A DNA stretch of 11,128 nucleotides from Verrucomicrobiota bacterium (GTDB lineage: Bacteria > Verrucomicrobiota > Verrucomicrobiia > Verrucomicrobiales > Akkermansiaceae). The notes under the pieces were generated by a model. That model ran no database searches. It had not been told where the DNA came from and saw only the letters and a program-made list of their open reading frames with translations. The DNA lies in NCBI GenBank assembly GCA_026397695.1, contig JAPLUJ010000609.1, positions 1-11,128 on the forward strand, given 5' to 3'. Below, piece by piece: positions 1 to 11,128 of this stretch; position 1 is the stretch's first letter, and every line of letters begins with the position of its first letter. Both the position numbers and the translations under genes were made by a program.

Positions 1-190
1 ATGGAGTGCGGTGGGAAGCGCAGCGCCACACCGCTTTGGCTGGAAAACGTTCCCTCATGCCAAAAACATCCTGCCGTCCCTAACAGCGCCGTCAGTCCTT
101 CACTGAGTGGAATGTGCAAGGACCATGAGCCGTCGTCGCCCAGCCAAAGCGGTGTCGGCGTTTGTCCCTCACTCTGCCACCGCACTCCAT
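1..190. repeat. Imperfect inverted repeat element (intergenic, REP-like)
   Basis: Two blocks near the window start reappear in reverse complement about 140 bases later. The block at 1-14 (ATGGAGTGCGGTGG) matches the reverse complement of 177-190, and the block at 28-43 (ACACCGCTTTGGCTGG) matches that of 140-155. The inner parts have diverged. Each copy can also form its own small hairpin: in the first, GCGGTG at 8-13 pairs with CACCGC at 29-34. The pair looks like two oppositely oriented copies of a short dispersed intergenic repeat. Apparent open frames here, including one starting at base 1, are translations of the repeat and were not called as genes. The left copy may continue beyond the window. 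Confidence 0.65.
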
Positions 191-212
191 GCCTTGGCTT
201 GCGCAGTGCGGG

Positions 213-241
213 TTGACACGGGTGTCGATTGTCTCCATGTT
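213..241 (+). promoter_or_regulatory. Possible sigma-70 promoter of the beta-CASP gene
   Basis: A perfect -35 hexamer TTGACA lies at 213-218. After a 17-base spacer comes CATGTT (236-241), a poor -10 hexamer. Transcription from here would give a leader of roughly 35-40 bases before the start codon at 285. The -35 match and spacing are good, but the -10 match is weak, so this is a tentative call. Confidence 0.22.
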
Positions 242-284
242 CCGCCCGCGGTGCCCACGCCGCGTGCATGCCCTGCCACTCATT

Positions 285-1646
285 ATGATTTTCAAAAGCC
301 TTTGTCGCCACGCCGGAATCGGCGCGAATTCCTATTTGCTGGAGACACGTGCCGCCAGAGTGGTGTTGGACGCGGGGATGCACCCGAAGCACGAGGGTTA
401 CGCGGCGGTGCCGCAATATCACTTTCTCGAAGAGGGCTCGGTCGATTCCATCGTTATCACACACTCGCACCTCGACCATGTGGGGACACTGCCGGTTTTC
501 CTCGACGAACAGCCGCAGGCGCGGGTTTTTCTAACACCCGAGACCGCCGAGCTCGCGGCAGCCCTACTGCACAACTCGGTGAACGTCATGCAGTCGAAAC
601 GCATTGAACACGGCATCACCGAGTATCCGCTGTTCGAACATCGTGAGCTGGACAAGATCGTGGAGGCCTTCGAAGCACGCGGCATCGAGCGCCCGTTTGA
701 TCTCGATGCCGAGGGCACGATGCGCGCCACCTTCCATGACGCCGGCCATATTCTGGGATCGGTGGGAGTAACGATTCAGGCGGCGGGCAAACGCGTGATG
801 TATACCGGAGATGTGAACTTCGAGCACAGCACGATTCAAAAGGCCGCATTGTTTCCGCTAGAGCCGGTGGACGCGTTGATTGTGGAAACCACCCGCGGCG
901 AACAGGCGCGCGCGGCGGGTTACGACCGCTCTAACGAGGAGAACGCCTTCGCCGAAGCGATCGCGCGGGTGCTCGCCCGCAAGGGGTCTGTGCTGGTTCC
1001 GGTGTTTGCGATGGGCAAGACCCAGGAGGTGCTGGCAATGTTGCATCGCTTCAAAGCCGAGGGACTCATCCCCAAACACACGCCGGTTTATATCGGCGGC
1101 CTGAGCACCAAGATGACACATATCTATGACCGCTTCAGCGATGTTTCGCGCCGTCATCTGCCGGGTTTCCGGTTTCTCAAGGACATGGAAATCCAGGGAA
1201 GCGACCGCAAACGCAAGGGACCCATTCCCTTCGGCTCGGGCTGCATCTACGCGCTGTCCAGCGGCATGATGTCGGAAAACACCGTGTCTAACATATTCGC
1301 CCGCCAGGGCATTCTCGAAAACAAACGCCACGGCCTGTTCTTCGTCGGTTATGCGGACCCCGAGACTCCCGGCGGACGGATCCGCATGGCGCAGCCCGGC
1401 GACAGCGTGCTACTGGATCCCGCGCATCCGCCGGTCCCGCTGCATTGCGAAATGCGTATCTTTGATTTCAGCGGCCACTCGACGCGCGACGCCATCGCCG
1501 ACTACATCGAAAAACTCCGGCCGAAGAAAACCTTCCTCGTGCATGGCGACGACGGGGCGGTCGAGTGGTTTCGCGCGGAAATCCAGCGACGCTTGCCGGA
1601 CACCCAGGTCATCGTGCCGATCCCGGGCGAGGAGCACGCGATTTGA
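285..1646 (+). CDS. Metallo-beta-lactamase fold, beta-CASP family hydrolase (probable RNA-processing nuclease)
   Basis: A 453-residue protein with the full motif set of beta-CASP metallo-hydrolases, a family dominated by RNA-processing nucleases (RNase J, CPSF-73-like). Visible are motif 1 Asp (VVLDAG, residues 26-31), motif 2 HSHLDH (60-65), motif 3 His in FHDAGH (150-155), motif 4 Asp in YTGD (173-176), the ETT of beta-CASP motif A, the conserved PVFAMGKTQE segment, GH of motif B (397-398) and H420 in LVHGD for motif C. All metal ligands appear present, so it should be an active two-zinc enzyme. The frame is open further upstream (to 162), but family similarity starts at MIFKSLCRHAGIGANSYLLE, so I chose ATG 285. 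No Shine-Dalgarno sequence precedes it. The gene stands alone, with no partner that reveals its substrate. It lacks an obvious RNase J C-terminal domain, so it is probably a stand-alone member. RNA as substrate is inferred from the family. Confidence 0.9.
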   Translation: MIFKSLCRHAGIGANSYLLETRAARVVLDAGMHPKHEGYAAVPQYHFLEEGSVDSIVITHSHLDHVGTLPVFLDEQPQARVFLTPETAELAAALLHNSVNVMQSKRIEHGITEYPLFEHRELDKIVEAFEARGIERPFDLDAEGTMRATFHDAGHILGSVGVTIQAAGKRVMYTGDVNFEHSTIQKAALFPLEPVDALIVETTRGEQARAAGYDRSNEENAFAEAIARVLARKGSVLVPVFAMGKTQEVLAMLHRFKAEGLIPKHTPVYIGGLSTKMTHIYDRFSDVSRRHLPGFRFLKDMEIQGSDRKRKGPIPFGSGCIYALSSGMMSENTVSNIFARQGILENKRHGLFFVGYADPETPGGRIRMAQPGDSVLLDPAHPPVPLHCEMRIFDFSGHSTRDAIADYIEKLRPKKTFLVHGDDGAVEWFRAEIQRRLPDTQVIVPIPGEEHAI

Positions 1647-1689
1647 GCGCGGGCGGCCATGTTCCTTACATTTTTCTTGCAAAGTAAGG
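1643..1689 (+). promoter_or_regulatory. Possible promoter and operator palindrome of the toxin-antitoxin operon
   Basis: TTGAGC (1643-1648) and TACATT (1667-1672), 18 bases apart, resemble a sigma-70 promoter and overlap the end of the preceding gene. CCTTAC at 1664-1669 and GTAAGG at 1684-1689 form a perfect inverted repeat whose half-site centres are 20 bases apart, about two helical turns. This AT-rich palindrome overlaps the putative -10 element. VapB/AbrB-type antitoxins commonly repress their own operon by binding such half-sites together with the toxin, so it is a reasonable operator candidate. Promoter matches are only partial. Confidence 0.35.
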
Positions 1690-1711
1690 CGTGCTGGTTG
1701 AGGATGCCTGT

Positions 1712-1972
1712 GTGTCAACACTCACATTAACCAGTAAACGCCAGGCGACCTTGCCGGTACGCTTGTGCAAGGAATTGAATCTCAATCCGGGAGATGTCAT
1801 CGAAGTGGAGCCGGCGCAATTGTCCGGTGAACGGGTATGGGTGCTGCGCCGACAGAAGTCCGCAGCCCGCCCATGGCTTGGATGCCTGAGGAACAAGACC
1901 AAGGTGCGGGATCATTCCATGGCAGCGGTCAGAGCCAGTATCGCGGCAGGGCGGGGGAGGAACGAGGGATGA
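1712..1972 (+). CDS. vapB: AbrB/MazE-fold antitoxin (VapB type)
   Basis: An 86-residue protein. Residues 3-43 (TLTLTSKRQATLPVRLCKEL, then LNLNPGDVIEVE) match the SpoVT/AbrB swapped-hairpin DNA-binding fold of VapB antitoxins. The C-terminal half contains WLG and a DHSM...RASIAAGR segment, typical of the toxin-neutralising tail of VapB partners of PIN toxins. I chose GTG 1712 because GAGGA at 1700-1704 lies seven bases upstream; an in-frame GTG at 1691 would add seven non-homologous residues. Its stop overlaps the next gene's start (ATGA, 1969-1972), implying translational coupling of antitoxin and toxin. It should bind its own operator as a complex with the toxin and block the PIN nuclease. 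Confidence 0.85.
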   Translation: MSTLTLTSKRQATLPVRLCKELNLNPGDVIEVEPAQLSGERVWVLRRQKSAARPWLGCLRNKTKVRDHSMAAVRASIAAGRGRNEG

Positions 1973-2367
1973 ATGTGGGGTTGGACACGTCAGTGGTCTT
2001 GCGCCTGCTGATAGGCAAACCACCCGCACAGACGGCGGTGGCGGTGGCGTTTCTGGACAACCTCCAGCGACGCGGGGCTCGTGCAGTCGTCTCGGACCTG
2101 GTGATTTCAGAAACCTACTTTGCCCTGCAATTCCATTTCAAAGTGACGAAAGCCGAAGCACTATCTTCTTTGGCTTTGCTGCTTTCGACAGGCGAGATTG
2201 CCGCTACCGGACAGGCCGGCAAAGTGCTGGCACAACCGGGGTTGGCGTCTGCCAAGCCAGGCTTTGTGGACCGCCTGATTCATGCCCACTACGCCGCCGC
2301 CGGATGCGCCATGGCAACCTTCGAGAAAACCGCCGGGAAATTGCCCAAAGTGAGCGTGTTGAAATGA
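1969..2367 (+). CDS. vapC: PIN-domain ribonuclease toxin (VapC type)
   Basis: A 132-residue protein of typical VapC length spanning one PIN domain. It starts with MNVGLDTSVVLRLL, giving the first acidic residue D6. The second is E48 in VISETYFAL and the third D101 in FVDRLIHAHY. At the fourth position the usual TFD reads TFE (E119). PIN toxins are Mg-dependent ribonucleases that cleave tRNA, rRNA or mRNA and halt growth when the antitoxin is lost. ATG 1969 is supported by GGAGG at 1956-1960 eight bases upstream and by the four-base overlap with the antitoxin. The ORF can be extended upstream to 1837 only by overlapping the antitoxin in another frame. The module lies between two unrelated transcription units, as expected for an acquired toxin-antitoxin cassette. 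Target RNA cannot be told from sequence. Confidence 0.85.
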   Translation: MNVGLDTSVVLRLLIGKPPAQTAVAVAFLDNLQRRGARAVVSDLVISETYFALQFHFKVTKAEALSSLALLLSTGEIAATGQAGKVLAQPGLASAKPGFVDRLIHAHYAAAGCAMATFEKTAGKLPKVSVLK

Positions 2368-2370
2368 CGT

Positions 2371-2384
2371 GGCGGAATTCCGCC
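2371..2384. terminator. Short palindrome between convergent genes, possible bidirectional terminator
   Basis: GGCGGAATTCCGCC is a perfect 14-base palindrome that can fold as a five-base-pair GC stem with an AATT loop. It fills the 17-base gap between the toxin stop (2365-2367) and the stop of the convergent FHA-MoxR gene (2385-2387), where a bidirectional terminator would be expected. No U-run follows on either strand, so intrinsic termination would be weak. Confidence 0.35.
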
Positions 2385-3860
<1,476 letters not shown>

Positions 3861-3872
3861 GATAGATATATG

Positions 3873-4565
3873 TCAGGCTTGCGTGAGATCGATGATACCA
3901 AGGTCGCGTGCCGTGCCTGCCACGCGCAAGCCACCGAGGGCCGGGAGATGGCGGTGGACGAGGAACGGGATGCCTTTGAGGCGGGGTGTTTCTTCCCGAT
4001 AGAGATGGCGGGTGCGTACCAATTGCAAGTCGTCGGAGGCTTCCCGCAGTTCGATGACTTCCAGGCGGCGCAGGCAGGCGTTGATTTCCTCGCCGGAGCC
4101 GCGGAGGATTTGTCCGTCGCGGATGCGTTCGGTGAAAACCAGTGCGACCTCGCCGTGGATGCCCGTCCGGTGTTGCAGGTGCCGGTTGAAGAAGGAATCC
4201 GCCTTGGCCACGCCCGCGTCGAGGTGTTGCGCGCGGTCGCGCGGCAAATCCGCCGCGGCACCCAGCGCAAGGCCTTCAAACAGCCGGTTGTCCCTGGTGA
4301 CTAACAGCAAATCGAAGCGGCCCACCGGCAGTTGTTGGAATCGGAATCCCGCGCCATCCTGATCCAGCGTGGCGAGATAGACGCGGGTGCGGTCGCGCTC
4401 GACGGCGATGGCATGGGTCAGCACGCCACCCTTGACCTTGGCTGTGATGACTCCCGCATCGGTGGTTAGAGGCTGGGTATAAATGCGGCCGGGGCCGTCG
4501 GCCAGGGTGAGCGGCGCGAGGGCTGTCAGCATGACACCTAACATGATCAGGGTTTGTCCGCCCAT
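3873..4565 (-). CDS. Exported protein of unknown function
   Basis: A 230-residue protein of no family I recognise. The N-terminus (MGGQTLIMLGVMLTALAPLT, then LADG) is a likely signal peptide with cleavage around residue 22, so the mature protein is probably periplasmic. The mature part is mostly polar. Its first half has short alternating hydrophobic strands (GVITAKVKGG, RVYLATLDQDG, RFDLLLVTRDN) suggesting a beta-rich domain; its second half is rich in Arg/Glu and probably helical (ACLRRLEVIELREASDDLQL). The start overlaps the end of the upstream TPR gene by 19 bases, and no Shine-Dalgarno sequence is seen, so translation is probably coupled. A second in-frame ATG at 4544 would leave a shorter signal peptide. 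Its position between the TPR protein and the MoxR ATPase suggests a small accessory component of the same envelope system. Confidence 0.75.
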   Translation of the reverse strand: MGGQTLIMLGVMLTALAPLTLADGPGRIYTQPLTTDAGVITAKVKGGVLTHAIAVERDRTRVYLATLDQDGAGFRFQQLPVGRFDLLLVTRDNRLFEGLALGAAADLPRDRAQHLDAGVAKADSFFNRHLQHRTGIHGEVALVFTERIRDGQILRGSGEEINACLRRLEVIELREASDDLQLVRTRHLYREETPRLKGIPFLVHRHLPALGGLRVAGTARDLGIIDLTQA

Positions 4566-6607
4566 GTTTTTGCCGTTTCGGCGCGTTCGTGTTTGGGATA
4601 GTCCTTCACCAGTGCGTTCCAGATTTTCCGGGCTTCATCCTTGTTGCCGAGTTCGTAGAGTGCGCGTCCCTGCCAAAACAGCACGTCGATTTCCTCCGGC
4701 GACCCGGGGCGCACCTTGAGGCATGTTTCGAGATCCTGCAATGCCCGGGACCACTCACCGGCAAGAAACATCACGCGCGCACGCCACAACAATTGGTCGC
4801 CCTCGATTTTGGCTGCCGGTCGCTGGCGTTCCCAGGCATCGAGTCTTGCGCGTGCTTCATCGAGGTGGTTGCCGTTCACCAAATCCTCAATGGCCAGTGA
4901 GTGTGAGCGGTCGATCACCGGCGCTTTTCTAGCAGCATCCTCAGGGCTGGCAACGGCCTCGGCAAAACAGCGAACCGCATCATCAATCCGGCCGTTGAGA
5001 AGCTCGTAGTCGCCCAGGCGGATCACCGCCATGTTGGCAAGTGCCTTGTCATTACTCTTGCGCAAGCGTGCGGCCAAGCCGATCACCAGCGGGTCCTTGA
5101 GACCGAACACCCGCAGGTCGAGTTCTAACAAATCCGCGGCGGCACCCATGGCGGCGCGTGCGGGTGGCGGCAACCCTATGAGTGTTTCGAGAGCGGCCTT
5201 GGGATCACGTTTGGCGGTTTCCCGGATGGTCATGGCGATCGCCGTGACCCACGTTCCCGCTGCGGGTTTTGCCACTGCCAGCCATGCTTCGGCCCAGCGG
5301 GCGGCGGTGGCCGCGGGCAGGAAATCCTTGGCGAGCACGAAACCCGCGCGCCGCGCCGGTTCGGACAGGGTGAATGGATCCTCCTGTTCCAGCAATTCGA
5401 GAAACTCCTTCATTTGGGGTTCTTGGTTGACGGATGCCGCTTCGATAGATCGCGGGATGACGAGCACATGGCGCCCCTCGATCATGCGCAGGTTGTTGCG
5501 CAAGCGCAGCGACACCCGCAGCGGGTCGAGGTTCATCCACAAGCGGCGGGTTTCAGGTCCCTGATCGACATGGCCGTCCGGCCACACCCACTCGACCTGC
5601 CAGTCCGTGCCGGGGTTGGCGATTTCACCCTTGACGCGCACATACCATTCGCCGCCATATCCGAGATAACGTCCGGCCTCTAACGAACATGCCGGCACCG
5701 GCGCGCCGTCGTGTGCTTCGATCGCGTCGGCCGTCACCTTGCCCGGATGCACCCATGCCTCGGGCGGCACGTTGCCGAGTTTGCCGTCCTGTTCCCAGCC
5801 GAGCACCATGGCCGCCGGTGGATTGATGGTTGCATGGCAATACTCGACACTCACGGTCCCTTCAGGCACGCGTACACTCACCGCCGGCACTTTTTCCGGA
5901 TGGAGTGACGGCGGATTGTTTTGTTGCCACTTGAGCGCCGCACGTCCGTCGATCGTCACATAGGATACATCGTCGGAGAGGGTGTAAAAACGCAGGTTGC
6001 CAGCCACCTTGGTCTTCACCAGACCGGTGTAGCGGCTGAGAAATCGAGCGGATTCACCCAACGGATTGTCACCGTGAAATATCATCGGCACGAAGGCCGC
6101 GCCATCGATCGCCGGGGATTTTTTCCATGCCTCCTGCCAACCGCCGAAGGTCGCCACGCTCGCGCCATCCGCTAACCGCCGGGTTTCTAACAACAAACTC
6201 CGCTGGGCCGACCATGAGCGCAGCCGCCGCGACGCGTTGCCACCGAAATAAAGAACCGCCGTCTTGCCTTCGGGCATGGATTGCGCGAGTAACAGCATGG
6301 AGCGGCCCACGCCGCGCCAAACCGGATCTAGTGCGATCTCCTTGCGCTCCGGTCCTAACAAAACCACGTCGCGCATGTCGGGCCGGCCGGCACCGAAATC
6401 CGGCACCTGGATTTCCCAACCCGCCGCGGGCACGCCGGGTGGATCGCCGGCATGCAGGAGCACGCGATAGGGAGCGCCTACCGCCGCCCAATCCTTATCC
6501 TTGTCCGTGGGTGCCGCCAACACCGCCGCAGGCACTAACAAAAAAACGATCCGACCGATCCGGCTGATCCGACTGATCCGACTGATCTGACTGACGTTCC
6601 CGATCAT
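4547..6607 (-). CDS. Exported PA14-like and TPR-repeat protein
   Basis: A 686-residue protein with a signal peptide (hydrophobic core IVFLLVPAAVLAAP, residues 20-33). Residues about 45-125 resemble the beta-sandwich of DUF2341-like proteins, ending in AVLYFGGNAS. Residues about 185-280 look like a PA14 domain (FYTLSDDVSYVTIDGR, with SDD at 211-213), usually a carbohydrate-binding module. The region from about 340 to 560 is less clear and largely helical. The last 130 residues hold TPR-type helical pairs (AGEWSRALQDLETCLKVRPG; ALYELGNKDEARKIWNALVK), suitable for protein-protein contacts. The ATG overlaps the previous stop as ATGA (6604-6607) and has no Shine-Dalgarno sequence, so it depends on coupling. 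Residues 8-19 (ISRISRISRIGR) are encoded by a 9-bp tandem repeat. Likely role: periplasmic scaffold linking glycan or polymer to the other operon products (inference). Domain labels are read by eye. Confidence 0.82.
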   Translation of the reverse strand: MIGNVSQISRISRISRIGRIVFLLVPAAVLAAPTDKDKDWAAVGAPYRVLLHAGDPPGVPAAGWEIQVPDFGAGRPDMRDVVLLGPERKEIALDPVWRGVGRSMLLLAQSMPEGKTAVLYFGGNASRRLRSWSAQRSLLLETRRLADGASVATFGGWQEAWKKSPAIDGAAFVPMIFHGDNPLGESARFLSRYTGLVKTKVAGNLRFYTLSDDVSYVTIDGRAALKWQQNNPPSLHPEKVPAVSVRVPEGTVSVEYCHATINPPAAMVLGWEQDGKLGNVPPEAWVHPGKVTADAIEAHDGAPVPACSLEAGRYLGYGGEWYVRVKGEIANPGTDWQVEWVWPDGHVDQGPETRRLWMNLDPLRVSLRLRNNLRMIEGRHVLVIPRSIEAASVNQEPQMKEFLELLEQEDPFTLSEPARRAGFVLAKDFLPAATAARWAEAWLAVAKPAAGTWVTAIAMTIRETAKRDPKAALETLIGLPPPARAAMGAAADLLELDLRVFGLKDPLVIGLAARLRKSNDKALANMAVIRLGDYELLNGRIDDAVRCFAEAVASPEDAARKAPVIDRSHSLAIEDLVNGNHLDEARARLDAWERQRPAAKIEGDQLLWRARVMFLAGEWSRALQDLETCLKVRPGSPEEIDVLFWQGRALYELGNKDEARKIWNALVKDYPKHERAETAKTWADKP
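6547..6591. repeat. 9-bp tandem repeat inside a signal peptide
   Basis: Five direct copies of a nine-base unit: CGATCCGAC, CGATCCGGC, TGATCCGAC, TGATCCGAC, TGATCTGAC, with a partial copy after them. Each contains a GATC site. On the minus strand they encode (SRI)n/(GRI)n in the n-region of the PA14/TPR protein's signal peptide. The unit length is a multiple of three, so copy-number change would alter the number of arginines without breaking the frame. Confidence 0.85.
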
Positions 6608-9600
6608 GGCGAATCGAGCGTGCGGAAATAATCGTCCACCGGTTGTTGGAAGCCGGCGGGCACGGCGGTGTCCGCGCCGCCGGGCAGGCGTTTCTCGCCG
6701 ACGAAGCGGCTGCCGGTGCCGTCTAACACTTTCAGGTCGCCGGTGGTGGCGCCATCGCCGAGTTTGCGCAGGCTTGCGACAATGCGGCGATGCAGCGCTT
6801 GGTAATCCGCCAGACGGCCGCTTTGCAGGGCTGCGCGTGATTCGTCCATCAGGCGTGCCACTTCCGGCAGCGGGCCGGTGCGCAGATAGAACAAGCGGGC
6901 GGTGGCATAACTCTTGGCGGTTTGTTGGGCGAGCAGCGCCTGTTCGGCGGCCAGCGCATCTTTGAGGATCTGGTCGGGGGTATTGACCGGGCGCAGCGGG
7001 GCATCGCCGGTCATGCCCGCGCGTTTGCTAACACCGCCGGCCTTGCCGCCGCCGGTGGCCTTGGCGTCCGCCGCCTGGCCGTCGTCCTGCACTTGTCCTT
7101 TTTGCATCGGGTCGTTGGTGCGCCGGGCATCGGTCGCACTGCCCTCTAACCGGTCGGCGCGCTGGTTGACCATCTCGCCGCTTGACATGCCTTCGCGGCC
7201 GCCACTGGAGCGGCCGGTCTGCTCATTTTTGTTAGGCGGGGTGTTGCCGGATTTTCCTTGGGCGTTGAAGCCCGGCATCGGGCCGTCGGCCACTTCCCAG
7301 CCGTTGGCGGGGTTGACTGCGAAGGCATTGTTAGAAGCGGCGTCCTGGACTTGTTCGGCGAGTCCTTCCTGTTCCTTGAGCAGGTCGCCTACCAGGTCGG
7401 TGAAGGCATCCGGCAGCGGGAGATTGGGGATTTCCGGCATTTCCGTGAGGTCGAAGTTTTCCATCAGCCACTTGGTGGTTTCATTTTTGTCGGGCAGCCA
7501 CATTTCCATATCGGCGGCGGTTTGGGCGGCCTTTTCCATATCTTCCAGCAGGCTTTCCTCTTTCTGGACGGCGATTTCCGACGGTTTCAATGCGCCCGCC
7601 GCCGCCTGCGCGGTATCCTGTTGGATCACATCCTCGTAGATTTTGGTGAGTTCCTCGCGCAGCTCGTTCATCGGGCGGAGGTCGGGAAACGCGTGCGCGT
7701 CGGTGAGCATCTGCTCTATCAACTTCGCGATCTCCGCTTTTTCCGCAGCCAGTTCCCCGGCCACCGCGACATCCTCCGGGCGGAATTCGTTTTTCGCTGC
7801 GAGAGCTTTGCTTTTTTCGACGACCGCGCGTTGTTGCTCGACCAAGGCGTCGAGTTTTTCGTGGATGCCGGCGGCAGTTTCCTTGAGGGATTCCGCCTTG
7901 TCGGCGGCACTGGATCGCTGTGAGTTGGTGAGCAGTTCCAGCACGCGGGCGAGGTCAACCAACACTTGTTTGCAGAGACCCGTTGCTACGGGAAACCGAT
8001 CGCCATCGATTTGTTCCGCGCTACGGATCATTTGTTCATAGATTTTCGTTGTGCCCATCAAGGCGGCGGCCTTGCCCAGTACCGTGCGGAAAGCCGCGTC
8101 GCCGATCGAGGCGCTCTGCGCACCGTCTGTTAGAGACTGACGCACCACCCGTGACTCGTCGGCCAGCGCGTCCTGATCCGCGGCCAGCGCCGCGCCCTCG
8201 CCCGCCTGTGCTTTCAACACACGCCCGTGCAACGCCTTTTGCCGGTTGAACAAAGCTTCCACCCGGCCTATCAGATCGCGGATTGCCGCGCCGCCGGACT
8301 CGTCGCGCAGGTCCGCAGGAAGGCTTTTCAAGCGGGCGAGGATCGCCGCCTCGAGGGCTTCGCCTTTGGCGAGTTGGCTACGCCGCTCGCCACCCTTGGC
8401 GGGACCCGCATCCCGCAAGGCCAGCACCGCCTGCGGCATCTCCCGGGCTAACAGTGCGGCGAGCACGTCGCGCCAGGCCGCCGACCCGGCAGGAGTGCCG
8501 GCTAACAATTGGCCGGCCGCCTCCTCGATGCGCAACTGGCGTTCCGCGAGGGTCGCCACATCTGCCAGATCGCTTTTTGCCGCATCCCGCAGGATCGCGC
8601 GGGTGGCATCCAGATTGGTTTGTTGGACCCGCAGCAGATCTTCCAGACTTCCCAACACCTCACCCTGGCGGGATTCCGTGGCGCGGCGCAATTCATCCGC
8701 AGTAACAATGCGCACCACCAGCATGCGCGACAAAGTACGGCCGGGTCCCGTGACGTCGTTGGCATCGCGGGCGCTCACGCAAAACCACGCTTCGTTTTCC
8801 TCGCTGCCAATCCATCGTGACAACTGGAGGTCCACGGATTGTTTGAAAGACGGCACGTCCGGCTTCCAGGTTTCGATCACCCGGGCGTCGGGTTTTTCCG
8901 GCGTGCCACGGCACACCGCCACCTCGGCAAGCCCGTAATCGTCACTGGCCTCGAATGTCAGGCGCAGCGAGGCATCTCTTGTTAGAAGAACTTCCTCCTC
9001 GCCCGTCGGTTGGATCAAGCGTATGCGCGGCGCCTCGTCCGCCTTGATGGTGAAGTTAATGCGCTCTTGATCCGATAGACCTACAACATCCGTCCAGCGG
9101 GCGGTCCACGTGCGATTGCCCGTTAGACGCCCGGTGAGTTGCCATAACTCCGGCGTGCCTGCCGTGCTTGCCTTGGCATCGTCGTGATCCACTGACAACT
9201 CTTTGATTGCGTGATCAAAGGTCCAGTCGAGAGTCACGTCGGAGCCATCCGGAACGGCGGGCCATGCCGTGCCATCCGACACCACAATGGTTTGCACTTT
9301 GGTGTAGGCCGGCGGCTTGATGGTGAGCTGACGGGCCACCACCTTGGCCGGGACTTGCACCTCGATGCGCCGCTCAAAGGACCGCGCGTCGCCGGCTGCA
9401 AATTGATAGCGCCCGCTATCGGCCCACTTGCAATCGACCGCCCAAGCCATCGTTTCGCCAGTCCGTTGCGCGACGTGGCGGATAACACTGCCATCGTCCT
9501 TGGTGACCACCAGCCAGACATCGGCCGGGGCCACGCCCGCCAAAGTAACCCGCATGGTGAGCACCGTGCCGCGCGCGACGCTGCGGTCACCCGGCTCCAC

Positions 9601-10163
9601 ATCCACCACCCGGGTCATGGTGAGCGGGGCGATTTCGCGTGCCGGCATCAACACCCGGCACAGGCGCTGGCGGAAGTCGGCGGGATGCAGGAGAAACAAT
9701 ACACACCCTAACAGCAAGAACGCTCCGGCCACCGCCGCCCAACGCCGGAGCAGCCGCCAGTCGTAAACCCGCTGCCATGCGATGCCACGCCACAAGCCGG
9801 CCAGTTCGCCTAACAAAACAATGCGCCATTGTGAACTTTCGGCCAACGACCGGTCGAGTTGCACGGCATTGACCAGGGCGTTGTCGGAGCGTGCGGTTGC
9901 CGTTTCGAGGCGGCGGCATTGGCGAGGGCGGCGGCCAAGGGCAACGCGATGGCCACCAAGCCCGCCCAGCGACCAAGCGCTCCGAAGCGTGCCCGTGCAT
10001 CCACCACCAGCCATGCACCTAACAGCACGCCTGCGGCGACCACGCCGATGGCCAGCGAAGTGAGCCCGCGGCCAATCTTCAAGGCACGTCCCGCACGCCG
10101 CAGGATCTGGCGTGGTGTCTGACCGTCGGATTCGGCGGCGGGAGATGTTGGGTTGGCATGCAC
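6604..10163 (-). CDS. Large membrane-anchored Ig-like/coiled-coil protein (DUF4175-like), interrupted by a frameshift
   Basis: A protein of about 1186 residues if one missing base is restored. The first 85 residues are in the frame starting at GTG 10163 (MHANPTSPAAESDG) and contain two membrane segments (about 33-54 and 66-85). The rest lies in another frame from about 9909, starting LETATARSDNALVNAVQLDR, with a third membrane segment at about 142-159. Then come a VVDVEPGD strand region (186-193) opening an Ig-like domain, PPAYT (284-288) opening a second, and EASDDYGL near 406-412. A long Ala/Glu/Lys/Gln-rich helical coiled-coil region covers about 500-920, a Gly/Met/Gln-rich low-complexity stretch about 950-1060, and a helical C-terminus ends in VDDYFRTLDSP. 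This architecture is known for DUF4175-type membrane proteins that accompany MoxR ATPases. The frame upstream of 9909 that continues the second part (to 10416) is arginine-rich and non-homologous, so it is a shadow. The GTG lies 9 bases after the previous stop, with AGAG immediately before it, and is an imperfect start. Confidence 0.8.
9909..9917 (-). other. Frameshift site in the DUF4175-like gene
   Basis: On the coding strand three GCC codons (9917-9909) are followed by CTCGAAACG. The upstream frame reads ...ALANAAA then S-K-R-Q and degenerates; the downstream frame reads L-E-T-A-T-A-R-S-D-N and continues for 1101 residues. Adding one C after the GCC run joins them as ANAAALETATARSDN, which fits the expected continuity. 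So one base is missing, or ribosomes shift by -1. No canonical X-XXY-YYZ slippery heptamer is present, which favours a sequencing or assembly deletion, or a real mutation. Confidence 0.75.
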
Positions 10164-10172
10164 CTCTGCAGG

Positions 10173-10850
10173 TTACGGCTTTGCCGGGGATTTTCCATCC
10201 CCATTCTTCGGATCCACGCGAAAAAGCCGGAAGTTGGCGAAGTAGGATTTTCCGGGGCCCATGGTGGCGCCGTAGTTGACGACCTTTACCGAGATATACT
10301 CCGGTTGCTGATCCTTGCCGGAGACCACCACGGTTTTGGGCACGGTGAAGTCGCGGCTTGCGGTGGTCCACATCTTCGAGTTGCCCGGCGGCGAGGGCAC
10401 CTGCGCCCGATAACACATCATCAGTGCGGGTCTGTCATCCGCCGGAGCGCGGCGGAAAATCGTGCGCTTTTGTTCCGGATGGGGGTCGCGGCTCCATGCC
10501 TCCGCGTGAATTTTGGCGGCCAAATCCCAGGTCATGCAATCGACCTCGATGTGATATGTCGCACCCGCTTCGACCGGCACCGGCACGCTCTCGATCTTGC
10601 CGCCCTGGTTGCCGGCGATCCCGGCGGGCAAATCAAGCATCACCGCCCTGCGTCCGCCCACCTCTCCCGGCGGTGCCATTTTCACATACGGTCCGTTGTC
10701 CTTGTAAAACTCCTCATCGGGAAAAACCGTGAGCCAGCCGTGCAGCGGCTGCTTGCCCTCGAAGCCGCCGTTAGGCAGCAGGTTCTTGACGTCTCCGCCC
10801 GCCGCATGTGCGGATGTTAGAACAAGCGCGACGAAAGTGGTAGCGGTCAT
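10173..10850 (-). CDS. Exported CBM4/9-like beta-sandwich protein
   Basis: A 225-residue protein. After a short signal peptide-like start (MTATTFVALVLTSAHAAG) the mature protein opens with NLLPNGGFEGKQPLHGW, the characteristic first strand of CBM4/9-like carbohydrate-binding jelly rolls. Later strands (GKIESVPVPVEAGATYHIEV, near the middle, and KSYFANFRLFRVDPKNG at the end) fit the same fold, in which the last strand usually describes the ligand-side calcium sheet. I see no catalytic domain. The frame is open to ATG codons at 10910 and 10922, but those residues (MFGRMPNTACGTQALP) are simply the translation of a hairpin repeat, so I chose ATG 10850. The chosen start has no basic residue in its n-region and no Shine-Dalgarno sequence, so the start is not certain. 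It is the first gene of the operon, with only 9 bases to the next gene's GTG. Confidence 0.78.
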   Translation of the reverse strand: MTATTFVALVLTSAHAAGGDVKNLLPNGGFEGKQPLHGWLTVFPDEEFYKDNGPYVKMAPPGEVGGRRAVMLDLPAGIAGNQGGKIESVPVPVEAGATYHIEVDCMTWDLAAKIHAEAWSRDPHPEQKRTIFRRAPADDRPALMMCYRAQVPSPPGNSKMWTTASRDFTVPKTVVVSGKDQQPEYISVKVVNYGATMGPGKSYFANFRLFRVDPKNGDGKSPAKP

Positions 10851-10881
10851 TGTGATCGCGCGTGTCCGGAATACGGGGAGC

Positions 10882-10923
10882 GCCTGCGTCCCGCAGGCAG
10901 TGTTCGGCATCCTGCCGAACACT
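10882..10923. repeat. Tandem perfect hairpins (REP-like intergenic element)
   Basis: Two perfect inverted repeats lie end to end. GCCTGCG (10882-10888) pairs with CGCAGGC (10892-10898) across a TCC loop. AGTGTTCGGC (10899-10908) pairs with GCCGAACACT (10914-10923) across ATCCT. The element lies in the divergent gap between the CBM-like gene and the RND fragment. It looks like a dispersed palindromic repeat and not a terminator, since no U-run follows on either strand. It could still attenuate or stabilise the operon's leader RNA. Confidence 0.8.
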
Positions 10924-11128
10924 CTTCAGATACCGAACTCACCGCGCCAGCCTCCGATATAACAGAACCACATTCCGCCCATGAGGAGGATTTTTTCACC
11001 CGGCTTTACCGCCGCGTGATGGGGCCGCTGATTCACCATGCGGGCTGGCGCTGGGCGTTCCTGTTAGGGATCACGCTGCTGCTGTTGGCATCCTTCGCCA
11101 CAGTTGGGATCGGCTGGGTGAAAGTGAA
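10923..11128 (+). CDS. RND-family efflux permease, partial (runs off the window; upstream half not seen)
   Basis: From about 10980 the frame reads AHEEDFFTRLYRRVMGPLIH, then HAGWRWAFLLGITLLLLASF and ATVGIGWVKV to the window end. The Y-R-R-V-M-x-P-L-I segment before a membrane helix and a V-K-V after it match the central region of RND (AcrB/CusA-like) transporters, just before the second membrane bundle. No N-terminal half is present: the frame is open back to a stop at 10818-10820, but passes through the hairpin repeat, and the first ATG/GTG codons in frame are GTG 11016 and ATG 11019, inside the conserved segment. GAGGAGGA at 10983-10990 looks like a ribosome binding site, yet no start codon in this frame follows at the right distance. 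It could be a 5'-truncated gene, a split half-transporter, or a gene with an unusual start. The listed left end is the edge of the repeat and not a proven start. Confidence 0.55.

Follow-up and report, generated by a model that had tools for sequence, protein, structure and literature searches.

The question raised by this locus is why one hexamer, CTAACA (TGTTAG on the opposite strand), recurs so often in the window, the whole 11,128-nt stretch analyzed here. An earlier note had put the count at about 26 where composition predicts about 3, and the recount agrees: 26 copies (19 CTAACA on the + strand and 7 TGTTAG), which is 9.3-fold above the 2.8 that composition predicts, while a second-order Markov model predicts 1.3. 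The word is the highest-ranked 6-mer of the window. The density, 2.3 per kb, is above the genome average. CTAA is always extended to CTAAC (24/24 on the + strand), and TTAG is always part of GTTAG (10/10). The copies sit within genes of either strand.

Most of these sites can be compared with the aligned relative G326. Fifteen + strand copies are identical in G326, at 80..85, 9708..9713, and 10019..10024 (CCTAACAG), 531..536, 3128..3133, and 6723..6728 (TCTAACAC), 1288..1293 (TCTAACAT), 4301..4306 (ACTAACAG), 5125..5130 and 6187..6192 (TCTAACAA), 6355..6360 and 9810..9815 (CCTAACAA), 6535..6540 (ACTAACAA), 8448..8453 (GCTAACAG), and 8502..8507 (GCTAACAA). Also identical are five copies on the − strand (read as TGTTAG), at 7230..7235, 7329..7334, 8128..8133, 8980..8985, and 10815..10820; another TGTTAG, at 11062..11067, lies beyond the G326 alignment. 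Four of the five words broken between the two genomes are CTAACA against CCAACA in G326, at 3008..3013 (+, TCTAACAG), 3065..3070 (−, TGTTAG), 3569..3574 (+, TCTAACAC), and 4538..4543 (+, CCTAACAT), whereas the copy at 7028..7033 (+, GCTAACAC) is CTGACC. Degenerate copies are also present: CTAACG with cores at 931..935, 2957..2961, and 5680..5684 and CTAACC with cores at 6172..6176 and 7146..7150 on the + strand, and, seen as GTTAG, CTAACC at 4465..4469 and CTAACG at 9122..9126 and 10770..10774 on the − strand. The one at 9122..9126 is CTAACA in G326.

The excess is not confined to the window, an outcome that the earlier note had named as one that would refute it. Across the whole 4.53 Mb genome of the window (G000; other G-numbers are genomes of relatives), CTAACA occurs 3746 times (0.83 per kb) against 1635 for reversed-word controls. 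The sampled G000 contigs without the window give 1.15 per kb, a figure that is too high, since one batch of 20 contigs included 12 chosen from a motif match list. The density varies among G000 contigs beyond Poisson expectation (χ2 54.9, 30 df, p 0.004). A codon-preserving shuffle had been proposed as a check; when synonymous codons are shuffled across the 157 kb of G000 predicted to be coding, CTAACA ranks first among 6-mers, with 186 observed and 20 expected. The other refuting outcome of the earlier note, a count that a codon model accounts for, fails as well. Genes were called with a simple custom script, and the calls span only 0.59 of the G009 sequence, so that codon tests are weak there. 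The loci used were 31 of 41 for G000 (10 read as N), 4 of 5 each for G035, G006, and G031, and 9 of 10 for G172, while G028 (0 of 3 loci usable) and G167 (1 of 4) were omitted from the statistics.

The word is enriched in all four stop-free codon phases of G000, judging from the synonymous shuffle: CTA ACA (35 versus 1.4), NCT AAC A (36 versus 5.7), TG TTA G (107 versus 10.6), and T GTT AG (8 versus 1.1). This bears out the claim of several codon phases and both gene strands, and the stop-free phases of G172 are likewise enriched. In smaller samples, individual phases are not raised: CTAAC phase 0 in G051 (4 versus 8.5), NCT AAC in G006 (2 versus 2.1), and GTT AG in G010 (5 versus 6.5). In 31 contigs of G000, G comes next after 138 of 184 TTA codons and AC after 71 of 199 CTA codons; the two exceptions that had been named for TTA in the window, near 2590 and 6287, are both visible in the sequence. 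Short intergenic DNA holds 11 copies in G000 and 13 in G172, with 1.6 expected in either case, and there are 2 to 3 intergenic copies in each of the other genome samples. Selection on codons or proteins, which the earlier note had already dismissed, is rejected as the cause by the phase-wise shuffles in G000 and G172 together with the intergenic enrichment. CTAACA is a DNA-level motif, enriched genome-wide and free of frame and strand.

The same phases bear on the mutational hot spot that had been offered as one candidate, in which a single biased substitution generates the word, for instance through deamination or short-patch repair turning CCAAC into CTAAC. The four CCAACA states in G326 fit such a change, as do the low counts of CCAAC phase 1 (30 versus 41) and GTTGG phase 2 (15 versus 23) in G035. 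However, the same four differences are expected from any synonymous transition, and G000 lacks a matching loss (CCAAC phase 1, 163 versus 141; GTTGG phase 2, 107 versus 124). Moreover, CTA ACA and GTT AG, which cannot be reached synonymously from CCAAC, are enriched in both G000 and G172, so that phases needing different base changes share the excess. Of the 73 genomes of the genus, 29 have Vsr, and the motif level is higher in those that lack it (p 0.09). A C5 methylase (PF00145) is present in 38 of 73 and is unrelated to the motif level (p 0.36). With no positive association among the 73 genomes, Vsr and C5 methylase were each rejected as the cause, and we consider a hot spot very improbable.

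The word is wider than six bases, as had been suspected from TCTAACA and CCTAACA. The wider form is YCTAACAR, with a strict CTAxC core and tolerant flanks, shifting toward TCTAACAGA in G172, where the quasi-palindromic variant TCT-AAC-AGA is found. One-off words are graded in G000: CTATCA, CTAGCA, and CTAACG are 2- to 3-fold enriched (CTAACG 2.7-fold), CTAACC at 1.1-fold is not enriched, and CTAAAA, CTAAGA, and CTAATA are depleted. Motif words also outlast the surrounding sequence. At 74–80% identity, the intact fraction is 0.37, compared with 0.24 for 6-mers overall and a median of 0.14 among TA-containing words, though 113 of 634 TA-containing words equal or exceed the motif's conservation; CCAACA stands at 0.31.

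The level of the motif differs greatly within the genus. The ratio of CTAACA to the reversed word spans 0.07 to 3.4 among 73 genomes, and the count is less than half of the control in 17 of them. This ratio may mislead in AT-rich genomes such as G291, where it is 3.3 yet the codon shuffle gives just about 66 versus 38. The motif is weaker or broader in G051, G291, and G302, and G167, of which one 3.6 kb stretch is readable, is rich in CTAACA and poor in YCTAACAR. In 80 named genome loci that were checked, YCTAACAR never exceeds 0.3 per kb. Exemption of the word from a general loss of TA-containing words was considered and set aside; in G014 and G033, CTAAC is about as scarce as the rest of the CTAAx set.

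Versions of the CTAAC core occur across three families. Two relatives from other families carry variants. That of G043 is GCCTAACAA, with just 11 exact copies in a 60 kb sample; that of G483 is GCCTAACGA, with 41 in 60 kb against 0.3 expected. G483 carries, besides this CTAAC-core word, a second word unrelated to CTAACA, the 10-mer AAGATCGACA, which occurs 4653 times in 2.9 Mb (1.6 per kb) against 0 for reversed-word controls. In 60 kb, 103 copies stand against 0.3 expected, and its 30 one-mismatch neighbors total 14. AAGATCGACA is found again in the family of G483, with hundreds of copies in many members. Among the open-licence literature matches listed, neither CTAACA-type words nor AAGATCGACA or GCCTAACGA are described in this bacterial group.

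Uptake sequences, best known in two families of Proteobacteria, are still debated as to how they arose and what they are for. We give a little less than an even chance to the reading that CTAACA is an uptake-sequence-like self tag, a genome-wide recognition word akin to those that Neisseriaceae and Pasteurellaceae use in DNA uptake. Some DNA-binding protein in the machinery for uptake or recombination would favor fragments bearing the word; such fragments, chiefly from the same species, would swap in for chromosomal copies, and biased transfer would build up the word wherever the protein sequence permits. We infer that the word is read by a protein with a role in DNA uptake and that drive, rather than benefit to the cell, produces the excess. 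A word of 6 to 8 bases separates self from foreign DNA weakly. Of the four candidates in the earlier note, the uptake-like one appears to be the best supported, given the copy number, the dialects, the pair of words in G483, and the graded neighbors, and the mutational hot spot is disfavored. Of the competence genes that it had suggested looking for, ComEC was found in 70 and PilM in 71 of the genus's 73 genomes, those without a detected ComEC or PilM being 57–66% complete. Because they are present in nearly every genome and are as frequent in motif-poor as in motif-rich species, they were rejected as discriminating genes.

The likeness to Neisseriaceae lies in thousands of copies on both strands, in coding and intergenic DNA, and in versions that vary from genus to genus around a strict core, with two words in one genome; the dialects described in PMC3630211 number 943 to 5918 copies, and S. 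muelleri bears two. In contrast, the CTAxC core is shorter, the bacterial group is another one, CTAACA is graded rather than sharp, the second word of G483 is unrelated to the first and not a dialect of it, and an uptake role and a receptor are putative here. The Pasteurellaceae uptake sequences resemble CTAACA in a density of about one per kb, in graded over-representation of one-off words, for which PMC1939737 gives a drive model, and in the preference of reading frames for one orientation, as in PMC2346458; here TGTTAG outnumbers CTAACA by 116 to 73 in sense-strand reading frames, in line with codon use. They differ in that their pairs make terminators (according to PMC5217627), none of which is seen for CTAACA, and in that they are placed toward gene ends (PMC2346458), a bias not seen for our motif.

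Judging from the words found, it is possible, and somewhat less probable than the self tag itself, that this group, which lies outside Neisseriaceae and Pasteurellaceae, has DNA-recognition "languages" of its own. At least two unrelated words (the CTAAC-core dialects and AAGATCGACA) would serve as self tags for natural transformation, being gained, lost, or swapped from one genus to another and even among species within a genus; G483 has both, and the receptors are putative. If true, this would be a separate multi-word, multi-dialect uptake set, and the genus, ranging from depleted to strongly enriched, would be a natural experiment on the birth, change, and loss of tags. It could also help to find receptors, and natural transformation, in bacteria not easily manipulated.

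Methylation-coupled repair, as for the cyanobacterial HIP1 (GCGATCGC), should also be considered. A methylase would mark the word, and guided mismatch repair would make and shield copies, leaving the excess as a by-product. HIP1 is highly iterated at a similar density of about one per kb and is swapped for other words in some species, according to PMC4390886. GATC lies within AAGATCGACA, and the four CTAACA/CCAACA differences from G326 also suit this explanation. However, HIPs are palindromes linked to methylases, whereas CTAACA, GCCTAACGA, and AAGATCGACA are not palindromic, and the C5 methylase of 38 genomes does not track CTAACA, being not found in motif-rich G006, G036, and G319 (96–97% complete). 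The same C5 result bears on the protected methylation motif of the earlier note. We regard such repair as unlikely; if repair or methylation does cause the excess, CTAACA would be a further repair-made iterated word, outside cyanobacteria.

The orientation of the copies concerns a Chi-like site, by which the word would control a RecBCD- or AddAB-type nuclease and be retained for repair. In E. coli, Chi favors the leading strand. Chi sites are short, abundant, and spread genome-wide, so that the 6- to 8-base length, density, and spread all fit, and Chi motifs are known in few species, being undetected in most Proteobacteria surveyed in PMC8022716. An orientation effect is found in G326 (24 with versus 58 against the G-rich strand, p 0.002), with a hint in G172 (121 versus 162, p 0.06). 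However, no polarity is found in G000 (62 versus 69) or in G483 (16/21, 20/16, and 14/20 per stretch). For the recombination or nucleoid-organizing candidate of the earlier note, these orientation results are mixed. Depletion in part of the genus, to less than half of the control in those 17 genomes, is odd for a repair signal, and we know of no Chi that resembles a 10-mer at 1.6 per kb as in G483. A Chi-like role seems improbable, more so than repair of the HIP type.

Less probable again is a binding site of an abundant nucleoid or chromosome-organizing protein. The quasi-palindromic variant of G172 and the scarcity of close pairs in G000 (5 of all kinds versus 12.4 expected) point to it. However, species of one genus differ greatly, relatives use an unrelated word, and the densities of parS, matS, and KOPS are far below that of CTAACA. 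Close pairs number 23 versus 21.1 expected in G172; being near or below chance in G000 and G172, they give no sign of terminator-type inverted pairs. Integron attC sites, whose core is RYYYAAC/GTTRRRY, were considered since GCCTAAC and its complement match the core letters; inverted pairs within 45 bases show no excess. In G483, close pairs of all kinds number 0 versus 3.7 expected for GCCTAAC and 10 versus 6.7 expected for AAGATCGAC.

The window contains 19 copies of CTAACA and seven of its complement TGTTAG, where base composition predicts 2.8 and a second-order Markov model 1.3, and every CTAA on either strand of it is CTAAC (34 of 34). The hexamer excess claimed by an earlier note on this DNA is real and general. 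The window has 26 copies in both orientations, and its own genome (G000; 4.53 Mb, 83% complete) contains 3746 copies of CTAACA, with the reversed word at 1635. The genome-wide count that the note had proposed thus shows that the excess is not confined to the window, and the excess also survives a codon-preserving shuffle, another of the checks proposed there. When each gene's protein and codon set are preserved, CTAACA is the top 6-mer in G000, with 186 copies vs 20 expected in 157 kb. Its two orientations relative to genes number 71 and 115 (7.1 and 11.7 expected), in the ratio predicted by codon use. All four stop-free codon placements are enriched (35 vs 1.4, 36 vs 5.7, 107 vs 10.6, and 8 vs 1.1); because these placements require different base changes, no single mutation supplies all four. 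In short intergenic DNA, 11 copies vs 1.6 are found in G000 and 13 vs 1.6 in its relative G172, and two or three copies are found in each of the other five samples. The CTAACA excess is genome-wide and lies at the DNA level.

The shape of the word should be noted. T or C usually precedes it, and A or G usually follows; in G172, the word extends to TCTAACAGA (31 vs 0.3). Among its neighbours in G000, CTATCA, CTAGCA, and CTAACG are mildly enriched, whereas CTAAAA, CTAAGA, and CTAATA are depleted. The flanks are tolerant of mismatches and the core C-T-A-x-C is little tolerant, a profile that looks like recognition by a protein. CTAACA is a highly iterated, putative recognition word.

Genomes differ widely in the word (genus, family, order, class, and phylum are used here as the labels attached to the genome handles). 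Across the 73 genomes of the genus (the own genome among them), the CTAACA-to-reversed-word ratio ranges from 0.07 to 3.37, being at least 1.5 in 17 genomes and below 0.5 in another 17. The ratio is a rough gauge of enrichment: the own genome gives 2.3 by the ratio and 9.3 by codon shuffle, and the AT-rich G291 gives 3.3 and about 1.7, respectively. No comparable word was found in samples of the low-ratio genomes G009, G014, and G033. Within the order (288 genomes), high ratios recur in several other genera, and low ones are seen in a large genus (g18). In the phylum (387 genomes, table read by eye), the wider form YCTAACAR exceeds its control in 11 genomes, 10 of which belong to the same order. 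In G167 (genus g23), CTAACA is raised genome-wide (3554 vs 1920), yet YCTAACAR is not (191 vs 531); G precedes all three copies read, and this genome perhaps represents another dialect.

Other versions of the word, and a second, unrelated word, occur in more distant relatives. The top 9-mer in the coding sequence of G043, from another family of the order, is GCCTAACAA, though with few copies (10 vs 0 expected). In G483, from the same class, the top ranks are taken by GCCTAACGA and by AAGATCGAC(A), an unrelated word. The 10-mer AAGATCGACA occurs 4653 times in G483 (control, 0), and 33 of the 81 genomes of its family contain more than 200 copies by eye, the control never exceeding 3. In 60 kb of G483 (L248-L250), the exact 10-mer is found 103 times vs 0.3 expected, about 1.7 per kb, and its 30 one-mismatch neighbours 14 times in total. 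The 9-mer AAGATCGAC is less dense there within predicted genes, with 82 copies in 53.6 kb, than in the remaining 6.4 kb, which hold 25. GCCTAACR reaches very high counts in G700 (5524 vs 363), in the remaining four g246 genomes, in G676 (genus g237), and in G483, and AAGATCGACA is scarce in the g246 and g237 genomes (19 to 29). In the table as read by eye, G483 alone combines more than 200 copies of AAGATCGACA with GCCTAACR above its control.

Individual copies turn over. Of the 25 words that align with G326 (93.5% identity), 20 are intact; four read CCAACA there and one reads CTGACC, and two further copies occur in G326 but not in the window. At 74-80% identity, 37% of the words are intact, vs 24% for all 6-mers and 14% for the median TA-containing word; CCAACA is intact in 31%, and 113 of 634 TA-containing words are conserved equally or better than CTAACA. 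Repeated creation at the same site could contribute to the apparent conservation.

Biased uptake with recombination would spread a word regardless of reading frame, and would explain the graded neighbours, the dialects, the presence of two words in one genome, and the differences among relatives. This mechanism has been described in Neisseriaceae and Pasteurellaceae (PMC3630211, PMC1939737, PMC2346458, PMC2397512, PMC12616744). ComEC and PilM are found in 70 and 71 of the 73 genomes of the genus, in motif-rich and motif-poor species alike; natural competence is possible. Neither C5 methylase (in 38 of the 73) nor Vsr (in 29) is positively related to motif level, and no copy of either was found in the motif-rich G006, G036, and G319. 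We consider an uptake-like self tag the most likely use of the word, with slightly less than an even chance of being right.

Several results were counted against an uptake-like use: the short core, the uneven density across the own contigs, and the absence of a gene-end bias and of terminator-type pairs among the sites. Single codon phases are not raised in G051, G006, and G010, and G051 has a broader signal with CTGACA, CTAGCA, and CTAACA all raised; both were likewise counted against it. So was the effect of word orientation in G326 (p 0.002); in G172 such an effect is hinted at (p 0.06), and G483, G000, G035, and G010 show none. Pairs at most 45 bases apart are rarer than chance for CTAACA in G000 (5 vs 12.4) and GCCTAAC in G483 (0 vs 3.7), as if the sites avoid one another; G172 shows no deficit (23 vs 21.1).

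Pfam matches were obtained for three of the seven predicted window proteins scanned: a beta-CASP metallo-hydrolase, an FHA-MoxR ATPase, and a TPR protein. For the MoxR protein, two of the three best named relatives come from Verrucomicrobia MAGs (58% identity), which suggests a verrucomicrobial origin. The TPR-protein frame begins with near-tandem GATCCGACTGATCC-like repeats (6545-6600) that encode an ISRISRISRIGR peptide. Positions 1-205, perhaps a small intergenic repeat, align twice in the relative L211; they contain ACCGCTTTGGCTGG near 31 and an inverted copy of it near 140. The roughly 55 bases at 10873-10927 hold two hairpin-like inverted repeats and may be a mobile intergenic repeat. 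They match, at 87-96% identity, a site beside a different gene in five relatives (L183, L184, L185, L187, and L194), where the site adjoins the part aligned with window position 4544.
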